This document shows positions 1-64,000 of a DNA stretch of 64,000 bases, piece by piece. The notes beneath the pieces were generated by a model. It did no database searches. It was not told where the DNA came from and saw only the letters and a list, made by a program, of their open reading frames with translations. The position numbers and the translations under genes are program-made. The stretch comes from Flagellimonas oceani (lineage in GTDB: Bacteria > Bacteroidota > Bacteroidia > Flavobacteriales > Flavobacteriaceae), in the NCBI RefSeq assembly GCF_011068285.1, contig NZ_CP049616.1:1096501-1160500 (forward strand), in the 5' to 3' direction. The stretch's first letter is position 1. Each line of letters starts with the position of its first letter.

Positions 1-2
1 GG

Positions 3-113
3 AACTGCGGCAAAAAAACGCTTTTGGAAATTATCGCATTGTGCACAAAGGCAGGAGTAAAATTCAAACAGGAAAAAAACAGCTCGCCCCCGACAACTGA
101 CCCGGGTAAATGA
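3..113 (+). CDS. 3' end of an unidentified gene cut by the window edge
   Basis: The third forward frame is open from the window edge to a TGA at 111-113 and encodes 36 residues. Another frame is open to 100, so even the frame is uncertain. No domain can be recognised. It may be the tail of a gene upstream of the lipoprotein at 456. Confidence 0.2.
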   Translation, partial: NCGKKTLLEIIALCTKAGVKFKQEKNSSPPTTDPGK

Positions 114-455
114 ATTCGCTTTTCCAGTTACGGGACGGCAGGCTGCCATATGTTGGAAAAACCAATCTTGTAAAGTCAATGTACCCGTCACATGGGATGG
201 ATATCTGATGCCGAAACAAAAGGGATAGTGATACCCGTGCAAATAAACCGCCTTCAATTCGATGAAATGAATGGTTTGATCAAGCACGGGAATCCCCAAT
301 GCCTGGTCCTAGATGCCTTGGTAATTCCATACCTTTGATCCACTGGTTAAAGATTTTCAGGACAGATTTGCCCACTAAATAGGATGCTCCCAGAGGTAAC
401 CAAATCGAGAAAGAAGCAACCTTTATGGCACCTTTCATCTTAAAGAAAAAGACCC
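114..455. other. Region without a convincing gene
   Basis: A short frame at 192-338 (+, 48 aa) reads fairly protein-like but has no recognisable family. A 70-residue frame on the minus strand overlaps the following lipoprotein. I see no tRNA, clear terminator or repeat here. It may hold a gene fragment. Confidence 0.3.
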
Positions 456-953
456 ATGAGACCCATATTTCTTTTATTACTGACCATTCCAATGTTCCTC
501 GGATGTGATTCTGATAACGATTCCATACCCCCCCCCTTGGCCGCCAACACCTTTACCGCCCAAAAGAACGACGATGCCTGGACAGGGACGATCGACCTAC
601 AGCTGACAGCAAACGACACCCTCACGTTTTTGGCGATAGGGGAAGGATTGGACAATGGTATATTGATGGTCAAAATGAAATTCGATGGTGAGGGCGACTA
701 TACCTTGAAAAAGGAAAAGGCCCTTTACTATGATACACTCGGTGGTGATGTTATTGTGGACGAATACACGCTACGGGAACCTGAAAAGGCCACATTCAGC
801 ATAGATTCCTATAATGAGGCTAATGGGACGGTGACCGGCACTTTTGCCATCGAACTGTTTCCCGAGGCACAGGGCGGAAAGAGCATCGAATATTTTCTGC
901 GAATTACTGAAGGAAGGTTTCGAGGTACTATTGTGCGCAATATGGCCCCATAA
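456..953 (+). CDS. Lipoprotein, DUF6252-like
   Basis: This 165-residue protein begins with a short hydrophobic signal ending in a lipobox, with the acylated Cys at residue 17 followed by Asp-Ser-Asp, typical of Bacteroidetes lipoproteins. The rest is a beta-rich domain that opens with a phenylalanine-threonine-alanine stretch and closes with a G-x-V-x-G-x-F segment. That layout resembles the DUF6252 lipoproteins of Flavobacteria, whose function is unknown. It is expected to sit on the inner or outer membrane facing the periplasm or surface. It converges on the sigma gene at 1004. The family assignment is from memory of the pattern only. Confidence 0.6.
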   Translation: MRPIFLLLLTIPMFLGCDSDNDSIPPPLAANTFTAQKNDDAWTGTIDLQLTANDTLTFLAIGEGLDNGILMVKMKFDGEGDYTLKKEKALYYDTLGGDVIVDEYTLREPEKATFSIDSYNEANGTVTGTFAIELFPEAQGGKSIEYFLRITEGRFRGTIVRNMAP

Positions 954-1003
954 TAGCCTGAGTGTATGAAAATAAAAAGGGACATGGCCACCATTTATTT
1001 GAC

Positions 1004-1525
1004 TTAAAAAAACAAGAAATTGGCCAAAGCATCCCGCATCTGTTCCCTGAGCAACATATGTCCCCTTTTCAGATGGGACTTTACAGTCTCTATCGAAATG
1101 CCCAGTTCCTTGGCAATCTCCTTGTTCTTTTTATTGCCATAATATTTGGCCCGGAACACTTTTCCACACTGTTCGGGAAGTTTGTCCACGGAATCCTCCA
1201 ACATCAGGTACAGGGCCTCAAAATCAAGGATTTCCTCCTCGGTACCAGCTTCCAGTACAGCTTCCGACAACTCCACGTTCAGCGCATTCTGTTGGTCCAA
1301 AAAACGGAATATACGGTATTTCAAGGCGGCATACAGATAGCCTTCCCAAGAGGTACGGACCTTGATGGACTGTCTGCGCTCCCAAATATCTATAAAGAGT
1401 TCCTGTACCACGTCCTCGGCATTTTCCGGTGACAAGTGGCGACATGCAGTATAATAAAGTCGTTTCGCGTGCTTTTCAAAAAAGGATCTGAATCCTGGAA
1501 CACTTTTCTTCCATCCGTCGTCCAT
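1004..1525 (-). CDS. ECF RNA polymerase sigma factor
   Basis: The protein has a sigma-70 region 2 with the aspartate-rich segment around NAEDVVQELFIDIWERR and a C-terminal region 4 helix-turn-helix (KEIAKELGISIETVKSHL). It therefore belongs to the ECF sigma factors that recruit RNA polymerase to outer-membrane transport operons. The frame is open to 1582, but the Met at 1525 gives the usual length of about 173 residues and is preferred. It is divergent from the FecR gene at 1908, about 380 bases away. The usual Bacteroidetes layout is sigma directly upstream of FecR in the same direction, so the divergent placement is unusual. It probably serves the FecR/TonB receptor pair next to it. Confidence 0.88.
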   Translation of the reverse strand: MDDGWKKSVPGFRSFFEKHAKRLYYTACRHLSPENAEDVVQELFIDIWERRQSIKVRTSWEGYLYAALKYRIFRFLDQQNALNVELSEAVLEAGTEEEILDFEALYLMLEDSVDKLPEQCGKVFRAKYYGNKKNKEIAKELGISIETVKSHLKRGHMLLREQMRDALANFLFF

Positions 1526-1907
1526 AATCAATAATCGATATGCTGCTTTTCTTGATGTGAACAAACTTAAAAAGCGGTTCAAAAATAGAACGATTTCCGC
1601 AATGTATTGATTGTCTGATATTAACTTTGTATTAAGCGAAGGTTTTCATCCCCATTCCTTTTGACCTATTGGACTTTGATGGACAGGCTTTTTCGGTTTG
1701 TTTGTACAGAACAGGAATATACCATCCCCTCCTTTTTTTAATACTGCCCCAATGGAAATTTTGGGATTATATCGATGGAACCACAAAGAATGTCTTTCCA
1801 AGTAACTTTTAATTAACATAAAATTTCTGTTTTATTAATGTGTTCCATATCCCCCATTTTCTCTTTTTCCGGCACATATAAATAGAATATCATACGAAAC
1901 CGTAAAA
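1526..1907. promoter_or_regulatory. Divergent intergenic region between sigma and FecR genes
   Basis: About 380 bases separate the two divergent genes. A TAACTTTG at 1622-1629 matches the Bacteroidetes -7 consensus TAnnTTTG, but no TTTG lies 19 bases upstream of it. The region is rich in T-runs. It presumably holds promoters for both genes, one perhaps read by the ECF sigma factor itself. No gene is visible here. Confidence 0.35.
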
Positions 1908-2924
1908 ATGTCAAAAGAGACAAACAACCAAAAAAGTATAGCCATTCTGATTCGGCGCCTGTTGACCGGACGTGCCGATCGTAATGAAAGGGATAGATTG
2001 GATGAATGGTTCAATACCTATCGACGAAATGAGGGGAATCTTTTTGAAGTAGGGAGATGGTTTGGGATCAGAAACCGCATGTGGAACCGTATCGAGGCCC
2101 AATTGAATCAATCAAAAACGCACTACCTGAGTTTTACACGATATGCCTTGGGCACAGCGGCGACTGTTTTGGTCCTGTTCGGCATAGGGGCCTACCTCTA
2201 TTGGGGAACGGATATCACAGGACCCTCGAAGGGTACCGAAACAGTTCTTTATGCCGGCATCGGGGAGATCAAGGAAGTCTACCTTCCCGACAGCACCCAT
2301 GTTTGGCTCAATTCGGAAACCACATTGCGGTATAGTGACAACTATGGAAGAAAGGGTCGGAACGTGGCATTGGACGGGGAAGCCTTTTTTGAGGTGACGC
2401 GCAATGAACAAAGTCCTTTTACCGTACATACGGCCCAAAGTGCCACCCAAGTGTTGGGCACCAGTTTTTCAGTGCGGGCCTATCCAGATGAAAGCCAGTC
2501 CGTAGGGGTGGTGACCGGAAAAGTGGGTGTCAGGCCGGTGACCAATGGCCCGGACCACAAGGACTACCTGTTGAAACCTGGGGATGAGCTGGCCTTTGGT
2601 ATAGGATGGGATATCCCGGAACTGACGCACGACAACCCTGTCGATCGTTTCCATGGATGGAAGAACGATATCCTATTTTTTGAGGCCAGGCCTCTTTCCG
2701 AGGTGGCCTCAAGCTTGGAACGGAAATTTGGGGTGACCGTTCAGTTGGACAAACAGGATGATTTGGCCAATAAAAAATTTACTGGGGTCTTTGACCGTCA
2801 AAAGCTTCCCGAAATCTTACACACTATAGGGCTCAGTATGGGAATTACGATCGAACAGCCCAATGACTCGATCATCAAAATAGGGACAGCCCAGAGATTC
2901 CATCAAAACGACTACGGATACTAA
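1908..2924 (+). CDS. FecR family anti-sigma factor
   Basis: This 338-residue protein has a cytoplasmic N-terminus, one membrane segment at about residues 78-98, a periplasmic FecR domain (about 118-215, with the LPDSTHVWLNSETTLRY and GEAFFEV signatures) and a C-terminal DUF4974 domain (about 255-325). FecR proteins hold an ECF sigma factor at the membrane and release it when the partner TonB receptor signals across the periplasm. The partner receptor, with an STN signalling domain, begins 14 bases downstream. The sigma factor is probably the divergent gene at 1004-1525. The assignment is secure, while the ligand is unknown. Confidence 0.92.
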   Translation: MSKETNNQKSIAILIRRLLTGRADRNERDRLDEWFNTYRRNEGNLFEVGRWFGIRNRMWNRIEAQLNQSKTHYLSFTRYALGTAATVLVLFGIGAYLYWGTDITGPSKGTETVLYAGIGEIKEVYLPDSTHVWLNSETTLRYSDNYGRKGRNVALDGEAFFEVTRNEQSPFTVHTAQSATQVLGTSFSVRAYPDESQSVGVVTGKVGVRPVTNGPDHKDYLLKPGDELAFGIGWDIPELTHDNPVDRFHGWKNDILFFEARPLSEVASSLERKFGVTVQLDKQDDLANKKFTGVFDRQKLPEILHTIGLSMGITIEQPNDSIIKIGTAQRFHQNDYGY

Positions 2925-2938
2925 ATAACCAATAAACA

Positions 2939-5900
2939 ATGCAAAGATTTTTGATTTTGGCCCTGGTTTGCATCCAGGCCCTGGGAGTGAACGCCCGAAC
3001 ATCAGCGAGCTTCAATGACACCAAAGTGGACAAAAATGTGAGGTTGAGTTTAGAATATGAAGGGAATGACCCAAGAGAGGTACTGGAGCTCATCCAAAGA
3101 AAAACAGGATATCGGTTCGCCTATGATGCGGAACTTATTAGGTCCATTAGAAAGCACATTTCCATAAAAGTGGACAATAGCCCATTGGGGGATGTACTTG
3201 CCTATCTGATGGCACAAATAGGCCTTGAATACGAAGTGAACGGAAAAAGCATAATCCTTTATAAGCCAAAACCGATAAGGATTCCCCAGTCTCGGGGGAC
3301 CATCGGGGGAAAGGTCTACGATGCCGATAATCCCGGCGAACCCCTGATGGGGGCCACGGTACAAGTGGAGGGCTCCCAATGGGCGACAGTGACCGATTTC
3401 GATGGGATGTTCGAGCTCAAAGGCCTTCCCGAAGGAGAGTACAGCCTATTGGTACGCTATGTGGGCTTTGTGCCCCAGCGCCTGGAGCACATCGGGGTGA
3501 TCGGGGGGAACCGAACCGAGATCGAGGTGGCCATGGTACAGGGGGGCGATGCCCTGGACGAGGTGGTGGTCACCGCCGATATCAATGTAAAGGTTTCCCC
3601 GATCGAGGCTTCCACCGAGGAGAGCCTGGTCAAGGTCATCCAAGAGGCCTCGGGTATCGTGACGGGGATCTCCAATTTTCAAATAGCCCAATCGATGGAC
3701 AGGGATGCAGGGGATGTGGTGAAACGTGTGCCAGGGGTAAGTGTATTGGATGAGTTTGTCATTGTACGGGGGATGAGCAAGCGTTACAACCTGACCATGC
3801 TCAACGGAATGACCCTTCCCAGTGCCGAAATGGACACCAGGGCGTTCAACCTCAATCTGCTACCTACGGGAATCATCGATCGGATCATGGTATACAAAAG
3901 CCCGTCCCCTGAGCTCCCTGGTAACTTCGGGGGCGGCGTCGTAAAGATCCAGACCAAAAACTCATCGACCGCACGTAGGTTCCAGATGGGTGTTTCCACA
4001 CAATATCGGGAGGGTTCCAGTTTCACGGACCATATCGGCTATAAAGGCAGTGGCAAGGACTGGTACGGTGGCGGGGTAGAGGATAGGCAGTTGCCCGCAC
4101 TGTTGAGGGACCCAAGCTACACCCTTCCCCCTTTTGGCCAATATCCGGGCGAAGTGACCGAAATGGGCAAAAGCCTACCGGATGTACGCCTGCCCGAAAA
4201 ACAGCACCATGATCTTGATGTTCGCGCGAACTTTAATTATTACGATTCGTGGAAATTGACCGACAGTGGAATCCGCCTCAACAACCTTACCGCCTTAAGC
4301 TATACCAATGAAAGGCAATTCATCGAAAAAAAATATACCGAACAGGCAGAGAGCATTGAGCACAATGAAGAAACCGGGGAATGGACTCGGGGAAGAAAGT
4401 ATCTGGCGAACGATTCCATCTACCTCGATAAACTTCGCTTTAGCGCCATGGAAAACCTAAACCTGGTGATCGGTAATGACCACAGTATCGCATTCAACAG
4501 TTTTTTTAACCGTTCGGTGAACGACCAGGTGCTCGTTCGGCAGGGAAATGGTATAGGTGGCAGTTATGATAATTCTCAAAAAACATATTCTTACGAATAT
4601 CAACGTCGCGATCTATACCAGTTACAACTTGCAGGTTCGCATGCCTTCGATTCGCACTCGATCGAGTGGTCGGCAGGGATCAATCAAGTTGAGGACTACA
4701 CCCCTGACCTACAAAGGTTCAATTACACAAATAACAGTGTGTCAGATGGAAATCAATGGTTTTATCTTCCTGGCGGTCTGGAAAATGCCCGTATTGATTT
4801 CCATACCAAGGAGAAGGGTAAGAGTGCACATATGGATTATACAAGAACTTATGAAACAAATAAGGAGGGCGGTCCGCTCAAGATTAAGGCAGGCGTTTAT
4901 TGGAAAGAGAACGATCGGATATTCACATCTGGGCGCTACCAAATAGAGGAGGGCCCTAACGCGGGTCCGAACAGTTACCCTAACATGGATGAGGCCCCAT
5001 GGGACGGATTGATAAAGGACTTACACGAAGATTATTTTAGCGAGGACGGAACAGGGCTGATTTTGGTCCAGTCCGCCGATCCGGGCAAATATTCCATCGA
5101 CGATGAGGTACGGGCTTTTTATGCTTCCATTGGGCTTCCGCTTCTTGGAAATAAGCTGGTGGTCAATGGAGGGGTCCGTTATGAATGGAACGAGCGCTTT
5201 GTTTATGATGAAAATGGAAACCAAAGGCCGGATTCCGTGGTAGTGGATTTTATTGATGGGCATCAGGTTTATGAAAGAACTCCCGATCGGATACAAAAGT
5301 ACTGGCTCCCTTCGATGAATGTAGCATATCACCTTTCGAAAGAGTTGATAATTAAAGGCAGTTATGGCAAAACCGTAGATCGCCCCCAGTACAGGGAGCA
5401 GTCCAATTTCAACTATTTCGACTTTGAGATGGGCAGCATTATCTACCCTAATATTTTGTTGAAAGATGCCACGATAGATAATTATGACCTGCGCTTTGAA
5501 TTATATCCTGGCCCATCGGAATTTATCGCCGTAGGTGGGTTCTATAAGAGATTGACAGATGCGATAGAACGCTCCGACGTTTCGGACTCATCGTGGAACT
5601 TCCCTGCCTTTAAATATGGGAATACCGACGAGGCTAAAGTATATGGCATAGAAGCGGAGGTAAGGAAAAACCTGGGGTTCATCGATCCCTTTATGGAATA
5701 TTTTTCACTGATTGTAAATGCCTCTTGGTTAAAAAGTGAAGTTAAGATAGAAGAGGAGGTAGGGAGTGTGTATGGTGGTGCCGTGTTCGATCGCCCCATG
5801 CAGGGTACATCACCGTATATCGTAAATGCGGGCCTATACTTTGACCACCGGGACAGTGGTACCAAGACATCTGTCGTTTACAATTTGACCGGTCCCCGTC

Positions 5901-6196
5901 TTTATTCGGCTCCACCCGTAAGGTCCCAACATGGTGGCCTGTACGAACAACGCCGGCATGTGCTGGACTTGAGCCTAAGCCAAAGGATAACAAAAGCTTT
6001 CAGTGTCAAGGCCGGTGTCCAAAACCTGCTGAACAGCCCCATACAGTTTTACAAAGACGAAAACCTCAATAACAAGCCCAATAAAATAGACGAAAATCCC
6101 CGTGTTTTTGAAGATGGCCGGATGTGGAACGATTATGTGGAGCGGGAATGGAAAGAGGGGGCATACTTTTCGTTAGGCCTGAATTTTGAGTTTTAG
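2939..6196 (+). CDS. TonB-dependent outer-membrane receptor with STN signalling domain
   Basis: A signal peptide (about residues 1-19) is followed by an STN domain (about 38-108), a carboxypeptidase-like regulatory domain (about 121-200), a TonB-box-like DEVVVTADI and a plug plus 22-strand barrel to residue 1085. The protein ends in aromatic Phe, as barrel proteins do. The STN domain is expected to contact the FecR protein encoded just upstream, making this a transducing receptor that controls its own expression. No SusD-type lipoprotein follows; an IPT/TIG-propeller lipoprotein occupies that position. The barrel is therefore of the TonB receptor type with an unknown substrate. Confidence 0.93.
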   Translation: MQRFLILALVCIQALGVNARTSASFNDTKVDKNVRLSLEYEGNDPREVLELIQRKTGYRFAYDAELIRSIRKHISIKVDNSPLGDVLAYLMAQIGLEYEVNGKSIILYKPKPIRIPQSRGTIGGKVYDADNPGEPLMGATVQVEGSQWATVTDFDGMFELKGLPEGEYSLLVRYVGFVPQRLEHIGVIGGNRTEIEVAMVQGGDALDEVVVTADINVKVSPIEASTEESLVKVIQEASGIVTGISNFQIAQSMDRDAGDVVKRVPGVSVLDEFVIVRGMSKRYNLTMLNGMTLPSAEMDTRAFNLNLLPTGIIDRIMVYKSPSPELPGNFGGGVVKIQTKNSSTARRFQMGVSTQYREGSSFTDHIGYKGSGKDWYGGGVEDRQLPALLRDPSYTLPPFGQYPGEVTEMGKSLPDVRLPEKQHHDLDVRANFNYYDSWKLTDSGIRLNNLTALSYTNERQFIEKKYTEQAESIEHNEETGEWTRGRKYLANDSIYLDKLRFSAMENLNLVIGNDHSIAFNSFFNRSVNDQVLVRQGNGIGGSYDNSQKTYSYEYQRRDLYQLQLAGSHAFDSHSIEWSAGINQVEDYTPDLQRFNYTNNSVSDGNQWFYLPGGLENARIDFHTKEKGKSAHMDYTRTYETNKEGGPLKIKAGVYWKENDRIFTSGRYQIEEGPNAGPNSYPNMDEAPWDGLIKDLHEDYFSEDGTGLILVQSADPGKYSIDDEVRAFYASIGLPLLGNKLVVNGGVRYEWNERFVYDENGNQRPDSVVVDFIDGHQVYERTPDRIQKYWLPSMNVAYHLSKELIIKGSYGKTVDRPQYREQSNFNYFDFEMGSIIYPNILLKDATIDNYDLRFELYPGPSEFIAVGGFYKRLTDAIERSDVSDSSWNFPAFKYGNTDEAKVYGIEAEVRKNLGFIDPFMEYFSLIVNASWLKSEVKIEEEVGSVYGGAVFDRPMQGTSPYIVNAGLYFDHRDSGTKTSVVYNLTGPRLYSAPPVRSQHGGLYEQRRHVLDLSLSQRITKAFSVKAGVQNLLNSPIQFYKDENLNNKPNKIDENPRVFEDGRMWNDYVEREWKEGAYFSLGLNFEF

Positions 6197-6284
6197 GACA
6201 AAAAGGCCCAATGTAAAAATAAAAGGAGAAAAATAGTGGATGACTCCACTGAAAAAGTAATAACTATTAAAAATTAAACTTCAA

Positions 6285-7880
6285 ATGATGAGAACAAATC
6301 GAACCAAAACAACAATCATGTTTATGTTCCTAGGACTGATAGGGACACTGTTTACCGCCTGTAGTAGTGACGATGACGGGGGTGATGGACCAGACCCTGG
6401 GCCCGGGGAGACCGAATTGACCATTACGGCAATCGAGCCGGCAACGGCACGCATAGGCGAGACCGTTACCATTACGGGGACGGGGTTTTCCGATGTGGAT
6501 TCCCAAAACAAGGTCTACTTTTATGGAACACACCAAGGGGGATACGGAACCAATGACGAGATAGCAACTTTGATCAGTGCTGGCCCTACCCAGTTAGTAG
6601 TAGAGGTTCATCGTGATGCTCAGACAGGTCCCATTACCATAGTAGTTGGAGAAGAAAAGATAGCCTCGGAATCTGATTTTACGTTAGATACTTCTTTGAG
6701 CGATCCTGAGATTGTGAGCCTTTCGGCCAATGATGGTTTTTCAGGCAATATGATTACCATCATTGGGGTAAACTTTACAGATGTAAATGAACAGGTAGTG
6801 CCAAAAGTATATTTTGGGGAAATAGAGGCCACAGTTGAGTCATTTAGTGGAGAGATTACTTACCCCGACGTAGATTCTGAAATCACGGTTTTCATTCCTG
6901 ATGGATTACCGGAAGGAGAGACAACTATAACTGTTCAGGTAAATGAAAAAATCTCAAACGCAGTAAGTTTCATGATTAATGCTACTCCGGTAGATGTAAA
7001 GACTGTATACTGGACCGCGGATGGTGGAGTATATAAGGGTACAATTACGGATACTGGAGCACAAATTGATCTTTTGTTTGGGGAATCTGGTGGCAAAGGG
7101 GTAGTTTTAGATATATCCAACCAGAACATCTATTGGCTCCAAAATGGTTCTATTTATTATGGAAGCATTTCTGGAGGAGTAGCAAATATTTTAATTGGGA
7201 CTGATGATTTAATATCTACAGGAGCATTTAATGATTTGGTTCTTGATGAAACAAATCAGTACCTATATGTTTCAGGATTTGAAGATACTATCGTTGGTGG
7301 TAGTAAAGCGGTGATATTTAGAATTAATCTGTCCAATTTGTCTCATGAGTTAATTTTTGAAGATGAAAGCAGTGGCTTCGATGATGCAAGTGGAGTGAAA
7401 TTATCAAATGATGGCTCAAAATTATTTTATGCAAATTCTTACGGAGGAAAAGTAGGAGTAATCAATCTAAACGGATTATCTCACTCAGCGAACATACTTT
7501 TTAGCTTTGATAATGATCTTTTTGAGACAGGAGAGGTAGAAGCTTTACCAGCAAACATTGCATTAGATGAAACAAATGGAAAAATCTATGTCATAGATAA
7601 AGGAGCGGAATTTGGGCTGTCAAATGCAATTTATATTGGGAATATAGATGGTACTGGAGAACTTACAGAGGTTGTTTCGCACTCAGAAATTATTTATCAG
7701 GAAGATTATGAAGTGCCCTATGATATCGAAATCGACACGGAAAATGAATTTATCTTTTGGTGTACCTATACCGGTCTTGCGAATGGACCAATAAAAAGAG
7801 CTGGATTGGACGGAAGCAATGTGGAAGTATTATTCACGGGAGTTGAAGAGGCCGCTTATTTTGTTTTAGAGATAGACTAA
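6285..7880 (+). CDS. IPT/TIG-domain lipoprotein with C-terminal beta-propeller
   Basis: The 531-residue protein has a lipobox ending at Cys26 followed by Ser-Ser-Asp-Asp-Asp, then two IPT/TIG Ig-like domains (roughly 43-125 and 140-235; note ITGTGFSD and IIGVNFTD). The rest carries YWTD/SMP-30-like propeller repeats (VYWTADGG, NIYWLQNG, FWCTYTG). It is likely a surface lipoprotein. It takes the place of SusD after the TonB receptor 88 bases upstream, so it may be the substrate-capturing partner. In Bacteroidetes, IPT/TIG and NHL proteins often accompany SusC-like receptors. The ligand cannot be read from sequence. Confidence 0.8.
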   Translation: MMRTNRTKTTIMFMFLGLIGTLFTACSSDDDGGDGPDPGPGETELTITAIEPATARIGETVTITGTGFSDVDSQNKVYFYGTHQGGYGTNDEIATLISAGPTQLVVEVHRDAQTGPITIVVGEEKIASESDFTLDTSLSDPEIVSLSANDGFSGNMITIIGVNFTDVNEQVVPKVYFGEIEATVESFSGEITYPDVDSEITVFIPDGLPEGETTITVQVNEKISNAVSFMINATPVDVKTVYWTADGGVYKGTITDTGAQIDLLFGESGGKGVVLDISNQNIYWLQNGSIYYGSISGGVANILIGTDDLISTGAFNDLVLDETNQYLYVSGFEDTIVGGSKAVIFRINLSNLSHELIFEDESSGFDDASGVKLSNDGSKLFYANSYGGKVGVINLNGLSHSANILFSFDNDLFETGEVEALPANIALDETNGKIYVIDKGAEFGLSNAIYIGNIDGTGELTEVVSHSEIIYQEDYEVPYDIEIDTENEFIFWCTYTGLANGPIKRAGLDGSNVEVLFTGVEEAAYFVLEID

Positions 7881-7922
7881 GGGGGAAGAAAACCTTCTCT
7901 TGGCCACTTTCTTGCCAAAATT

Positions 7923-7965
7923 TCCCAGGGCTGGGTATGACCGTGCCCTCTCCTTGGGATTTTTT
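7923..7965 (+). terminator. Rho-independent terminator after the IPT lipoprotein
   Basis: Imperfect stem (TCCC-AGGGC pairing with GCCCT and TGGGA) followed by a run of T. It lies 42 bases after the stop codon and would end the FecR-TonB receptor-IPT transcript. Confidence 0.6.
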
Positions 7966-8129
7966 AACTAAACACAAAAAATAGATGTCAATTGAAAAGA
8001 AGGGACAAAATCAATATTTGGGCACTATAATCTACTGATGGCACTTATATCAGTATTATGAGCCCTCGACAACGGCATACTATAGGAAGCCGATCCTAGA
8101 CAATATAACAAGACCAAACAACGACCAAA

Positions 8130-8666
8130 ATGAGGACAAGGACACGAACGACATGGGGGCATCGCCTATGGGCACGGCTATCTGCAGGGCTTTTCACGGA
8201 GACCCATACCACGGCCGCGGGGATTTCCCCCGAGGGGACGGTGTACCTGGCGGACAGGTACCGCCACCTAATCTGGAAAAAAGGTCCCTCGGGGCATTTT
8301 TCGGTACTGGCCGGTGGGGAATGCGGACAGCGTGACGGTCCGGGCCATATGGCCCGGTTCGACCATCCGGAACTATTGGGTCTCGATGTGCAGGGGAACT
8401 GCTATGTGGAGGATGGGAACGGGAACGTCCGCCGGGTATCGCCCCTAGGGGGCACGGTGACCCTCTCGGCACCCACATGGCCGGAGACGTCCACCGGAAA
8501 GGTACTGGTACAGGTGGCCTTGCGGTTCCGTTATATAGAATGGGCCCGATTGGATGATAAGATCTATGTCCTTACCACAGGCAGGGAGGAGGACGCCTAC
8601 CTGACTTTTGACGGGGAGAAAACGGGAACGGGGACCCTGTCCCCATGGCAGGGGGCACTGTCATGA
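8130..8666 (+). CDS. NHL-repeat protein
   Basis: The 178-residue protein carries at least two NHL repeats: GTVYLADRYRHLIWK and then FSVLAGGECGQRDG, ARFDHPELLGLDVQGN, CYVEDGNGNVRRV. This pattern is known from teneurin-like and bacterial propeller proteins. It is too short for a complete six-blade propeller on its own. No clear signal peptide is visible, as the N-terminus is arginine-rich. It may be a truncated relative of the propeller in the protein at 6285, or it may act with it. Base composition is clearly higher in GC than the preceding gene. Function unknown. Confidence 0.55.
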   Translation: MRTRTRTTWGHRLWARLSAGLFTETHTTAAGISPEGTVYLADRYRHLIWKKGPSGHFSVLAGGECGQRDGPGHMARFDHPELLGLDVQGNCYVEDGNGNVRRVSPLGGTVTLSAPTWPETSTGKVLVQVALRFRYIEWARLDDKIYVLTTGREEDAYLTFDGEKTGTGTLSPWQGALS

Positions 8667-8681
8667 AGGCAATCATGGGAA

Positions 8682-8927
8682 ATGAGAGGGATTACGGGAA
8701 AGGAACATACACAGGTGGAACGCAGGGTGGAGGCCATGGCCAAAAGATTGGAACGGGAAGGGCACGACAACACGGACATGCTGGACCTGGGGGAGAAACT
8801 GGAGGAGATCTATGGGGAATACCTGGAGATGATCGAACGGTTGAAACGGCTGACCGAGAGCTATGTGGACCGAAAGGGGACCCTGGTCAAGGTATACCGG
8901 GAAATCAGGAAGAACGGGAACGACTAA
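8682..8927 (+). CDS. Small charged, probably coiled-coil protein
   Basis: An 81-residue, highly charged frame with long predicted helices (VERRVEAMAKRLERE and LGEKLEEIYGEYLEMIERL). It starts 16 bases after the NHL protein stop and ends just before a possible small membrane protein at 8930. I prefer it to the overlapping 137-residue frame at 8645, whose first 90 residues are glycine-rich and look like a shadow translation. No family recognised. Confidence 0.5.
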   Translation: MRGITGKEHTQVERRVEAMAKRLEREGHDNTDMLDLGEKLEEIYGEYLEMIERLKRLTESYVDRKGTLVKVYREIRKNGND

Positions 8928-8929
8928 AC

Positions 8930-9058
8930 GTGGGGCTGGAGGAAAATAAGGGAGGGAACCCCTTGGAGCTATTGATGCTGCTCTCGGTGATACTGTTCTC
9001 GATCTACCTGTTGTCCATCATTTTGATGTCGATACTGGAGGAGAAGGGCATGCTATGA
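8930..9058 (+). CDS. Putative 42-residue membrane protein
   Basis: A GTG at 8930, two bases after the preceding stop, opens a 42-residue frame with a hydrophilic start and one strong hydrophobic segment (LELLMLLSVILFSIYLLSI). It would be translationally coupled to the coiled-coil gene. It ends 18 bases before a terminator, which fits it being the last gene of the operon. The GTG start is a guess, as the same frame is open further upstream. Confidence 0.35.
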   Translation: MGLEENKGGNPLELLMLLSVILFSIYLLSIILMSILEEKGML

Positions 9059-9075
9059 CCACAGTTTAAAACATG

Positions 9076-9106
9076 AAAGGGCGCGGAACACACCGTGCCC
9101 TTTTTT
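9076..9106 (+). terminator. Rho-independent terminator
   Basis: AAAGGGC-g-CGG pairs with CCG-t-GCCCTTT around a six-base loop, followed by a T-run. It lies directly after the small ORF at 8930 and closes the 8.1-9.06 kb group. Confidence 0.75.
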
Positions 9107-9212
9107 GGCCCTAAAACGATAATGTAAAAATAAGACCAAAAAAATGTAAATAAAAAGGAAACCATAACCGACCAACATATCCATGGTATACCGACAAACA
9201 AAAGAAAAGGAA

Positions 9213-10046
9213 ATGCCGTACAATGAGATATTATCCAGATTCAGTAAAGAGTTAAAGCGTATTAGGCACACCGCTTCAGACATCTTGGGGGAGGCGGTGA
9301 ATGGTCTGGCCCTCTGTAACCAGACCTTGGAGGAATTGAAGCAAGTTGTCGAAAAGGAGGGTTTTGCCAACAGGGATATGGAAATTCAATTTTTCAAGTA
9401 TTTGAAGATAATCCCCATGAAATACCTAGTCTACTACACGGAAGTACGGTTCTGTGAACTACGGGACCCCCAATCTGGGGATTCCCATCGATTGGAATTT
9501 TTGCAAGGACAATTGGATAAGGTAAATGTTTTCTTGGGAAAGCACATCGAGTTTTTGATTTATATAGATCAGGATTACCAGCATTTCGACAAGCATTTCT
9601 TTACCCGTAAGCATAGGAACAGGTTTCCTTGGATCAAGGGCCAGCCCTATTTCAAGGATAGGTCGTTCAATACGTCCCATGATGAGATATTGGCTCGTAT
9701 CCGGGGATACGGTCTTTATGCGAACTATCTTAGAGGGAAAAAAGAAGGGTCGGTGCCAAAGACCGAGCAGGATACAGAAGACAATCTTAAATGGACAGGT
9801 TCTTATGCAGGTTTTGTGGAATTGGTATATGGAATTCAGGAAATGGGGGTAATCGACGGTGGCCGGGAGGATACCAAAAAAATTATAGAAATACTGGGCA
9901 ACTTTCTGGATGTCCCCAGAGGAAACCATACAAGGACCTATAATGAACTGAAGTCCCGGAAGGGTTCCCGAGTGAAATTCTTGGAAGAGATGGTCTATCG
10001 GCTCCTGACAAAGATGGAGGATGAAGATGGTGTGGACAGCGGATAA
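9213..10046 (+). CDS. rteC: RteC-family regulator
   Basis: The protein matches the RteC family: an N-terminal helical half containing EIQFFKYLKIIPMKYLVYY, and a C-terminal winged-helix-like half (LKWTGSYAGFVELVYGIQEMGV and YNELKSRKGSRVKFLEEM). In CTnDOT, RteC activates the excision genes of the element, linking excision to upstream signals. The frame is open to 9183, but the Met at 9213 follows a purine-rich stretch and is preferred, giving about 277 residues. No rteA/rteB two-component genes and no excision genes are next to it here. It marks the likely left part of the ICE. Confidence 0.8.
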   Translation: MPYNEILSRFSKELKRIRHTASDILGEAVNGLALCNQTLEELKQVVEKEGFANRDMEIQFFKYLKIIPMKYLVYYTEVRFCELRDPQSGDSHRLEFLQGQLDKVNVFLGKHIEFLIYIDQDYQHFDKHFFTRKHRNRFPWIKGQPYFKDRSFNTSHDEILARIRGYGLYANYLRGKKEGSVPKTEQDTEDNLKWTGSYAGFVELVYGIQEMGVIDGGREDTKKIIEILGNFLDVPRGNHTRTYNELKSRKGSRVKFLEEMVYRLLTKMEDEDGVDSG

Positions 10047-10061
10047 AAGACTGGATTCGTT

Positions 10062-10544
10062 TTATTCCTCAAAGGGTTCTTCGTAGGTATAGCGCAATTC
10101 CCCCTTGGTAATGGTGACCTCTTGGTTCCCATCATGGAGTTTTCCCGAGAAAGTTGCATAAAAGCATTCATGGGTATTGATCATTACATTGCTTTGGAAT
10201 TCCCCATCCAAGAAATCCCCATCAAATGGGACATTGTCAATATATTGATGGTAGATGAACTGCTCTATTACATTTGCCCCGGTCTTTTTATAGGGCAAGA
10301 TGATGGAAATTCCCTGTTCCCTGGAGGGATCGTTGCTCCTTCTGTCCAAGTTTAGATGAAGTTCATAGCGATTTTGGCGCAGATCGATTCCACGCCCCAT
10401 TGCCTCGAAAGATTGGGATTCCCCATTTATGGTCATGGTCACATGGGTCTCTGGACAATTGGTCCCATCATCATTGTTTGAACAAGAAAAGAAGCCCATT
10501 GGCAGTAAAGAAAGGAGTAACCAGTTCAATAAGGATTTTTTCAT
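10062..10544 (-). CDS. Hypothetical lipoprotein
   Basis: A 160-residue protein with a signal peptide and a lipobox at about residue 21 (FFSC followed by Ser-Asn-Asn-Asp-Asp). The mature part is short and beta-rich (VTMTINGESQSF, ATFSGKLHDGNQEVTITKGEL), ending in an acidic tail. This resembles the DUF6252-type lipoproteins and the one at 456, and it converges on rteC. No function can be assigned. Confidence 0.65.
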   Translation of the reverse strand: MKKSLLNWLLLSLLPMGFFSCSNNDDGTNCPETHVTMTINGESQSFEAMGRGIDLRQNRYELHLNLDRRSNDPSREQGISIILPYKKTGANVIEQFIYHQYIDNVPFDGDFLDGEFQSNVMINTHECFYATFSGKLHDGNQEVTITKGELRYTYEEPFEE

Positions 10545-10599
10545 GGATCAGATAGGTCGTTGGCTGGGTTTATAGTACCGTATATAGTGGGGACAGCTT

Positions 10600-11076
10600 T
10601 TATTTAATGATTTCGAACATACGTTCAGTATGATGGGATTCCCATTTCAATGCTCCATTATACCACACCTTGGTCACGATTTCATTGGAATTGTCCCTGT
10701 CGATTTCAGCTTTGAGGATGTCCGAACCCAGATCTGGGTCTGAAAATTCAATTTTCGTTTCAGAACAATTGTTCTCCACGATTATATTGCTTGGAAAGAC
10801 CATTAAATAGGTTTCATCCCCTTTTCCTAGGGTCATGATACCTTTGGGATGGTCCAGGTTTCCTTGGTGGTACTTTTGCCACACTCCATTTTCCCTGTGG
10901 TATATTGTAATGTCCGATTCGGTCGGACCGTTATCCATGGCAAACAGGTTTTCCCCGGAACTATTGAGATACTTTATTGAAATTCCAGTGTCGATCGTTA
11001 CGCAGCAATCCTCTTTATCGTCCGAACAATTTGTAAAAAGTATCCCGATGACCAATAACGGTATGATTCTTTTCAT
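10600..11076 (-). CDS. Hypothetical lipoprotein
   Basis: A 158-residue protein with a signal peptide and lipobox Cys at residue 17 (LFTNC, then Ser-Asp-Asp). Two further Cys (CC at about 23-24) follow the acidic linker. The mature domain is beta-rich with no recognisable family. It lies 56 bases upstream of the lipoprotein at 10062 on the same strand, so the two are probably co-transcribed. Confidence 0.65.
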   Translation of the reverse strand: MKRIIPLLVIGILFTNCSDDKEDCCVTIDTGISIKYLNSSGENLFAMDNGPTESDITIYHRENGVWQKYHQGNLDHPKGIMTLGKGDETYLMVFPSNIIVENNCSETKIEFSDPDLGSDILKAEIDRDNSNEIVTKVWYNGALKWESHHTERMFEIIK

Positions 11077-11611
11077 TTGAATTTATTTTTTAATTTCTGA
11101 TTTTCAACTTGTTATGTTTAATGTCAAGGCAATGCAAAAGGTACTGTTTTCTTTATGGCCAAGATCCAGTATAATATTAAGTTTTTCTGAATTTTTAAGT
11201 ATGTCAAAACAAGATGTGGGAGGAAGTCAAAACAGTCAATAGTTTGGGAGCTTTCAGGTCCCGGACCAGTGTTGTAGCTTTCTGTTAAGGGAGTGGCCAG
11301 GGAATCAAGAAAGATTATCGAATGCATTGCGGACGTTCAAGGAAAAACCGAGTTCGGTGAATACTCGGTTTTTTTGTCCATCCCATAAACAGTTTTTCCT
11401 TTTAGCGTATCCGATACCATTTGTTGGACACCGAATCACTTCAAATGGCACCAAATCCATCAATTGTTAAAATATGACCGAACTCGGTCCGGACTCTGAT
11501 GGATTCCCGATAAATGCCATCAATTTTACCGAACGAAAGTCAAATCAACAAAGAGGCCATCAAAATAGGTGACAGTAAGGCGAAGGTCTCCTCAATTTAA
11601 ATCATTGTACC
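11077..11611. other. 535-base non-coding stretch before the HTH gene
   Basis: No credible gene lies here. It holds a terminator-like hairpin (11343-11373) and, about 120 bases further on, the reverse complement of 12 bases of that hairpin: ACCGAGTTCGGT at 11347-11358 and ACCGAACTCGGT at 11477-11488. CCATCAATT also occurs twice, before and after the second copy. This may be a control region for the HTH gene at 11612 or a protein-binding site of the element. Confidence 0.4.
11343..11375. terminator. Bidirectional terminator-like hairpin
   Basis: A perfect 11-bp stem, AAAAACCGAGT with ACTCGGTTTTT, closes a nine-base loop and is flanked by A and T runs. It can therefore act in both directions. 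Confidence 0.7.
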
Positions 11612-11890
11612 ATGGGAGCAAATATCATCACTCAAGAAGACCTTCAAGAGTTCAAGGTAGAACTCCTAAAGGAAATCGAGGGACTGTTGATCCAATACCT
11701 GGGCGAAAGACCTAAAAAGTGGCTCCGGACCCATGAAGTGACGGAAATGTTCCAGATCAGTGCAGGGACCCTCCAGAACCTCCGTTCCAATGGGACCTTG
11801 GCCTACTCCAAATTGGGCAATATCCTTTACTACGACGCCGAACATATCCAAAGGGTCTTGGGCCAGGGCCAAACCCAAAATCTTCATTGA
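11612..11890 (+). CDS. Helix-turn-helix protein (HTH_17/excisionase type)
   Basis: A 92-residue protein with a helical N-terminus and a MerR-like winged helix (WLRTHEVTEMFQISAGTLQNL, then GTLAYSKLGNILYYDAEHI). This is typical of the small DNA-binding proteins that Bacteroidetes mobile elements carry upstream of their replication and mobilization genes. It may be an excisionase-like or regulatory protein. The next gene starts eight bases after its stop. The exact role is inferred from family and position only. Confidence 0.75.
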   Translation: MGANIITQEDLQEFKVELLKEIEGLLIQYLGERPKKWLRTHEVTEMFQISAGTLQNLRSNGTLAYSKLGNILYYDAEHIQRVLGQGQTQNLH

Positions 11891-11898
11891 GACACGTG

Positions 11899-12570
11899 AT
11901 GAACTATATCCGCCACTTGAACGGGGTACTCCGGAAATTCGCCGGGGACCGTCGTGCCAACCCCACCCATATCAGCCTCTATATGGCCCTGTTCCAATAC
12001 TGGAACATCCATCGATTTCCCGATTTCTTCTTTGTGGACAGGGCCGAGATCATGGCCTGGTCCAAGATCGGTTCCAAGGCCACCTATCATCGATGCCTTC
12101 ATGCCCTGGATTCTTGGAACTACCTGTTGTACCTGCCCTCGCATAACCCATATAAGGGCAGTCAGATCAAGATGCTCATTTTTGATACAACCTCTGAACA
12201 AGCACTGGACAAGCATGGAACAAGTGATGGACAAGTATCGGTCCCTAAAATAAAACATAACAAACATCATAAAACGGATATAAACGGGCCCCGACCAAAA
12301 AATCTAAAAGAGGCCTTGGACTTTTTTGAAAAAAAAGAAGGGTCTCCTTATGAGGCCAAACGCTTTTTTATGCACTACAGCGCCATCGGATGGAAAATGG
12401 GCAAAGCCCCCATCCAGGATTGGCAGGCCGCCGCCGAAAACTGGATGTTAAAAGCCGACGCACAGCAACACCCCGACCCCATGACTAAAAGAGGGCCAAT
12501 GTCCCTGACCCTGGCCCACCCGGATTATTTGATCACCCAAAACGACAAGGACTATGACCAACCCCTCTAA
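11899..12570 (+). CDS. Replication-initiator-like protein of mobile element
   Basis: The ATG at 11899 gives about 223 residues. The N-terminal half (HISLYMALFQYWNIHRFPDFFFV, IGSKATYHRCLHALDSWNYL) has the form of a winged-helix DNA-binding domain, like the primosome/DnaD-type N-terminus of Bacteroidetes element proteins. After a charged linker follows a second short domain (PRPKNLKEALDFFEKK through IQDWQAAAENWM). It overlaps the DnaC-like ATPase start by 17 bases, which suggests a loader/initiator pair for element replication. Homologues are usually annotated hypothetical. Confidence 0.55.
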   Translation: MNYIRHLNGVLRKFAGDRRANPTHISLYMALFQYWNIHRFPDFFFVDRAEIMAWSKIGSKATYHRCLHALDSWNYLLYLPSHNPYKGSQIKMLIFDTTSEQALDKHGTSDGQVSVPKIKHNKHHKTDINGPRPKNLKEALDFFEKKEGSPYEAKRFFMHYSAIGWKMGKAPIQDWQAAAENWMLKADAQQHPDPMTKRGPMSLTLAHPDYLITQNDKDYDQPL

Positions 12571-13210
12571 GATCACCCTGGGCTCCATGGTCTATTCCCT
12601 CGGCCATTTCGACGGCAGGCAAGTGGCCTATGATTTCAAGAAAATCCTGATCTTCCTCAAGGCCAAGGGCAACCTGCTCTTTGGTACCGATTTTGAGATC
12701 TTCGAAGAAGACCATGAAGTGCTGTTCAAACTCTGCAATTATGCCATCAGGGATTTTGGGACCTGTCGCAAACTCGGGATAGATCCCAACAAGGGTATTC
12801 TACTTTCCGGCCCCGTGGGCTGTGGGAAGACCAGTCTAATGAAACTTATCCGTCATATCACCCCCCACTTTAAACCCTACGAGGTAATTCCCGCCCGGAA
12901 CATTGTCTTTGGCTTCAACCATATGGGCTACAGCATCATTGAGGATTACGGCAACGGACGTTTCTTCTGTTTCGACGACCTCGGCGTGGAACCCACAGGC
13001 CGGCACTTTGGAAAGGACTGTAATGTGATGGGCGAGATCTTGCTTTCCCGCCACGATCTGTTCATGGAGACCGGTACCCGAACCCATGCCACCACCAATC
13101 TCAATGCCCAGGAAATAGAGGAACGCTATGGCAAACGCGTCCGCAGCCGGATGCGCGAACTCTTTAACCTCATAGCCTTCGACCAAAATACAAAGGACAA
13201 ACGAAAATGA
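12554..13210 (+). CDS. DnaC/IstB-like AAA ATPase
   Basis: A 218-residue P-loop protein with Walker A at about residues 86-93 (GPVGCGKT), Walker B around FFCFDDLGVE, and an arginine-rich C-terminal part (YGKRVRSRMRELFNLIAF). It resembles the helicase-loader ATPases of replication and of mobile elements. It overlaps the preceding initiator-like gene, so it probably loads a replicative helicase during transfer or excision-linked replication of the ICE. Confidence 0.75.
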   Translation: MTNPSKITLGSMVYSLGHFDGRQVAYDFKKILIFLKAKGNLLFGTDFEIFEEDHEVLFKLCNYAIRDFGTCRKLGIDPNKGILLSGPVGCGKTSLMKLIRHITPHFKPYEVIPARNIVFGFNHMGYSIIEDYGNGRFFCFDDLGVEPTGRHFGKDCNVMGEILLSRHDLFMETGTRTHATTNLNAQEIEERYGKRVRSRMRELFNLIAFDQNTKDKRK

Positions 13211-13249
13211 CCCCAACTACCATCAACAAAAAACCATAAACGAAAGAAA

Positions 13250-14359
13250 ATGAAAATCGCCACCTATAACATCCAGAACCTCTTCCACAGACACAAATCC
13301 CTTTGGGAGAATACCCTCTCCCACAATGTCAAACAATGGGTGGCAGAACTTGACGACCTCATGCTCCGCGCTGACAAATCACCCAATGACATCGACCGGG
13401 TCCGTGAGCTCTCCTTTTTGCTGGGTTTTGAACAAGTGGATATGCACCGTTATGGTACCCTGCGTACCCGCAATGGGGAGCTCTACCTCAAACAGGGGGT
13501 ACAGGGCGGGGAACCCAAGGCGGGTACCAGTAGTCTGTGGAACGGTTGGCTGCCTATCCACACCCGACCCGTTCCTAAGCAATCGCAAAATCATAAGGCC
13601 AGAACGATCCTGGACGTAGGGGCGGACATCCTCCTCCTTCAAGAAGTGGAAGACCTGTACTCATTGGTTTCATTCCACCAAACGTACCTGCAACAAACCC
13701 ACATGCTGGATGATGTTGAGATCCACGTTTTTGAGGGAAATGAGGGGAAGGGTAGGGGCTTTGGGATCGTGCTGTACGGCGGACACCATCTCCGGGGCCT
13801 TGTGACCCACCGCTACCTGCGCAATAGCCAAGGAGGGTTGCTTTTTCCTTTGAACTGTCAGGAATACCATATCACATCGGATACCCACGGTACAATGGTC
13901 TTGATATGTGCGCAGTTCTCCAAGGAATCGGAACAGTTTCGCAGAGAGCAAGCACATGCCCTGGCCAGGATTTATGGTAATTTGAGAAGTGAAGGGCATC
14001 AGAGCATAATGGTCAGCGGCACTTTTTATGACCCCTCGTTTGCCAATACCCTGGCACCTCTGTTACGGGAGACCGACCTGCAATCTGTATCCCGACATCC
14101 AAGGTTCGTATCGGACACTGATTTGGGGAACCATGCCCATTACCACAGCATGACCGCCTACCGAAAGGGCATCAATCTTAAGCAGCAGGACTACCTTCTG
14201 GTCTCTCCCCCACTTTGGGAACGCTCCATAGGGGCAGGGCTCCACCGTAAGGGTATCTGGCCCGACAACCACGGGAAATGGCCCATTTATCCCACCCTCC
14301 AAAAAAGAGCGCATGCAGCAAGTGAACACCCTCTCTTGTGGGCAGAAATCCAGCCATAG
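13250..14359 (+). CDS. Endonuclease/exonuclease/phosphatase-fold protein with altered active site
   Basis: The 369-residue protein has the EEP landmarks: ATYNIQNL at the N-terminus, ILLLQEVED with the metal-binding Glu, and a late QDYLLVS then SEHPLLWAEI. The usual GDFN motif reads GTFYDP, so the catalytic Asp and Asn are replaced, and the final SDH reads SEH. The enzyme may be weak or inactive as a nuclease, or act as a binding protein. It sits 40 bases after the ATPase gene in the ICE replication/mobilization block. No signal peptide is visible. Confidence 0.65.
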   Translation: MKIATYNIQNLFHRHKSLWENTLSHNVKQWVAELDDLMLRADKSPNDIDRVRELSFLLGFEQVDMHRYGTLRTRNGELYLKQGVQGGEPKAGTSSLWNGWLPIHTRPVPKQSQNHKARTILDVGADILLLQEVEDLYSLVSFHQTYLQQTHMLDDVEIHVFEGNEGKGRGFGIVLYGGHHLRGLVTHRYLRNSQGGLLFPLNCQEYHITSDTHGTMVLICAQFSKESEQFRREQAHALARIYGNLRSEGHQSIMVSGTFYDPSFANTLAPLLRETDLQSVSRHPRFVSDTDLGNHAHYHSMTAYRKGINLKQQDYLLVSPPLWERSIGAGLHRKGIWPDNHGKWPIYPTLQKRAHAASEHPLLWAEIQP

Positions 14360-14783
14360 GCCCAAAGAGCTATCATTCCGATACCAATTCCTTCCATAAT
14401 GCATTTTGTGCCGATGCGTTGCTGACGGTCTTTCTTCTCCGGGACGTTCCCGACTTGCCCGACACCTTAGTACCACTCCCTTTTTTTGGATGGCAAAATA
14501 ACAACACCCATCCTTGCGGGCGGCATAAAGCCGCTTCGCTATTTATACGCCCCGTGCAAGCCTGGGGGTTGTACGTCCAACAGCATCAAAAAAAGGTAAT
14601 GCGGTGGCTCTATGGGAAGTAAGTCGAAAACAGTCCAACATGAAATCAAATCCACAACAACAGATCGCAACGGCACAAAAAAATCAAAAAAAGGAAAATG
14701 CTCCGGATATAATAAGTAAGCCAGTTTTTAAAAATCATTGTTTAACCCGTCTGTCGAACCTGACAGACCATAAATCCTTTATT
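14360..14783. other. Non-coding leader before ssb with structured segment
   Basis: No credible gene is seen; short frames here are low quality. At 14513-14560 a stem can form: CTTGC-GGGCG pairs with CGCCC-(cgt)-GCAAG around an inner AGC/GCT hairpin. GTTG/CAAC follows. The layout suggests a structured RNA, a leader regulating ssb, or a single-strand DNA structure used in transfer. Confidence 0.4.
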
Positions 14784-15137
14784 ATGAGTAGTATCAGAAA
14801 TCAAGTAACATTGATCGGAAATGTGGGCGATGACCCCAAAGTGACCCGTTTGGACGATGGGAAGATCGTGGCACGGTTCCCGATGGCCACCAACGAACAG
14901 TACCGCAATGAGCATGGTGAAAAGGTGCAGACCACCGATTGGCACTATATCAAGGCGTGGGGCAAGACCGCCGAGATCATCGAAAAGTATGTGACCAAGG
15001 GCAAGCAGGTGGCCGTATCGGGAAAGCTCAAGACCAGTACCTACAATACCGAGGACGGTGACGAGCGCAGGGTAACGGACATCGTGGTCGATGAGATCCT
15101 GCTTTTGGGCAGCAAATCCGATGGGGATGCGGACTGA
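14784..15137 (+). CDS. ssb: Single-stranded DNA-binding protein
   Basis: The Met at 14784 starts the classical SSB OB-fold: NQVTLIGNVGDDPKV, KIVARFPMATNEQY, TDWHYIKAWGKTAEII, KGKQVAVSGKLKTSTY. The total is 117 residues, shorter than chromosomal SSB because the acidic C-terminal tail is only a short GDAD. The frame is open upstream to 14604, but those residues look non-coding. It probably coats the transferred strand or supports element replication. The next gene overlaps its end. Confidence 0.92.
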   Translation: MSSIRNQVTLIGNVGDDPKVTRLDDGKIVARFPMATNEQYRNEHGEKVQTTDWHYIKAWGKTAEIIEKYVTKGKQVAVSGKLKTSTYNTEDGDERRVTDIVVDEILLLGSKSDGDAD

Positions 15138-15537
15138 TGCAAAAGGCAATGTTCCCAAGGTTCCCGATGCCCGGGAGCTTTGGGAAAACCTTGCCCATTT
15201 CCAGGCCACCGGCACAATCTACAAACTGCCCATCTGCGGTACCCTGTACACCGATGGCATCCGTTTCCTTGCGCAAGCGGCCAAAGCCTATTGGCTGTTG
15301 ACGGACGCATCGGTCATGGGCAAGAGCCTGATGGACAAGAGTTGGTTCATTTCCGTGGATTTCAAACGCTATTCCGAGGCAGAAAGGGAAGCGGTCGGTT
15401 TTGATGCGGTGATTACCTATGGTGATGGGAACGGTACCGTTTTTACCGAGCAGAAATACCACATCACAGATTTTCCAATGGATGCCCTCAAACTCTACTT
15501 TGTGGACAATACCCTGTTATTGCCCTCGGAGTACTAA
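15121..15537 (+). CDS. DUF6876-like conserved ICE protein
   Basis: The frame extends to 15091; Mets at 15121 and 15127 are the plausible starts and overlap the end of ssb by 11-17 bases. The sequence has the pattern of DUF6876: LYTDGIRFLAQAAKAYWLLTD in the middle and ITDFPMDALKLYFVDNTLLL near the end, closing with PSEY. This family occurs in Bacteroidetes mobile elements and has no known function. It lies in the ssb-RadC cluster. The family call is from memory of these motifs. Confidence 0.6.
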   Translation: MGMRTDAKGNVPKVPDARELWENLAHFQATGTIYKLPICGTLYTDGIRFLAQAAKAYWLLTDASVMGKSLMDKSWFISVDFKRYSEAEREAVGFDAVITYGDGNGTVFTEQKYHITDFPMDALKLYFVDNTLLLPSEY

Positions 15538-15544
15538 AACCAAA

Positions 15545-15575
15545 AAGGGGTGTCCCCTTGGAAAAGACACCCCTT
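15545..15575 (+). terminator. Stem-loop after the DUF6876-like gene
   Basis: A perfect 10-bp stem, AAGGGGTGTC with GACACCCCTT, around an 11-base loop. It is not followed by a T-run, so it may be an attenuator or processing site rather than a full terminator. Confidence 0.55.
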
Positions 15576-15614
15576 AGTTAATGATTATCCCCTAACCATC
15601 GAAAGTTAAAGGAC

Positions 15615-16058
15615 ATGAAAGTTAATGAAATAAAAGTAAGCTACAAACAGCGCATCCCCTCAAGACAATGGCCCAAGATCAGCGGTTCGCAGGATACCGC
15701 CGCCCTGCTCTATGAACGTTGGGACCAAGATACCATTGCCCTCTATGAAACCTTCAAAGTGGCCATATTGAACAATGGCAACAGGGTCAAGGCCATTATC
15801 GAACTGTCCCATGGGGGTATGACAGGCGCCATCGTCGATGTACGGCTGCTTTTCGGGATTGTGCTAAAGGTGGCTGGGACAGGGATCATCCTATCCCACA
15901 ACCATCCAAGTGCCACCTTGACCCCTAGCCAAGCGGACAGACAGATCACCGAAAAGATCAGAAAAGCGGGTGCCATTCTGGACATCCGTCTGCTCGACCA
16001 TATCATATTGGCACCTGATGGGAGCCATTACAGCTTTGCGGACGAGGGCATCCTATAA
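15615..16058 (+). CDS. RadC-like JAB-domain protein
   Basis: A 147-residue protein carrying the JAMM metal motif: Glu in IIELSHGG and H-N-H-P followed by S-x8 and D (HNHPSATLTPSQAD). The C-terminal segment ILDIRLLDHIILAPDGSHYSFADEG is typical of RadC/DUF2466. It lacks the N-terminal HhH part of chromosomal RadC. Such short RadC copies are common in Bacteroidetes mobile elements and their role is not established. I see no link to the defence JAB domain at 50.3 kb. Confidence 0.85.
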   Translation: MKVNEIKVSYKQRIPSRQWPKISGSQDTAALLYERWDQDTIALYETFKVAILNNGNRVKAIIELSHGGMTGAIVDVRLLFGIVLKVAGTGIILSHNHPSATLTPSQADRQITEKIRKAGAILDIRLLDHIILAPDGSHYSFADEGIL

Positions 16059-16078
16059 ATCCCTCCCGAAATTGTCGC

Positions 16079-16105
16079 AACCCCTGAGAAATCAGGGGTT
16101 TTTTA
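16079..16105 (+). terminator. Rho-independent terminator after the RadC-like gene
   Basis: AACCCCTGA pairs with TCAGGGGTT around a short AT-rich loop, followed by a run of T. Confidence 0.8.
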
Positions 16106-16232
16106 ATGCCCGAGGGTTACGGGATTTTCAACGTTTTTATCCTTTTGCCAAGAATCCCGCAAAAATGTCCCAGTCCAAATCTTAAAAAATACGCCACATC
16201 AATAACCTCCTGAGCACTGGAATACATTCGAC

Positions 16233-16337
16233 ATGGAAACAGAACGGACCGGGGTGCACCAAGCCAAAATTTTGGCCCGGCGCACAAATCGGAAGAGCAA
16301 GACGACAACGCGCTATCGCGACGTTGTGGGGTCATAG
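16233..16337 (+). CDS. Possible 34-residue basic peptide
   Basis: A short frame starting at ATG 16233 encodes a Lys/Arg-rich peptide (KILARRTNRKSKTTTRYRD) that ends 147 bases before the mobilization protein. It covers the 14-bp palindrome at 16263-16276. It may be a real small DNA-binding peptide or simply open by chance in a region that could contain oriT. Confidence 0.2.
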   Translation: METERTGVHQAKILARRTNRKSKTTTRYRDVVGS

Positions 16338-16465
16338 ACCCTTTATTATTCCTTGTATTTCAAGGCTTTAGCTATACAAAGGACCGTTTCTTTCCAATAA
16401 AAAAAGTCGAACCATTGGGACAGTGGCCTCCCGGAAGCCCCATAAACAGGGAAAACCACTGTCCC
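16263..16465 (+). other. Candidate oriT region
   Basis: This gene-poor stretch lies directly upstream of the mobilization genes. It holds a perfect 14-bp palindrome, GCCAAAATTTTGGC (16263-16276), and an inverted repeat with 10-bp arms, GGGACAGTGG (16417-16426) and CCACTGTCCC (16456-16465), with inner TCCC/GGGA pairing. An oriT next to a relaxase operon commonly has such an inverted repeat. No nic site consensus can be named for this family. Confidence 0.4.
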
Positions 16466-16484
16466 ATTTATACCAAAAACCGCT

Positions 16485-17033
16485 ATGACCGTCATTTTTG
16501 CACGTATCAATTTCAGGGTGGAGACCACCAACCGGTTCCGGGAATTTTCCAAGGAACTGGACCACACCCATACCGAGACCCTGGAGGCCATGATGGACTT
16601 CTTCGTCCAGTATAAGATCAATCCCTTTGGCGACCTGGGCAAAGATCTTCATGGTCTGGAGCTCAACCTCAAGAAACGGATCAATGCCCTGATCGCCATT
16701 GTCAAGGACATCGAAAAGCACCAGACGGGTCCCACCACTGCCATGATGCAGCTCATCTTTGAGCAGGCACCCAAACCCACTCAAAGCCATCCCTCTCAAC
16801 GGGAGTCCCAGACCCGGAGGAACGACAATTTCTTTGCCACCGCCCAACGGGGCATTGAACTGGAACGGGAGAACACCCAGCTCCAACAGGAACTGAATCG
16901 AATCAAAAACGATATGGAACTGCTCCTGAAAAACGCTAAGATCTCCACCCGAGGCCTCGGCAAGCCGAAGATCATTCTGGAACTGCCCAAGGAAGAATTT
17001 GAACGGATCCAACTCACCTATAAAGCGAAATAG
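16485..17033 (+). CDS. BfmA/BtgA family mobilization accessory protein
   Basis: The 182-residue protein starts with a ribbon-helix-helix-like part (ARINFRVETTNRFREFSKEL, THTETLEAMMDFF) that matches BfmA/BtgA, small proteins that bind oriT and help the relaxase. The C-terminal half is a coiled coil (about residues 125-160, LERENTQLQQELNRIKNDMEL). It ends two bases before the relaxase start, forming one operon with the relaxase and the coupling protein. Confidence 0.8.
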   Translation: MTVIFARINFRVETTNRFREFSKELDHTHTETLEAMMDFFVQYKINPFGDLGKDLHGLELNLKKRINALIAIVKDIEKHQTGPTTAMMQLIFEQAPKPTQSHPSQRESQTRRNDNFFATAQRGIELERENTQLQQELNRIKNDMELLLKNAKISTRGLGKPKIILELPKEEFERIQLTYKAK

Positions 17034-17035
17034 TT

Positions 17036-18061
17036 ATGTACATTACTATCACACGACAGCATCTCGATAACCACTTCTCCCAAAGTGCTGGGGACTATGT
17101 GGCCTATCTAGAAAAGGAAAATGAGGATAGGTCCCCAGAGGACCAAGAACATTTCTTTGACCAGAACAATAATCAAGTTTCCCCGGAGCGGGTGGTCGAT
17201 GAAATCGATAAGAATACGGCCAAGCTCAAAAAGAGGGAGCCCAAGTTCTACGCCCTGACCATCAACCCGAGCCAACGGGAGCTCCGGCATATCGGAAACG
17301 ACCCCGAAAAGCTTCGGCAGTATGTCCGGGGAGTGATAAAGGACTATGCCGAAGCCTTTCACCGGGATAGGGAGGTGACCGTGGACGATGTCAAATATTT
17401 TGCCAAGATCGAGCACGAACGTAAGTTCAAAGGTTTTGACCGACAGGTTAAGGAAAACCAACCTTATAGGGCCCGGATCACCAAACTGGAAAACGACCTG
17501 CGGAAATTGGAACGGGGAGAGATCACGGGCAATGCCAAGGCCATTCAAAGTGAGATCGAGCAATTGGTTCGGGATACGCCCCACAAGATCGATGGGGTGC
17601 CCATCAAACAGGGGATGCAGAAGCCGGGACTCCAGACCCACATCCATATCATTGTCAGCCGGAAGGATGCCGAAAACAAATTGAGCTTGTCCCCTGGCAG
17701 CCGGTATATCGAATCCGAAGCCTCCCTCAACGGTCAGCTGATCAAGCGGGGGTTCAATCGGAACCAATTCTATGACCAAGCGGAAAAACGCTTCGATGCC
17801 CTCTTCCAATACAACCGGAACTATGTGGAGACCTACCAGGCCCGAAAGGAGTTCAATGTAAATCCCTATGGCTATTTTGCCAAACTGATAGGACTGCCGA
17901 CCAGTGAACGCAGCGCCGCTTTTAAGATCCTGGGCAAGGCAGGGGTGCATATTCCCCAAATAAGTATTCCCAAGACCAAGGTGGACCTGGCCCTAAAGAC
18001 CATCAAGGAATTCAAAAAGGCCATGCAGGTGGCCCGAACCGCCAGCAATATCGAAATCTGA
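17036..18061 (+). CDS. mobB: MobB-type relaxase (DUF5712-like)
   Basis: A 341-residue protein with the histidine metal motif of relaxases at H202 and H204 (THIHIIVSRKD). A Tyr-rich N-terminus begins with MYITITRQHLDNHFSQSAGDY, as in the DUF5712 mobilization family. Relaxases nick one strand at oriT and stay covalently attached through a Tyr. It has the operon position seen in Bacteroidetes, after BtgA and before the MobC coupling protein, whose start lies one base after its stop. The exact catalytic Tyr cannot be chosen by eye. Confidence 0.82.
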   Translation: MYITITRQHLDNHFSQSAGDYVAYLEKENEDRSPEDQEHFFDQNNNQVSPERVVDEIDKNTAKLKKREPKFYALTINPSQRELRHIGNDPEKLRQYVRGVIKDYAEAFHRDREVTVDDVKYFAKIEHERKFKGFDRQVKENQPYRARITKLENDLRKLERGEITGNAKAIQSEIEQLVRDTPHKIDGVPIKQGMQKPGLQTHIHIIVSRKDAENKLSLSPGSRYIESEASLNGQLIKRGFNRNQFYDQAEKRFDALFQYNRNYVETYQARKEFNVNPYGYFAKLIGLPTSERSAAFKILGKAGVHIPQISIPKTKVDLALKTIKEFKKAMQVARTASNIEI

Positions 18062-18062
18062 T

Positions 18063-19637
18063 ATGGAAGCTCAATTTATTTTGTTTTATGTGATGGCGAT
18101 AGGGACGATTCTGTTGGTATACCGCTATACCCAATATGCCTTTGGATGTATCATGGGCCTATGGACCTATTTGGGGGTTGTGGTGTATCTGGGTTTTGGG
18201 CTGGATACCTTGCTCCAGGTAACGCTCCATCATATCCTTCCCTTGGTGGTCCTTAATTTGTTGTGCTATCTGGTTTGGGACGGGTTCCAATCCGATTCCA
18301 TCCCTAAGCAGTATAGGGTCCGGTTGGGAAACTTTACCATACAAAACCTTCAGCGGGGTGTGTCCATCATTGGTTCCTCGGGCAGCGGGAAGACCGAATC
18401 CGTGGTCTATAGCTTGCTGAAACACCTGAACCGGTACCAGTTCCCAGGGGTCATACATGACTACAAGCATTTTGAGATTACCGAAATGGCCTATCCCATG
18501 TTCAGGGGCAGTAAAATTCCCTTCCATGTGGTCTCCTTTGACGATATCCACAAAAAGGTGAATCCCATTGCCCCACGTTACCTGCCCGATGCGGAGAGCG
18601 TGAACGAAATCTCAAGGGTCCTGTTGGAAAACCTGCTCGAACAACGGGAGTCCTTGGCCCATGGCTCCTCCAAGTTCTTCAACGATGCCGTGGAAGGATT
18701 GTTGGGCGGGCTCATTTGGAAACTGAAGACGGAGTTTCCCCGGTACTGTACCCTGCCACACTTGATGGCCTCCTTTCAATATCTGAAACGGGACCAGTTG
18801 ATGGCTTTTCTGGAATCGGACTTTACCTCCAAGGCCATGGCCGACGCCTTTCTCTCCGGGGTGGATTCCGAACGGCAGACGGCCGGGGTGATGAGCACCT
18901 TGGCCAATGCCCTGAAAAAGATCAGCACCGAACGCATCTTTATGGCCCTCTCTGCCGACGAGGTGCCCCTGGACATCAACAATCCCAAGAACCCCGCGGT
19001 GATCGCCATCGTGAACAACCCCAAATTTGAGACGGCCTATTCCCCGGTGATCGCCACCATCCTGCACACCATCACCAAACAGATGAGCGTACGGGGCCAG
19101 ATCCCTTCCTTTTTGTTGATGGAAGAAGCACCGACCATCCGGTTGCTGAACATGCACCGTATCCCGGCCACCCTGCGGAGCTATGACATCGCGACCATTT
19201 ATATCCTTCAGGACAAGATCCAGAACGACATGATGTATGGGGAAAAGGGGAGTAGGGCCATCCTGAGCAACCTGTCCTATCAGTTCTTTGGAAAGGCCAA
19301 CGACCCTGAAACTGCCAAATACTACGAACGCTTCTTTGAGATTGTCAAACGGCCGACCCGCAGTGTGAGCAAGAGCAGCAACTGGAAGTTCGATACCAGG
19401 GTCACCAAAGGGGAGAAGGAAGTGAGCAAACTACGGGCCGACCTGTTCTTCCGGTTGAAACAAGGAGAGTTCATCGCCTTTGGGGATGGCAGGGATCGAA
19501 GGGTCCGCTTTCCCAGACCGAAAATCATAAGGGAGTTGCCCAACCGCCTTTACCAGTATGACGATCCAGCAATTCAGGCCAATTACAAGACCATCCATTT
19601 AAAGGTGCAGGAACTGTTCGAAAACCGTAAATGGTAG
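18063..19637 (+). CDS. mobC: Type IV coupling protein, VirD4/TraG-like (MobC)
   Basis: The 524-residue protein has three N-terminal hydrophobic segments (about residues 5-25, 29-50 and 57-72), a P-loop at 104-111 (GSSGSGKT) and a Walker B-like FLLMEEAP. The C-terminal part resembles TraM-recognition coupling proteins. It links the relaxase-DNA complex to the mating channel. In Bacteroides elements the same position after mobB is called mobC. It is the last + strand backbone gene before the AT-rich defence block. Confidence 0.9.
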   Translation: MEAQFILFYVMAIGTILLVYRYTQYAFGCIMGLWTYLGVVVYLGFGLDTLLQVTLHHILPLVVLNLLCYLVWDGFQSDSIPKQYRVRLGNFTIQNLQRGVSIIGSSGSGKTESVVYSLLKHLNRYQFPGVIHDYKHFEITEMAYPMFRGSKIPFHVVSFDDIHKKVNPIAPRYLPDAESVNEISRVLLENLLEQRESLAHGSSKFFNDAVEGLLGGLIWKLKTEFPRYCTLPHLMASFQYLKRDQLMAFLESDFTSKAMADAFLSGVDSERQTAGVMSTLANALKKISTERIFMALSADEVPLDINNPKNPAVIAIVNNPKFETAYSPVIATILHTITKQMSVRGQIPSFLLMEEAPTIRLLNMHRIPATLRSYDIATIYILQDKIQNDMMYGEKGSRAILSNLSYQFFGKANDPETAKYYERFFEIVKRPTRSVSKSSNWKFDTRVTKGEKEVSKLRADLFFRLKQGEFIAFGDGRDRRVRFPRPKIIRELPNRLYQYDDPAIQANYKTIHLKVQELFENRKW

Positions 19638-19790
19638 ATATCGTTTTTTAATAAAGAAAAGGGAAGTAGTACGAAAGAGCAAACTATTTGATAGCATGGG
19701 AAACTTGGTTATATTCGGGATTGAGGCACTGAATTTCGGCCTGTCTCACAAGTTGTATATATTCTACGTTCTAAAAGGTACATCGAACAC

Positions 19791-20882
19791 ATGGCAAATG
19801 AATCAAGGAAAATGGTGGTATTGGGAGCTGGGGCTTCAATAGGATCCAAAAGGTATCCCATTAACTCATCTCTCGATCAACTAAGGGACAGGATGCCTTC
19901 GGCAGAAAACTTTTTTTATGATCTGTTCAAACTTAATAAGACCGAAAATCACAATGAGCGTTTCCTGAATTTTTTAGGATTGACCTACGAGGCCCTTTAT
20001 GATGTAATCGTAAGGGCATGGAACATAAATAAGGGCAATAACGATTTTGATCCCAATGGATGGAGGGGAGTAAATATAGAAGAAGTCATGACTTTTTTTG
20101 ATGTAGGCTCGAATATGTTCGACCAGGACTCCCAGGAAGGGAAACTTTATCGCCAGGCGCAAAAATCATTGTTGGACTTTATGTTTCCACTAATTCCAAT
20201 GATCTGCGAAGGACAGCATTGCGAATACTTGCTCAGGGTATTTTTTGGGTTGGAACCCAAAGATACCGTCATCTCATACAACTGGGATACGATCGCTGAG
20301 TACACCTTGGCAAAAGCCAAAGCCAATCAAATAAGGAATTATGCTAAGCTGATGCGGTCGGATAAAATTGAACCAAGGATGTATAGAAACACGGGATTAC
20401 TATTGAAGTTGCATGGATCGTTTAATTGGATGGTTTGTAAGAATCCAGAGTGTCCATCGTTTGATACCATTAAGCCCCCTTTTCAAAAGAACAGGTATAA
20501 GCTTATCGGCTTGAATGAATCGTATACCTGTAAGGATTGTGGCAGCAATAATCTTAGACCCCTCATTGTTCCCCCAGTGAGCAACAAAATGATACACAAA
20601 GACGAATTTTTGAAAAATCAATGGCTCATCGCCAGGGAAAAATTATTGGATACCAATGAACTTATCTTCATAGGATATTCTTTTCCTCCAACAGATTATT
20701 ACAGTGAATGGCTGTTTAGACAGATTTATTTTATCGAAAATCGGAATGATATAAAAATCACTGTTGTCAATCCGCAGTACGGAAAAAGAGGGTCAGCTGT
20801 GACAAAAAGATATGACACTATCTTCAATGACTTTGAAATTGAAAGCTATAAAACATTAAAGGATTTTGCGGAAAGAAATTAA
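19791..20882 (+). CDS. SIR2-like NAD-binding protein with zinc ribbon
   Basis: The 363-residue protein has SIR2 landmarks: VVLGAGAS at residues 9-16, SYNWDTIAE around 162-170, KLHGSFNW with His208 as the likely catalytic His, and FIGYSFPPTD near 293-302. Two CxxC-type pairs (C216/C221 and C247/C250) could bind zinc. SIR2-like effectors in bacterial defence (ThsA, DSR, Avs/SIR2-APAZ and others) destroy NAD+ on phage infection. It starts a three-gene AT-rich block, followed at 130 bases by the PD-(D/E)XK-like gene. NAD+ hydrolase activity is inferred; protein deacetylation remains possible. Confidence 0.82.
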   Translation: MANESRKMVVLGAGASIGSKRYPINSSLDQLRDRMPSAENFFYDLFKLNKTENHNERFLNFLGLTYEALYDVIVRAWNINKGNNDFDPNGWRGVNIEEVMTFFDVGSNMFDQDSQEGKLYRQAQKSLLDFMFPLIPMICEGQHCEYLLRVFFGLEPKDTVISYNWDTIAEYTLAKAKANQIRNYAKLMRSDKIEPRMYRNTGLLLKLHGSFNWMVCKNPECPSFDTIKPPFQKNRYKLIGLNESYTCKDCGSNNLRPLIVPPVSNKMIHKDEFLKNQWLIAREKLLDTNELIFIGYSFPPTDYYSEWLFRQIYFIENRNDIKITVVNPQYGKRGSAVTKRYDTIFNDFEIESYKTLKDFAERN

Positions 20883-21011
20883 TTTCCATTCTCTTGTGTT
20901 ACCCTTTTTGAAATGACAAGTATTCAAATTATAGGAAACCGGGAGCGAAAAGCTCATGTAATTTTAAGATATTTAAGTTGGATTGGAAATCTTGGATAAC
21001 TAAAAAATAAA

Positions 21012-22172
21012 ATGAAAGCCATCAACACATCGGAAAACGTTATTTCACGGATTAATTCCAATGTATTTTTTAAGGAATTTACGTTTGCCAGAAATGATTT
21101 TACTGATTTGGATTCAAAACAAAAACTTGAATTCTCCGATAATGTAATCTGGCTGGGCAATATATTTTTAATTTTTGAAATAAAGGAAAGGAATGCGAAG
21201 GATGATTCTGATGATTCCAGTTGGTTTGAGAATAAAATTTTAAACAAGGCTGTTAAACAGGTCAAAAGGACCCATACGTATTTAAAAAAATACCCTAACA
21301 TACCCATTTTCAATGAAAAAGGGCATAAAAGGAATATTTCTGAGGCCGATTTTAGCAGGATCCAATCAATCATCGTTTACTCCCCAAGCGATAACTTCAG
21401 TGAATCCCAAAGGTTCATGAAGTTTTACAGAAGTAAGGAAATTGGGTTAATTCACCTATTTCATTCAGAGGACTATTATTGGATATGTAAATACCTTATT
21501 ACTCCTGCAGAAATAGATGAGTATTTGATATTTAGGGAGGAATTTTATGATGCACATCCCAAACTATTGAATGAACTGCCGGAACAATATATCCTCGCCC
21601 ATTTTTTTGAAACACTGGATACCTCTGAAATCAAATTGGAACACATGGACAATTTCAAAAAAGTAACCATGGATTCAAGCAAGTTTAATCTCTCATATCT
21701 AATTGATAATTTTAACAAAAACATTAAACTATTACAAGGAGAGACCGATTATTACCCAATCATTGCTGAAATTGCAAAGCTAAATCGGGCCGAACTGACG
21801 GAATTTAAAAAAAGGTTTGTCCTTACAATTGAAAAATGTAGGGAGGAAGGTGTCACGATTCCCTACCGAATCTATATTCCAAGGACAGATTGTGGATTTG
21901 TCTTCGTACCTCTGATCAAAAGAGCTTCCTGCCATTGGAAGACCGCTTTGCGTAATTTCACCTATGCCCAAAAGTATGATCAAAAAGCCCATCGCTGTGT
22001 TGGATTGGTGATGTTCGAAACTGAAATCAAAGGAAAATTGGTTTTGGATATGTACTGGGCTTTTTTAGAAGAAAAGTGGGTATATGATGCTGCAATGGAA
22101 AAATTGCTTTCCGAAAACTTCCCGTTCCGTGAGGCAAAATTTAAAAGGTTGGACAATAGATACTTGGAATAA
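21012..22172 (+). CDS. PD-(D/E)XK nuclease-like protein of unknown family
   Basis: The N-terminal part has a restriction-endonuclease-like core: Glu40, Asp43, then Glu56-x-Lys58 in IFLIFEIKER, and a following helix with Gln83 (KAVKQVKR). This is the usual order of motifs in the PD-(D/E)XK fold. The C-terminal two-thirds is not recognised. It is 386 residues, lies between the SIR2-like and HEPN-like genes, and is AT-rich like them. It could be a nuclease effector or sensor. The assignment rests on motif reading alone. Confidence 0.5.
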   Translation: MKAINTSENVISRINSNVFFKEFTFARNDFTDLDSKQKLEFSDNVIWLGNIFLIFEIKERNAKDDSDDSSWFENKILNKAVKQVKRTHTYLKKYPNIPIFNEKGHKRNISEADFSRIQSIIVYSPSDNFSESQRFMKFYRSKEIGLIHLFHSEDYYWICKYLITPAEIDEYLIFREEFYDAHPKLLNELPEQYILAHFFETLDTSEIKLEHMDNFKKVTMDSSKFNLSYLIDNFNKNIKLLQGETDYYPIIAEIAKLNRAELTEFKKRFVLTIEKCREEGVTIPYRIYIPRTDCGFVFVPLIKRASCHWKTALRNFTYAQKYDQKAHRCVGLVMFETEIKGKLVLDMYWAFLEEKWVYDAAMEKLLSENFPFREAKFKRLDNRYLE

Positions 22173-22204
22173 AATTATTAGACAAGTCCTAATGGCAATT
22201 GAAG

Positions 22205-22846
22205 ATGATGAACAAAAAAGATATAGCTCCCAAGAAAGTCTACGTTAAAATCGATAATTCCGAGAGGTATTTGAAGGTGGCCAAAGAACTCTATGATAAG
22301 GCCAAACACCCCGAACAGGCCGAAATATATTACGCTCCGTTTGTCCTTTTTTGTGCAACCAGTGTGGAATACCTATTGAATGATATTTTTATAGAATACT
22401 CAAATAGATATTTTTCTGGCACCGATCAAAAAATATATGCGGAATCCTTTATGACTTTGGGCTTGAGAGCCAAGCTATTGACCTTTTTGCCCATTGTAAG
22501 TGGCAATGCATACAAGTGGGATCTGGATTCCTTTGAGTATAAGACATTATGTGGGATGATCAACAAAAGAAATCAAATAGCCCACGGAAAGGATTTTTAC
22601 CAAGGTTTAAGTACCAAGGATGACAATGACGGTGGTTTTACCATTGATGTCACAGATTTGAAAGAGAAAGCCATCCTGCTGCTTTCCAAAAATGAGTGCA
22701 ACAATTATTTCAAGGCCTTTGAAAGTTTTATCACTTTGTATTCCTTGATCGAAAATAACAAACTAAAGGAGGGTAAGATGGTTTTGCCCATAGTGGAATC
22801 CAAACTTAAAACGGAAACCATACAATTTTCCACCAGAAAGACATAA
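22205..22846 (+). CDS. HEPN-like protein
   Basis: A mainly helical protein of about 213 residues with an R-x4-H motif (NKRNQIAHG, Arg122/His127 from the ATG at 22205), the signature of HEPN RNases. The frame is also open to a TTG at 22199. HEPN proteins often act as RNases or as toxins in defence modules. Only 32 bases separate it from the PD-(D/E)XK-like gene, so the two are likely co-transcribed. Not every HEPN-like RxxxxH is catalytic, so RNase activity is inferred. Confidence 0.6.
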   Translation: MMNKKDIAPKKVYVKIDNSERYLKVAKELYDKAKHPEQAEIYYAPFVLFCATSVEYLLNDIFIEYSNRYFSGTDQKIYAESFMTLGLRAKLLTFLPIVSGNAYKWDLDSFEYKTLCGMINKRNQIAHGKDFYQGLSTKDDNDGGFTIDVTDLKEKAILLLSKNECNNYFKAFESFITLYSLIENNKLKEGKMVLPIVESKLKTETIQFSTRKT

Positions 22847-22947
22847 CCTGGGTGAATGGACTGGACTTAAATTTATGACGGACCCTATCCCACTTGCTTT
22901 CACTTTTTAAATGCCTTATGGAACTTTAGCGGATAATATGGTCCCAT

Positions 22948-22978
22948 TTTGAATATTGTAACTTTTAAGTTACCTTTG
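22948..22978 (+). promoter_or_regulatory. Strong Bacteroidetes promoter with overlapping operator for higBA
   Basis: TTTG (22948-22951), exactly 19 bases, then TACCTTTG (22971-22978) fits the -33/-7 consensus TTTG-N19-TAnnTTTG. Transcription would start about at the ATG (22984), giving a leaderless message. An inverted repeat with 7-bp arms, GTAACTT-TT-AAGTTAC (22958-22973), overlaps the promoter and is a likely autoregulatory operator for the HigA antitoxin. Confidence 0.75.
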
Positions 22979-22983
22979 TAACA

Positions 22984-23337
22984 ATGGAACAAAAGGTCAG
23001 GACCGTAATTGCCTACAAGCACTATTTTGAGGAATTTTTGGTGGCACAGCCTAAAAAGGTGCAGGACAAGATTTTTAAAGTAATCGAAATCATAGAAACC
23101 TTTGAACGGATTCCGACGACATATTTAAAGGCAATTACTGGAACCGATGGACTGTTTGAGGCCCGGATCAAATTGGGGTCGAACATTTGGAGGGTATTTT
23201 GCTTTTTCGACAAAGGCAAATTGGTGATTCTGTTGAACGGGTTTACCAAGAAAACGCAAAAGACACCAAAGAAAGAGATTGACAAAGCTGTCAGGTTAAT
23301 GAAAGAATATTATGAAACCGCCCATGGCGGATCGTGA
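22984..23337 (+). CDS. higB: HigB/RelE-family toxin (phage-derived Gp49-like)
   Basis: A 117-residue RelE-superfamily protein: a basic beta-rich core (LFEARIKLGSNIWRVFCFFDKGKLVILLNGFTKKTQKTPKKEI split over about residues 57-100) and an N-terminal helical hairpin. Its order, toxin first then an Xre antitoxin, is the HigBA arrangement. HigB toxins cut mRNA on the ribosome. The frame runs from a promoter with a palindromic operator to an overlap with the antitoxin frame. Confidence 0.85.
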   Translation: MEQKVRTVIAYKHYFEEFLVAQPKKVQDKIFKVIEIIETFERIPTTYLKAITGTDGLFEARIKLGSNIWRVFCFFDKGKLVILLNGFTKKTQKTPKKEIDKAVRLMKEYYETAHGGS

Positions 23338-23359
23338 ATTTGTATTAAATGAACGTTGT

Positions 23360-23674
23360 ATGGACAAAACAAAAATGGGTAATAGGGACACAAAGACCTG
23401 GACCGAGATAAAGGACAGTGTCTACGGTGAAAAGGGCACTGAGCGTAGGGACGAACTGGAAAGGGACTTTGAATCTTTCAAGATCGGGCTTTTATTGCGT
23501 AAGGCCAGGGAAGAAAAAAAACTGACACAGGAGCAACTAGGGGAGTTGGTGGATAAAAAACGGACCTATATTTCAAGGGTGGAGAACAATGGCAGCAATT
23601 TGACATTGAAAACCTTATATGATATTGTTGAAAAGGGGCTTGGGGGAAAGGTTAAAATATCCATCGAAGTATAA
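23360..23674 (+). CDS. higA: HigA antitoxin, Xre-type HTH
   Basis: The protein ends in an Xre/Cro helix-turn-helix (about 60 residues, LTQEQLGELVDKKRTYISRV). The frame is open to 23312, inside higB, but Mets at 23360 and 23375 are the more natural starts, giving 104 or 99 residues. It neutralises HigB and should bind the palindrome upstream of higB. With higB it closes the AT-rich defence block. Confidence 0.82.
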   Translation: MDKTKMGNRDTKTWTEIKDSVYGEKGTERRDELERDFESFKIGLLLRKAREEKKLTQEQLGELVDKKRTYISRVENNGSNLTLKTLYDIVEKGLGGKVKISIEV

Positions 23675-23781
23675 GGGCGGTATTCCAGACAAATGACATG
23701 GCCAATTTTTATTACTGACCTGAAAAAAGTACGCAACGGGAAAAGGGATTTTGCATCTACACGCTAAAACCTTGATTCTTT

Positions 23782-24240
23782 ATGAAGCCCACCTTGACCC
23801 ATCAGAAATCCGTACTTCTTTTTTTCCTGTTCACCCTCTTATTGGGCTGCTCAAACGATGACGGAACAATTTCATATGACTTCGTTGGAAGCTGGAAGGT
23901 TTCCTATTATATGGAAGGCAGCCAAAAGGTGACCAAGGAGGATAGCCCCACCTGGCCGGATTACAACAATGGCGACATCACGGCCACCTTTACTGCACCG
24001 GATGGAAATGGAAAGGGCGTGGTATCAGGCATATCCGTGACGAATGCCTATCATGGGGACTACACCTTGGAGAGGAATGGAACCCTGACCATTGATCCCA
24101 TTGCGACGACCTTGGTGAACCAACCCGACTGGGCTGATCTATACCATATCACGGGACCCAAAACCTATAAGATCAAAGGTTCCAACCTATTTCTGTATTC
24201 AAAGGATGAAGATTTGGTCATCGTTATGGAATCCAACTGA
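23782..24240 (+). CDS. Lipoprotein with lipocalin/META-like domain
   Basis: 152 residues with a lipobox (LLGC at about residue 23, then Ser-Asn-Asp-Asp). The mature part starts with DFVGSWKVSYYMEG, which fits lipocalin-like or META-type small lipoproteins, and ends with a beta-strand pattern. The role is unknown. It lies between the toxin-antitoxin pair and a truncated phospholipase-like fragment. Confidence 0.65.
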   Translation: MKPTLTHQKSVLLFFLFTLLLGCSNDDGTISYDFVGSWKVSYYMEGSQKVTKEDSPTWPDYNNGDITATFTAPDGNGKGVVSGISVTNAYHGDYTLERNGTLTIDPIATTLVNQPDWADLYHITGPKTYKIKGSNLFLYSKDEDLVIVMESN

Positions 24241-24361
24241 GGGATTTTATTCTTGTTTCACTGGCCTAATTTTGTTGATAACTAATGATTTAAGAATAAA
24301 ACCAGCTTCATTTTTGTAATGGGAATCCGTAATTTTAAGTTTGCTTCAAACTTGAGATACC

Positions 24362-24550
24362 ATGTGGTTCAACCAGGCCAAATGTGATATTTATATGGGA
24401 ACCGGGGCAGGCTCCAAACTGCTTCAAGAGATGGCCAATGCCCAACATTCAGTAAAAAGATCCTCTCCCTACCTTTCCCCTAAATTGGTCCAGGAATTGA
24501 TCTGGTTGCACCATGTTACCCAAGTTAACATTTACTTCATGGTTTTCTAG
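24362..24550 (+). pseudogene. Truncated phospholipase D-like gene fragment
   Basis: The 62-residue frame matches the start of PLD-like proteins (GTGAGSKLLQEMANAQHSV, SSPYLSPKLVQELI) and then stops where the family would continue. A short - strand frame (24449-24592) opens just beyond and reads gene-like, so this may be a junction between two truncated genes. It lies next to the FecR gene that begins the cargo cassette and probably marks an insertion or deletion point. Confidence 0.5.
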
Positions 24551-24631
24551 CGTTTTCTTGAGATCCAACACTACGGGATTTTTCAACTTCATGTCTCTTA
24601 TTTATGTGGCCCAACCAACAGGGTGATAATT

Positions 24632-25573
24632 ATGATGAGAAACGAAAAAGTGGAAGAGGAATGTATCCGTTACCTTTCCAAAGAAGGGAGTGAGGAAGAG
24701 CGATTTCTTTTTGAATTGGAATTGAGCATCAATGACGACCTGAAGAAAAACTACGTCATCTATCGAAAGATATGGGAGGCATATCCTTTGGATTTTGAAG
24801 AAAAGAGGAATGGCCAAAAGACCGTATCGGAACCAAATCCGTTCAAATCAAAATTCAGGAGGGTAAAAGTTTTTTTAACCATAGCGGCTTCCCTATTAAT
24901 GGGGTGGTTCCTTTTTGAAAACTTTTATGATGCCTACCCAAACCGGGTAGCCACACAGGCCCGGGAACGGGTCACTTTTTATTTGCCGGACAGTACCAAG
25001 GTCATCTTGAATTCGCAGAGCAGTCTCTCCTATTGCAAGGACTTTTTGAAAAACAGGAATGTCAATCTTCAGGGAGAAGCCTTTTTTGAAGTTGTCCATC
25101 GCAAAGGCCAGCCCTTTAAGGTTTTCTCAGAAGATATCGAAGTATTGGTATTGGGCACCAAATTCAATGTGAACACTTCAGATTCCCTGCGGACCGTTGC
25201 CTTGGAAGAGGGTAAGGTGAGCATGCGGATTCCAGAGAGTGGGATGAACGTGACCCTTTTGCCCAATGAATTGGTCGTATACGATCCTGAGAACAAACAT
25301 TTGGACAAAAGGTGGTTCGATCCAAAAGTGACCTTGGTATGGAAAGATGATGTATTGGTATTGGAGGATATTGCCCTGCAAAAGGCCTTGCCAAAGATCA
25401 ACAATTATTATGGCGTTGAATTTATCCTTAATGACAGTATCGCGGGCACTAAATCTATCAAGGGAGTGTTCAAGGGCAAAGATGTCGATGAGTTCAAAGA
25501 TGCCATGGAGTTCATTACCGGGTTCACCATAGAAAATGTAGAAGAGCAAACCTATCTGATCCAGAACAAATGA
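24632..25573 (+). CDS. FecR family anti-sigma factor (cassette A)
   Basis: A protein of about 313 residues with one membrane segment at about residues 80-97, a FecR domain (LPDSTKVILNSQSSLSY, LQGEAFFEV) and a C-terminal DUF4974 domain. A GTG at 24623 is also open, but the ATG at 24632 is preferred. Here the FecR gene precedes its sigma gene (they overlap by four bases), the reverse of the usual order. It should control the SusC/SusD/phosphodiesterase genes that follow. Confidence 0.9.
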   Translation: MMRNEKVEEECIRYLSKEGSEEERFLFELELSINDDLKKNYVIYRKIWEAYPLDFEEKRNGQKTVSEPNPFKSKFRRVKVFLTIAASLLMGWFLFENFYDAYPNRVATQARERVTFYLPDSTKVILNSQSSLSYCKDFLKNRNVNLQGEAFFEVVHRKGQPFKVFSEDIEVLVLGTKFNVNTSDSLRTVALEEGKVSMRIPESGMNVTLLPNELVVYDPENKHLDKRWFDPKVTLVWKDDVLVLEDIALQKALPKINNYYGVEFILNDSIAGTKSIKGVFKGKDVDEFKDAMEFITGFTIENVEEQTYLIQNK

Positions 25574-26148
25574 AGACCGATCCCCCAAGACCATCGTCAA
25601 AAACGGAAACCAACCTTCACTTGTTCAACCAGCTTGAACAGGGAAAGTATGAGGCATTGATACGCTTGCACCAAAGATTTTACAGCCCTCTGTGCAGGTT
25701 TGGGGCCCTATTCGAACACAATAGCCTTATCGTTGAGGAAAAAGTGGCCGATGTGTTCATTGAACTATGGTCACGGCGGGATATGCTATCGGAGGTCGAG
25801 CATCCCAAGGCCTATCTGTATGTCATGGTAAGGAACAAATTGCTGCGAACAGCAAAGAGTGAAACCCTTTTGACAAGGATCCAGGACAATCTGAACTATT
25901 CCAATGCGGAACAACACAGTCATGAAGAAGAACTCATTCAACAAGAAGAGAAGCGAATCGATCAGGAACGCATATCAAATGTATTGAAGAATGTGCCGGA
26001 GCGCTCCAGAAGAGTTTTTGAGATGAGCAGGATAGAAGGTTTTAAGTACAAGGAAATTGCAGAAATCCTAGGCATCTCATACAGAACAGTGGAGCAGCAC
26101 GTGGCCATTACCATGAAAACCATTAAAAACAGCTTAACGGACAAGTAA
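25570..26148 (+). CDS. ECF RNA polymerase sigma factor (cassette A)
   Basis: 192 residues with sigma region 2 (VEEKVADVFIELWSRRDML) and region 4 helix-turn-helix (YKEIAEILGISYRTVEQHV). The ATG overlaps the last bases of the FecR gene, so translation is coupled. It probably activates the SusC-type receptor gene that starts 23 bases downstream in response to the FecR signal. Confidence 0.9.
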   Translation: MKTDPPRPSSKTETNLHLFNQLEQGKYEALIRLHQRFYSPLCRFGALFEHNSLIVEEKVADVFIELWSRRDMLSEVEHPKAYLYVMVRNKLLRTAKSETLLTRIQDNLNYSNAEQHSHEEELIQQEEKRIDQERISNVLKNVPERSRRVFEMSRIEGFKYKEIAEILGISYRTVEQHVAITMKTIKNSLTDK

Positions 26149-26171
26149 GAACCAACTTAAAATTTTGAAAA

Positions 26172-29100
26172 ATGAAAAAAACAATTATACTGCTCTTTGC
26201 TTTATTGGCCCAGCTGGGCTTTGCAAGGAATTCCGATAATCTTTTGGAAAAGCCGGCGTATGGGAACACCATAAACATACATGTTGATTCCGGGAGGATA
26301 GAAGAGGTACTTCGGCTTATTGAAAAACAGGTTGCGGTAAAATTCATTTATGTGACCAGCGACCCTTTGGTGGAACACCCCATTACCTTGAACATCAATA
26401 ATGCTACTTTGGACAATGTATTACAGACTTTGAGCAAGAAGACAGGGTTAAGGTTCAAAAAGACTCCAAGTGGGATTTTGGTGCGTTCGACCTTAAGTCC
26501 CCAAAAGTTTTCCCCACTACAACAAACCCTTCAAGGAAATGTCAGGGACGAAGAAGGGGAGCCATTGGCTGGCGTCTCTATCGTGATAAAGGGAACCAGT
26601 AATGGTACCATGACGGATTGGGAAGGAAACTTCACCTTAGAAGTCACCGATTTGCCGTTGGAACTCCAGATTTCCCATATCGGATATGAAAGCCAAGCCA
26701 TAACAGTCGGAAATGACCTAAGGATACAGGTCACCATGAAGGCTTCTTTATCTGAGCTGGATGAGGTGGTCGTGACCGGTCAGGGAGCGGGCATCAACAA
26801 AAAACGTATTTCAAGCAAGGTCGAGGTGATAAGGGCGGAGGAATTGGAAAACATACCTTCGCAACGTATCGATCAATTGCTGTCCGCCAAACTTCCCAAT
26901 GCCCAAATAAATTTGACGGGGGGACAGGCCGGTGCCTCCTCACTTATCCGTGTCCGTGGTGTCAATTCGGCATTTTTGAGCTCCACTCCCATATTCTATA
27001 TCGATGGGGTGCGTATGGACAACCTCAATACCAGGAGCGCACTGGGTGGGGGCAGTTCCCAAGGAGCGGCCATCAGTTCCATTGCCGATATTCCCATGGA
27101 CAATATCGAACGTATCGAATACATCAATGGTGGGGCCGCCACAACATTGTATGGATCCGATGCCGCCAATGGGGTTATCCAGATCTTTACCAAAAAGGGA
27201 AGTGCCGCTGGGACAAAAGTCACCCTTGAAGTCCAATCAGGTGTTGAGACCCCGACCACGGATTATCTTTATTTTGACAAGAGCAAGGATCTGTTGTTCC
27301 AGACAGGATTGTACCAAAAATACCATTTGGGCATCAATGGGGGCAACGAAGGTTTTGGCTTCAGTTTTTCTGGAAATTACCTGGACAATGAAGGATCACA
27401 ATATGCCGATAACAATTCCAATGGAAAATTGGACTTCAGTACCGGCTTTAGGGCCAGGTTGGGTGATAAAGTAATCTATAACAGTTCTTTCATTTTCGTG
27501 AACAACAAATACAAAAGGAACCGCAATGGAAACCAAGGCGGGTATACAGGGCTTTGGTTTGCTGAAAGTGGCGCCTCCACCTTGAATGGGTTCAACAATA
27601 GGTTGGATGAAATGACCGCGGCAGAGTTTGAGGAAATAAAGGCTTATGTGCACCGTGCTGAAGAATTGCAGGACAATGAAATCAATGTAAACCGTTTTAC
27701 CACATCCCAGGCCTTTACATTTAGGCCCATAGATAATCTGGAGTTCAAGTTTACCGGAGGTATCGACTATAGGGTACAATCGGACCAAAACGTGCAGACC
27801 AACGAGTACCTATCGCATACGACACAATCAGAAGTAAATGATGAAGGGAGTATTTCCAACGTAGATCGGAAGTATTTTGGAATCACATTGGAATTTACCG
27901 GGCAGCACAAATGGGATACCGGTGATTTCTCTTTTGTTTCCACCATAGGTGGGCAGTTGTTCAGAAATAAAGACCATCAGATCAGGTATGTGGGGACCAA
28001 CATCAGGGATGGGGCCCGAACCATCAGTGACGCGGCCATAAAGACCAGTGATGAATTTTTAACTGAAGTATTGAACTATGGCGTCTATGCACAGGAAAAT
28101 ATTGGATATAGGGACAAGTTGTTCCTGGATCTTGGGATTCGGGGTGATAGAAACCCTTCTTTTGGGGACAATATCGGGACACAGTACTACCCGAAGATTG
28201 GGCTATCATATTTGCCGAGTGCTGAATCCTTTTTGGAGAATGTAGATTGGCTCAACTCGTTGAGGTTTCGTGGAAACTACGGGGTTGCAGGGAACCTGCC
28301 ACCGGCATTTGTAAGTGAGAGAACCATTGCTTTCAACGGTTTTCAAGGGGAACAGGCCGCATTTTTTTCCAATCCAGGGAATGATGACCTGACACCGGAA
28401 AAGACCACCACCTATGAAGGGGGTGTGGATGTGGCCATGTTCAACAACCGGGTCAACCTTTCCGTCTCAAGATATAGTGCCAAAACAAAGGATGCCCTTT
28501 TTTATGTGCCACCCACACCATCCACTGGATTCGACCAAAGTCAATTGTACAATGTGGGCGAGATAGAGAACAAAGGTTGGGAAATAAGCGCAAATGTTGA
28601 GCCTATCAGAACGGATAAAAGTTCGTTGCAATTGAACCTTTCCATAAACACCTTAAAGAACAAGGTGTTGAATTCTGGGGGGATAGCCCCTTTCAACATC
28701 AACGGTTTCAGTGCCCGTACCATCCAGACCGTGGTGGAGGAAGGATATCCTGTTGGCTACATTCGGGGGAACCTTGGTGTATTTGACGAGAACGGTGTTT
28801 TGGAAAGCACGACCCCGCAGTCCTATCTCGGTACCACCTTACCAGACCTCTATGGGAATATGGGACTGACCTTTACGTATGGTGATTTCTCCCTTTATGC
28901 CAATGCCAGTTACCAAAAGGGCGCTTATGCCAATAGCTTTGACCAACAGTTCAGATTTCTGTACGGGGCTTCCGAGGATAAGATACCTACTGCTGAGATT
29001 GAGGCCAACGGAACATCAAATTGGTTGAATTTCACCAATAGGTTCGTTGAGAAAACGGATTTTATAAAGGTCCGTGATATAGGCATGAACTATACCATTA

Positions 29101-29309
29101 CCCCTAGGTCGAGCAAGGTGTTCGACAACCTTATCATAGGCGCGAACATTGTGAACCCATTAAACTTCACATCTTCGGATTTTGACCCAGAGGCAACCAT
29201 CAGTGGTGCCGCTACGGGACAGGGAGGTGCATCAACAGGAGGTATTTCCTATGCGACCTATTCTGCTCCGAGACAATTTTTGACCTCATTGCGAATCAAC
29301 TTTAAATAA
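26172..29309 (+). CDS. SusC/RagA-family TonB-dependent receptor (cassette A)
   Basis: The 1045-residue protein has a signal peptide (about 1-19), an STN domain (about 35-100), a carboxypeptidase-like regulatory domain (about 118-200), a TonB box-like DEVVVTGQG and a plug (about 215-320), then a barrel ending in FK. The STN domain lets it signal to the upstream FecR. It pairs with the SusD-like lipoprotein 20 bases downstream, and with a secreted NPP-type phosphodiesterase as third partner. This suggests uptake of a phosphodiester-containing or nucleotide-like ligand. Confidence 0.94.
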   Translation: MKKTIILLFALLAQLGFARNSDNLLEKPAYGNTINIHVDSGRIEEVLRLIEKQVAVKFIYVTSDPLVEHPITLNINNATLDNVLQTLSKKTGLRFKKTPSGILVRSTLSPQKFSPLQQTLQGNVRDEEGEPLAGVSIVIKGTSNGTMTDWEGNFTLEVTDLPLELQISHIGYESQAITVGNDLRIQVTMKASLSELDEVVVTGQGAGINKKRISSKVEVIRAEELENIPSQRIDQLLSAKLPNAQINLTGGQAGASSLIRVRGVNSAFLSSTPIFYIDGVRMDNLNTRSALGGGSSQGAAISSIADIPMDNIERIEYINGGAATTLYGSDAANGVIQIFTKKGSAAGTKVTLEVQSGVETPTTDYLYFDKSKDLLFQTGLYQKYHLGINGGNEGFGFSFSGNYLDNEGSQYADNNSNGKLDFSTGFRARLGDKVIYNSSFIFVNNKYKRNRNGNQGGYTGLWFAESGASTLNGFNNRLDEMTAAEFEEIKAYVHRAEELQDNEINVNRFTTSQAFTFRPIDNLEFKFTGGIDYRVQSDQNVQTNEYLSHTTQSEVNDEGSISNVDRKYFGITLEFTGQHKWDTGDFSFVSTIGGQLFRNKDHQIRYVGTNIRDGARTISDAAIKTSDEFLTEVLNYGVYAQENIGYRDKLFLDLGIRGDRNPSFGDNIGTQYYPKIGLSYLPSAESFLENVDWLNSLRFRGNYGVAGNLPPAFVSERTIAFNGFQGEQAAFFSNPGNDDLTPEKTTTYEGGVDVAMFNNRVNLSVSRYSAKTKDALFYVPPTPSTGFDQSQLYNVGEIENKGWEISANVEPIRTDKSSLQLNLSINTLKNKVLNSGGIAPFNINGFSARTIQTVVEEGYPVGYIRGNLGVFDENGVLESTTPQSYLGTTLPDLYGNMGLTFTYGDFSLYANASYQKGAYANSFDQQFRFLYGASEDKIPTAEIEANGTSNWLNFTNRFVEKTDFIKVRDIGMNYTITPRSSKVFDNLIIGANIVNPLNFTSSDFDPEATISGAATGQGGASTGGISYATYSAPRQFLTSLRINFK

Positions 29310-29329
29310 TCTGAAAACAACATAGCAAA

Positions 29330-30739
29330 ATGAAACCAAGAAATATATTTCAGCTCCTTTTGTTGCTAGTGGTCCTAGGGTCTTGTGTTGACAACCCAAA
29401 TGTGACCGAGGACATTTACCTGAACACGCCGGCTCCCTCAAAAAGTTGGGTGAACGGTCTCAAGCGTCAATTGGCGTTGACGATGAACAGTGTGTTGATC
29501 AATACGGAAATGACCTCTGATAATTATTTTAACAACTATACACTGTACAGCAAAGTTTTTGATGGACCACAGATCAGTTACACTGATGTGGACGTGAATG
29601 CCTTGCAACAAGAAATCGGTAGGCTACGGGAAATGGCGGACTATGGATTGGAAATCGTTGTTGCGGAAGATGAGGACGTTGAGGATGAAAGTGTAGCTTA
29701 CATGCACTTTTGCAGGGGATTTGCGTTGTTGTTGGCCGGGGAAAATTTTTCCGGGTTGCCCATTGAGCCTTTGGCGGAAGTTTCCGATTGGAGGACTTTG
29801 TTGGAAGTTGCCTTGGAAGAATTTGATATAGCCATTGCCCAGACTGCTGATACCGAGGCCATAGCCGCTTATCAACTTCTAAAGGCAAGGACCTATTACC
29901 GCTTGGGAGACCTTGACAACGCCAAGTCCATTGCCGGTTCACTTCTGAACAATACGTCCTTGCTGTATACCGTAGGGTTTGACGGGGAGAATGGTGTAGG
30001 GAATGAAATGCAAAACGCCACTTTTACCAGCACCCAGAATAGGTTTGCACCGCTTCCCCGGTTGGATTTTTTAGATCCCAAATACTTTGATGAAGGTACG
30101 GCCGCTTCGGATCAAAAACCGGTGAGTCTGGCCAAAGCAGAGGAGGCCTACTTAATAGTCATGGAAGCCTTGTTGGCCGAAAATGATTTGAACGGGGCAA
30201 AGACCATGGGAATCGACTTATTGAATGTGGTCAATACAAGGCCAATTGAGCTGTTGGACGATAGCAGGGAACTTAGAAATGGCACCAATAGGTCCGATTA
30301 TCCCGTTACGGCAGTGCAGGTCAGGGAAAATGGGGAAGCTATGTTCAAGGATGGCTATGTACTGGACCGTCAGGCAGGGGATATCACGGTCCATACAGTT
30401 TCAGGGACCAAGGTGACCGAAGAGGATATAACGGCGGCAACGACCAATGATCAGCTCCTCTATCTGGTTTACAGGTTGCGCCAAGAGATATTCATAAGCG
30501 AAGGGAGGAGAATGAATGACCTTGGTATCCGTTACCCGGTTTCCCAGACCGAACAGCTGAACAATCCCAATGTCGGTGACTCCTTTACCCAAGCCGTTAT
30601 TCCAAGTTTTATTCCATTGGATGGGGGTATGGATGATTTTATAGTGGATGGAACTACGGGAAATGTTACCATGTTGTATGATATGAACCAAGTAATTGTG
30701 GACAATAAAACTTCTGAAGATGTTGCACCGTTTCATTAA
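29330..30739 (+). CDS. SusD/RagB-family lipoprotein (cassette A)
   Basis: 469 residues with a lipobox (GSC, Cys at residue 19). The C-terminal half has the SusD pattern (ATTNDQLLYLVYRLRQEIFISEGRRMNDLGIRYP) and tetratricopeptide-like helices earlier. SusD-like proteins form a lid that holds substrate for the SusC receptor. It overlaps the start of the phosphodiesterase gene (30720) by 20 bases, a sign of tight coupling. Confidence 0.9.
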   Translation: MKPRNIFQLLLLLVVLGSCVDNPNVTEDIYLNTPAPSKSWVNGLKRQLALTMNSVLINTEMTSDNYFNNYTLYSKVFDGPQISYTDVDVNALQQEIGRLREMADYGLEIVVAEDEDVEDESVAYMHFCRGFALLLAGENFSGLPIEPLAEVSDWRTLLEVALEEFDIAIAQTADTEAIAAYQLLKARTYYRLGDLDNAKSIAGSLLNNTSLLYTVGFDGENGVGNEMQNATFTSTQNRFAPLPRLDFLDPKYFDEGTAASDQKPVSLAKAEEAYLIVMEALLAENDLNGAKTMGIDLLNVVNTRPIELLDDSRELRNGTNRSDYPVTAVQVRENGEAMFKDGYVLDRQAGDITVHTVSGTKVTEEDITAATTNDQLLYLVYRLRQEIFISEGRRMNDLGIRYPVSQTEQLNNPNVGDSFTQAVIPSFIPLDGGMDDFIVDGTTGNVTMLYDMNQVIVDNKTSEDVAPFH

Positions 30740-32072
30740 ATTAATCTGTATGCTGCTGGGATTGGCCATTTTCCAATCTGTTGTGGCCCAGGAAAAGCCC
30801 AAACACGTGGTTGTGATCAGTATCGATGGTTTTAGGCCAGAGTTCTATATGGACAGTTCCATGCCCACTCCCAACCTACAGGAAATGTTCAGGGAAGGAG
30901 TGGCGGCCAAGGAGGTAACCGGGATTTTCCCAACGGTCACCTATCCATCACATACCACTCTCATTACAGGAACCACTCCGAAAGAGCATGGAATCTATTA
31001 CAATACCCTTATCAAGGAGGATGGTTCAGCAGGAGGTTGGGTCTATGACTTCAGGGAAATCAAGAGCAAGACCCTTTGGCAGGCCGCCAAGGAAAAAGGT
31101 CTGGTCACGGCATCGGTCTCTTGGCCAGTGTCCGTCAATGCGCAGTACATTGATTATAATATTCCAGAGTTCTGGTCTTTTGAAAACCCTATGGACCGTA
31201 GGGGAGCAACTTCAGAAAAAGCAAACCCAAAGGGCCTTTTCGAAGAAGTGGTCAAAAATGCTACGGGGACCTTGGAAATCAATGATTATAATCTCAGTTC
31301 CTTGACTATGGACCAGAATTTAGCACGAATTGCAGGGTATCTCTTAAGGAAGTACCGACCAAACTTACTTACCATTCATCTACCCATTACCGATGGTGCC
31401 CAGCATCGCCAGGGAAGGAAAGGACTTATGGTAAGAAAGGCCATTGCCGGGGCGGATAATGCCATAGGTGTTATTCGAGATGCATTGCAAAAGGCGGGAA
31501 TTGAAAAAGAGACCACGATAATAGTAACGGGAGATCACGGCTTTGTGGATGTGCATACACAAATAGCTCCCAATGTCCTTTTGGCCCAACATGGGTTATA
31601 TGAGAAGAAGGGGGGCAGGCCCAAAGCGTTTTTCTTTTCGGCAGGGGGTTCTGCTTTTTTACATTTAAGGGATGAAAATGATGAAGAGACCTTGGAACGG
31701 ATACAACAGCTATTTGAAGAATTGCCCATAGAGATCCGAAGCACCTTTGATATTGTGAATCGTGACCAAATAGCCATTCGTGGGGGAGATCCAAGAGTTA
31801 GATTGGCATTGACAGCTCAAAGGGGATACAGCTTCAGCAATGATACCGAAGGCAGCTTGATGACTTATAAAAAAGGAGGGAAGCATGGGTATTATCCCAA
31901 TTTTCACGATATCGCCACCGGTTTTGTAGGAGATGGAAAAGGAATGCAGAAAGGGGAGGTCATAGAAAACATGTACCTGGAAGATGTGGGCAAGATTGTC
32001 GCATCACTATTACAACTCCAATTGAACCAAGATCCCAATTTTTACCACAGTACCTTAAAAAATGGAAACTAG
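30720..32072 (+). CDS. Type I phosphodiesterase / nucleotide pyrophosphatase family enzyme
   Basis: A secreted protein of about 450 residues (signal peptide to VVAQ). It has the NPP signature: VVVISIDGFRPEF with a metal-binding Asp, and the catalytic Thr in FPTVTYPSHTTLITG. Later come THLPITDGAQH and IVTGDHGF. Family enzymes hydrolyse phosphodiester or pyrophosphate bonds, such as in nucleotides or lipid head groups. It is coupled by overlap to the SusD gene, and the product probably enters through the SusC pair. Confidence 0.88.
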   Translation: MLHRFIKLICMLLGLAIFQSVVAQEKPKHVVVISIDGFRPEFYMDSSMPTPNLQEMFREGVAAKEVTGIFPTVTYPSHTTLITGTTPKEHGIYYNTLIKEDGSAGGWVYDFREIKSKTLWQAAKEKGLVTASVSWPVSVNAQYIDYNIPEFWSFENPMDRRGATSEKANPKGLFEEVVKNATGTLEINDYNLSSLTMDQNLARIAGYLLRKYRPNLLTIHLPITDGAQHRQGRKGLMVRKAIAGADNAIGVIRDALQKAGIEKETTIIVTGDHGFVDVHTQIAPNVLLAQHGLYEKKGGRPKAFFFSAGGSAFLHLRDENDEETLERIQQLFEELPIEIRSTFDIVNRDQIAIRGGDPRVRLALTAQRGYSFSNDTEGSLMTYKKGGKHGYYPNFHDIATGFVGDGKGMQKGEVIENMYLEDVGKIVASLLQLQLNQDPNFYHSTLKNGN

Positions 32073-32098
32073 TATGGCATGGGACATCTGAAGATAAA

Positions 32099-32120
32099 TT
32101 TTGTTTGAGTTAGTTTAGTT
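32099..32120 (+). repeat. 22-bp direct repeat, copy 1
   Basis: The core TTTGAGTTAGTTTAGTT and its flanks are identical over 22 bases to 40625-40646. Both copies follow a secreted phosphodiesterase gene and precede a terminator hairpin, so both cassettes end with the same short element. Confidence 0.8.
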
Positions 32121-32127
32121 GGCAATG

Positions 32128-32154
32128 GGCATAATGAATTTCATTATGCCTTTT
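32128..32154. terminator. Terminator between cassette A and the convergent gene
   Basis: GGCATAATGA pairs with TCATTATGCC around a three-base loop, followed by TTTTG. It lies just after the phosphodiesterase gene and touches the end of the minus-strand gene at 32144, so it may end both. Confidence 0.75.
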
Positions 32155-32515
32155 GTTTTAGTTTGGATGTCACGCCTAAGGAGAGCCTTTGGGAATTTAA
32201 AGGTTTGTTCTTCATCATTGGCAAATGGGAATCGGTCAAGCCTTTTCTTAAAATGGTGCGCAATGGTTCCGGGGTGTCCATATTAATTTGGAGAGAACCC
32301 TCTTTTGGGTCAATGTCGATGATGACCAATGAAAGGTAATCCATCAAATGTTCCGCCTCCTTGATAAGAACCATGATTACCTGTAGCTGTAGGTGATATT
32401 CCATATCCAGTAGATGGAAAGGATTTGGTTTTTCCAGGCCAAGCCAGTTGATTTTCAACATTGATTTGAGAGTATCCACATTTTGGCACAAAGTTAGTTT
32501 ACAATTTGGGAACAT
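32144..32515 (-). CDS. Hypothetical protein
   Basis: A 123-residue frame, possibly starting at an internal Met (32461, MLKINWLGLE), with amphipathic segments and a basic C-terminus. Its stop lies inside the hairpin of a terminator that could serve both strands. It has no recognisable family and no signal peptide. It may be a real small gene or a remnant in this junction area. Confidence 0.35.
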   Translation of the reverse strand: MFPNCKLTLCQNVDTLKSMLKINWLGLEKPNPFHLLDMEYHLQLQVIMVLIKEAEHLMDYLSLVIIDIDPKEGSLQINMDTPEPLRTILRKGLTDSHLPMMKNKPLNSQRLSLGVTSKLKQKA

Positions 32516-32773
32516 AAAATTGACATTAAACTTTATTTGTTGTATGCAGGTAAAATGACATAGCTCGCGAACAATACATTTTTAAGAATTGGTAGGAATG
32601 CTGTGCAAAGGGGAGTGGATTTGGATTACGGTTTTTTGTTTGGTTTCTATAGCCAGTTATATGTTGAGAGACTTTTTATCCTCTATATCGTGAAAAACAA
32701 GTCCATATGAAATAGAAATTAAGAACTTGGCAGATATCGAAAAAAATCACGACTTATAGGCTATAAGGGATAT

Positions 32774-32923
32774 ATGACAAACATAGGCCTAGGTATCCGA
32801 AAAATCTTATCTGGATGGGGGTATTCCGGTGTCCAAGTAACAGAAAAACTCTACGGCAAAAGTATTTCCGAGAAAGTATTGGATGAAATAAATGCCAAGA
32901 TTAGAAAACTACAGGGAGGATGA
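32774..32923 (+). pseudogene. Probable C-terminal remnant of a tyrosine recombinase
   Basis: The 49 residues contain SGVQVTEKLYGKSISEKV, which resembles the end of Bacteroidetes tyrosine recombinases where a LGHSSIQTTxxY stretch carries the catalytic Tyr. Here the usual Gly-His reads Gly-Tyr (SGWGYSG) and the upstream catalytic part is missing. It may be an old integrase tail left by insertion of a cargo cassette. Confidence 0.4.
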
Positions 32924-32951
32924 CCAAAATCATATCAAGAATTGCAAAACC

Positions 32952-33101
32952 CTATAGCGAATAACGTTGCCCTTTGATTTTCTTAAGGTCCTCAAAAAGG
33001 TTTTTGTTCTTGGCCCAATGTGGCAATATCCCCACATCATAGGGGTAATACGTTTCGGGCTTTCCTGCCGGATTACCCAAAAATACTGATGTTTGAACCA
33101 T
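32952..33101 (-). CDS. Short unidentified ORF or gene fragment
   Basis: A 49-residue frame (begins MVQTSVFLGNPAGK, later YYPYDVGILPHWAKN) with protein-like composition but no recognised family. It may be the remaining end of a larger gene. It lies in the fragment-rich junction and has no partner gene. Confidence 0.25.
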   Translation of the reverse strand: MVQTSVFLGNPAGKPETYYPYDVGILPHWAKNKNLFEDLKKIKGQRYSL

Positions 33102-33258
33102 CTTATATTTTACTATGGATGTATGTGGGGCAGTGGTTTATTTGTAATTTAACTATGCCCGCTTTTTTCCGTTTTTAGTAGTATACCATGACCGTTTTTT
33201 ACACTAAACATTACATTTACTTAAACTAGAATTCTGCAATTTTCGATTTATTTGCTAC

Positions 33259-33840
33259 ATGCAGCGTGGTGACCCAAACAATCTTCCTTCCGAAGTGCTA
33301 TTCGAAATGTTCAAGTACGGCAATGAACTTGCCTATCAGGTTCTTTTCGACCGTTTATGGGAACGTATGTACGTGTTGGCGTTCAGTCTTCTCCAAGACC
33401 GCGCAATTGCAAAGGATTTGGTACAGGAAGTTTGGATTGATTTCTGGGAGCGAAAACTTGGCATCGAAAACCGGAATATTGAAGCTTTTTTACTTCAGGC
33501 CACCCGCTTTAAGGTATACAAGTTTCTTCGTGATTCAAAAACTGTGAAATTTTCCCAAAGTATTTTGGATAAACTGCAATTGCCCAGCAGCAATGATATC
33601 ATTTCAGATATCGAAGCCAAGGAGACCAAGTCCAGAATAGATGACATTGTTGAAGGCTTACCCCCAAAATGTAGGCAAGTATTTGTTTTGAGCAGGTACC
33701 AGGGACTCGGAAATGCAGAGATTTCCGAAATTTTGAATATTTCCAAGCGAACCGTGGAAACCCATGTTTCCAATGCCCTTTCAAAGATTAAAGAGGAGCT
33801 GGCCATCTCTTTGTTTGTCGTTGGCATCATTTTTTTTTAA
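33259..33840 (+). CDS. ECF RNA polymerase sigma factor (cassette B)
   Basis: 193 residues with sigma region 2 (AKDLVQEVWIDFWERKLGI) and region 4 (NAEISEILNISKRTVETHVSNAL). It ends with a hydrophobic tail (ISLFVVGIIFF). It begins the second cassette, in the usual order sigma, FecR, SusC, SusD. FecR follows 63 bases downstream. Confidence 0.9.
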   Translation: MQRGDPNNLPSEVLFEMFKYGNELAYQVLFDRLWERMYVLAFSLLQDRAIAKDLVQEVWIDFWERKLGIENRNIEAFLLQATRFKVYKFLRDSKTVKFSQSILDKLQLPSSNDIISDIEAKETKSRIDDIVEGLPPKCRQVFVLSRYQGLGNAEISEILNISKRTVETHVSNALSKIKEELAISLFVVGIIFF

Positions 33841-33903
33841 AAAAATCACTTTTCACTTACGTGTGCCTATCTGATTTTGGTATTCTATAATAGAACCAAG
33901 ATT

Positions 33904-34824
33904 ATGACAGAGCAAGAATTCAGAAATCTACTTGACAAATATGTGCAAGGTACTGCTACCGAGGAGGAACTGAAACTTCTAGTGGAATACGAGGAATTTG
34001 CCGTTAAAGATTCAAAGGATAAAGCTTTTGAAAGTGATATGCATAAAGAAGCATTGAACCGTGAAATCAAAAAAATAGTCCTTAAAAAGATTGGTTCGAG
34101 CAAATCAAAGAGCCCATGGTTAAAAATTGCAGCCTCGATCGCCGTGGTCTTGACCGCTACAATTTGGGCAGTTTACCATAATGGTGAACCCAACATATAT
34201 AGGAATGAAACCGCTCACTTTATGCCTATCGATTTGCCAGATGGCAGCCGAGTGATGCTGAACGGTAATTCCAAGTTGCAATACCATCAAAAATCTGATG
34301 GGGTGCGATCTGTGGTATTGGAAGGGGAAGCTTTTTTTGATGTAGCCAGGGATGAACAAGCCCCATTTGTGATCCAAACAAATGATGTTCGGACCAAGGT
34401 GCTCGGAACCAGCTTTAATATAAGGAGCACAGACAGTATTATAGATATATCGGTTGCCACTGGATTGGTGCAGGTGACGTCCCTAGAAGAATCTGTGCAA
34501 TTGCGACCAAATCAAAAAGTATCCTACTATACCCAAACCCATAAAATGCAAAAGGATTCAATTGATCACAACCTATATACCTCGTGGTACAAAAACTCCA
34601 TCAAATTGGATGGGGTGCGTATGTTGGATGTGGCCCGAATCCTTGAATCCCGTTATGGACTCAGGGTATACTTTAAGGAAGAGATGACCAAGGAACAAAA
34701 AATGACCATTGCCATTGACCAGGATGAGAGTATCGAAGATGTCATGGATAACATCAATTTTATTAGCCAACTTAGTTTAACCAAAAACCAAAACAATGAA
34801 ATAACAGTACAATTGAAAAAATAA
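33904..34824 (+). CDS. FecR family anti-sigma factor (cassette B)
   Basis: A protein of about 306 residues from the ATG at 33904, with a membrane segment (KIAASIAVVLTATIWAVY), a FecR domain (LPDGSRVMLNGNSKLQY, LEGEAFFDVARDE) and a C-terminal DUF4974 domain. The frame extends to 33877. It should regulate the sigma factor at 33259 on signals from the SusC-type receptor downstream. Confidence 0.9.
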   Translation: MTEQEFRNLLDKYVQGTATEEELKLLVEYEEFAVKDSKDKAFESDMHKEALNREIKKIVLKKIGSSKSKSPWLKIAASIAVVLTATIWAVYHNGEPNIYRNETAHFMPIDLPDGSRVMLNGNSKLQYHQKSDGVRSVVLEGEAFFDVARDEQAPFVIQTNDVRTKVLGTSFNIRSTDSIIDISVATGLVQVTSLEESVQLRPNQKVSYYTQTHKMQKDSIDHNLYTSWYKNSIKLDGVRMLDVARILESRYGLRVYFKEEMTKEQKMTIAIDQDESIEDVMDNINFISQLSLTKNQNNEITVQLKK

Positions 34825-34826
34825 AA

Positions 34827-34850
34827 AAGAGGCTGTTCCAGCAGCCTCTT
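34827..34850 (+). terminator. Hairpin between FecR and SusC genes
   Basis: A perfect 9-bp stem, AAGAGGCTG with CAGCCTCTT, around a six-base loop lies in the gap between the FecR and SusC genes. No T-run follows, so it may separate expression of regulator and transport genes by attenuation or RNA processing. Confidence 0.6.
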
Positions 34851-34892
34851 CAAATTAAAGCGTCGAATGTAAATGATAATACAACACTTATA

Positions 34893-37800
34893 ATGAAATT
34901 AAAAATCAATTATTTAAAAATCAACCTCTTGGTTGTTATTTTATTGAGTTGCTTTAGCATGAAGGCCAGTAAATATGTACAGCCGTCAAATATAAGCATT
35001 AAACTGAAAGAAGCCAGACTGTTGGAGATATTTTCAGAGCTTGAAAATACCACCAAGTATGAGTTCAGTTATGGACAGTACGTTTTGAACGATCAAAAAA
35101 GGTACTCGCTCCAGTATGAAAATAAGTCTTTGAGAGAAATCCTTTCCGATTTGTCAGGGAAGGCAAATTTTGCTTTCGAGATAGGTTCGAACAAGGTGCT
35201 GATCGCGGAAAAAGGCAGTAGTGATGAAAGCCAACAATTTAACGTTAAGGGTTCCGTGATCGATTCCAATGGTGCACCTTTGCCGGGAGCCACGATAGTG
35301 GAAAAAGGGACCTCCAATGGTACCACAACGGACTTCGATGGAACTTTTTCCATCGACGTGTCAAGTTCCCCAGCAACGCTACAAGTTTCATACATTGGTT
35401 TTAAAACCCAAGAGGTGGTCGTGGATGCAGGGACCACCATAACGGTAACCATGGATCAAGACTCCAATGCCCTGGAAGAGGTTGTGGTGGTTGGGTACGG
35501 AAAACAGAAGAAGAGCGATATCACTGGGGCAGTGGCCTCTGTGAGCCAAGAAGATCTGGCCGAAATACCCGTTACCAACCCCATACAAGCACTAAAAGGT
35601 AAGGTTGCTGGACTTGATGTCTATAATGGAGGAAATGAGCCAGGCGGCGATATTACCATTCGTTTGCGGGGTGAGCGTTCCATTGGGGCCAACAACAGTC
35701 CCTTGATCGTATTGGATGGCATCCCCATCGCCGGGGGACTCAATGAAATCAATCCAAATGACATAGCCTCCATTGAAATACTTAAGGACGCATCCGCTAC
35801 CGCCATTTATGGGTCCAGGGCATCCAATGGTGTTATCCTGATTACCACAAAACGCGGTGTAACCGGGGACACCCGAATCACCTATAATGGTTACTACGGT
35901 CTTACTTCAGTTATCAATAAATTGGATGTGATGGACGGGGAGCAATTCGCGCAATTGCGCAGGGAAGCCAACCGTACCGTTTCAGCGGACGGAACCGCAC
36001 CCTCGGATGACCAGTTATTCGATAATATTGGATTGGAATCCCTACAACAAGGAAGGTTTACGGATTGGCAGGATTTCACCTATGGGACAGGTCAGAGACA
36101 AAGCCACCAGGTAAGTGTGAACGGTGGTGGTGAGAAGACCCAATTTGCCCTTTCGTTCAACTTTTTTGAAGAAACCGGTATTGTGGACAAGGCCAAGTTC
36201 CAACGTGGCAATCTAAGGATCAATCTGGATCATGAACTGAGTGAAAAAATAAACCTGGGCGTATCCAGTTTTATGAGCCGAAGTAAGCAAAATGTTGTTC
36301 AAATAGACCTGTACGACAACGTACTTCGTCTTAGCCCATTGGGCACACCTTATGATGATGAGGGCAATGTATTGTTCAGACCAACAAATGATGAAAGTCA
36401 GCGGGTAAACCCATTATCGGATTTGGCCAATTCAGTTGATGACCGATTTAAGACAAGGGTTTTTGCCAGTATTTTTGGTGAGTACAAGTTCAACGACAAT
36501 TTAAGCTATAGATTGAATATCGGACCGGATGCGGAAACATCTAAGCGGGGTTATTTCTATGGCAGTATGACTACGAACAATCAAGGAGGGTCTTCAACTG
36601 CCGGTATAAGCAACAATGAACGAATTTCCTTGACCATCGAAAACATCTTGAACTACAATGGTAAATTGGGCGATCAACATGAACTTGGTGCCACTTTGGT
36701 TCAAAGCTATCAAAATCAGGTTACCCGAAGCGATTATACAAACGTGGGTAAGTTACCGTTCGATTCCCAATCCTATAATAACCTAGCATCGGCAGGGGAG
36801 GTATTGGGAGTGGGAAGTAATTATCAAAAATGGAGATTACTTTCTTATACTGGAAGATTGAACTACCAATTGATGGGCAGGTACCTATTTACCGCAACAG
36901 CCAGAGCCGATGGCTCATCCCGCTTTGCAGAAGGCAACAAATGGGGCTTTTTTCCATCCGCGGCAGTGGCTTGGAAAATAACGGAAGAACCATTTTTCAA
37001 TGTGCCGACCTCTGCAATTTCTGAATTGAAACTCAGATTGAGCTATGGCGAAACCGGTAATACAGGGATTGACCCGTATCAGACCTTCAGTACGTTGAAC
37101 ACCAGTTCCTATGCCCTTGGGGATAATGGCGCACCTGGATTTGTTCCACAGTCCATCTCCAATCCCAATTTAAGATGGGAGACCACCGAACAGCTCAATG
37201 TTGGGTTGGATTTCGAAATTTGGAAGGAAAGAGTGGCTGGGTCCATCAATTATTATGTATCAAAGACCAAAGATCTATTGTTGCCCAGAAGTCTGCCATC
37301 GAGTTCAGGTTTCACGACCGTATTGGAAAATATCGGTTCGACCGAAAACAAAGGGTTGGAAGTGTTGGTTTCCTTTAGGGACATCATTCCTTCCGAAGAT
37401 TTTCACTGGCAAGCAGATCTTACTTTTTCAAGAAACAGGAACAAGATCACCGAACTCTTTGGTGATGGCCTGGATGATCTGGGCAACCTATGGTTCATAG
37501 GTAAGCCCATCAATGTATTTTATGATTACAGGAAAATTGGTATTTGGCAGACGGATGAGGCCGATTTGGCGGAAAGCTACGGTTTTGAGCCTGGACAGAT
37601 CAAGGTGGAGGATATCAACGACGATGGGGTGATCAATGCTGATGACCGTACCATTTTGGGGAATGCCGCTCCTGATTGGATTGCCGGACTTACCACAAGA
37701 ATCGGTTATAAGGGCATTGGTCTTTCCGTTGTGTTGAATACAAGACAAAGCAATATGATTTTCTCCGAATGGTATGAGAACAACAACCGTTTGGCAGGTA

Positions 37801-38138
37801 GATACAATAATATCGATGTGGATTATTGGACTCCGGAGAACCCGACCAATGACAATCCACGGCCGAATGTAAGTCAGGAATCCGCATTTTTGGGGTCAAC
37901 TTTGGCCTATAAGGATGTGAGCTATGTAAGGGTCAGGAATGTGGCACTTTCTTATTCGTTGCCAGAATCAATATTGGACAAGTTGCAAATGAAGAATGTC
38001 ACTTTTAACCTAACGGCCGAAAATCCATTCACATTTACCAAATACAAGGGTATGGATCCAGAATTTGAGTCCAATGGTCAAAGAGCGCTTTATCCTTCCA
38101 CCAAATTGTATGCGATAGGACTAAACCTAACTTTTTAA
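34893..38138 (+). CDS. SusC/RagA-family TonB-dependent receptor (cassette B)
   Basis: The 1081-residue protein has a signal peptide (about 1-25), an STN domain (about 33-100), a carboxypeptidase-like domain (about 114-195), DEVV-type TonB box (EEVVVVGYG) and a plug (about 205-310), followed by a barrel ending in TF. It resembles the cassette A receptor in layout. SusD and a GDPD enzyme follow. The receptor is expected to import a product or substrate linked to glycerophosphodiesters. Confidence 0.94.
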   Translation: MKLKINYLKINLLVVILLSCFSMKASKYVQPSNISIKLKEARLLEIFSELENTTKYEFSYGQYVLNDQKRYSLQYENKSLREILSDLSGKANFAFEIGSNKVLIAEKGSSDESQQFNVKGSVIDSNGAPLPGATIVEKGTSNGTTTDFDGTFSIDVSSSPATLQVSYIGFKTQEVVVDAGTTITVTMDQDSNALEEVVVVGYGKQKKSDITGAVASVSQEDLAEIPVTNPIQALKGKVAGLDVYNGGNEPGGDITIRLRGERSIGANNSPLIVLDGIPIAGGLNEINPNDIASIEILKDASATAIYGSRASNGVILITTKRGVTGDTRITYNGYYGLTSVINKLDVMDGEQFAQLRREANRTVSADGTAPSDDQLFDNIGLESLQQGRFTDWQDFTYGTGQRQSHQVSVNGGGEKTQFALSFNFFEETGIVDKAKFQRGNLRINLDHELSEKINLGVSSFMSRSKQNVVQIDLYDNVLRLSPLGTPYDDEGNVLFRPTNDESQRVNPLSDLANSVDDRFKTRVFASIFGEYKFNDNLSYRLNIGPDAETSKRGYFYGSMTTNNQGGSSTAGISNNERISLTIENILNYNGKLGDQHELGATLVQSYQNQVTRSDYTNVGKLPFDSQSYNNLASAGEVLGVGSNYQKWRLLSYTGRLNYQLMGRYLFTATARADGSSRFAEGNKWGFFPSAAVAWKITEEPFFNVPTSAISELKLRLSYGETGNTGIDPYQTFSTLNTSSYALGDNGAPGFVPQSISNPNLRWETTEQLNVGLDFEIWKERVAGSINYYVSKTKDLLLPRSLPSSSGFTTVLENIGSTENKGLEVLVSFRDIIPSEDFHWQADLTFSRNRNKITELFGDGLDDLGNLWFIGKPINVFYDYRKIGIWQTDEADLAESYGFEPGQIKVEDINDDGVINADDRTILGNAAPDWIAGLTTRIGYKGIGLSVVLNTRQSNMIFSEWYENNNRLAGRYNNIDVDYWTPENPTNDNPRPNVSQESAFLGSTLAYKDVSYVRVRNVALSYSLPESILDKLQMKNVTFNLTAENPFTFTKYKGMDPEFESNGQRALYPSTKLYAIGLNLTF

Positions 38139-38150
38139 AAAAATCAATAC

Positions 38151-39689
38151 ATGAAAACTAAAATATTCAATTCGATTTTTGCTTTGATTTCGGGAATATT
38201 ACTTTTCTCTTGTTCTCTTGAGGAAGTCCCAATTTCCGAACCGACCCCCGATGCCATTTATTCCACTGCAAGCGGTATAAGGGATGGTGTGAACGGAGTA
38301 TATTCCAATCTACGTGACCTATATGGAAGCCAAGCCGGTTTCACCATGACAACCATGGGGACCGATATTTTCCGACATGGAAAGGATGGGGGCTACAAGG
38401 CCATGGACCGCTACGGCACCGATTTTAATTCCTCTTTGGGTTATGTGGAAGATATTTGGGAAATATGTTATCGTGGCATCAACAGTGCCAATACGATTTT
38501 AGATAGAATTGACTTGGTGGAAATGCCCGATTCCGATAAAACAAGATATAAAGCAGAGGTAAGGTTTTTAAGAGCGCATTTTTACTACTGGCTTACCATT
38601 CAGTATGGAGATGTGGTATTGAGGAATACGGAGACCAAAGGGGTAATTACGGATGATGTCAGGACGGATAGGGCCTTGGTATGGGAATTTATGAGAGAGG
38701 ATGCGGAGTTTGCCGTGGAAAACCTTGATTGGAGCAACACCGATTACGGAAGGGCCACCAAGGGTGCAGCATTGCATCAATTGGCAGAGATTTTGCTCTT
38801 GGTCGAGGATTATATTGGTGCTGAACAAGCTGGAAAGCAATTGATTCAGGAAGGACCAAATTCCTTATTGGATTCGTACAGTGATATTTTTGAGTACGAC
38901 AACCAAATAAACGATGAGGTTGTATTTGCAGTGCAATATATCAACGATCCATTGAACAACGCAAACGGTAACCAAGGACATTTGTTCTTTACACCTGCCT
39001 ACGACCAATTTCCAGGGCTTACCAGGGATTTGACACAGGGAGGAAGGCCATGGACAAGGTTTAGGCCCACACAGTTCTATAGAGAATTGTTCGAGGACAA
39101 TGACACCCGGTTTGATGTAACCTTTAGGTATACTTGGACCTATAACAATGAAGCAACCCTACCAGAAGGTGCCCAAATAGGTGATACGGTAGTTTGGGAA
39201 ACAACCCCTGGAGAGTTTTCTTTTATTGCCCCGAACACAGACCAAATGCATTGGGGCGTGAAGAAGCATGATGATCCGACAAGGGCAAGCTTTCAAGACA
39301 CCAGAGGGTTTAGGGATTTCTTTGTGTACCGTTTATCCGAAACTTATTTAGTGGTTGCCGAAGCCTTAATGGGACAAAACAAGCTTCAAGAAGCAGCAGA
39401 TTACATAAATGTGGTCAGGGCCCGTGCAGCGGAACAAGGGAGCACAATGGTACAGGTAAGTGCCAATGAGGTGGATATTGATTTTATTCTTGACGAAAGG
39501 GCCCGTGAATTGGGAGGTGAAGCACAAAGATGGATGGATTTGGCTCGTACCGGAAAATTGCAGGAACGAGTATCCATGTACAACGAAAATGCCACACCGA
39601 ACATCAAGGCTTTTCATGGGCTAAGACCAATACCACAGTCCCAAATTGATTTGAGTACCAATAGTTTTCCCCAAAATGAGGGGTATTAA
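38151..39689 (+). CDS. SusD/RagB-family lipoprotein (cassette B)
   Basis: 512 residues with a lipobox (LFSC, Cys at residue 21). It has the SusD helical pattern (ICYRGINSANTILDRID, AEVRFLRAHFYYWLTIQYGDVVLR) and a typical C-terminal domain (DERARELGGEAQRWMDLARTGKL). It starts 13 bases after the SusC gene and ends four bases before the GDPD gene. Confidence 0.93.
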   Translation: MKTKIFNSIFALISGILLFSCSLEEVPISEPTPDAIYSTASGIRDGVNGVYSNLRDLYGSQAGFTMTTMGTDIFRHGKDGGYKAMDRYGTDFNSSLGYVEDIWEICYRGINSANTILDRIDLVEMPDSDKTRYKAEVRFLRAHFYYWLTIQYGDVVLRNTETKGVITDDVRTDRALVWEFMREDAEFAVENLDWSNTDYGRATKGAALHQLAEILLLVEDYIGAEQAGKQLIQEGPNSLLDSYSDIFEYDNQINDEVVFAVQYINDPLNNANGNQGHLFFTPAYDQFPGLTRDLTQGGRPWTRFRPTQFYRELFEDNDTRFDVTFRYTWTYNNEATLPEGAQIGDTVVWETTPGEFSFIAPNTDQMHWGVKKHDDPTRASFQDTRGFRDFFVYRLSETYLVVAEALMGQNKLQEAADYINVVRARAAEQGSTMVQVSANEVDIDFILDERARELGGEAQRWMDLARTGKLQERVSMYNENATPNIKAFHGLRPIPQSQIDLSTNSFPQNEGY

Positions 39690-39692
39690 TAA

Positions 39693-40559
39693 ATGATGAT
39701 GGGATATAAACTTAAAACCACTGCATTAGCATTCGTTGCCTTTTTTTGTGCGACCATTGCAATTGGCCAATCAACCAGGGCAGATCGTATTTTAGAGGAT
39801 TTTTATCATCAGCCAGATAAAATTTTGGTGGCGGCCCATAGGGCCGCCCATCAAAATTTTGCCGAAAATTCCATTGCTGCCCTAGAGGAAAGCATTCGAT
39901 TAGAGGTCGATATTGTTGAATTGGATGTTAGGATGACCAATGATAGTGTACTTGTAATTCTTCATGATAGAACGGTCGATAGAACAACCAATGGAGAGGG
40001 CAAATTATCCGAGATGACTTTTGGAGAGGCAAGAAGCCTCCGGTTACTCCATCAAGACCAGCCTACCGAACAAGTTATTCCAACCTTGGACGAGGTACTG
40101 CCCATTGCAAAGGACAAAATTTTAATCGATATCGACTTTAAGGCCAACAGCAAGGAAGCCTTGGTAAAAACAGTGGAGTTGATTAAAAAATATGGGATGG
40201 AGCACCAGATTATCTTTTTTCTGTACGATTATAAACTAGCTCCGGTTTTGCATTCCATATGTCCAGAGCTTATTATCATGCCGCGTGCATACAAAAAGAA
40301 GGATGTGAACAATATTTTGGATTGGGATTATATTAAGATCATACATGTGGATGAAAGTTTTTACAAGGAACGACTGATGAAAAAAATAGTGGATTCCAAT
40401 GTTAGGGTTTGGATCAATGCACTGGGTAAATATGATAATATGGAAAAGGAAGAACAGAATTCAGGGTATTCCAAACTTTTTTCAAAAAAGTACATCAATG
40501 TAATCCAAACCGACCGTCCTCAAGAACTTATTGATTATTTGAATGTCACATTAAATTGA
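39693..40559 (+). CDS. Glycerophosphodiester phosphodiesterase (GDPD) family enzyme
   Basis: The 288-residue protein has a signal peptide (about 1-26) and the GDPD motifs: an AAHRAAHQNFAENS start (His-Arg), VELDVRMTNDSVLVILHDRT with the metal-binding Glu-Leu-Asp and His-Asp. Such enzymes release alcohols and glycerol 3-phosphate from deacylated phospholipids. Mets at 39696 and 39699 are alternative starts. As the end of cassette B it parallels the NPP enzyme of cassette A. Confidence 0.88.
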   Translation: MMMGYKLKTTALAFVAFFCATIAIGQSTRADRILEDFYHQPDKILVAAHRAAHQNFAENSIAALEESIRLEVDIVELDVRMTNDSVLVILHDRTVDRTTNGEGKLSEMTFGEARSLRLLHQDQPTEQVIPTLDEVLPIAKDKILIDIDFKANSKEALVKTVELIKKYGMEHQIIFFLYDYKLAPVLHSICPELIIMPRAYKKKDVNNILDWDYIKIIHVDESFYKERLMKKIVDSNVRVWINALGKYDNMEKEEQNSGYSKLFSKKYINVIQTDRPQELIDYLNVTLN

Positions 40560-40624
40560 CATAATTGTATGGATATTTAATAATTGTCATTGCAGGACTA
40601 CTTGTTTTCCATAAAAAGATTATT

Positions 40625-40646
40625 TTTTGTTTGAGTTAGTTTAGTT
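40625..40646 (+). repeat. 22-bp direct repeat, copy 2
   Basis: Identical over 22 bases to 32099-32120, again after a secreted phosphodiesterase gene and before a terminator hairpin. The two copies are 8.5 kb apart and bracket cassette B. Confidence 0.8.
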
Positions 40647-40660
40647 TGTTTGGGTAGTTA

Positions 40661-40697
40661 AAAGGGCGTGGCAATCAAGAATGGCCGCGCCCTTTTT
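40661..40697. terminator. Terminator between GDPD and traN
   Basis: AAAGGGCGTGGC pairs with GCCGCGCCCTTT (one G-T pair) around a ten-base loop, followed by more T. It lies between the two convergent genes, after the end of the GDPD gene and close to the end of traN (40744). Confidence 0.8.
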
Positions 40698-40743
40698 AAA
40701 GATAATGAAACTTGAAGACGTACAAGGATGTTTTGCAAATATC

Positions 40744-41565
40744 TCAATGATGGGTACGCATAATGCCTTTAAGTACAATAAGACGACTCCCACGCTTTTC
40801 CCGGAGCTCCACCACCAGTTTTTCCCTATCCCCCAAGGTGAACTTGGGCACCACATATACAAAGCATTGTTTTTGCCCCACCTTGACCATGGAGGGCATT
40901 TTGTGCCTGTAAACCGGTTCCATAATCAGTTTTTGGTAGGAGGACTTTTTCCGTGGGTTCCCATGGGCCTTGAATACCTGGACAAAATCCACCTCAAGAT
41001 CGATGGCGGAGCGGTTCTCTATCTCCAGAACGAGATAGGTACTCGTACCATAATAGGCCACATCCCGGAGCCTTAGGATGATACCATCCCTTCGTTTGGA
41101 TCGTAGAACCGTTTGGGCCCTTTCCAAAAAATAGGTACTGGCCTTTTGGTACTGGAGACTGTCCGATTCTGGCGAGGTATTGGACAAATTCTTTTTCTTT
41201 GGCACCAAGGAATCCAACCATTTTTCAGGCCGGACGTTTCCAATGCTTTTGTCCACATTCACAAACCGATGGCCTTCCTGCAACTGTTTTCGATAGACCA
41301 GATAAAACGAATAGGCCAGACCATCATCGGTCAAAACCAACAGGTTACTGTCCGTACCCGGATGTCCCTGTAAAAGTCCAAGCCTCCCTGGGGAGGTGGT
41401 ATCATATCCAAACGTATAATTGGGGTGTCCGGTAACGGCCCGCGCAATGGGGTTGGGGAATACCAGGGCCAGGGTATGGGTGTCGTTTACGTAAAGGGTG
41501 TCCGATTGGGCCAGTAACGTCAAATGGGACAAAAGGCTGAAAATGAATACGTGGAAAGGTCTCAT
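40744..41565 (-). CDS. traN: Conjugative transposon protein TraN (DUF4138)
   Basis: 273 residues with a signal peptide (about 1-19) and the DUF4138 pattern: an early SDTLYVNDTHTLALVFPNPI, then a middle RDVAYYGTSTYLVLEIENRS and a later GQKQCFVYVVPKFTLG. TraN is an outer-membrane or periplasmic part of the Bacteroidetes mating channel, thought to act with TraM. It is the last recognisable tra gene. The traO-P-Q genes that normally follow are absent and the cargo cassettes occupy that position. Confidence 0.88.
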   Translation of the reverse strand: MRPFHVFIFSLLSHLTLLAQSDTLYVNDTHTLALVFPNPIARAVTGHPNYTFGYDTTSPGRLGLLQGHPGTDSNLLVLTDDGLAYSFYLVYRKQLQEGHRFVNVDKSIGNVRPEKWLDSLVPKKKNLSNTSPESDSLQYQKASTYFLERAQTVLRSKRRDGIILRLRDVAYYGTSTYLVLEIENRSAIDLEVDFVQVFKAHGNPRKKSSYQKLIMEPVYRHKMPSMVKVGQKQCFVYVVPKFTLGDREKLVVELREKRGSRLIVLKGIMRTHH

Positions 41566-41576
41566 AGGATGGAATG

Positions 41577-42476
41577 TTAAGGTTTAAGTATCAATTGGTA
41601 TTGGTCATGGATGGTCACCTTGACGGTGCGGTTGGAACGTCGGAACACTTGTTTGATGCCACTTACCTGGGGCACCCCAGGCAGGTTCATATCCTGTACG
41701 GCATCGTCGAGTACCTCACGCGTGGCCTCTTCCCGATAACTGTGCTCCACATAGATGCCCTCACCCCCGTCCAACAGGTCATACACTTTAAGGTTTACGG
41801 GATGTTGGCCAATATGGTCGATGGTCACAAAGACCCGGTTGGCCCGAAAACTGACAAAACCATAGAGCAGGGTGTTCCGTTTAAAATGCCTCCCGTTCAG
41901 GTCCACGGCTTCCCTTAACCTAAGTTCCAGACGGTTTTTGGATCGGACCATCTGCTCCCCATTGACCACCGCCACCACCATAGGTGGGTTGGTATTGACA
42001 TTCCTTGTGTTATGAGCAAAGAAGGTTCTATAGGCCTCTAAAAAATAGACAAGTTCGGGTTCCTGTTTCGGAGGTGCATCGGGTGTGGCTTGGGAGGCGG
42101 TTTCCTTTTCTACTACAACCTGTTTGGACTTTCGATAGGTACCTTGTCCATAATCGATCCGTCCCTCTCGATAAATACTGTCCACGATACGTTGCCGCTC
42201 TTTTTCTTCCAGTAAGGGGTCATAAGTCCCTGTGGAATCGATATGTCCCTCCCCGTACAGGCTGGGCTTTGGGGTCTCCCGCTGTTCCTTGATGTCATCC
42301 ACCGCCTCCAGTTTGGAGCCATACTCCTCGGGCATATCCTTGAGTTCCGGTACCTTGGGCTGTTTCAACTCAGGTTCCTCCGTTTCCTTGCCCAAGGAAA
42401 TGGCATAGAGCACGATAAAGATCACTATGGCCAATAAAAATCCGACAAATACAATTTTGTTCTTTTCCAGTTTCAT
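41577..42476 (-). CDS. traM: Conjugative transposon protein TraM
   Basis: 299 residues with one N-terminal membrane helix (KIVFVGFLLAIVIFIVLYAI) and a long charged linker with several DSIYREG-type repeats (about residues 75-115). A C-terminal globular domain includes a basic NGRHFKRNTLLYGFVSFRAN stretch. This layout is typical of TraM, which bridges the inner-membrane complex to the outer parts (VirB10-like role). It lies 11 bases upstream of traN. Confidence 0.88.
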   Translation of the reverse strand: MKLEKNKIVFVGFLLAIVIFIVLYAISLGKETEEPELKQPKVPELKDMPEEYGSKLEAVDDIKEQRETPKPSLYGEGHIDSTGTYDPLLEEKERQRIVDSIYREGRIDYGQGTYRKSKQVVVEKETASQATPDAPPKQEPELVYFLEAYRTFFAHNTRNVNTNPPMVVAVVNGEQMVRSKNRLELRLREAVDLNGRHFKRNTLLYGFVSFRANRVFVTIDHIGQHPVNLKVYDLLDGGEGIYVEHSYREEATREVLDDAVQDMNLPGVPQVSGIKQVFRRSNRTVKVTIHDQYQLILKP

Positions 42477-42488
42477 GGGAGTGGGGTT

Positions 42489-43103
42489 TTAGGGTTGTGG
42501 TTCCAGTTTACGAAGGGCGTCCTCAAAAAAGTGGGTGATCAACAGCCCGTGGGGGTTGTGCGGAAAGTTCCGGTCCACGGTGACCAGTTCCCCAGAAGTG
42601 TCCAATTGGTAATAGTCTGTGACCGATCCCCGGTTCACCTCGAACACGGTCCTTGCCCGAAAGCGATAGGGTTCTTGGTCCAGATGGAGTTCGATGTCCA
42701 CTTGGACCACTTCCTGACGTAGGGAAAACTGCAACAAGCGGTTGTAGACCCCATCCGAGCGTTTTTGCCGGTAGACGGCATCCACGGAGGCATCACCCAA
42801 CCAGAGGGCCTTTTCCAATTGGGACCGGTAATTGGTACCATCGATGCCATAAAAGAGCCGGTGGAAGCGGTCGATATGGGCCAGGGCCTCCACCTCACGG
42901 TTTTCCCTTTGGTCCACCAGTTCCAAGGGAAGGACCGAACCATCGCTTTGGATGGCAAAGGCGGAGTTCAACAGTTTTTCCTGATAATGGTAGAGCAGTC
43001 CCAGGGAAAGGCCACTGCAAAGCAGGCAAAGTGCGACCACCGCCAGAACGATAAAACGGTTCAATCGTAAAATGTCGGTGATGTTCCTATATACTTTTTT
43101 CAT
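42489..43103 (-). CDS. traK: Conjugative transposon protein TraK
   Basis: The protein of about 204 residues (from the Met at 43103; the frame extends to 43133) has one N-terminal membrane helix (RFIVLAVVALCLLCSGLSLG). The periplasmic domain follows, with typical TraK features (EALAHIDRFHRLFYGIDGT, SDGVYNRLLQFSLRQE). It is considered VirB8-like and part of the inner-membrane core. It lies between traM and traJ. Confidence 0.88.
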   Translation of the reverse strand: MKKVYRNITDILRLNRFIVLAVVALCLLCSGLSLGLLYHYQEKLLNSAFAIQSDGSVLPLELVDQRENREVEALAHIDRFHRLFYGIDGTNYRSQLEKALWLGDASVDAVYRQKRSDGVYNRLLQFSLRQEVVQVDIELHLDQEPYRFRARTVFEVNRGSVTDYYQLDTSGELVTVDRNFPHNPHGLLITHFFEDALRKLEPQP

Positions 43104-43132
43104 GGGTAATCTTTTTAAATAATTAATGTGCA

Positions 43133-43954
43133 TTATGCACCACTGAAGAGGCGGAAGGTGAACGAGGTCGCCCGTTTGTAGAGCTTGAACTTCAACAGCA
43201 CGATGAACCCGATCCCCGCCAGTTCGATCAGGGGCGCAAAGAGCTCACTCCCATACTCCGTCCCAAAGAGGTTGGGCCAGAAATTCTCCGTCACCTCCTG
43301 GTAGAGTGCGTTGACAAAGACGTTGACCAAAAAGAAGGCCGGCACGATCATGTACACCGCCGCATAGAGCCGAAAGAAACGATAGCCCATTTCCCGGAAC
43401 TTCTCAAAGACCGCCATGCTGATGACCAACGGAAAAAAGGCCTGCATCACCCCCAGGATAAAATAGCGTTCGGCCAAAAAGAGCGGATAGATGAACAGGT
43501 CCAGGACCCAGAGGACCAACGCCCCGCTCCAGGCCAGGGTGCGCAGCCCCAAAAAGGGGGTCGCCAACCATTCGTACAACAGGGCCATGGCCTTGGTCGC
43601 CGCATCGAAGAGACCGGTCTCCTCCTCGATTTCCACTTCCTGAAGTCCCAGCGGCAAGAGGTCGGGGGCCGTGTCCCGGTACTGGCCCTCAATGGCCACC
43701 AGAATGCCATCAAAGGCCCCGAGCACTTCCGTGGAGAAGAGCACCACCAGCACCACCGCAAAGTTCTTGATCAGATCGGTCGGGGTCAGCCCCCAGGTCA
43801 GCCCGGTGCGGGTCGCCCCGCCCTCATAGTATTTTTTGAGGATGTTGACCAAAAAGAACAGTACAGCCAAGGCCTTCATGCCCCCAATCGTGGAGGTGGC
43901 AAAACTACTGTCCTTGATGGTCTGGAAGACCGCATCTATATATTCGAGTCCCAT
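43133..43954 (-). CDS. traJ: Conjugative transposon protein TraJ
   Basis: 273 residues with several membrane helices (for example KFREMGYRFFRLYAAVYMIV and the RTLAWSGALVLWVLDLFIYP region). The position and hydrophobic pattern fit TraJ of Bacteroidetes elements, a polytopic VirB6-like component. It lies ten bases downstream of traI, within the operon. Confidence 0.85.
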   Translation of the reverse strand: MGLEYIDAVFQTIKDSSFATSTIGGMKALAVLFFLVNILKKYYEGGATRTGLTWGLTPTDLIKNFAVVLVVLFSTEVLGAFDGILVAIEGQYRDTAPDLLPLGLQEVEIEEETGLFDAATKAMALLYEWLATPFLGLRTLAWSGALVLWVLDLFIYPLFLAERYFILGVMQAFFPLVISMAVFEKFREMGYRFFRLYAAVYMIVPAFFLVNVFVNALYQEVTENFWPNLFGTEYGSELFAPLIELAGIGFIVLLKFKLYKRATSFTFRLFSGA

Positions 43955-43963
43955 ACCTTGTCT

Positions 43964-44551
43964 TTAGTAGTTTGGTTTTCGGTCCTTGATCAGGGCCTGC
44001 ATTTTCCGAAAGGATATGATCCTATCGTACCGACGTTTTTTCATTTGGATGTCGGCCACCATCGCTTGGGAGTCCGCCCGCTGGGCCTCCAAGATTTCCA
44101 GGCGTTCCGCATCGCTCATGTTCAAAAAATCACTACTGAGCACCTGGCCCATAAAGTCCAGTTGGCCCAGGGAATGTTCCATGATGCCGTTGAAGGCATT
44201 ACTTATGGTCTCCACTTCATCGCCATGGATATAAGGGGAGTTCAAAATTTCCCGAAGATCGTCGCGGACCATCTGGAAAAGCTGTTCATTGTTGCGGGTA
44301 ATGTCCCTAACGGCCTGATACTGTTTGACGGCATTGTTGACCTTTTCGATCTTTTCCCGGACGGCGTTGAGCTCGTCCACCATTTTCAGCAGCTCAGCAG
44401 TCTGCTTGGCGGATTCGATCAGTTGTTTCCCCAAGCTTAAAAAGTTGGTGTTGTCATACACCGGCATCCCCTGGGCCCCCGCAATGCGGGGAGATAGTAA
44501 TAGGGCCAATGTTAGGGCCAGTCCTAAAATTTTGGTGTTGTTTTTCCTCAT
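43964..44551 (-). CDS. traI: Conjugative transposon protein TraI (DUF4141)
   Basis: 195 residues with a signal peptide (about 1-26, ending AGAQG) followed by a long helical, coiled-coil-like body (ESAKQTAELLKMVDELNAV, AVREKIEKVNNAVKQYQAV). It matches the TraI/DUF4141 family of Bacteroidetes conjugation systems, which has a VirB5-like position. It lies 11 bases after traG. Confidence 0.87.
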   Translation of the reverse strand: MRKNNTKILGLALTLALLLSPRIAGAQGMPVYDNTNFLSLGKQLIESAKQTAELLKMVDELNAVREKIEKVNNAVKQYQAVRDITRNNEQLFQMVRDDLREILNSPYIHGDEVETISNAFNGIMEHSLGQLDFMGQVLSSDFLNMSDAERLEILEAQRADSQAMVADIQMKKRRYDRIISFRKMQALIKDRKPNY

Positions 44552-44562
44552 GGTCTGTGATT

Positions 44563-46977
44563 TTAGATAAATGATTTTTGGATTAGGAATTCTTTTATGG
44601 CTTTCTCCATATCATGGCTTTTTTCATAAAGTGCCATTATGGCCTCATTTTCGGTGCCATCGGTCAGGTAGGCCGCATAGGCCTCAGGGGGCACTTCCAA
44701 GCGGTAGACGTTGCTCTCCGAACCGATCTTGATAAAGATCTCCGTGTACTTCCGATCCCCCTTCAGGTCGTTTTGGATGGAGCGCAGTTGGTTCAGGTCA
44801 TGGGCACTCAGGTGGAGCCGTTGTTTAAGGGTTTGGTATCCTTTTTCATTGCGCAGGCTGTAGAGGACCTGGGTATTCTCCAGAATGGAAGCCGAGGTGT
44901 GGTTCTCGGGCAATTGGTTGATGGACTGTAGAACGATGCCAATGGCCCCGTTCTGTTTGCGAATGGCCTGGTAATAGAACTCTACGCTCTCCAACACATT
45001 GTCGAACTTGAGCTGCTTGGCGAACTCATCGAAGAGGATAATGCCCCGCTCCGAACGGTTCCGCCAGATGGTCCGCTGTATGGCCGATTTGATGAGCTTC
45101 AGCATTACGGACAATACTTCCTTGTTGTTCCGGACCTCGTCCAGTTCAAAGACGATAACGCGTTTGTCCTCCAGACGATGGGATTGGTCTTCCCCGACCT
45201 TGAACAGAAAGCTGTAGAGGCCATCGCCCACATATTCGGAAAGAATGTGCAGAAAATGGGTCAGGTTGAAATAGCTCGGGTCGATGCCCAACCCTTGTAA
45301 TAATGAATTTTGGTTCGCTTCGATAAAGGTGTACAGTCCATCCAGACTGTGGTTCTCTTGGACCGCTCCATAGTAGCGGCGTAGGATTTTCTTCAAGGCC
45401 ACTTGTTGGGCCTTGGTCACGTTTTGGTGGGAACCATAGAGCTCCATCAAAAAGACCGTCAAATCCTCCAACCACTCCGGGGCGACACCGTCGCCAGGGG
45501 CTTTGCAAAAGGGATTGATGCCCAGGTTTTTGCCCTGCTCGTATTTGAGGATGATGTGCTGGTCCGGATAGAGCTGGGCGAACTTGGCATAACTGCCCCC
45601 CAGGTCGATGATCACCAAGCGGGTTCCCTGTTCAAAATATTGCCGCAGGATGTTGTTGGCCAAAAAGGATTTCCCCTCCCCGGTCGGGGCAAAAATGGCA
45701 AAGTTCCGGGCCTTGATGCGCTTCTTCCCCTCGTCCCAGACATCCTTCAGTACCGGGATATTGTCCAAACGGTCATTGAAAAGGATGCCCTCGGCATCGG
45801 AACGGTAGTTGGTAGTGTTGACCATCAGGCACAGGGCATGCTTCAGGTCGGTCACATAGAGATCGTTGTCCGAAAAGTTGGAAGAGAACAACGGATAGCT
45901 GTTGAGCAGGTAATGGATACGGGCCTGCCCCTCGGGCCGGTACGGCTGGATGTCCAGTTCCTTGAAACGGGCCACGAGTTCCGAGACGGTATGGTCGAGT
46001 TTCTTTTCCTCGTTTGACCAAAAAATGGTGTTCAATTGGCCCCGAACTATTCTAGAGGAATCGTCATTGTTGATCTGGGCCAAGGTGTCCGATACCCTGT
46101 CGTACAGCACCTTGTTCCACGACCCGAAATTGCTGCTCTTGGAGAGTTCCTCCAAGCGTTTTTCCAACAATTTCCGCCACTTATGTTTGTCGTCGAGATG
46201 GATGATCTGGTTGACGATATGGTTCCCCGGAAGGGTAAGCCCAAGTCCATCGATAAAGCCCTGGTGGAACAGGAACCCGTCCGCAGTATACTTTTCGTTG
46301 GGCCGACTGGTCTTCACCATGTCCCCAAAACAGGCCTCGTTGTTCACGGCCATGGCCCCGAAGAAATGGTCCCCGATCTGGACCTTGTCCCTGCCCAAGA
46401 CCATATCCGTGTCAAAACCGGCATTGAACCCATTGAAATAGGTATCGGTATACTGGATCATGGCCGCCTGGTTGTACGGCAGGACCGAAAGATGGGGACC
46501 GTTGTTCAAAAAGCCCACCGCATCCCGTACCGCTTTGCCGAACTGTTCCGCCTTTTCCCCAAGGGTCACCGGCAGCTTTTTGGGGATATGGGCAAAGGGA
46601 TTGACCAAACTGGAGCTATTTACCGCTTTGTTCTTCGGCCAGATAAAGAAGAGCAAGGATTCGTGGGACAGGTATTCCCGGCCCTGAAAATGCTTTTGGG
46701 TGGCCTGGGCCAAAAAGGTATTGTTGGGCAAGCCCTTGGCATCAAAGGCCGTTTTCTTATAAATGTCCTGTTTGTGGACCAAGGTGCCCACCGGCAGGGC
46801 TTTGAGCGCTTGGAACCACAGATCGTGGAGCTGTTCGAAATCCTTCTCCGAAAGGGAGTGGATCTCGGGCAGTTCCAGCCGGAAGGCATAGGCCAGGTTC
46901 CCATTGTTGGCCAGGATCCTGTTTTGGTCCACGTCCACGATCGGGTACCGCTCATGAAGGTTCATCGTATGTTTCAT
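44563..46977 (-). CDS. traG: Conjugative transposon ATPase TraG (VirB4-like)
   Basis: The 804-residue protein has a long N-terminal domain and a P-loop at about residues 430-437 (APTGEGKS), then a Walker B-like GIILFDEFAK and a later RKQNGAIGIVLQSINQLPEN. This is the VirB4-type ATPase that powers assembly of the mating channel. It overlaps traF by 26 bases at its start, which points to translational coupling. Not to be confused with the + strand VirD4-like coupling protein at 18063. Confidence 0.93.
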   Translation of the reverse strand: MKHTMNLHERYPIVDVDQNRILANNGNLAYAFRLELPEIHSLSEKDFEQLHDLWFQALKALPVGTLVHKQDIYKKTAFDAKGLPNNTFLAQATQKHFQGREYLSHESLLFFIWPKNKAVNSSSLVNPFAHIPKKLPVTLGEKAEQFGKAVRDAVGFLNNGPHLSVLPYNQAAMIQYTDTYFNGFNAGFDTDMVLGRDKVQIGDHFFGAMAVNNEACFGDMVKTSRPNEKYTADGFLFHQGFIDGLGLTLPGNHIVNQIIHLDDKHKWRKLLEKRLEELSKSSNFGSWNKVLYDRVSDTLAQINNDDSSRIVRGQLNTIFWSNEEKKLDHTVSELVARFKELDIQPYRPEGQARIHYLLNSYPLFSSNFSDNDLYVTDLKHALCLMVNTTNYRSDAEGILFNDRLDNIPVLKDVWDEGKKRIKARNFAIFAPTGEGKSFLANNILRQYFEQGTRLVIIDLGGSYAKFAQLYPDQHIILKYEQGKNLGINPFCKAPGDGVAPEWLEDLTVFLMELYGSHQNVTKAQQVALKKILRRYYGAVQENHSLDGLYTFIEANQNSLLQGLGIDPSYFNLTHFLHILSEYVGDGLYSFLFKVGEDQSHRLEDKRVIVFELDEVRNNKEVLSVMLKLIKSAIQRTIWRNRSERGIILFDEFAKQLKFDNVLESVEFYYQAIRKQNGAIGIVLQSINQLPENHTSASILENTQVLYSLRNEKGYQTLKQRLHLSAHDLNQLRSIQNDLKGDRKYTEIFIKIGSESNVYRLEVPPEAYAAYLTDGTENEAIMALYEKSHDMEKAIKEFLIQKSFI

Positions 46978-47242
46978 GTATAGTGATTTTTTTATTGGAG
47001 ATCATATCGGGAAATACATTCCCCACTCGTAACATTTCAGGTCGTTGGGCCCATTTGAGGAGGAGACCATAGAGTATCCCATTGGCCACCATCGCCCCAA
47101 AGAGCAAGACCAGGTCAAAGGAGAAAATGACCGCCATCAGGGAGCCGATGACGGCCAGTAGCTGAAGGGCAAAAAAGGCCACGGGCAACCCAAAGATCAG
47201 GGCACGCCCACGGATATGGCGATAAACTGCATACTGCTTCAT
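46952..47242 (-). CDS. traF: Conjugative transposon protein TraF (DUF4133)
   Basis: 96 residues with two hydrophobic segments (FGLPVAFFALQLLAVIGSL and VLLFGAMVANGILYGLLL), preceded by a typical YRHIRGRA start. The DUF4133/TraF family is VirB3-like. It lies between traE and traG and overlaps traG. Confidence 0.87.
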   Translation of the reverse strand: MKQYAVYRHIRGRALIFGLPVAFFALQLLAVIGSLMAVIFSFDLVLLFGAMVANGILYGLLLKWAQRPEMLRVGNVFPDMISNKKITIHETYDEPS

Positions 47243-47272
47243 AAGAAAGGTATAATAAGGCCTCTTTGAGGC

Positions 47273-47566
47273 TTAGACGACGATACCGATCAGATAGGTA
47301 AAGATACCCACCACCGCCCCTGCGATCAGGACAAAGACCAGGACCCGCGTGATCCCCTTTTTAAGGTCCGCGTTCTCCCCGAAAAAGTGCCCCGCATTGA
47401 ACAGGAACCCGATCAGGAAGATGACCCCGAGGATGATGGGAAAGATGGTCCGGATGGTATCCGAAATGTCGTTGACAGAATCCTCGATGCCCCCGATCTG
47501 GGGGTAGATGGGCAGGGAAAACAAAATGAGCAACAATGTTGCCCGAATTTTTGAAAGTGGTCTCAT
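47273..47566 (-). CDS. traE: Conjugative transposon protein TraE (DUF4134, VirB2-like pilin)
   Basis: 97 residues with a signal sequence and two hydrophobic segments (TIFPIILGVIFLIGFLFNA, VLVFVLIAGAVVGIFTYLIG). The layout is that of the DUF4134/TraE pilin-like proteins. It is the first gene of the visible tra operon, so the operon promoter should lie in the 125-180 bases upstream, a region it shares with the divergent amidase gene. Confidence 0.87.
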   Translation of the reverse strand: MRPLSKIRATLLLILFSLPIYPQIGGIEDSVNDISDTIRTIFPIILGVIFLIGFLFNAGHFFGENADLKKGITRVLVFVLIAGAVVGIFTYLIGIVV

Positions 47567-47653
47567 AAAAATGGCTTTAAGGCCCTTCTCGGGCGGATTA
47601 GAAATTCAATTGCGGAATTTCTAGCGTTTGGGAAGGTTCCTTGGAAACCACAT

Positions 47654-47683
47654 AAATTTTAACATTCGGGGACGTTAAAATTT
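47654..47683. repeat. Inverted repeat in the traE/amidase divergent region
   Basis: A perfect inverted repeat with 10-bp arms, AAATTTTAAC and GTTAAAATTT, separated by ten bases. It is the probable control site of the divergent traE and amidase promoters. Its right part (GGGACGTTAAAATTTGGG) resembles GGGACGCTTAAATTTTGGG at 54109-54127. Confidence 0.6.
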
Positions 47684-47700
47684 GGGGGATTTTGAACAAA

Positions 47701-48402
47701 ATGAGGTATTCGCTAAAAATTGTGCAATGGAATTTTAAAACCCTTGATATGAGAGTTGCCATGCCAATCCTGCTCCTGCTATGCACAGGATACCCACCAT
47801 TATGCTTCGGACAAAACCTCCCTGATCCGCCCTTGGTGGTCATCGATCCCGGACATGGGGGAGTGGATTCAGGGGCCATCGGGACACAAGGGGTCTTGGA
47901 AAAGGACATCGTACTGAAGGTGGCCCAGGAGATGGTGCGGTTGAACCGGGAAATCCATGGTGGTGCCTTGGAACTCTACCTGACCCGATACGCTGATACA
48001 CTGATCTCACTCAGCGATAGGACAGGGTTGGCCAAAGCCTTGAAAGCTTATGCCTATGTGTCCATCCATTGCAACCAAGCTCGGAGAATCGGAGCCCAGG
48101 GCATCGAAGTATTTGTTCCCGAGGGCGGTGGTAGGTTTACGGAAACTTCCCTTCAGTTGGCCCATGCCATTCGCCAGAATTTGAACCAACATTTGGGCCT
48201 AAAGGATAGAGGAGTAAAGATGGCCAATTTCCTGGTACTACAGGAAACCACCCAACTGTGCCCCTCGGTATTGGTCGAACTTGGGTTTTTGTCCAATAGG
48301 GTAGAAGAGGAGCACCTTAAAAAGAAGCCAAGCATTGCCGCCATTGCTTTGGTCGTATTGGAAACCTTGATTACTTATTTCAATGAAGGAAATAACAAAT
48401 GA
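47701..48402 (+). CDS. N-acetylmuramoyl-L-alanine amidase
   Basis: The protein has the Amidase_3 fold: VVIDPGHGGVDSGAIG with the zinc-binding His and Glu region, YVSIHCNQA with the second zinc His, and SVLVELGFLSNRVEE with the catalytic Glu. A signal peptide follows a Met at 47749 (AMPILLLLCTGYPPLCFGQ); the ATG at 47701 gives a longer N-terminus and either may be used. It probably opens peptidoglycan for the mating channel, as it is divergent from traE. Confidence 0.88.
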   Translation: MRYSLKIVQWNFKTLDMRVAMPILLLLCTGYPPLCFGQNLPDPPLVVIDPGHGGVDSGAIGTQGVLEKDIVLKVAQEMVRLNREIHGGALELYLTRYADTLISLSDRTGLAKALKAYAYVSIHCNQARRIGAQGIEVFVPEGGGRFTETSLQLAHAIRQNLNQHLGLKDRGVKMANFLVLQETTQLCPSVLVELGFLSNRVEEEHLKKKPSIAAIALVVLETLITYFNEGNNK

Positions 48403-48478
48403 GGCCCTAACATTGGTTAAATGTATTTTGAAGGAAGTCTATGACCAGATTAAATACTGGTTCAGGAAAGGGGAATAA
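48383..48478 (+). CDS. Possible 31-residue peptide overlapping the amidase end
   Basis: A short frame (starts MKEITNEALTLVK, ends YWFRKGE) overlaps the amidase stop by 20 bases. It is amphipathic and could be a real translationally coupled small protein. There is no further support. Confidence 0.2.
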   Translation: MKEITNEALTLVKCILKEVYDQIKYWFRKGE

Positions 48479-48662
48479 TTCGATTTACCTTAATCATTCA
48501 GTAAAGATAACCAAGCCGCTACCCCTGTCAAGGTCGATTTAAAAAATTGAGCCCGCTAAATTTTTTACCGGGAGCCAGCTCCCTAATTCCACCTTGATCC
48601 ATCCTCCGCTTCGCTCCTGTTGGTTGGGTTCACTGCATGTTTAATTTAAAATCTTTTTAATC
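48403..48662. other. Leader region before the coiled-coil gene
   Basis: About 260 bases with a hairpin (GGGAGC-ca-GCTCCC, 48570-48583) and a conserved-looking GCTTCGCTCC segment that resembles part of the ssb leader at 14.53 kb. No terminator with a clear T-run was seen. This is likely the 5' leader of the gene at 48663. Confidence 0.35.
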
Positions 48663-49112
48663 ATGGAAAAAACAGTTGAAACACAAAAAAAGAATGCGAA
48701 AGCTACAGCAGTGGCAACTAAACCAAAAGCTGCGAATGTGGTTCCAGCAAAGGGAACTCTGAAGTTGGAGAACATGGAGACCATCCTTCAGAAAATTGAA
48801 CGCTTGGAACAGCTCAAAAGACACTATGGTCGATTGAAGTACAAGCAGACCGATCTTCAAAAGGCCTTGGAAAAGATCAAAACGCACAAATCCAAGAAAA
48901 GTGACAAGTTCGAGCAGGAGGAAGTGGAGGAATTTCCATATGTTATCGTTCTAAAGGGCAAAGGGGATTACGACCGGTTCGAGGAAATTTTCACCATCAA
49001 CCAACCCGAGACCGTCGAAAACTTCACAGCCTATCTGTTGAACGAAGTGGACCAAGTCGTGGAAGTCTTCAAAAATGACCTTCAGGAACAGACCAAGAAT
49101 CTAGGAAACTAG
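48663..49112 (+). CDS. Coiled-coil protein of unknown function
   Basis: 149 residues with an Ala/Lys-rich N-terminus (about 1-30), a coiled coil (ILQKIERLEQLKRHYGRLKY, about 41-60) and a C-terminal acidic domain (VEEFPYVIVLKGKGDYDRFE). No signal peptide or membrane segment is visible. It is followed by a strong terminator and lies between the ICE amidase and the CBASS-like operon. I do not recognise a family with confidence. Confidence 0.65.
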   Translation: MEKTVETQKKNAKATAVATKPKAANVVPAKGTLKLENMETILQKIERLEQLKRHYGRLKYKQTDLQKALEKIKTHKSKKSDKFEQEEVEEFPYVIVLKGKGDYDRFEEIFTINQPETVENFTAYLLNEVDQVVEVFKNDLQEQTKNLGN

Positions 49113-49115
49113 GAG

Positions 49116-49138
49116 AAAAGGGGGAAACCCCTTTTTTT
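49116..49138 (+). terminator. Rho-independent terminator
   Basis: AAAAGGGG pairs with CCCCTTTT around the loop GAAA, followed by further T. It ends the coiled-coil gene transcript and isolates the defence operon. Confidence 0.88.
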
Positions 49139-49387
49139 GTCGGTATTTCTTCTCTTAACACAGTAGTAAATTTTTTAAGAGTTCCATATGAATTTGGGTG
49201 TTTACATGAATTATTTAATTACACCTGTTAATATTTTCGTTAATAAATAATATTATAGTAGGACAATACTTTCTATGTTGTTTGTAATTTTATGTTTACC
49301 AACCTTCTGAAACTCCCTTTTTTATAATCGTTTTTCGCTACCAGTAAAGACATTTCATACTGCAAGCATTAAAAAAGTATTACGCAA

Positions 49388-50395
49388 ATGGCAACAGACA
49401 GAAACGAACATTTACATAAGGTTTTAAAAACCCACGAAATAAACAAGTTGGAAAACTTGGATAAGTTCATTGCAAAGAAGAATCAAGTGAAAAATGCTTT
49501 GAATGAGAAGTTCTCTGAAGACAAAGCTTCCAATTGTATGGATTCTGGTTCATATGCTAAACATACTGCAATAAACACAAAGTTTGATATAGATTGTTGC
49601 ATCCCATTCAGGAAACGGGAAAAAGACTCAGATAAGGGTTACAGTAGTCTTTCAGATATGTTTGAGGATGTCTACAAGTACTTAAAAAATGAGTACACTG
49701 AGGAAGATGATGACATAGAAAAAGATGACGTTAGAAAACAGAAGGTTTCGATTGGGCTAAAATTCAATATTGATGGCGAGGAATTCGAAATGGACGTAGT
49801 TCCAGGTAGAGAAAGACCGAGCAATAATGATTATGGAAATAACAATACTGATTTAAGCTTGCATATCCATCCACCGAATAGGTCAAAGAAGGAGGTGGAC
49901 GATGGTAAGACCCGTATCAAAACAAACATCAAAAAACATCTTGATTTGCTATCAGGCAGCAGCAGAGTGCATGAAAGGAAAGTAGCAAAATTGCTTAAGG
50001 TTTGGAAAACTGAACGAAAAAATCAGAATGGAGGAAAGCTGATCAAGTCCTTCATGATGGAACTCTATACTAAAGAAGCTTTTGACCAAGCCGATGAAAT
50101 ACCGAATGGATTGTGGGGGAAGGTTAAGATGGTAATGAACCATATTGTAGATAATATTACTGAAAATGACCTAGTGGATCCTGCAAACTCCAGTAATATT
50201 GTTTCAGATTCCATGAGTGACACGGCTAAATCTGATACCAAAAGCGGCATGAAAAAAACAATAAAGGATACTGACGAGGATTCAGATAAGATAAAGGAGT
50301 ATTTTCCAATTAATGAAGAGTATGATGACGAGGATGACGATTCTAATTCAAAAGCCTCTTCAGTGTCAGTTCTTAGCACGAGCAAGTTTGGATAA
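49388..50395 (+). CDS. CD-NTase (CBASS-type nucleotidyltransferase)
   Basis: 335 residues with the pol-beta nucleotidyltransferase signature GSYAKHTAIN-x-KFDIDC: Gly54-Ser55, then Asp67 and Asp69, with a third acid at Asp136 (EFEMDVVPG). This fits the cGAS/DncV-like nucleotidyltransferases that make cyclic oligonucleotides on phage infection. The C-terminus is a long acidic tail (about residues 255-325) ending in SKFG. The final Gly fits the rule that the Cap2 protein forms a conjugate with the CD-NTase C-terminus. The product nucleotide cannot be predicted. It starts an operon with the fused E2-E1-JAB gene. Confidence 0.82.
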   Translation: MATDRNEHLHKVLKTHEINKLENLDKFIAKKNQVKNALNEKFSEDKASNCMDSGSYAKHTAINTKFDIDCCIPFRKREKDSDKGYSSLSDMFEDVYKYLKNEYTEEDDDIEKDDVRKQKVSIGLKFNIDGEEFEMDVVPGRERPSNNDYGNNNTDLSLHIHPPNRSKKEVDDGKTRIKTNIKKHLDLLSGSSRVHERKVAKLLKVWKTERKNQNGGKLIKSFMMELYTKEAFDQADEIPNGLWGKVKMVMNHIVDNITENDLVDPANSSNIVSDSMSDTAKSDTKSGMKKTIKDTDEDSDKIKEYFPINEEYDDEDDDSNSKASSVSVLSTSKFG

Positions 50396-52535
50396 AGAAA
50401 AAAGCGAAATCCTCGAAAGGTTAAATAGGTTAATTGGAAAAGATGAGGATATTACAATACTTGAGAAAATTCGTCTAGATGGAAATTACTTTTCCGGGAA
50501 AATAGAGGTCAGTTTTCTAAATGAATTATTGTCCTTTCAAATTAAAGTCCCGAATCACTACCCACTAACCCATCCCAACTCTGACAACATCTCAATCATT
50601 TTTAAAAATGAGGAATATGTTGGTCTAGAACATATCAATTTGGATGGATCTGTTTGTTTTCACCCAGATAAAGATGATGATTTTGACAGAAAATTTATTT
50701 ATGAACTAAAGTGCTTAAAACAATGGATTCGGGACTACTACATAATTGGAAAACAGGATGAAAATTATTCATATCTCGTTCACACCACCGAAAAGGGTAA
50801 GGTAAACAGGCTTTATTTCACGAATACTGAAAACAAGTTTGACAAGAATTCATTCGGTGAATTTGACTATTCAATCTTTACAGATGAAAAATATGGTGAT
50901 TCGAAAATTCCTGTAAAGAAATTCTTCAGACTAGGTTTTCGTAATGGAGAGGAAGATAAATGGTCAAAAACCTTTAGGGATGAACTGAAGAGTAGAACTT
51001 GTAAAAAGGGGATTTACTATTTCATAGAAGATGAACCTATAAGGGAGTCTTCAAGGGGAAGAAAAGGTGTTGAAACCTGGGATGAGCTGAACACGTTTCT
51101 TTCCGATGTATTCATTGATTATCTACACACTGGACTCAGAAGGGGTTTCGGGAAAAGTTTTTTTCATGAGAATAATCTTCTTTTTTTAATCGGATATAGA
51201 ATTCCCAATCTGGAAAACTATGAGGAACATTGGGATCTAATCAGAATTTCAAAAAGAAATATTCCAGTAGAAAGTCGAAGAATTCCAAAACAAGAGCGTG
51301 AACAGCTGAACAAGATGCATGAGACTACTCTAAAAAAAAGCAAAATCTTGTGGGGAACTACAGAGAATATAGATTATACAAGGTTTTTCGGAAGAGGCAA
51401 GTTAAATGATAAGATTACAAATTCTCATATTCTGATTATTGGCTGTGGTGCACTAGGTAGCTCTTTGGCCGAAATATTGGCAAGAGGAGGAGTTAAAAAC
51501 CTTTCATTGGAGGATTTTGACAATATAAGGGGCGGAAATTTATGCAGGGCAAATTATCATCTATACGATATGATTTACCAAAAAACGGAGCGTTTGACTA
51601 AAAGACTTAAAGCCATTTCCCCTTTTTTGAATACTACTTCGATCGACTTTAAATTAAATAGTATCGATTTAAGGAAAGTTAAGGAAATATTGGACAAATA
51701 TATCGACGTTATTTTCGATTGTTCAGCTGATCCGGAGGTTACATTCATTTTGGATAAGGTTGGTTTCAAAGGAGATATATTCAGTTTGGCTATTACAAAT
51801 AATGCCAAATCTTTAGTATCTATCACAGGGCCAAATTTGACGAAACAGGCAAGAAGTTTGTTTGCCTTTCTTGAGAACTCCGAACCAACGTATATTGAGG
51901 GAACCGGTTGCGGTTATCCAACATTTGAAGCTAACTATAATGACATAAACTATCTTCTGCATACCGGATTGAAAATCATAAATAACAACTATTCTAAAAA
52001 TAGAAAGAATGAAACCTTTGTCATTAAACCAGAATTTGAAAGCGTACCGTCAATTGATATTATAGAATACAATTTTTCATTTAGTGATAATCAAAACAGT
52101 TCTATACATATTCCTATGGGTCTTCTAAATGAAATAGAAGAAATCACAAGATTTCATTACCCAAATGAGTTTGGTGGGGTTTTCGTTGGTTATAGAACAG
52201 ACCGTGATTTTATAATTACCGATCTCCTTCTCCCTGATAAATTTGAAAATGGAAGGGCAATATTTATTAGGCATCCAGGCAGTCTAAATCAAAGGTTAAG
52301 TGAAATTCATAGAACCACAAATGGAAAAATAGAATATTTGGGCGAGTGGCACTCGCATCCAGACGGTCCCACAAAACCAAGCAAAAGAGATTTTAATGAG
52401 ATGAAAAAAATTGCAAGAGATAAAAAAATCAGCATTGCGCAACCTTTACTTATGATCGTGGCTGTTTCTATGGAATCATTTTCGAATGATTTCTATATAT
52501 ACAATAAATCGAAATTAAATAGATATGAGCTCTAA
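50313..52535 (+). CDS. Fused E2-E1-JAB protein (Cap2-Cap3-like)
   Basis: A 740-residue frame with three parts: an E2-like domain (about residues 30-150, catalytic Cys115 in DGSVCFHPD), an E1/ThiF adenylating domain (IGCGALGSS at 376-384, probable catalytic Cys533 in EGTGCGYP), and a C-terminal JAB/JAMM protease (Glu619, His680-x-His682, Asp693 in WHSHPDGPTKPSKRD). In type II CBASS, Cap2 (E2-E1) attaches the CD-NTase to targets and Cap3 (JAB) releases it; here both activities are on one chain. The frame overlaps the CD-NTase by 83 bases. Internal ATGs (to 50334) or a TTG at 50388 may be the true start. Confidence 0.82.
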   Translation: MKSMMTRMTILIQKPLQCQFLARASLDKEKSEILERLNRLIGKDEDITILEKIRLDGNYFSGKIEVSFLNELLSFQIKVPNHYPLTHPNSDNISIIFKNEEYVGLEHINLDGSVCFHPDKDDDFDRKFIYELKCLKQWIRDYYIIGKQDENYSYLVHTTEKGKVNRLYFTNTENKFDKNSFGEFDYSIFTDEKYGDSKIPVKKFFRLGFRNGEEDKWSKTFRDELKSRTCKKGIYYFIEDEPIRESSRGRKGVETWDELNTFLSDVFIDYLHTGLRRGFGKSFFHENNLLFLIGYRIPNLENYEEHWDLIRISKRNIPVESRRIPKQEREQLNKMHETTLKKSKILWGTTENIDYTRFFGRGKLNDKITNSHILIIGCGALGSSLAEILARGGVKNLSLEDFDNIRGGNLCRANYHLYDMIYQKTERLTKRLKAISPFLNTTSIDFKLNSIDLRKVKEILDKYIDVIFDCSADPEVTFILDKVGFKGDIFSLAITNNAKSLVSITGPNLTKQARSLFAFLENSEPTYIEGTGCGYPTFEANYNDINYLLHTGLKIINNNYSKNRKNETFVIKPEFESVPSIDIIEYNFSFSDNQNSSIHIPMGLLNEIEEITRFHYPNEFGGVFVGYRTDRDFIITDLLLPDKFENGRAIFIRHPGSLNQRLSEIHRTTNGKIEYLGEWHSHPDGPTKPSKRDFNEMKKIARDKKISIAQPLLMIVAVSMESFSNDFYIYNKSKLNRYEL

Positions 52536-53358
52536 GGTAAATATTCGAAAACTGTTTGGTGGACTACAAAATCAAATGGTTGCCCAATTAAATACAAATA
52601 GGGAGTTTATTGGGCATCCGAGTTCAAAAGGAGACTCACTGGAAAATACATGGATTGAATGGTTGCGAAACTATTTACCCAATAGATATTGCGTAGACAA
52701 AGCAATAATTATAGACTCAAAGGGCCAATTAAGCCATCAGATTGATTTGGTAATTTACGATCAGACATATACGCCATTTGTATTTAAACAAAATGGTATT
52801 TTCTACATTCCTGCAGAAGGAGTTTATGCCGTATTTGAGGTAAAACCCGAACTGGATAAAGGCAATATTGAATATGCTGGCGAAAAAATTGAAAGTGTTC
52901 GAAAGCTTTTTAGGACTTCCACAAATATGATTGATAGAGGTAAGTTATACAATCCAAGGACTTTGACTAAAATACTGGGTGGGATTTTAACCATAGAAAC
53001 TTCAATTGCAGAGATGACCATTGAAAAGCATTTAAAGAATCTAAAGGGGTTAAAAGCAATTGATATCGGTTGTGCAGTAAAAAACAAAAGCTTTTATGTT
53101 GATTTTTTAAAAGATGACAGTGTTTTTAACATAGGACATGATACGGTACTTACCTTGGAAGAGCACAATGATATTTTTGTTAAATTCTATGAGGCTAGAA
53201 AGGTTGATTCTATTGAGTTTAGCCAAAAAAATAATTCATTGGTTACTTTTTTTCTTCAGTTAACCAGATATCTCCAGCAAAGCATTGGAACAGTGGCTGC
53301 GATAGATTTATCTGAATATGCTAAATCTATCAATTTTGATATTGATGATGATTTATGA
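52525..53358 (+). CDS. PD-(D/E)XK nuclease-like protein (DUF6602-like)
   Basis: 277 residues with the restriction-nuclease-like core Glu40, Asp74 (HQIDLVIYD) and Glu105-x-Lys107 (AVFEVKPEL). The helical C-terminal half is unrecognised. The overall form resembles DUF6602, often found in defence loci. It overlaps the E2-E1-JAB gene by 11 bases and the ChaC-like gene by four. It is the most likely effector of the system, although the nucleotide-binding SAVED or CARF-type sensor of other CBASS nucleases is not visible. Confidence 0.65.
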   Translation: MSSKVNIRKLFGGLQNQMVAQLNTNREFIGHPSSKGDSLENTWIEWLRNYLPNRYCVDKAIIIDSKGQLSHQIDLVIYDQTYTPFVFKQNGIFYIPAEGVYAVFEVKPELDKGNIEYAGEKIESVRKLFRTSTNMIDRGKLYNPRTLTKILGGILTIETSIAEMTIEKHLKNLKGLKAIDIGCAVKNKSFYVDFLKDDSVFNIGHDTVLTLEEHNDIFVKFYEARKVDSIEFSQKNNSLVTFFLQLTRYLQQSIGTVAAIDLSEYAKSINFDIDDDL

Positions 53359-53900
53359 AAAAAAATAGTACGATCTTAATATTTGGATATGGTTCGATTA
53401 TTTGGGACAACGAAGATTTAGAGCCCTCGGAAATAATTGACGCAAAACTTAATGGAGCCCACAGAAGCTTTAACAAGAAATCAATTGTATCAAGGGGAAC
53501 CAAGGAGAACCCCGGTTTAGTTTTGGGTTTGGAATATGGCGGTGATTGTATTGGAAAACTTATTCGAATACCAGAAGAAAATTATAGTAAGGTTTTAGAA
53601 AGAGAAGGAGGATATATCCCTAAGAATACGGGAGAATCGAATGAGTTGGAAGTGGTTAATCTACTGAATCAAAAAATTGAAAACTGTATTGTATTTTTCC
53701 CGAATCCCAAAGGACGAAATTACCTTGAACCTAACGTTGATTTAGAAGAAAAAGCTAAAATTATTCTTAAAGGTGAAAAAGGGAAAAGAAGTGATTCCAA
53801 AGAATATTTACGTGAAATAAGGAAATATCTAATTCATAATGAAATAGTTGATGAACATGTGGAAAAACTTTACAAAATGGTATTTGATGCCCTTCAATAA
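53355..53900 (+). CDS. ChaC/GGCT-like gamma-glutamylcyclotransferase
   Basis: 181 residues with the cyclotransferase signature FGYGSIIW near the N-terminus, GAHRSF, and LEREGGY with Glu84 as the likely catalytic Glu. The family cyclises gamma-glutamyl groups, from glutathione (ChaC) or from gamma-glutamyl-amine links (GGACT type). The ATG overlaps the nuclease-like gene by four bases, so it belongs to the operon. It could be an effector that destroys glutathione, or an enzyme that removes isopeptide-like adducts. Neither is shown. Confidence 0.7.
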   Translation: MKKNSTILIFGYGSIIWDNEDLEPSEIIDAKLNGAHRSFNKKSIVSRGTKENPGLVLGLEYGGDCIGKLIRIPEENYSKVLEREGGYIPKNTGESNELEVVNLLNQKIENCIVFFPNPKGRNYLEPNVDLEEKAKIILKGEKGKRSDSKEYLREIRKYLIHNEIVDEHVEKLYKMVFDALQ

Positions 53901-54025
53901 GCTTAACGTAAATATGATTTGAACTGGTAATTCTCTTCATGCAGGCCTATATTCGAAAATGGTACATGGCTTCTTTTACTTCATCAACTTGCATATTTCC
54001 AAATAGCATAATATAAGCGCCTGTA

Positions 54026-54127
54026 CCGATATTTTTTGACGCTAAATTTTCTATACGCTAAAATATCGGGACTGGTTCCGTGCTTAGGTTAGCCCTGGTA
54101 AGGATTTTGGGACGCTTAAATTTTGGG
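54026..54127. repeat. Inverted repeat plus three ACGCT(T)AAA repeats
   Basis: CCGATATTTT (54026-54035) and AAAATATCGG (54060-54069) form perfect 10-bp arms. ACGCTAAATTTT-like units start near 54039, 54055 and 54112 (the last with one extra T). The final part, GGGACGCTTAAATTTTGGG (54109-54127), resembles the site beside traE (47669-47686). Confidence 0.6.
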
Positions 54128-54245
54128 TCGTGAATAGTTGAGAGAACAAACAAGAAAAAAGCCTACATTAAAAACAAATAAATCCCCAAACAACTAAAAT
54201 TAACCCAAATCAGAGTTAAAATATCTGTAAAATTTGTACTTTTAT

Positions 54246-54255
54246 TGTAATTACA
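54246..54255 (+). promoter_or_regulatory. Palindrome upstream of the Xre/RES pair
   Basis: TGTAATTACA is a perfect 10-bp palindrome 29 bases before the Xre start and overlaps the expected promoter area. It may be the antitoxin binding site. Confidence 0.4.
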
Positions 54256-54283
54256 GTATTTTATTATTGTAAATGCAATTGTT

Positions 54284-54835
54284 ATGGCAAAAAAAGTTTC
54301 GAGTTCAAGGACTAGGTCTACTAAAAAAACGGGAAAGCACAAAGAGGGTAAGCATCGACATAAATCCGTAGAATCCCATCGTGGAACGGTCCGAATCAAG
54401 ACAAAGGTATCTCCGCAGCAGCTTGATCTCGACGAGGCAATTAAGCTGGACATCTTACATTTCCTTCCACGAACTAGTGTTAAATCCCCAACCTATAACT
54501 ATTCGGATATTAAACCCCTGTTAAGCTTTTTGGGCTATAATCAGGAAGATTCTTCAAAGCTCTTGGAGGCAAATCCCAGTACGCTATCTCGATGGAAAAA
54601 TTCTGACAAGCCCGTGGATATTGGTAAAATAAGGTCTAAGGTGATTTTGGATATCGATGAGGTCATTGCCAAGGGTGTGAGGCTTTTTGGTGGTGAGGAA
54701 TCCTTTCAAGACTGGTTGAATACCAATAATTATGCGCTAGGAGATGTAAAGCCCGTTGATCTTTTGAAGGATGTATACTCCATCGAACTCGTGGAGGAGG
54801 CCATTGATGCTATGTCATGGGGTAGTTACTTATGA
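54284..54835 (+). CDS. Xre/MbcA/ParS-type antitoxin (DUF2384)
   Basis: 183 residues: a basic N-terminal tail, a helix-turn-helix (LLSFLGYNQEDSSKLLEANPS to LSRW), and a C-terminal DUF2384 region (VRLFGGEESFQDWLNTNNYALG, KPVDLL, VEEAIDAM). This domain binds the RES toxin and covers its active site. Its last bases overlap the RES ATG by four. Confidence 0.85.
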   Translation: MAKKVSSSRTRSTKKTGKHKEGKHRHKSVESHRGTVRIKTKVSPQQLDLDEAIKLDILHFLPRTSVKSPTYNYSDIKPLLSFLGYNQEDSSKLLEANPSTLSRWKNSDKPVDIGKIRSKVILDIDEVIAKGVRLFGGEESFQDWLNTNNYALGDVKPVDLLKDVYSIELVEEAIDAMSWGSYL

Positions 54836-55296
54836 AATATTATCGATTGTTCGAGGATATTTCTTCAAGGTCGCCTCTGGGTTTTGGTATTGGTGGTGCA
54901 CGGTGGAACCACAGTGGTATTCCATTGATATATGTATCAAATTTTTCTTCGATAGTTATCAATGAGATATTAAGTATTAAGGGGAGTGTAGTGGCGAAAT
55001 CCAACTGGATTTTAGCAACTCTGGAAATAGATGAAAGTAGCATACTTTTTCTTCGAGATACTGACATGCCCAAAGACTGGAATCATAGGCCATCAGGAAA
55101 GTCAACCAAAGATATTGGGTCGAAATGGGCAGCAGACCAAAAAAGTGTTTGCTTGGGAGTTCCATCTGCCAGATTGAACTTGAGTGCGTATCCAACAGAG
55201 CACAACTTGCTCATAAATCCCCTCCATCCCGATTTCGGGAAGGTCGTTTCAATGGAAAAATCCGAGTCCTTCAGTTTCCAACTCAACAAGAATTAA
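54832..55296 (+). CDS. RES-domain toxin
   Basis: 154 residues with RES features: an early FEDISSRSPLGFGIGGARWNHSG (Arg and Ser), LIYVSNF, and a later EHNLLINPLHPDF. RES toxins act as NAD+ phosphorylases, with the mycobacterial MbcT as the best-known case. The last gene before the T-arm-like sequence, it may mark the right edge of the element. Confidence 0.85.
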   Translation: MKYYRLFEDISSRSPLGFGIGGARWNHSGIPLIYVSNFSSIVINEILSIKGSVVAKSNWILATLEIDESSILFLRDTDMPKDWNHRPSGKSTKDIGSKWAADQKSVCLGVPSARLNLSAYPTEHNLLINPLHPDFGKVVSMEKSESFSFQLNKN

Positions 55297-55650
55297 AAAA
55301 GAATCTTAAAAGTTTGTTGAGCGTTGTATTATTTGTTTTAGTTATTAATTATGTAAGCCTTTCTTTTCACTGCTTTTGAATGGTCGAATTAGATAAATTA
55401 CCAAAGACGAAAGAGAATAGACGGTATATACGGAAAAACCGCGCTCTAATATCTTCGCTATAGACTATCTATTTCATACACTCTTGATGAATGGCTCTAA
55501 TATGGCTGATTCTACTGATTCTATTTGCAATCAATTGATTTCATTTCATATTTTTGCCCCAACGAGACCCGTTTTTGGCCGATAACCTGCCACATTCGCA
55601 GCCCTATCGGTCAATTAAAAATAACTTATTGGTTTTTAATGAGTTGGAAT

Positions 55651-55684
55651 ACAGGTTCGAATCCTACACCATTTGAGCACCAGT
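55651..55684. other. tRNA T-arm-like sequence, possible attachment site
   Basis: ACAGGTTCGAATCCTAC has the GGTTCGAATCC core of a tRNA T-arm, but only three of five T-stem pairs form and no full cloverleaf is present. Many ICEs integrate into the 3' end of a tRNA gene, leaving such a piece at one end. Confidence 0.4.
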
Positions 55685-55883
55685 CAATGCCGAATCAACC
55701 AACTTATTTATTGAAGAGGTTTTTTATTTGATAATATTTGTCGATATTTATTACCAATTAAAAATTCTTTGGATGTTCCCATAAAACAGTGTACAAAACG
55801 GTGTGCATCCAAAAATATATCGGCACAACTTTTTGGATGTCAGATAGATATAAAGTATGCAGTGGTCCTATCGCGATCACATA

Positions 55884-55913
55884 AAAAAGCCTCCGAGAAA
55901 GCGGAGGCTTTTT
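55884..55913. terminator. Bidirectional terminator
   Basis: AAAAAGCCTCCG pairs perfectly with CGGAGGCTTTTT around a six-base loop. It lies just after the response regulator end and can serve both strands. Confidence 0.88.
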
Positions 55914-55933
55914 AATACCATATTGTCCCAAAT

Positions 55934-56353
55934 TTAACTTTTCCAACGGCCATTATAAACTTCCGTCAAAATTTCTTCCATTTTGTCCTCAAAAACCGGC
56001 TTGACAATATAGCCTGTAATTTCTTCAAAATCCTGGGCCTTTTTTAAATCGCTGGGATCATTGGAGGAAGTGACCATAAAAATGTTGACATCTTCCGCAT
56101 CCAGTCTGGGTTTCATTTTCTTGAATTCGGCCAAAAAACCCCAACCATCCAAAAAGGGCATATTGATGTCCAACAGTATTATTTCGGGAAGTTTTACATC
56201 CTCTCTCAGGCATAGGTCCATATATTCAATGGCCTGTTCTCCATCCGTAAAGGTATTGATCACCAAATCATTTGAAAGGTTGTTCAATATTTTTTTTGTG
56301 ACAAATAAGTAAACTTCGTCATCGTCTACCAATAATAAGCTGGGTTTCCTCAT
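55934..56353 (-). CDS. CheY-like response regulator receiver
   Basis: 139 residues, receiver domain only: acidic Asp10-Asp11-Asp12, phosphoacceptor Asp62 (LLDINMPFLDGW), a Thr in MVTSSND and the conserved Lys in GYIVKPV. There is no output domain, so it acts by protein contact. It starts two bases after the stop of the histidine kinase and forms a two-gene operon with it. Confidence 0.9.
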   Translation of the reverse strand: MRKPSLLLVDDDEVYLFVTKKILNNLSNDLVINTFTDGEQAIEYMDLCLREDVKLPEIILLDINMPFLDGWGFLAEFKKMKPRLDAEDVNIFMVTSSNDPSDLKKAQDFEEITGYIVKPVFEDKMEEILTEVYNGRWKS

Positions 56354-56355
56354 AA

Positions 56356-58161
56356 CTAATGAAATTTTATTTTAAAAGTTGTACCTACACCTTCCTTGCT
56401 TTCAACTTCAATCGAGGCATTCATCGCTTCCAATTGCGATTTTACAATGAAAAGGCCCATTCCCTTGCCCGAGTAGCTTCTATGGAACCTTTTATATAGT
56501 TTAAACAAACTGTCCTTGTGCCTTTCCATATCTATGCCCAGTCCGTTGTCTTTTACATAAAGTACCTTTTTATCGTTTTCCCAGGCGCTTTCAAAAACAA
56601 TATGGGATTCAGCATCCGATTGTCTGTATTTTATGGCATTGGATATTAAGTTCTGTACGATACTCTTCATATAAAAAGGGGAACACTTTATGGAGTGCCA
56701 AGCATCCAACTTGTATATGGTTTCAAACTCATGGGGTGCCTCGTCCAGTAAATTCTCCACAAAATCGTTTTCCACATTCTTGATCAATAGTAACAAGTTA
56801 ACGTTCTCCACTTTAAGATCTTGGTTGTTCAAAATAGAGACGTAGGTCTGTACATCTTCCGTAAGTGTGCTAATGTTGTTGGATATGGTTTCCAATTTGG
56901 GCAAAAGCTCCCTCATTGTTTTTTTGTCCTCTGACTTACCCAACATATTCACAATAATGGACATACTGGTTACGGGAGCTTTTAAGTTATGGGCAACTAC
57001 GTAATTAAAATCCTCCAACTGCCTGTTGCGTACCTTTAAGCGTTCATTGGCACTTTTTACCAAGTTGTTGGATTCCTTAAGCTGTGCTTGACTTTTTACC
57101 AAAGCATTTTTTTGGTGCTGTAGCTGTTCCAAAAAGTTTTTTCGCTCTCTTTGTGTGCGGGCATAGACCATGGCAATTATTGCAATCACTATCAATGTCA
57201 GTGCATTGAACAAAATCAGGTTTCTTCTAATGGGCTGTAGTCTTTCTCTAAGATATTGATGCGGCGTTTCCTGAAGAATGGCCCAGCTGTCATCTGACAC
57301 TATTTCAGCCATATCCGCATAGCGGTTCATGCCGACATCCTTCTCAAATCCCGTTCTTACGTTTTGATAGGCCCACAAACTTCCATTTTCCATAAAAAAT
57401 GTGTCCCTTGGAAAAATCAATTTCTTTAGTTCAAGCCTCTTTTTAATAGAGGAATCCATTGGGCTCATATGGGACTGGTGTGGCAAGATGCCATTGGATA
57501 GGTTCGTCGTGATCACGTTCCTATCTTTGTCCAATAAATAAAAGTTGTCGTCCGTAATCCTTGTTCGCATCAAACCAAAGATTTTGTCCATATCAAAATT
57601 CACAACGGCCAGTCCTACTTGCACGTTCCTATTGTCAAAAATTGGTGTAACTCCGCGTATTACAGGTTTATGTGGGGTTTCCAACACACCATTTTCCCTG
57701 TTGAGTTCAATGGGAGTCACATAGATTTGACCTTTGCTCAGAGTAAGTCCTTTTTGAAAATAGCCACGGTCTATTTTGCTCTGTAACGGAGCAGGGGTCA
57801 TACTATCTGGACTGAATCTCTCGTATCGCATTACTTCGTCCCCATGTAAATCAATGAACCTTAGTTGATGATAGACATCCAGGCCTTGCATAATTCGTAT
57901 ATAATTGGAGATGAAAGTTGAGTCCAACGGATTTTCTTCCGAAAAGGATTCGGGAAATTTGACATCGGACCAAAAAGAGGTGATTTTGACCAAAATAATA
58001 CTCTGATCAATCAAGTGGTAGCTTTTGTTAAGGATATTCCGCTGCTGTATTTCCCCCATGTTTTTGATGAGGCTGTCTTTTTGTAGATAGCCCCAAACAA
58101 GGGAAAATATCAATAATGGAATATATAAGGCCAGGGATGTTTTTATAATCCTTTTCCACAT
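56356..58161 (-). CDS. Membrane sensor histidine kinase
   Basis: 601 residues with a membrane helix at about 9-25, an extracytoplasmic sensor (about 30-310, Cache-like) and a second helix at about 314-334. A coiled coil follows, then a His kinase core with His391 in VAHNLKAPVTSMS and an ATPase (NAIKYRQSD, KDNGLGIDMERH, GKGMGLFIVKSQ). It has the CheY-like regulator as its partner. The signal is unknown. Confidence 0.9.
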   Translation of the reverse strand: MWKRIIKTSLALYIPLLIFSLVWGYLQKDSLIKNMGEIQQRNILNKSYHLIDQSIILVKITSFWSDVKFPESFSEENPLDSTFISNYIRIMQGLDVYHQLRFIDLHGDEVMRYERFSPDSMTPAPLQSKIDRGYFQKGLTLSKGQIYVTPIELNRENGVLETPHKPVIRGVTPIFDNRNVQVGLAVVNFDMDKIFGLMRTRITDDNFYLLDKDRNVITTNLSNGILPHQSHMSPMDSSIKKRLELKKLIFPRDTFFMENGSLWAYQNVRTGFEKDVGMNRYADMAEIVSDDSWAILQETPHQYLRERLQPIRRNLILFNALTLIVIAIIAMVYARTQRERKNFLEQLQHQKNALVKSQAQLKESNNLVKSANERLKVRNRQLEDFNYVVAHNLKAPVTSMSIIVNMLGKSEDKKTMRELLPKLETISNNISTLTEDVQTYVSILNNQDLKVENVNLLLLIKNVENDFVENLLDEAPHEFETIYKLDAWHSIKCSPFYMKSIVQNLISNAIKYRQSDAESHIVFESAWENDKKVLYVKDNGLGIDMERHKDSLFKLYKRFHRSYSGKGMGLFIVKSQLEAMNASIEVESKEGVGTTFKIKFH

Positions 58162-58720
58162 ACAAAATGTGATTTTTACAATTTCAACAGGCTTTATTTA
58201 AAGCCTGTTTTTGTAGTTCATTTAGTCTTTTGTTTGTAGGGGAATTTTACTTGAAATTAGGAATAATTATAGTATCGCCCAATTAATTATGGGTTTTTAG
58301 ATGAATATTAGTATTGTATAGATATTTATTTTTTTAAACTTCGATTAATGCTTGTTTTCTTAGCTAAGGTTGACCGATGTCCAAGTTGGAAACCAAGCAT
58401 ACGCTTATCGAGGCTAAAAAAAGGTGAAGAAGCCTGCGAATATTTATATTGAATACCTTTTTTAAGTAGCTCAATTTCAGTGATTTGGAAATCTATGCTG
58501 CTACAACCTCCCTAGTCAAAATTTTCCTTTCCATTTAGAAAGATATTTTACCAATTAAACCGTCATTTGTAATATTAAATTGGTGCAGGGGGGTGAACTA
58601 CGGTGCTTTTCCCCGTTTTATCATCTCAAAGGTGTCCAACAATTATGTGCAAATACAATAGATGTCGTTACGAGCGTAACTATGTTGCATGAAACTCATT
58701 TATAGAAACAAACGTTTTTC
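58162..58720. other. Region without genes
   Basis: About 560 AT-rich bases between the kinase and the thioredoxin-like gene. It holds a hairpin AACAGGCTTT-attt-AAAGCCTGTT (58186-58209, followed by TTT on +). Apart from that I see nothing coding or repeated. Confidence 0.45.
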
Positions 58721-59200
58721 TTACTTTGATAGAATGCCGTGCATTTTTTTAGGAGAGAGGTATTCAAAATATCTACCGACCACTTTGAACTCCGTATCCA
58801 ATATGACTATGGCCGGTACGGAAAAAGGGATGCTTTCCCTGGAGGCCAATAATTTGGGTATTTGATGCACAGGGCTTCTTTTTTGGCCGATTTCATCATT
58901 TATAAAACGTTGTCCGTCAAAAACAATGGTGTCCGCTGTTTCAACATCCATTTTTACCGCATAGTAGCTTGAGCGGAGCAGGGAAACAACCTTGGAGTCT
59001 TTGAATGCTGCCTGTTCCATTTTTTTGCAATAGGCACACCAATCCGCATTGAAAAATAGCAATACTTTTTTTGGATTGAGGGAAAGCGAATCTTCCAATT
59101 GCTCAAAGCTCAGCCAATCGATCCCTCGTTTTTGCGCTACAAGGGATGTTATCATCATAAAAATGAAACAAATAGATAGGTATATTTTTTTACGATACAT
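58721..59200 (-). CDS. Thioredoxin-fold protein with WCAYC motif
   Basis: The Met at 59200 gives about 159 residues with a signal peptide (to MITSLVAQ). The thioredoxin-type active site WCAYCKKMEQ is followed by a conserved VPAIVILDTEFKVVG. Such proteins act as periplasmic disulfide reductases or oxidases. It lies downstream of the TonB receptor (107 bases) on the same strand, so both may share an operon, perhaps for a metal or redox-related import. The frame extends to 59227. Confidence 0.82.
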   Translation of the reverse strand: MYRKKIYLSICFIFMMITSLVAQKRGIDWLSFEQLEDSLSLNPKKVLLFFNADWCAYCKKMEQAAFKDSKVVSLLRSSYYAVKMDVETADTIVFDGQRFINDEIGQKRSPVHQIPKLLASRESIPFSVPAIVILDTEFKVVGRYFEYLSPKKMHGILSK

Positions 59201-59306
59201 TTTAATGATTTTAAAAAAAGACCACATCCTTTTCGCTTTTAAATTACCGGAATTTTGGTTTAAAAAGAAATGTGGCCTTTTCGTATATCAAATTTTATGT
59301 GTTGTT

Positions 59307-61673
59307 TTAATGCAATTTTCCAAACTTTAATCCTACAAAGTAGGTTCTTGGGGCACCGGGGCCATAAACGTAATCGGAATCCCTTTCAGCACCTGTGTCA
59401 AAATCATCTTGGTAACTGTTGAAAATATTCTTGACCCCACCAGAAAGTGTAATCGCAAAATTCTCATTAAGGTCAAAGTGGGTTTCTAACTTTAGGTTGA
59501 GGTCATAAAAAGGATTTGTATCAACCAACTCCATAAATCCAGAATCGCTGATAACGCGGGGAACGACCATACCACCGGTATAGGTGCTGGTAACGCCCAT
59601 ATTGAATTTTTCACTGGGCAACCAAGTTACGTTCAGATAGCCGTAGAGGTTGGGGTTGCGGACAAATTCATCAATGATGATGTCGTTCTCTCCTGGGGTT
59701 CCATCCGATTCAAAAAGCAGCTGAGGCTCTTTGTATTCGGATTTTTGCAACGTACCGCCCAACTGCATTTGCCATTTAGGGTCCGGAGAAATGCCAAATT
59801 CAAAATTGGAGCCATACACTTGTGCCCCGGAACCATTGCGCACTTCTTCCAAAATGGACCCGTTTGCCAAGGTGGCCCCGGTGCTGACGGTGGTAAAGGG
59901 GGCTTCAATGCTTGTGTAGAATCCTTCCAAAAGGATATCCATCTGTAACAATCCTTTGGTCACGGAGTAATTGAACGACCCTGTGTAGGCATTGGAATAT
60001 TCAGTTTCCAAGTCTTCGGAAAGAATCACGAACATCGGCTCACCACCCACGCTGGAAATGTGCAGATCCTCGTTAAAAGCTTGTGGAGCCCTGAAACCAC
60101 GGGCATAACCGCCCCTGAATTTCAATTCTTCCGTAAATTGATAGGATAGGGTCAATCTGGGAGAAAAAGCGGTTTGGGTAAGGTCGACATCTCTATTGAT
60201 TCCTCCAATGGCGTACGCACCATCAACGGAAACATTGTCCAACCTGGCACCTATCAAGGCCGTGAACGCGTCGCTGGGTTTCCATTCATATTGGGCATAA
60301 ACACCAAGGGAGTTTACTTGTTGGTCAATCAGTCTGTCATAACCCGGAATCTCATCCTCGGTGTTGGAATGGTTATACTCCACACCGGAAGTCAATACGT
60401 CCTTCCCTTTGAAGGTTTTGGTATATTGAAATCCATTTACCCAAGCCAAATCCTTTGTGTTTCCATAGGCATTGTTCGCCTGGATACTGTCCTGACGGGT
60501 TCTTCCACCTCCCAATCCGCCATAGTAGCTGCCACGATCGGTGTGTGAGGCAGAGGTGTACACTTGGTATTGGGCACTTCTGTCCTCACTGTAAATCTCA
60601 TAATCGGCACCTCCAAGAAAGGTATTGTGGTCCAATTGTTCGGTGATATCGGTAAAATGTGGTGCATGGTCTAGTTTGTCACCCCCTCTACGGGTTTCTC
60701 TAATGGCATTCAGGTTGACCGAAATACGGCTGAGGTCATTGGGGCGGAAAAATGCTTTGGCCCCAACGGTATTGTTTTGGAGTTCAACCATCTCTGTGAA
60801 GCCATCACTATTGGCGTCATAGGATTGTCTATTTCGGTAATTGCCAAAAAGGGTAACTCCGCTTTTGAGATCATCGGCCACAATGGAGGTGTTGAACGTC
60901 AAGATACGGTCTGCTGATTTTCCATCTACCAAGGCCAATGTACTTCCCACTTCCCAAGTGTTTAGAATCGGGTCCTTGGTGATAATGTTCACCGTCCCGG
61001 CAATGGCATTGGAACCGTATAGTGCAGAACCTCCACTTCGTACCACTTCAATTCGCTCAATGATATTTGTGGGAATCTGTTCCAATCCGTATACGCCCAA
61101 TAGGGAAGAAAAAACAGGCCTGCTATTGAGCAATATTTGGGTATAGGCACCCTCGAGCCCGTTCAAACGAACCTGGGTAAAACCACAATTTTGACAATTT
61201 GTCTCTACACGCACCCCCGGAGAAAAGTTTAGTCCATCAGCAACCGATATGGATTGTGTGGCATTCAACAACCGTGGTTTTATAGAGGAAACCACTACGG
61301 GTGCCTCCCTGCGTTCCACCCGGTTACGGGTGGCACTGATCACCACTTCGTTAAGGCCAAGGGCATCTTCTATAAGTTCAAAATTCACGGTCGTTTGTTG
61401 GTTTTTACGGACTGTGGCGGACTGTGTTGCGGTTCTAAATCCTTGTGAGGCGGCCGCAATGGTTTGTTCTCCAACCGGAACATTTAGTTCAAAATTGCCG
61501 TTGTCGTCCGTATTGGTTCCCTGACTTCCATTCTTGACATAAATGGCCGCGTAAGGAACAGGTTTTCCATTTGAGGTTACTTGGCCAACTACAACACCCA
61601 TTTCTTCTTGTCCAAATAACGAGGTGAATTGTAAGAATATGGCTAGCATAAATAGGGGGATATGTTTGTGCAT
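59307..61673 (-). CDS. TonB-dependent receptor, FepA/BtuB-like
   Basis: About 788 residues from the Met at 61673 (the frame extends to 61709) with a signal peptide (HIPLFMLAIFLQFTSLFGQ). It has a carboxypeptidase-like domain (KPVPYAAIYVKNGSQGTNTD), a plug (NQVVISATRN-type TonB box, VRLNGLEGAYTQILLNS, RIEVVRSGGSALYGSNAI) and a barrel ending in GLKFGKLH. It has no SusD partner and lies with a thioredoxin-like gene and a small Cys-motif gene, so a metal chelate is a plausible ligand. Confidence 0.9.
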   Translation of the reverse strand: MHKHIPLFMLAIFLQFTSLFGQEEMGVVVGQVTSNGKPVPYAAIYVKNGSQGTNTDDNGNFELNVPVGEQTIAAASQGFRTATQSATVRKNQQTTVNFELIEDALGLNEVVISATRNRVERREAPVVVSSIKPRLLNATQSISVADGLNFSPGVRVETNCQNCGFTQVRLNGLEGAYTQILLNSRPVFSSLLGVYGLEQIPTNIIERIEVVRSGGSALYGSNAIAGTVNIITKDPILNTWEVGSTLALVDGKSADRILTFNTSIVADDLKSGVTLFGNYRNRQSYDANSDGFTEMVELQNNTVGAKAFFRPNDLSRISVNLNAIRETRRGGDKLDHAPHFTDITEQLDHNTFLGGADYEIYSEDRSAQYQVYTSASHTDRGSYYGGLGGGRTRQDSIQANNAYGNTKDLAWVNGFQYTKTFKGKDVLTSGVEYNHSNTEDEIPGYDRLIDQQVNSLGVYAQYEWKPSDAFTALIGARLDNVSVDGAYAIGGINRDVDLTQTAFSPRLTLSYQFTEELKFRGGYARGFRAPQAFNEDLHISSVGGEPMFVILSEDLETEYSNAYTGSFNYSVTKGLLQMDILLEGFYTSIEAPFTTVSTGATLANGSILEEVRNGSGAQVYGSNFEFGISPDPKWQMQLGGTLQKSEYKEPQLLFESDGTPGENDIIIDEFVRNPNLYGYLNVTWLPSEKFNMGVTSTYTGGMVVPRVISDSGFMELVDTNPFYDLNLKLETHFDLNENFAITLSGGVKNIFNSYQDDFDTGAERDSDYVYGPGAPRTYFVGLKFGKLH

Positions 61674-61877
61674 ATTTATTTTTGTTAGTATAAAATTAAA
61701 TTTAGACAAAGCTAAAAAAATATTTATATGAATTAAAAAGTATTTTGAAAAAATTTAAAAAACAGACTATAAATGACATTATGGGAGCCCAAATTTTTGA
61801 ATAAAATGTATGGGAATGAAAGGATTCATACACCCAAAAACTATGGCTCAACCTTAAAAATGCATCTGTTAATTTGT

Positions 61878-62186
61878 TTAGATGAAATAAGGAGGAGGTC
61901 TCGAAAAGAGCAGGTTTACAGAAATTTTATTGACAGGAACAAAGCAATAGACTTCAGGGTTTGTTTTTACAATCAAAAAATCCCCGTTGTAAAAAGTAAT
62001 TTCTTCGGATTGAAAGCTTGCTATGGGCAAACATTGGCTGGCCACTACCATATCGCAAACATCACATTGTTGGGGGTGATCGCCATCACCAAGATGCGCA
62101 AAAGAATGTAGCCCAGCTATTTTCAAGGTTAGGAAAATGGCAAGGAATAAAATGGAGATGCTGATCTTGAAGGAACTTTGTCTCAT
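61878..62186 (-). CDS. Small secreted or membrane-anchored protein with CxxC motif
   Basis: 102 residues with an N-terminal hydrophobic segment (ISISILFLAIFLTLKIAGL), a His stretch (HSFAHLGDGDHPQQ) and a CDVCDMVVASQC motif. Flavobacterial genes of this form occur upstream of TonB receptors; His and Cys suggest metal binding. It may form an operon with the receptor at 59307-61673, 204 bases away. Confidence 0.55.
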   Translation of the reverse strand: MRQSSFKISISILFLAIFLTLKIAGLHSFAHLGDGDHPQQCDVCDMVVASQCLPIASFQSEEITFYNGDFLIVKTNPEVYCFVPVNKISVNLLFSRPPPYFI

Positions 62187-62642
62187 TGCAACGAATAAGT
62201 ATTGTAAAAATCCATTATAAAACTCATTCGCTTTTATGTTTACAGGATGATCTCAATAATTTCCAGTTGACGAAATGGGCCATCGAAACCAGCAGAACCA
62301 CAAGGGACACCTCCCAGAGTTCACTTAAATCCAATCTGCCCAGCGCACAACGAATGGCGCAAACAAGCGAACTTGTCAGTGCGATCAAATCATAAGTTGT
62401 GTTTTTGGCTATACACTAAATATTGCCGGATTTTGGTCAAATCTAAGAACAATTTCTATTATTGCGATATAGTTGCATTAATAATTCGAATATGTACCAG
62501 TGCTTTTCAACCAAATAGAGGTATGATCGACTTTAATTGTATGGCAAGCGATGGGTTCAAGATTATTTTTTTAATCCATTTATAGCGGAAGCCAATTGTA
62601 TAATTTTTATTTTTAACCATCTAACTAACTCAACACTCAATT
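62187..62642. promoter_or_regulatory. Intergenic region upstream of the M28 peptidase
   Basis: No gene is credible in about 450 bases. Near the start of the peptidase gene AACTAACTCAA (62624-62634) is the reverse complement of the TTGAGTTAGTT core of the 22-bp repeats at 32.1 and 40.6 kb. It probably contains the promoter and leader. Confidence 0.4.
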
Positions 62643-64000
62643 ATGATTTACAAAAGAAAGGGGAGTGCCCCCGTTAAAACCATTATCTGTTCTTTTCTTG
62701 GATTGATGGCGGCTCAACTTGTCATGTCCCAAGAATTTAGAGGATATACACCATCATCCAAATCAGAACAACAGGCATTGGAATCCACCTTTAAAAACAC
62801 GGTGGATTTCCCAAAATTCAAGGAACACCTTCAAAAGTTAACAGAGAAGCCCCACGTGGCGGGAACCCCTGCCAATGATAAGGTTGCCGATTACATATTT
62901 CAGGTCATGGCAGACGCCGGAATGGAAGTCGACCGATACCCCTACGATATTTATATGTCCACCGAAGGAGGGAGCTCCGTTGTGGAATTGGTCACCCCAA
63001 TTCGATTGCCACTCAACCAACAGGAATATATTTTGGAAGAGGATCCATTTTCCAGCGATCCAAGTTTGGACAAGGGTTGGAATGCGTACTCTGGAAGCGG
63101 CGACGTTACCGCCGAAGTTGTCTATGCCAACTATGGGACCAAGGAAGACTTCGAAAAGGTGGAAGAAATGGGGGTCGATGTCAAAGGAAAAATCGTTATC
63201 GCCCGTTACGGAAAAAACTTCAGGGGATTTAAAGCCAAGTTTGCTGAACAATATGGTGCTGCCGGGCTTATTATTTATACCGACCCTGGTGATAGTGGAT
63301 ATACCAAAGGATTGGTGTATCCGGATGGGGTGTACTATAATGAAAGTGCCATACAAAGAGGCTCCGTTTTGACCGTTGATTATACCGGTGATCCACTTAC
63401 CCCGTTTGAACCCGCATTGCCATTGGACGGCAAGAAAAAAATACAAAGATTGGATCCTGCCGAAACCGACCTCCATACCATTCCGGTATTGCCATTGCCA
63501 TATGGCTCGGCAAACGAAATCATAGGTCGTATGAAAGGACAGGTCGTGCCCAATGGATGGCAGGGAGGTTTGCCCCATACCTACCGTTTGGAGGGAGGCA
63601 AGGAATTAAAGGTCCGTGTAAAGGTTGACCAAAAGAGGGATTTTGTAAGAGTGAGCAACATTGTGGGAACCTTAAAAGGGACTACATATCCTGATGAGTG
63701 GATTATTATTGGATGCCATTTTGATGCATGGGCCTTTGGGGCAACCGACCCCAACAGTGGTACCGCTATGTTGATCTCTTTGAGCGAAACCCTCGGAAAA
63801 TTGGCTAAGAATGGAATGGCACCCAAGAGATCCATTATGATTGCACATTGGGATGCCGAGGAGCATGGCGTGCTCGGTTCTTCGGAATGGGTGGAACAAT
63901 TAAAGGAGGAACTGGGAGCCAAGGCAGTGGCCTATATGAATTTTGATGCAGGTGTTTCTGGCAAGAACATTGGTGGTTCATCATCACCTACCTTAAAGGA
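62643..64000 (+). CDS. M28 family metallopeptidase, incomplete at window end
   Basis: An open frame from the ATG at 62643 to the window end (about 452 residues visible). It has a signal peptide, a PA domain (about residues 150-260, KIVIARYGKNFRGF, GAAGLIIYTDPGDSG) and M28 metal motifs: WIIIGCHFDAW (His and Asp), ATDPNSG, HWDAEEHGVLG with the catalytic and metal-binding Glu, and NFDAGVSG. This is the glutamate carboxypeptidase II/transferrin receptor-like layout. It is secreted and probably cleaves peptides outside the cytoplasm. The C-terminus lies beyond the window. Confidence 0.9.
   Translation, partial: MIYKRKGSAPVKTIICSFLGLMAAQLVMSQEFRGYTPSSKSEQQALESTFKNTVDFPKFKEHLQKLTEKPHVAGTPANDKVADYIFQVMADAGMEVDRYPYDIYMSTEGGSSVVELVTPIRLPLNQQEYILEEDPFSSDPSLDKGWNAYSGSGDVTAEVVYANYGTKEDFEKVEEMGVDVKGKIVIARYGKNFRGFKAKFAEQYGAAGLIIYTDPGDSGYTKGLVYPDGVYYNESAIQRGSVLTVDYTGDPLTPFEPALPLDGKKKIQRLDPAETDLHTIPVLPLPYGSANEIIGRMKGQVVPNGWQGGLPHTYRLEGGKELKVRVKVDQKRDFVRVSNIVGTLKGTTYPDEWIIIGCHFDAWAFGATDPNSGTAMLISLSETLGKLAKNGMAPKRSIMIAHWDAEEHGVLGSSEWVEQLKEELGAKAVAYMNFDAGVSGKNIGGSSSPTLK

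Follow-up and report, generated by a model that had tools for sequence, protein, structure and literature searches.

A probable NucC-type type II CBASS operon with Cap2 and Cap3 fused in one protein and an optional ChaC-like gene in Flagellimonas oceani

Results

Operon layout and genomic setting

The window, i.e. the whole stretch of 64,000 nucleotides that was analysed, contains four consecutive genes whose products were assigned as follows:

49388..50395, + strand: CD-NTase (cyclase), 335 aa; SGSY at residues 53-56, DxD formed by D67/D69, C-terminus ...STSKFG
50388..52535, + strand: Cap2-Cap3 fusion (E2-E1-JAB), 715 aa from TTG 50388
52525..53358, + strand: NucC (DUF6602), likely the DNA endonuclease effector, 277 aa; D74 ... 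E105-x-K107
53355..53900, + strand: ChaC-like protein with a gamma-glutamyl cyclotransferase fold, 181 aa; start overlapping the nucC stop in ATGA

The list of open reading frames places the start of the fusion gene at ATG 50313. We adopted TTG 50388 instead, because relatives start at the equivalent place: the fused proteins of the related loci L002 and L003 comprise 716 aa from a TTG, and the window protein is listed in the database with 715 aa. With this start, inspection of the codons gives successive overlaps of 8, 11 and 4 bases, so that the earlier note was right in describing four genes that overlap or nearly touch. The GC content at the operon is 33-35%, compared with 51-53% across the neighbouring transfer genes, and the operon adjoins Bacteroidota conjugative-element genes at 40744-46977, namely DUF4138 (which we take to be TraN), TraM and TraG. 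Directly downstream, at 54284-55296, lies a pair consisting of a RES toxin and an Xre/MbcA/ParS antitoxin. A possible second defence locus was noticed at 19791-22846, preceded by genes for a DUF5712 protein and a coupling protein. It encodes a SIR2-like protein (PF13289 at 4.7e-5, just under the cut-off; PADLOC SIR2 at 5e-7), followed by 21012-22172, which has no Pfam or PADLOC match, and 22199-22846, which has no PADLOC match.

The cyclase

The first gene product matches Pfam SMODS (2.2e-8) and the PADLOC model Cyclase PDLC00803 (1.6e-67), and its only solved relative by sequence is the E. coli CdnC 6p80, to which the similarity is weak (E 4.7e-4). Its GS and DxD motifs read SGSY...DID. The XGSX motif begins with SGS and ends with Y, F or W in all 15 operons, that is the window and its 14 relatives (L026 by eye). 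According to the excerpt of a 2026 study, makers of cA3 are SGSY, TGSY and SGSL cyclases and makers of cAAG are QGSI cyclases (PMC13424991). SGSY would thus be a cA3-type motif, and cA3 is the product predicted for this cyclase. The C-terminal Gly is found in 14 of 15 operons (...SKFG in the window), with L002 ending in FGY rather than FG; in Cap2/Cap3 operons, the conjugation residue on the cyclase is Gly or Ala, as given in the excerpted source (PMC10097602).

The Cap2-Cap3 fusion

Residues 4-563 of the second gene product adopt the Cap2 fold and the JAB part matches Prok-JAB (3.5e-14), which supports the earlier reading of E2, E1 and JAB in a single chain and identifies this chain as a Cap2-Cap3 fusion with the predicted catalytic residues retained. 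In the 715-aa numbering, we take these to be E2 Cys90, E1 Cys508 and the JAMM residues E594/H655/H657/S665/D668, all of which are invariant in the 37 of 37 fused proteins that were aligned (76 found). Separate Cap2 and Cap3 genes, a usual but not defining trait of type II CBASS, are replaced in the window by this one 715-aa chain. Seventy-five further proteins match the fusion at E<=1e-100, 72 of them at full length, and PADLOC holds a full-length model for the E2-E1-JAB fusion. The operon is of a known anti-phage suicide kind and its fusion is on record, at least in the form of a PADLOC model; no paper on E2-E1-JAB with CBASS was found in the open-access literature searched. Searches for the fused protein gave no matching stretch in viral contigs and, in plasmids, 234 records, none of which has one place covering 80% of the fusion.

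Related loci

Fourteen relative loci were collected, 2 from a scan of genome contigs, 7 from 395 genomes of the class (E<=1e-30) and 5 from 397 genomes of the family. A cyclase followed by Cap2 occurs in 14/14, and CD-NTase, Cap2, JAB and NucC stand in fixed order in 13 of them; in the remaining locus, L025, JAB and NucC were looked for and neither was found. The earlier note had asked whether the four genes stay together in related genomes. The answer is divided, as the adjacency of the first three was confirmed and the fourth, chaC, is absent from the 14 relatives. Cap2 and Cap3 form one chain in four relatives (L002, L003, L018, L019) and are separate in nine, and since both states occur within one syntenic family, the fusion represents the joining of two genes in an otherwise known arrangement. 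Among the nine, L020 has Cap2 and Cap3 in the same reading frame, separated by just one stop codon. A different joining was seen in another of the nine, at L026:4821-6089, where JAB (Cap3) and NucC lie in one 422-aa open frame, an isopeptidase-effector fusion unlike that of the window.

These neighbourhoods also bear on whether the operon could encode, instead of CBASS, a ubiquitin-like system of the 6A type, with the fused protein acting on a target other than a cyclase. The nearest NCBIfam model to the fused protein is indeed 6A-MBL cap2_3 (NF058523; 4.2e-44), which by its name combines Cap2 and Cap3 in one protein. However, the score of 151 bits is far under the model cut-off of 320, on which ground we rejected this assignment; moreover, a CD-NTase and NucC lie alongside in 13 of 14 relative loci, and the cyclase retains its C-terminal Gly in all but one of the 15 operons. 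We consider such a system very improbable.

NucC, the probable effector

The third gene product matches the PADLOC model PDLC00745 'Endonuclease (NucC)' at 1.4e-92 and the solved NucC structures 6uxf and 6p7o at about 3e-41. The PD-(D/E)XK motif D...E-x-K is present in 14/14 operons having NucC (8 detected with a pattern, the remaining 6 identified by eye in an alignment), and in the window it is formed by D74, E105 and K107. The excerpted literature describes activation of NucC by cA3 (PMC10419184; PMC8682760), and the effector of the operon is likely NucC, which by homology would be gated by the cyclic nucleotide cA3. The view that no familiar effector is present has to be rejected on the strength of these matches, since the DUF6602 protein is NucC, and neither is the nuclease unusual, as it belongs to a known cA3-activated family of CBASS effectors. 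Likewise, the effector logic, which had been regarded as open, can be proposed because of the NucC identity together with the cA3-associated motif of the cyclase. Compared with solved NucC, the window protein has about 30 extra residues near 195-230, a stretch common to 9/13 relatives and missing in L020-L022 and L029.

The content of the slot behind nucC varies among the 13 relatives with this gene: L002 and L018 each have two short ORFs there, L021, L022, L023 and L028 a second CD-NTase, and L024 a 495-aa ORF, 141 bp further, while L003, L019, L020, L026, L027 and L029 have no same-strand gene within 200 bp. In L002 (8997-9881), a 131-aa ORF that overlaps nucC by 14 bases is ParB-like by eye (no Pfam match) and precedes a HAD_SAK_2 gene (5.1e-28). 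Second CD-NTases in or beside the operon were observed in 5/14 relatives (PADLOC Cyclase PDLC00803, 1e-25 to 4e-72), pointing to CBASS with two cyclases:

L021:10153-10941: second CD-NTase
L022:9147-9935: second CD-NTase
L023:6500-7306: second CD-NTase
L028:6339-7409: second CD-NTase, N-terminal extension of about 80 residues
L025:4945-6018: second CD-NTase, N-terminal extension of about 80 residues

The ChaC-like gene

The fourth gene product has the ChaC fold and is 25-28% identical to ChaC2 and to the yeast glutathione-specific gamma-glutamyl cyclotransferase, from which it differs in this low identity and in belonging to a small family of its own. By a word-based search, which detects a relative only if it has exact words in common with the query, this family is small, with 25 members at E<=0.001, counting the protein of the window. 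The candidate catalytic Glu, E84, is invariant together with R83 in 25/25 members, but the pairwise alignment sets E84 one residue off position 83 of ChaC2. The operon gene is the one ChaC gene found in the genome of the window.

A ChaC-like gene was sought in the 14 relative loci (10-19 kb each) and found in none, and in three partly overlapping genome draws it occurred once each (1/395 at E<=1e-30; 1/397 and 1/395, both at E<=1e-20), in the window's genome only. It follows that chaC is no core part of the operon. In viral contigs, 85 pattern stretches were obtained, none of which was confirmed, and in plasmids 337 records, all below 60% identity (best listed 35%).

Nevertheless, the gene seems to recur with the operon elsewhere. 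Taking equal size in bp as the only sign of a shared contig, with the 'longest contig' standing for a 90% cluster, and using the best 120 of 1455 NucC rows and fusion rows at E<=1e-100, 9 of 23 other ChaC members (P0026, which has no contig size, omitted) lie on contigs of exactly the same size as contigs with this NucC or fusion (21485, 4667, 2846, 88758, 3986, 6054, 2990, 123307 and 66374 bp). Three of these sizes (88758, 6054 and 123307 bp) are found in both the NucC and the fusion lists. The same strain is named on both sides for Aureibaculum sp. 2210JD6-5 (21485), and Maribacter sp. 2-571 appears on all three lists (123307). In a control with sizes shifted by 1-500 bp either way, the matches averaged 0.19 over 1000 shifts and never exceeded 2. 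Fourteen of the 23 members have no contig match; two of these sit on contigs of 876 and 792 bp, which leave no room for nucC. In a tree of 73 fused proteins (display pruned to the nearer ones), ChaC-linked leaves fall in four places, one each for the window plus the 88758-bp contig, for 21485 plus 66374, for 123307 and for 6054; absence of ChaC was established for only three leaves of this tree.

Discussion

Taken together, we interpret the operon as a type II CBASS of the NucC (cA3) kind in which Cap2 and Cap3 are fused in one protein, with a probability of roughly 0.85. The CBASS-like character proposed in the earlier note is thus supported by the identities of CD-NTase, Cap2, JAB and NucC as well as by synteny, and the features expected of type II CBASS are at hand, namely a CD-NTase, Cap2, the Cap3 JAB domain, a cyclase with a C-terminal Gly and an adjacent NucC effector. 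This settles the probable effector of the operon and places separate and fused Cap2/Cap3 side by side within one syntenic family. Weighing against the reading are the extra residues of the window's NucC, whose cA3 dependence is a prediction, the FGY end of the L002 cyclase and the weak match of the window's cyclase to a solved cA3 cyclase.

Gene identities, motifs, synteny and the exact contig-size matches of ChaC were observed, whereas each biochemical step is proposed by homology. Upon infection, the E2-E1 part of the fusion would activate the CD-NTase at its C-terminal Gly and couple it to a target, from which the JAB part could take it off again. The CD-NTase would then synthesize cA3, and binding of cA3 by NucC would lead to degradation of DNA and death of the infected cell. 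Having Cap2 and Cap3 in one chain might provide a 1:1 supply of the tagging and untagging activities. The ChaC-like protein would, in our view, most likely be an active gamma-glutamyl cyclotransferase, and its small-molecule chemistry may aid or add to the killing.

The operon shares with type II CBASS the four functions, the gene order (in the relatives), the C-terminal Gly of the cyclase and the retained catalytic residues, and differs in the single Cap2-Cap3 chain and the added ChaC-like gene. The CBASS of E. coli MS115-1 is presumably a type III system with CdnC, HORMA/TRIP13 and NucC. It uses the same effector family, with the cA3 signal known there and predicted here, and its CdnC is weakly similar to the window's cyclase. 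NucC of the same family and a cA3 signal are also described, in the excerpted report, for the type III-B CRISPR system of Vibrio metoecus (PMC8682760). From both NucC systems, the operon differs by its Cap2-Cap3 control and by the extra residues that its NucC has over the solved ones. As far as the excerpts of two reports go, the type II CBASS of B. cereus combines an SGSY cyclase, Cap2, Cap3 and the effector Nuc-SAVED/Cap4, with cA3 shown as its signal (PMC11153139, PMC13424991). The SGSY cyclase, the DNA-cutting effector and the Cap2/Cap3 control are common to both, with cA3 being a prediction here, but the effector in B. cereus is Cap4 instead of NucC and its Cap2 and Cap3 are separate.

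The ChaC-like gene is best read as a recurrent but optional accessory in the variable slot behind nucC. Of the nuclease and cyclotransferase pair highlighted in the earlier note, the presence in the window is confirmed and its recurrence is indicated by the contig matches, but the pair is optional, as the 14 relatives without it illustrate. For the fourth gene alone, one could argue instead for a passenger with no tie to the operon, which came to lie behind nucC in a part of a mobile element that is prone to insertions. Its absence from all 14 relatives, the varying gene content behind nucC and the RES/Xre toxin-antitoxin pair that comes next in the window are consistent with such a passenger. 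Against this stand the overlap of the chaC start codon with the nucC stop and the nine exact size matches, far above what any of the 1000 shifts produced; one of the matching contigs measures 2846 bp, so that nucC and chaC would be within about 1.5 kb of each other. A passenger therefore appears rather unlikely to us, and we lean somewhat towards a working accessory.

Whether this accessory is a true CBASS component, i.e. a mobile and optional module in the form of a gamma-glutamyl cyclotransferase 'Cap' acting alongside NucC, is a more tentative proposal, for which the chances are slightly short of even. If correct, it would tie cyclotransferase chemistry to cyclic-nucleotide immunity, and this in a host genome with no detected glutamate-cysteine ligase. 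If chaC matters for defence, a small-molecule enzyme would join a pathway that has so far been described as tag, signal and killer. Neither a link of ChaC or gamma-glutamyl cyclotransferases to CBASS or CD-NTases nor a prior description of the four-gene layout was found in the open-access literature searched, outside of which most subscription papers lie. The small ChaC-like orphan family, apparently on the same contigs as NucC CBASS, offers a concrete and testable target.

Another conceivable role of the ChaC-like protein is that of a second effector, which would deplete gamma-glutamyl metabolites and above all glutathione. However, the glutamate-cysteine ligase families PF04262 and PF04107 were not found in the window's genome (E<=0.001), which makes home-made glutathione by the standard route unlikely, and we regard this second-effector role as doubtful. 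The same genome carries a gamma-glutamyl transpeptidase and has 4 matches to ATP-grasp genes of the GSH-S_ATP type.
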